Shown piece after piece: positions 1-9,291 of a DNA stretch of 9,291 nucleotides. The notes under the pieces were generated by a model. It was given only the letters and a program-made list of their open reading frames with translations, was not told the DNA's origin and made no database searches. The stretch covers positions 1 through 9,291 of the forward strand of contig JACCXN010000028.1 of the NCBI GenBank assembly GCA_013696965.1, given 5' to 3'. Both the position numbers and the translations under genes were made by a program. Within the stretch, counting starts at the first letter, position 1, and each line of letters starts with the position of its first letter. Source of the stretch: Bacteroidota bacterium. Its GTDB lineage: Bacteria; Bacteroidota; Bacteroidia; JACCXN01.

Positions 1-54
1 AAATAGAAAAACAATTTTTGAACCTAAAAACAAATGATATACCTTTGACCAAAT

Positions 55-120
55 TGTGCACTCTTGTTTCCATTTTCTGTGCACTCTTATTTACCATTTT
101 CTGTGCATTGTTGATTACCG
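55..120. repeat. Short tandem repeat, about 2.8 units of 23-24 bp
   Basis: Three successive units each start with TGTGCA, at 55, 78 and 102. The first two continue CTCTT, a short variable stretch and CCATTTTC; the third diverges after TGTGCATTGTTGATTACC. No gene overlaps it. The rest of 1-126 shows nothing I can identify. Function is unknown. Confidence 0.6.
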
Positions 121-126
121 ACTACA

Positions 127-270
127 AGTGACAGTCGCTCTGTGTGTTTGAATGCTAAAACTTTTTAAGTGGGGGGAGGAAAAAATGAAGTTCTTTTGGG
201 AGAGATGGAAGCTTATTTACAATTTTTGGTTTTCGAGGGGGGCAGGTGAGAATTGTAAATGTGCTTCCAA
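127..270 (+). repeat. Dispersed repeat, partial copy A (right-flank part only)
   Basis: This stretch aligns with 1945-2100, the right flank of copy B. Shared stretches include the AGTG...GCTC.GTGTGTTTG start, a T-run/G-rich/A-run block (162-185), ATGGAAGCTTATTTA followed by AATTTTTGGTTT, and a final AATGTGCTT. The conserved core and left flank seen in copies B and C are absent, so this is a truncated or partly deleted copy. It ends about 40 bases before the stop codon of the minus-strand lipoprotein gene. A 74-codon plus-strand reading frame crosses it, but the equivalent position in copy B has stop codons, so I treat the stretch as non-coding. Confidence 0.65.
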
Positions 271-310
271 CTGCGTGCTGGCTTTGCAATGCAATTTGTC
301 AATATTACTA

Positions 311-838
311 TTAAACAGTCTTTTCAAAATGGATTTTACGAGAATTCTGTCTTTCAAGATATCCACCTACTTTTAGGCCAGTGTCAATGTTTACAGTAAT
401 TTTCCAATTGCCATTTTCAAGTTTCTTTCCTTTAACAATTCCTTTTTTTAATTTTACTATATCCTTTTGTAGAGAATTAGATAATATTTTCCATGAATAA
501 TTGCAATTAATATCATTAAGTTCTGTGTCTTTAAATTCGAAGCTTTCCAATTCTGATCCAATTTCAAATATAAGAACTTCAGTAAAGGTTGGCTCGTAAT
601 CATTAGCATTCACAAAAACAGTACTTTGTCTTTGATAAACAAAAACTATCTTATTTCCATCGTATATTTTGTATTGTTCAAGAGTAGTTAAATCTGCATT
701 AATTTCAAATGAGGAGTTGGGATAAACAGCAAAATTTTCAGGATCTTTGATTTTTTTATTATCTGACTTACCATTACAAGCAGAACCTAACAATGCAATA
801 AACATCATTAATATTAATCCTTTTAGCAGTTTCTTCAT
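311..838 (-). CDS. Putative lipoprotein of unknown function
   Basis: This encodes about 175 residues from the preferred ATG at 838. The N-terminus MKKLLKG, a hydrophobic stretch and LLGSAC look like a lipoprotein signal peptide with a loose lipobox (the residue at -3 from Cys21 is Gly instead of Leu). After the Cys comes a polar, Lys/Asn/Asp-rich linker without the acidic cluster that marks Bacteroidota surface lipoproteins, so periplasmic anchoring is as likely as surface display. The remainder is rich in alternating hydrophobic residues and probably mostly beta-structure; I do not recognise a family. The frame is open to an ATG at 865, but a TATGTTTG -7-like box at 870-877 would put the transcript start near 863, which favours 838. 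It lies 86 bases downstream of another small exported-protein gene on the same strand; the pair could be co-transcribed or separately promoted. Coding status is well supported by the signal peptide; function is unknown. Confidence 0.8.
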   Translation of the reverse strand: MKKLLKGLILMMFIALLGSACNGKSDNKKIKDPENFAVYPNSSFEINADLTTLEQYKIYDGNKIVFVYQRQSTVFVNANDYEPTFTEVLIFEIGSELESFEFKDTELNDINCNYSWKILSNSLQKDIVKLKKGIVKGKKLENGNWKITVNIDTGLKVGGYLERQNSRKIHFEKTV

Positions 839-869
839 AAATTGGTTGTTCACTAAAATAATCATTTCA

Positions 870-877
870 CAAACATA
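870..877 (-). promoter_or_regulatory. Candidate Bacteroidota -7 box for the lipoprotein gene
   Basis: The minus strand reads TATGTTTG, a full match to the TAnnTTTG -7 consensus of Bacteroidota housekeeping promoters. It ends 31 bases upstream of the ATG at 838. No clear TTG lies at the expected -33 spacing, so this is half a promoter. The same octamer lies upstream of the neighbouring gene. Confidence 0.4.
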
Positions 878-924
878 ATATTTTAAATCGTACTCTTATG
901 TAATAAGTTCAAGATTTCTAACTA

Positions 925-1425
925 TTAGTCCGAATGCCACAATGAGTCGTTGTTTTTCTTTTTAGCTTGTTCAATTAAAGTTTCTGAAACTAATGTATTA
1001 GAGAAATATTTAAATAAACTATAGTACAATCCCTCGTTTCTTGAATGCCATTTATTTTCGAAATAATAGTTTCCTTGATAATCAAAATAAAGGTTAACTG
1101 ATTTCTTTTTTTCAAACTTTAATTCAACATAATTCCTTATCATAGTAAACGATGCGGAATCCGAAGGAATAATTTTTTGGGAATTTAATTTATCAATGCA
1201 ATCATTATAATTTACAAACATATTTTCCAAACCCAGACCATTATTTTCAAAGTAGTATTTATACCTTCCTTTAAAATTATCCATGGTATATGCTATTTTT
1301 GATTTAAGATTCCATTCAACAGTATATATTTTTATTAAGGTGACTCCTACTTCTGAGTCTTTCTGAGCATAAATATTTGAATTGATGTTGTGAATTAAAA
1401 AAAATAATAAAAATAGATTTTTCAT
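925..1425 (-). CDS. Exported hypothetical protein
   Basis: From the ATG at 1425 it encodes about 166 residues. The N-terminus MKNLFLLFFLIHNINSNIYAQ is a convincing Sec signal peptide with probable cleavage after YAQ, so the mature protein is periplasmic or secreted. The mature part is rich in aromatic and Lys/Asn residues, with a strand-like pattern (KSVNLYFDYQGNYYFENKW) and a Lys/Asn-rich C-terminus; there is no lipobox and no T9SS sorting domain. I do not recognise a family. An in-frame ATG at 1455 exists but overlaps a TATGTTTG -7-like box (1449-1456), and the signal peptide begins naturally at 1425, so I chose the later start. It is first in a same-strand pair with the lipoprotein gene. 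Small size, export and proximity suggest a related role for the two, but that is inference only. Confidence 0.78.
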   Translation of the reverse strand: MKNLFLLFFLIHNINSNIYAQKDSEVGVTLIKIYTVEWNLKSKIAYTMDNFKGRYKYYFENNGLGLENMFVNYNDCIDKLNSQKIIPSDSASFTMIRNYVELKFEKKKSVNLYFDYQGNYYFENKWHSRNEGLYYSLFKYFSNTLVSETLIEQAKKKNNDSLWHSD

Positions 1426-1448
1426 ATAATATACTTTAAGTTCTAATA

Positions 1449-1456
1449 CAAACATA
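1449..1456 (-). promoter_or_regulatory. Candidate Bacteroidota -7 box for the exported-protein gene
   Basis: The minus strand reads TATGTTTG, matching TAnnTTTG and identical to the octamer upstream of the lipoprotein gene. It lies 23 bases upstream of the chosen ATG at 1425. There is no TTG at the expected -33 distance, so the evidence is partial. Confidence 0.4.
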
Positions 1457-1504
1457 GCATTTTATAGCTAATTGTCTTAAAATGCATGGGAATTTCATTT
1501 AATT

Positions 1505-2100
1505 ATAGCAGAAATTTGGGGTGGAGAAATGGCTCTTTTTATTTTGTTTGTGTTGGCTAGTGTGATAGGCAAAATAAAATGTGCCATTTTGGGATGGGGA
1601 ACTTCATTTTTTTGTGTGGGAGGAAAAAGTTTTAGCATGAAGGGAGGGGCTGCTTCAAGTGTTGTAAGTTTGCACAAAAGGTGCTGAATGCTGCTAGCCA
1701 AAACAAATTTGTGCTGTTCAGTCATCCGTAAAAAAAGGCTTTCAGTTAACGTTTTTTGCATATACGCTGGTGGCGATTATTGCACCGAACCAAAAACCGT
1801 GAGCAGCAAAGTTAATAGAAATTAAAGGCTTTGCAATAGAGCACCAAGCCCGCCACTGGCGGATATGCAATGTTATGCGATGGCATTTCCCACTTCCATA
1901 GAAAGTCACGATTAGTTGCGAACAGCAGTGTAACGCCCATGAATAGTGCCAGGGGCTCCGTGTGTTTGGGTGTTTTAATTTTTTAAAGAGGGAGGGGGAG
2001 AAAAAAAAATTGAAATCCTGCGTAGGAAAAATGGAAGCTTATTTATAATTTTTGGTTTGCGCGATTGGTTTTAGAGGGAATTATGAATGTGCTTATATGT
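1505..2100 (+). repeat. Dispersed repeat, full copy B
   Basis: This non-coding unit of about 600 bp has three parts. The left flank (1505-1750) aligns loosely with 8912-9169 in copy C. The core (1756-1870) is 93% identical to copy C (9175-9289) with no gaps. The right flank (1945-2100) aligns with copy A (127-270). Both flanks hold a T-run, a G-rich stretch and an A-run (1607-1628 and 1979-2009). The left flank also holds a perfect 10-bp stem (1537-1546 with 1570-1579) and a longer inverted repeat (1547-1560 with 1694-1707, 13 of 14 paired). There is no transposase and no clear target-site duplication. An 88-codon minus-strand frame lies inside the left flank, but the matching region of copy C has a stop and mostly non-synonymous differences, so I do not call it a gene. 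Copy B separates the small-gene pair from the T9SS pair. Confidence 0.8.
1756..1870 (+). other. Conserved palindromic core of repeat copy B (structured RNA or folded DNA site)
   Basis: Arms TTGCATATACGCTGGTGGCG (1756-1775) and CGCCACTGGCGGATATGCAA (1851-1870) can pair over 20 positions, as 17 Watson-Crick, two G-U and one mismatch on the plus strand. The 75-base interior is almost invariant between copies. It contains the inner stem GCAAAG/CTTTGC (1806-1811 with 1829-1834) and a competing TATTGC/GCAATA pairing (1778-1783 with 1833-1838). Just outside are AGTTAAC (1744-1750) and GTTATGC (1872-1878). It could be a structured transcript or a recombination site of attC-like architecture. Confidence 0.6.
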
Positions 2101-2168
2101 GCGAAAGGGTAAAGTAATGACTTTCTTGCTTTGTACTGATATCGGCAGATAGGAGCATTCTGGAATAG

Positions 2169-2278
2169 GCTTACATTGGTATCAAATGGGTTTGTCATAG
2201 GTTTCGTATGCCTTTATAATGGCTTTATCATTCTTTAGCCAAGCCTTAGCCATACCTTCGTGATACCTTTTTCATATT
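2169..2278 (+). repeat. Tandem array of ten degenerate 11-bp units
   Basis: Ten consecutive 11-base units without gaps start at 2169, 2180, 2191, 2202, 2213, 2224, 2235, 2246, 2257 and 2268. Most approximate TTTRTCATRCC; examples are TTTGTCATAGG, TTTATAATGGC, TTAGCCATACC and TTCGTGATACC. The outer units are the most decayed. The array lies in non-coding DNA between repeat copy B and the 3' end of the beta-propeller gene. A period of 11 cannot keep a reading frame without stops and is close to one DNA helical turn. The remaining bases in 2101-2374 show nothing I can name. Confidence 0.7.
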
Positions 2279-2374
2279 AGGCAAAGCTTCAGAAATAAAA
2301 ATAGGTTATTTCTTGTTTTTTATAATTGAAAATTAGGTTTAAAAATTTTCGCCTTTCCACATAACATTTAACTT

Positions 2375-4147
2375 TTACTTACTGACAATCAGCTTTCTCA
2401 CAAACAGCTCCCTATCGATTAACAGTTCCACAAAATAAACCCCATGTGCATTTTTGCCTAAATCAATTTGTTTTTGAAAAGTACCTGTGTGATTTTGTTC
2501 TATAGTTTCGAAAATGACTGCACCAGTTAAGTTTCTTACTATAATATTTGCCATACCTGGTTGGGCTGAGTGATAATGTATGGTAAAGCTACTTTGAGTG
2601 GGGTTAGGGTAAATATTTAGGTCATTCCTTTTACTTCCAGAATTGATTTGATTTGTTGTGTCATAATCCTTAATTTTGACAATAAAGGCATTTGCATAAT
2701 AATCCGTTTCCAAAAGAATGTTTCCAAAACCTGTTTTCCCGGTAAACATCCCCGTTAGATAACAGTTATTTTCTTCGTCATTAATCAAGGACATGGCACT
2801 CGGTTCAGAATATACATCATTATATGTGTGGGTACTGGTAAGCCATATAAGATCACCCTTATTATTTAACTTTGCCACAAAGATATTAGCCGTATTTTCA
2901 GGCCCTTCACGGGTAAATATTTTATTTCCTATTTCAATAGTATCATGAAAAGTTCCCCCGATAAAAATATTACTATTTTTATCTAAGCTTATCCCTCCTA
3001 CTATGTTTGCATGGCCTCTTATTCTTTTTATATTTTTAACCCATTCTAAACTACCATCAGATCTATATTTAGCCACAAAAGGATTAGCAAAATTTGCGGT
3101 TCGATTGGGTCCAGAATAATATATATTACTGCCATATAAAGTTACCGCATTTCCTCCTCGCCCAAATGTGGCAGTAGTGTCATAACTTCCGGTTATGTAA
3201 ACATTTCCATCAGAATCTGAAGTGATTTCTCCTACGGCATCCGATATTACCCCGCCCGCTTTTTCCGCCCAAAGAAAATTTCCTTCCAAATCGTAACTTC
3301 CTAAAAAAATATCGGTACTTGGACTTCCCCAAGGGGCTGTAATAGATGCAAGAGTAGCCGTATCTGGTGCTGTGCCAAATAATATCTTACCTATAATGAA
3401 GCCTGAGATAAATATTTGATTTCCGCTAATACTTAGTTTGGAGCAATTAATAGAATTAATATTTCCATCATTTACTGCTTTAAACAACCGCAGCCATTTT
3501 AAATTCCCGTCTTTGTCATATTTGGCAAGAATTCCATTGGTTTGAGGAAAGTAATCCCCGTACAGTATAGTATCTCCGATTATGATTTCTTTTGTATATT
3601 GACCTAATACAAATATATTTCCTTCAGAATCAGTTTTTACATTTTTAAGACCTTGAGAATGCACACCTTTAATGTGTCTTGCCCAGATAAAATTACCGGC
3701 TGTGTCGTACCTGGCTAAAAACCCATCCCAGTTTTCCTGAAATTGTAAAGTATCGCTGTTGTTTCCGGAACCAAAAAACACAGATCCGCTGAAAGTGCCC
3801 GTAACATACAAGCTTCCAGTTCTATTGTCTATGCATATTCCTTCAATCCCTTTACCTTGCCTTATAGCCCATTTTAGATTACCCAATTTATCAATTTTAA
3901 TAATAAAATTTTCCATTGTATGTCTTCCAGGTGCAGGAGTCGCGGCAATAAGCATTTTATCATTAATACTTATTGTGTCCAAATAATAACCTGCGACATA
4001 AATATTTCCAGCCTCATCCTTGTCCATAAATTCTCCGAAAGCCCTTCCAAACTTTACACCTTTTCCCTCAATTGCCCATTCGAACGTTTGTCCATGGATA
4101 TTAAGATGAAAAAGCAAACAAAATAAAAAAATTATTCTCATTTCCAT
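2375..4147 (-). CDS. T9SS-exported seven-bladed beta-propeller protein (SBBP-type repeats)
   Basis: This 590-residue protein is secreted or cell-surface. The N-terminal signal peptide (about 1-20) ends in IHGQ. Seven strand motifs of the form GN[I/V][Y/F]V.G recur at residues 47, 111, 176, 242, 314, 392 and 460. They alternate with [F]xxKYDxxGNLxWxR-type motifs (81, 143, 206, 281, 357 and 423). The first FEWAIEGKG (22-30) and last FIVKI (488-492) look like the two halves of a ring-closing blade. This matches the SBBP (seven-bladed beta-propeller) repeat family. A Ser/Asn-rich linker leads to a T9SS type A sorting domain (about 510-590) that begins NIYPNPTQ and ends VRKLIVSK. I see no catalytic residues; a binding or scaffold role is the usual guess. 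An in-frame ATG at 4141 is an equally good start. It is divergent from the large plus-strand T9SS gene, sharing a 185-bp intergenic region. Confidence 0.92.
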   Translation of the reverse strand: MEMRIIFLFCLLFHLNIHGQTFEWAIEGKGVKFGRAFGEFMDKDEAGNIYVAGYYLDTISINDKMLIAATPAPGRHTMENFIIKIDKLGNLKWAIRQGKGIEGICIDNRTGSLYVTGTFSGSVFFGSGNNSDTLQFQENWDGFLARYDTAGNFIWARHIKGVHSQGLKNVKTDSEGNIFVLGQYTKEIIIGDTILYGDYFPQTNGILAKYDKDGNLKWLRLFKAVNDGNINSINCSKLSISGNQIFISGFIIGKILFGTAPDTATLASITAPWGSPSTDIFLGSYDLEGNFLWAEKAGGVISDAVGEITSDSDGNVYITGSYDTTATFGRGGNAVTLYGSNIYYSGPNRTANFANPFVAKYRSDGSLEWVKNIKRIRGHANIVGGISLDKNSNIFIGGTFHDTIEIGNKIFTREGPENTANIFVAKLNNKGDLIWLTSTHTYNDVYSEPSAMSLINDEENNCYLTGMFTGKTGFGNILLETDYYANAFIVKIKDYDTTNQINSGSKRNDLNIYPNPTQSSFTIHYHSAQPGMANIIVRNLTGAVIFETIEQNHTGTFQKQIDLGKNAHGVYFVELLIDRELFVRKLIVSK

Positions 4148-4220
4148 ATTTACTTCTAGTAAGAAAATTTATGCCATCTTAAAAAAGGTTATTAAAAGCA
4201 GATGTTTAATAAGATTTTAC

Positions 4221-4265
4221 TTTTCTGGGGAAAATAAAATGAATATAACGGGAATTTTGTTTCCC
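4221..4265. promoter_or_regulatory. Two small inverted repeats in the divergent intergenic region
   Basis: TTTTC/GAAAA (4221-4225 with 4230-4234) and GGGAA/TTCCC (4250-4254 with 4261-4265) are perfect 5-bp inverted repeats between the two divergent T9SS genes. They sit just upstream of the candidate plus-strand promoter, where an operator could act on either gene. Such short palindromes occur by chance in AT-rich DNA, so this is a weak call. Confidence 0.2.
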
Positions 4266-4270
4266 AAAAA

Positions 4271-4302
4271 TTTGGTAATTATAAAATTCATGTTTAACAT
4301 TG
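4271..4302 (+). promoter_or_regulatory. Candidate Bacteroidota promoter of the large T9SS gene
   Basis: TTTG at 4271-4274 is followed after 20 bases by TAACATTG at 4295-4302. This fits the Bacteroidota TTG/TAnnTTTG (-33/-7) layout with one mismatch in the -7 box. Transcription would begin near 4309, giving a leader of about 24 bases before the ATG at 4333, a location that also supports that ATG as the natural start. Confidence 0.45.
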
Positions 4303-4332
4303 AATTAATATATTATCAAAAAAGCAATTCAT

Positions 4333-7300
4333 ATGAAAAAAAAAACTACTTTGTGTTTTAGCTATTTTATTGTTAATCACCAATATCACAATTGGGCAAC
4401 AGCCTCCTGTTTTTTTTGGAATTAATGCGTGGATGCCAAAATATGTAGGAACTCAAGATGTAGGTGGGAAGTTGGATGGGCTATGGGGAACTGTTTCGCA
4501 ATCTTCACCTGCATATATTAGAATAGGTGGTATTGACTTTGATAATTTAAATCCGGCTGTAGTAACAGGATATAGAAAAAATTTAACCGACATGATTGGA
4601 CAGATAAGAGCTAAAATGCCGAATGTCATAATAATCGTGCAAATACCTGTGAATAATGAAGTATATACTCCTGCTCAGGCGGCTTCCTTAGTAACATTTC
4701 TGAATCAGACAGAGGGCTTGAATATTATCAATTTTTCTATTGGAAATGAACCCTCAAGCGAATATAATACAGCTGGAGTAGATTATACTGCTGCTGAAAT
4801 TGTAAACTATTTTTCACTTTTTTCTATAGCAATTCGCGATGCTCAGGAATTAATAAATACTACTCCCTTAACAATATGGGGTCCTGATTTGAATGAAAAT
4901 GATTATTCTTATGGACCTAAATGGGTATTGCGGGATCTTTTAGGTGGAGATCCATATTCCTCCATTAATGATATTTGTCTTATGCGTGATAATAAAAATC
5001 GCTATATTTTAGATGTTTTAGCTTTTCATACATATCCATACGGGCCCAGTTATACACGAAATGATGTAATAAGTTATCCTGGCGGTAATTTTTCAACTCA
5101 ATTACAGCCTATAATTACTCTTGTAAATGCTGCCAATCAATCTCGTGGTGCCAACCCTTTAAAAATTGCAGTGACTGAATTTAATGTTAATTGGGCAAGT
5201 AATATTCATACTCAAGTTAATCCGGCAATAGATGGAGTAGGTTCTTCTTCTTTTATAGCTGGCCAATTTTGGGCAGATATGTTTTCCAATGGCCTCAAAA
5301 ATTCAATAATGGCAATGATGCCTTGGTCAGTTCATGAAAGTGGAGGAGATTCAGATAATGGAGATAAGGGATATTTAGGCAATCCAAATGGAGAAATTCG
5401 CAAATCCACCTACTGGCACTTCAAACTCCTTGCTGATCATTTCAAATCAGGCACCAATTATACTGCAAATTACGCTCCTGGCACTGTTAATGGTATGCCC
5501 AATTTAAAAGCCTTTGGTTGTTATTTTACGGGAAATTCAACAATTGCAAATCAAAAATATATTATGCTGCTCAATCAAGATGAATCTGCAACCCGTGCAT
5601 ATACCATTCATACCAATAGCAGCTCTGGTAACATCAACTTTTCGATGCCGGGCACCAACAAAATTATAACAGGCGATATTCCTGCAAGAACCACTTTTCT
5701 AATAATGATAGACTGTGATGGAAATGAAAGTGGTCGGTGGATCTATAAGGAAACCGATAATCTTGCAAATCAATCTCCTCAATGGATTGAAGTTTCAAAT
5801 GATAAGCATTTTACGGTAAGTTTTGATCCCCCATTATATCCCAGTTTGAATTTATCCCCCTGTATAACTGTAACGGCTTCTACAACTACCTCCAATACAG
5901 TTTATTCTTATATAGCTACTCCTCCTGGCATGACACCAGGTACTAATAATAACGAATTTACTTTGTGTTCCACGAATACTGAAATTCAACATTTTATTAT
6001 AGCTACAAATAATAATGGATGTAAAGTTGTTGAAGGCGTTACAACTGACCAGGGCATTGCCGTTGGAGGTTGTGGACCTGAAATCACAGGATCAAATGCT
6101 ACTTGTTCAGGTAATTATCTAAATGGAACAGCTTCAATTACTAATTGTTATAATTGCACTGCTATTGAATGGAACACAGGTAGTACATTATATACTTTAA
6201 ATAATTTATCACCCGGAACATATACTGCAGTGGTAACAAACATTTCCGCACTAAGTGGACAGCCCTGTACAGATACTTACACGGTAACTTTAAATCCGGA
6301 TTTTATTCAGCAAAAGAAAATTACAGGTAATGCATATTGGAATAACTCAGGAAAGGTAGCAGGTATAGTTGAAATAGAAAACGGAGGCAAATTATATATC
6401 AATTCTCCATTGCTTGAAGTTGCTTCTAATACAAAGTTTATTGTAAAAAGTGGCGGGGAAATGATTGTTAATGCATCAACCATTCAGGCTATGAGCAATT
6501 GTTTTTCTGGAAATTGGCAAGGTATAGAAGTAAAGCCCGGTGGAAGATTAATTTTAAATGACGGTGCTCAAATAAAAATAAAGGGAAATGGAAAAATACT
6601 TATTGAAGCAACAACTGCATCTGTAGGCCATTTAAATTATAATCAGGGTGCCATAATTAATCTTACTGATGCTGCAAGCACTTTGGAACTACAAGGCGTA
6701 CTTAATATTGGTGCAAATGCAGTATTTACATTTTCAGGCAACGGATTTATTAAATTCAATAAACCTTCAGCGCCTTTTGATAATGTTCAGGCTGCTTCCG
6801 GGAGTTCAATAAATATTACAAAGAGCAGTGATACCCAAAAAGTCATTGAGGTTACTCAGGGCCATTTAGTGCTTCCGGCAAATCTTACCCTATTTAGATT
6901 AAACTTGTGCAAAGTTGAACTTGGATCTTATTCTTATATAATGCCAATTGGAACTAACACAGAGATTGAACTAAGAAGAACACGGATAGCAAGTAATATT
7001 GGTACAGCAAACAGTAATCATAACGGTTTCAGCCTTAATGGACAAAGCAAGGTTTATATTTGGGGAAGCATATTTGAAAATGGCAATTATGGACTTCGTT
7101 CATTGTCTGTTCATGGGAATTCAAATATTACTATTATCTCAAGTACATTTAGAAACTGTTATATTGCTGGTTTGTATACAACTGGAAGCGGAGTGATAAT
7201 GACAGATGTTACCTTTAAAAACAATGAAACTGGGTGGTTTGCCCAGGGGATGAAATCACCTTCCGTTCTTGGAAGTGTAACAATGGGAGGATCAGTCGCT

Positions 7301-8893
7301 AATGCCAATTATGACGGTATTAATTATCATGGGGGCAGCAATGCGACTTTAACTCTCAATAGTTCAAATATTTCAAATAATTTGATTGGAGGCATATACG
7401 TCTCTGGCGCAAATATTAAGATAAGATGCAGCTCCATAAAAAACAATGCATATGAAGGTATATTTATGGATAATAACTCTACCCTCACAATGAGCAGCGA
7501 CCATGAAACAGGTTATAATGACCTAAGAGGAAATGGTTTTGATGCTGCCTATGGTAATGGAGATAAGATTAATATTAGATTCAAAAATGCGAAAAATTTC
7601 CTTGTAAATAATGGATATAATAATTTATCAACGGGTACTAATGTGCATTATAAATGTGCAAGTACAGATAATGTTTGTGATCCATCTATTGATGGAACAC
7701 TTAGAATAGATTATAATAACTGTGGCAATAATAACTGTTCAGACATACATATTCAAGCTAATAATAACAGATGGATTTCAGATCAAATTACATTCCCTGC
7801 ACTACCCAGATACAAAAAAGAATATAAATTAACCACAAGCTATAATTGTTATCATAATCAATACTCGCAAGGTCAGACAAGAAAAATCCTACTCAAAGAT
7901 GATTATCCTCAAAACAATCAGAGTTGCCCTTCAAGTGGAGGCGGAGGAGTAATAGTAATAGATAATCCTTTATTCTTTTGCCCATCCTGTATTGTGATTA
8001 ACACGCCTTCTTTTAATAATAAAAAAATAAATTTAGCTGTAAGGGAAATAATTGAGAAAGTAGTACCTGACCAAACGGGTTCTCAAAATACAAATAGGAT
8101 TGCTGTGCAAAATTTCCATGAAATATTTAAATATCTAAAAGATAATGAACCTGCAATAAACAATAAAGATGCTTATTTAATTAAACTATCCTATCAATAT
8201 ATGCTGGAAGCCCTTGGGAATGCATATATAAATAATGAACTTCAGGAAGTTTCTTTAAATTCAAATATGCCTGATGAAGTCTTGAAGGTATTGGATACTC
8301 AGAATTATATTTTAGACTATTCCGATTGTTTTACACCGGCCTTATATGAAGATAAGAAGATTTCTTTGGGGTTAGATAAAGGACAGGTTTTAAGACTTGC
8401 AGGAAAACGTAATCTGGCATTAAATGAATTTAATAATATACTTTCAGGTGCAACATTGTCTGATAAAGAAACTATAGAATCCTGGATTTGTTTAACTGAA
8501 AAAGAATTAAGTTTACAAAATGAGCTTATTGACATACATGAATTTACATCTGAAATTGAAAGCTGTCCAAAAACAAGAAAAAGAAATTCCACTTCTTCAA
8601 ATAGATTTGTGCAGGAATTAGAACTGAAGGAAAATGAACATAAACATAAAGATTTTAATTTTAAATTATATCCGAATCCTGCAAGCAATGCTGTTAAGGT
8701 TCAGTTACCGGGAACAGATACTTATTCAGAACTGATTATTTATAATTCGTTAGGAATACAGGTAAAAACAATTCAATTAAATACAGAACAAGAACTATTT
8801 ATTGATTGTACACATTTTGCAACAGGCATTTATCAATTTGTTTTAAAATCAGGAAATAGCGTTTTAGTTGAACGACTTGTTATTAGTAAATAA
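4333..8893 (+). CDS. Giant T9SS-exported protein: glycoside-hydrolase-like barrel plus parallel beta-helix, frameshifted in its signal peptide
   Basis: Residue numbers count from the TTG at 4370, from which 1,507 residues are open. Residues 10-360 look like a clan GH-A glycoside hydrolase (beta/alpha)8 barrel. RIGG is at 51-54, a probable acid/base Glu127 in GNEP, AFHTYP at 218-223, and a probable nucleophile Glu270 in TEF. A beta-sandwich follows to about 447. The GH family (39, 51 or 79-like) and substrate are not determinable. Then come Ig-like and SprB-like domains (about 480-642), a right-handed parallel beta-helix with many short Gly/Asn turns (about 643-1130), a Gly-rich linker (1190), a helical, TPR-like region (about 1215-1420), and a T9SS type A sorting domain (1431-1507; KLYPNPAS to ERLVISK). 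No signal peptide is encoded after 4370. Upstream, in the same frame, KKKLLCVLAILLLITNITIG would be an excellent one, but its ATG at 4333 is one base out of frame because of ten As at 4336-4345. I therefore place the start at 4333 with a frame disruption. Confidence 0.88.
4336..4345 (+). repeat. A10 homopolymer at the signal-peptide frameshift
   Basis: Ten consecutive A residues directly follow the ATG at 4333. With ten As the ATG frame ends at a TAA after about 30 codons. With nine As (or twelve) it joins the 1,507-residue frame and makes a complete signal peptide. The run is therefore a potential on/off switch by replication or polymerase slippage, or a sequence-length error. Confidence 0.85.
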
Positions 8894-8911
8894 CAAAACT
8901 AACAGAAGAAA

Positions 8912-9291
8912 AATTGCAGGAACTTTGGGTGAGAGGAAATAGCTCTTTGACTTTTGCCAAGGTGTGTTGGCTTTTGGGATGTGGCAAAAGGCAATGTGCT
9001 ATTGTGCGGCTGGGGATTTCAATTTTTTTTTTGCGGGTGGGGAAAAATTAAAGCACGAAGCGTAAGGCTGCTCTGAACCTTGAAGATTGCAGAAAAGGTG
9101 CTCAATGAAAAAGACAAAAAAGGCTCGCGTTCCTTTCTGTCATTGCGTTACAGAATGCTATTGCATAACGTTATTTGCATATACGCAGGTGGCGATTATT
9201 GCACCGAACCAAAAACCGCGGGCAGCAAAGTTAATAGAAATTAAAGGCTTTGCAATAGAGTACCTAGACCGCCACTTGAGGATATGCAATG
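8912..9291 (+). repeat. Dispersed repeat, copy C (cut off by window end)
   Basis: The unit starts 18 bases after the stop of the large T9SS gene. Its left flank (8912-9169) aligns loosely with 1505-1750: shared blocks include GCTCTTT, GTGTTGGC, a T-run/G-rich/A-run block (9023-9047) and AAAGGTGCT. The core (9175-9289) differs from copy B at 8 of 115 positions with no gaps. It has the same orientation as copy B, at a distance of 7,419 bp. The right flank would lie beyond the window. No coding frame is conserved with copy B. A perfect 9-bp stem, CTTTTGCCA/TGGCAAAAG (8951-8959 with 8982-8990), lies 57 bases after the gene; it lacks a following T-run, so I do not call it a terminator. Confidence 0.78.
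9175..9289 (+). other. Conserved palindromic core of repeat copy C
   Basis: Arms TTGCATATACGCAGGTGGCG (9175-9194) and CGCCACTTGAGGATATGCAA (9270-9289) pair over 20 positions, as 17 Watson-Crick, one G-U and two mismatches. Relative to copy B, a U-G pair at arm position 13 has become A-U, changed on both sides. Upstream lies GCATAAC (9163-9169), the exact complement of the GTTATGC seen after the copy B core. The inner GCAAAG/CTTTGC stem is unchanged. Confidence 0.6.

Follow-up and report, generated by a model that had tools for sequence, protein, structure and literature searches.

The window, by which we mean the whole 9,291-nucleotide stretch of DNA analysed here, is one complete contig and part of an integron-like cassette array. 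Its largest gene begins with a start codon that a run of ten adenines places out of frame with a signal peptide and 1,500 codons of otherwise clean reading frame. On balance, we prefer to read this as an ordinary length slip of the poly-A tract in a weakly constrained gene, and rank that reading above an assembly error, evolved phase variation, slippage-buffered expression and initiation at a downstream TTG. The cassette itself, we estimate with about even confidence from sequence comparisons, would belong to a widespread and under-recognized integron-like system of Bacteroidia, with mobile cassettes bounded by 140-nt hairpins and moved by a recombinase devoid of the IntI-specific domain, some of them carrying large secreted-enzyme genes that poly-A slips may turn off and on again.

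Results and discussion

A poly-A tract separates the start codon from the signal peptide

Direct reading of the sequence bears out the off-frame anatomy described in an earlier, sequence-only reading of this DNA: the ATG at 4333-4335 is followed by ten As at 4336-4345 (Table 1). The product of the ATG frame is MKKKTTLCFSYFIVNHQYHNWATASCFFWN*, 30 aa in length. The long frame lies in the adjacent register, in which a TGA (4334-4336) overlaps the ATG and is followed by KKKLLCVLAILLLITNITIG-QQPPVFFGINAWMP... until the stop at 8893; hence, the N-terminal Sec signal expected of a cargo of the type IX secretion system (T9SS) is present in the long frame and the ATG is out of frame with it. Tracts of nine or 12 As join the ATG to the long frame, whereas those of ten or 11 do not (A11 yields MKKKNYFVF*), so that, as had been proposed, the length of the run alone separates the ‘on’ from the ‘off’ state. 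The locus thus possesses a 5′ coding repeat whose length sets the frame, one of the marks of phase-variable loci, and, at the frame junction, a run of at least nine As or Ts (here A10), as in programmed transcriptional slippage.

TAnnTTTG is the promoter consensus of the Bacteroidota type. A candidate promoter with one mismatch to it would place the start of transcription approximately 25 nt upstream of the ATG. In the long frame, no conventional start precedes the TTG at 4370; initiation there gives a 1,507-aa product that has lost the N-terminal half of its signal peptide and, in agreement with the earlier claim, lacks a proper Sec signal. Translation from this codon into a cytoplasmic protein, for which its place as the first conventional in-frame start speaks, is highly improbable: it would truncate the signal peptide of a protein with a T9SS tail, and homologues that do use TTG retain the signal peptide whole.

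Table 1. Features of the window and recombinases found beside related arrays. Unprefixed positions are those of the window; G000 is the genome from which the window derives.
Feature	Position	Strand	Basis or remark
attC-like hairpin site 1, core AAC 1748 ... GTT 1874	1741..1885		174.6 bits (covariance model)
Single 7.3-kb integron-like cassette, start GTTATGC, end GCATAAC (reverse complement)	1872..9169		End comparison
590-aa beta-propeller-repeat (SBBP) T9SS protein, same cassette, divergent, signal peptide in frame	2375..4147	-	ORF and profile matches
Putative promoter of the Bacteroidota type, TTTG - N20 - TAACATTG, differing from TAnnTTTG at one position	4271..4302	+	Read from sequence
Presumed native start codon ATG, not in frame with the long ORF	4333..4335	+	Homologue starts at corresponding position
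30-codon out-of-frame reading from ATG, stop TAA 4423-4425	4333..4425	+	Translation
A10 tract	4336..4345	+	A9/A12 join ATG to long frame; A10/A11 do not
Signal peptide KKKLLCVLAILLLITNITIG, long frame	4337..4396	+	Translation; aligned with in-frame signal peptides of homologues
1,507-codon ORF from TTG, as gene callers would predict it	4370..8893	+	ORF listing
Glycoside hydrolase clan GH-A-like domain (predicted)	4406..5746	+	32-row alignment, AlphaFold2 model, Foldseek
Candidate acid/base E, motif NEP	4748-4750	+	Invariant in 32-row alignment
Candidate nucleophile E	5177-5179	+	Invariant in 32-row alignment
Type IX secretion C-terminal sorting domain	8666..8884	+	PF18962 3.5e-9; TIGR04183 6.4e-8
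attC-like hairpin site 2, truncated at the end of the contig; core from AAC 9167	9160..9291		148.6 bits (covariance model)
646-aa tyrosine recombinase	L215:11214-13154 = G000 C44:131213-133153		~1.5 kb from core at C44 end
Other array-side recombinases	G097 C35:25082-25897; G031 C6:92674-93465; G081 C7:27335-28147; G036 C2:1943240-1943899		Same two-stretch match

The gene most likely encodes a secreted glycoside hydrolase

Structure prediction makes it most likely that this T9SS-tailed product is a secreted glycoside hydrolase of the GH-A type, probably acting on polysaccharides. Both PF18962 and TIGR04183 recognize the C-terminal sorting domain above their cut-offs, confirming that the gene encodes a T9SS-tailed secreted protein, as first suspected; Pfam and NCBIfam recognize nothing else in the protein, and a sequence search of the PDB gave no match. 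The N-terminal 480 residues have relatives across many Bacteroidota metagenome-assembled genomes (approximately 28%–38% identity), and a 32-row alignment shows no variation at N137, E138, P139 and E281. An AlphaFold2 model built from the 32 sequences (pLDDT 77.7) replaced a poor, earlier one built from four (pLDDT 55), and its best Foldseek matches were to GH44/GH51/GH79, with a probability of 1.00 at an identity of only 11%–15%. The predicted TIM-barrel, with its Asn-Glu acid/base and second Glu, corresponds to clan GH-A and makes the enzymatic nature proposed for the protein probable, at the level of a predicted activity.

The out-of-frame start is private to this gene

The signal peptide and the residues that follow it (xxFFGxNAWMP) align with homologues in which both are in frame, a correspondence beyond chance. 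Among the 38 homologous loci of the genome collections, all 36 with complete starts have an in-frame signal peptide, two of them by way of TTG. L008, from a genome of the same family, and L009 also start in frame with a full signal peptide. The same holds for the signal peptide of a paralogue on contig C38 of the same genome. Two loci considered as additional frame-broken homologues (L169 and L183) were rejected, given that each has an in-frame TTG start and a full signal peptide. A runs do occur near some homologue starts and leave the frame unbroken. The comparison with homologues turned up the A10 tract in none of the 36 starts read, nor any other long A tract that sets the frame, and the frame junction is not conserved in relatives. 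On this alignment evidence, the frame-shifted start is peculiar to the window gene, and the tract is not a conserved device.

Two further sequences of the same genome were considered. The start of a T9SS-like gene on contig C53 can be aligned to that of the window gene, a gap of one base falling at the tract; it was rejected as a copy of the gene, as the start region alone matches and belongs to a different T9SS-like gene. A paralogue on array contig C36 (L208:2423-5801) contains one frameshift, which leaves ORFs of 311 and 824 aa overlapping at 3327-3358, and has a large divergent neighbour similar in size to that in the window. The break does not lie at a long homopolymer and was therefore rejected as support for a poly-A mechanism.

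Poly-A runs across the genome and the case for a phase switch

We altered by one base, in silico, each run of at least ten As on either strand of the 3.86-Mb genome. Among the 63 distinct runs, only the window tract, when shortened by one A, turned a short frame into a long ATG-started one, and a genome-wide search of the same runs for a set of poly-A switches found none. In at least 16 other genes, A/T10-11 runs leave the frame intact. The combination of ATG with A9 occurs 20 times, against two occurrences for the reversed control, and stands at real, in-frame starts of about seven genes; the window tract is therefore a normal MKKK start one slip away. ATG followed by A10 occurs three times and opens a long gene in the window only: of the other two occurrences, one lies upstream of an opposite-strand gene and the other opens no long frame.

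The sequence-only reading had envisaged an evolved, phase-variable (contingency) locus, at which changes in tract length would switch production of the surface enzyme within the population. The 5′ position of the tract, the dependence of the on and off states on run length alone and the surface or secreted nature of the product all fit this idea, and poly-A phase variation is known from the wbeL/manA genes of Vibrio cholerae O1, where A-tract indels likewise turn off a surface trait through frameshifting (PMC3441752). There, however, every O1 strain has retained the tract and ‘on’ alleles are common (PMC3441752), whereas here the tract is private and in the ‘off’ state. Given that the homologues do not have the tract, that the genome contains no second gene of such arrangement and that A10 is unexceptional among 63 runs of this length or longer, one of which breaks an ATG-started long frame, a dedicated switch is not borne out, and we regard it as decidedly unlikely.

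Assembly error and transcriptional slippage

If the cells carried A9, the gene would be intact and the tenth A an error of assembly or consensus. A run of ten As is a hard context, the genome is a metagenome-type assembly and the remainder of the gene is clean. However, seven pairs of contig ends overlap by exactly 127 identical nt, which is probably the mark of a de Bruijn assembly of short reads with k=127, and this makes a miscalled A10 less likely, consensus indels in such a tract being uncommon in short-read assemblies of this kind. As a general effect, systematic homopolymer error can be rejected on the strength of these overlaps and of the 16 or more genes that remain intact with A/T10-11 runs; as an explanation of the window tract, an error is unlikely, though it deserves some weight, as does a mixture of strains at this site.

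Transcriptional slippage as the normal mode of expression, whereby A10 in the DNA would yield a fixed share of A9 or A12 mRNAs and the gene would be buffered rather than off, appears slightly less probable than even the dedicated switch. There are precedents: mRNAs of the A11-containing tssM1 gene of Citrobacter rodentium carry from 10 to 15 As, with about 20% restoration of the frame (PMC4256274), and in some cases in insect endosymbionts, reading frames are corrected in 12%–50% of transcripts (PMC5009743). As in tssM1, a run of at least ten As shifts the full-length frame of the window gene, and slippage could restore it. By contrast, tssM1 needs +1, the favoured direction (PMC4256274), whereas the window gene needs -1 or +2, with +1 leaving it off as well. 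In a genome-wide survey, slippage on A runs added single bases in most cases and seldom removed one (PMC5574713), and rescue would thus be expected to be smaller than in tssM1, because the favoured single insertions do not restore this frame. The lack of conservation of the tract also speaks against such a mode.

An ordinary slip in a weakly constrained gene

The preferred reading, an ordinary poly-A slip, would proceed as follows. The functional and presumably ancestral allele would begin with ATG-A9 (MKKK...). Replication slippage would have lengthened the tract by one base in the sequenced genome, such that the DNA of the cells would contain A10, the ATG frame would end after 30 codons and most of the mRNA would make no exported protein. 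With 1,500 clean codons remaining, the slip is probably a recent one, and the same kind of event could revert it. Loss would be tolerated in a gene that is one of a redundant family, some members of which reside in the integron-like array, and slipped transcripts (A9 or A12) may still give rise to some full-length protein. The frame anatomy, the uniqueness of the tract in the genome, the intact relatives and the cassette context are direct observations.

The frame-broken paralogue on contig C36 is a second such member of the family and fits relaxed selection; that the array holds two disrupted genes from a single family agrees better with weak selection on individual cassettes than with a dedicated switch. 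Two counterpoints should be weighed against the slip: a long clean frame is expected also of a selected gene expressed via slippage, and the ancestry of A9 is deduced from genome collections without a same-genus relative. A close parallel is offered by the inlA alleles of Listeria monocytogenes (Orsi et al., 2010; PMC2831843), in which a one-base change in a short 5′ A run of a surface protein gene reversibly leads to a very short peptide, the change from A6 to A7 occurring at ~5.5e-7 per cell. Unlike in the present case of one genome with A10 directly after the ATG, A6/A7 in inlA is a population polymorphism with measured rates (PMC2831843).

The gene resides in an integron-like cassette

The window contains a 146-nt direct repeat (1727-1872 and 9146-9291), and a repeat of ~560 bp around the sites recurs at 47 places in the genome, often on small contigs. 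With a covariance model built on the core, 49 attC-like sites were identified in this genome. The core forms one long imperfect hairpin, with two-sided compensated changes in 12 of its 23 pairs. Between consecutive sites, the first bases to follow one core (GTTnnnn...) are reverse-complementary to those immediately preceding the next: perfect runs average 8.4 bp across 17 cassettes of this genome (4.8 when cassette ends are mispaired) and 8.7 across 41 cassettes of other genomes (4.3 when mispaired), with none of 20,000 permutations reaching the observed score in either set. This complementarity is the attC R''/R' rule of integrons; the arrays thus combine folded sites of the attC type with cassette starts complementary to cassette ends. 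Judged by eye, most cassette genes of this genome encode secreted proteins or lipoproteins, and a few are likely toxin–antitoxin genes. For instance, the C15 cassette (L107:1144-1779) carries two adjacent small genes resembling, again by eye, a HigB/HigA-type toxin–antitoxin pair.

Array recombinases and spread in Bacteroidia

The covariance model detected attC-like sites in 37 of the 99 Bacteroidia genomes searched, including the genome of the window. Tyrosine recombinases adjoin the arrays in this genome and in G097, G031, G081 and G036 (Table 1). The recombinase on contig C44 carries an N-terminal extension of ~360 aa and scores 223.6 bits against the integron-integrase model TIGR02249, below the cut-off of 265, matching it in two stretches that flank model positions 178-239; positions about 180-238 are unmatched in all array-side matches, and none of the 18 array-bearing genomes yielded a TIGR02249 match over the cut-off. 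The unmatched block probably corresponds to the IntI-specific additional domain, which would accordingly be missing from these recombinases. Between the C44 recombinase and the first site lies a gene, on the minus strand, for a 239-aa protein with the C-terminal (domain IV) helix-turn-helix of DnaA (L215:13536-14255 = G000 C44:133535-134254), possibly a regulator. In G097, some cassettes of C35:3000-22999 (L231) resemble restriction–modification or other defence genes, namely, a DNA cytosine methyltransferase, a DUF1016-like nuclease, a DUF262-like protein and a macrodomain protein, all named by eye.

The arrays share with sedentary chromosomal integrons (IntI/attC) the ~140-nt hairpin sites, the complementarity of cassette starts, the tyrosine recombinase beside the arrays and the predominance of one gene direction. 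They differ from these integrons in that the recombinase has no match to the IntI-specific segment (about positions 180-238 of TIGR02249) and remains below the cut-off in every array genome tested, and in that the window cassette measures 7.3 kb and comprises two divergent large genes. Complete integrons are reported to be very rare in this group, those in Bacteroidetes coming from one RefSeq genome, that of Salinibacter ruber (PMC9024848), and we found no earlier description of such a system in the literature searched, which mostly did not extend to subscription journals. IntegronFinder requires the IntI-specific additional domain (PMC9668308), and standard IntI-based integron searches would probably miss the arrays.

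Concluding remarks

By itself, the A10 tract is one more case of 5′ poly-A tracts as weak points in AT-rich genes, and gene callers will mis-start such genes, here at TTG 4370, with the loss of the signal peptide. The cassette context matters more than the tract: should the system prove real and active, Bacteroidia would have a common route of cassette shuffling that is invisible to IntI-based searches.
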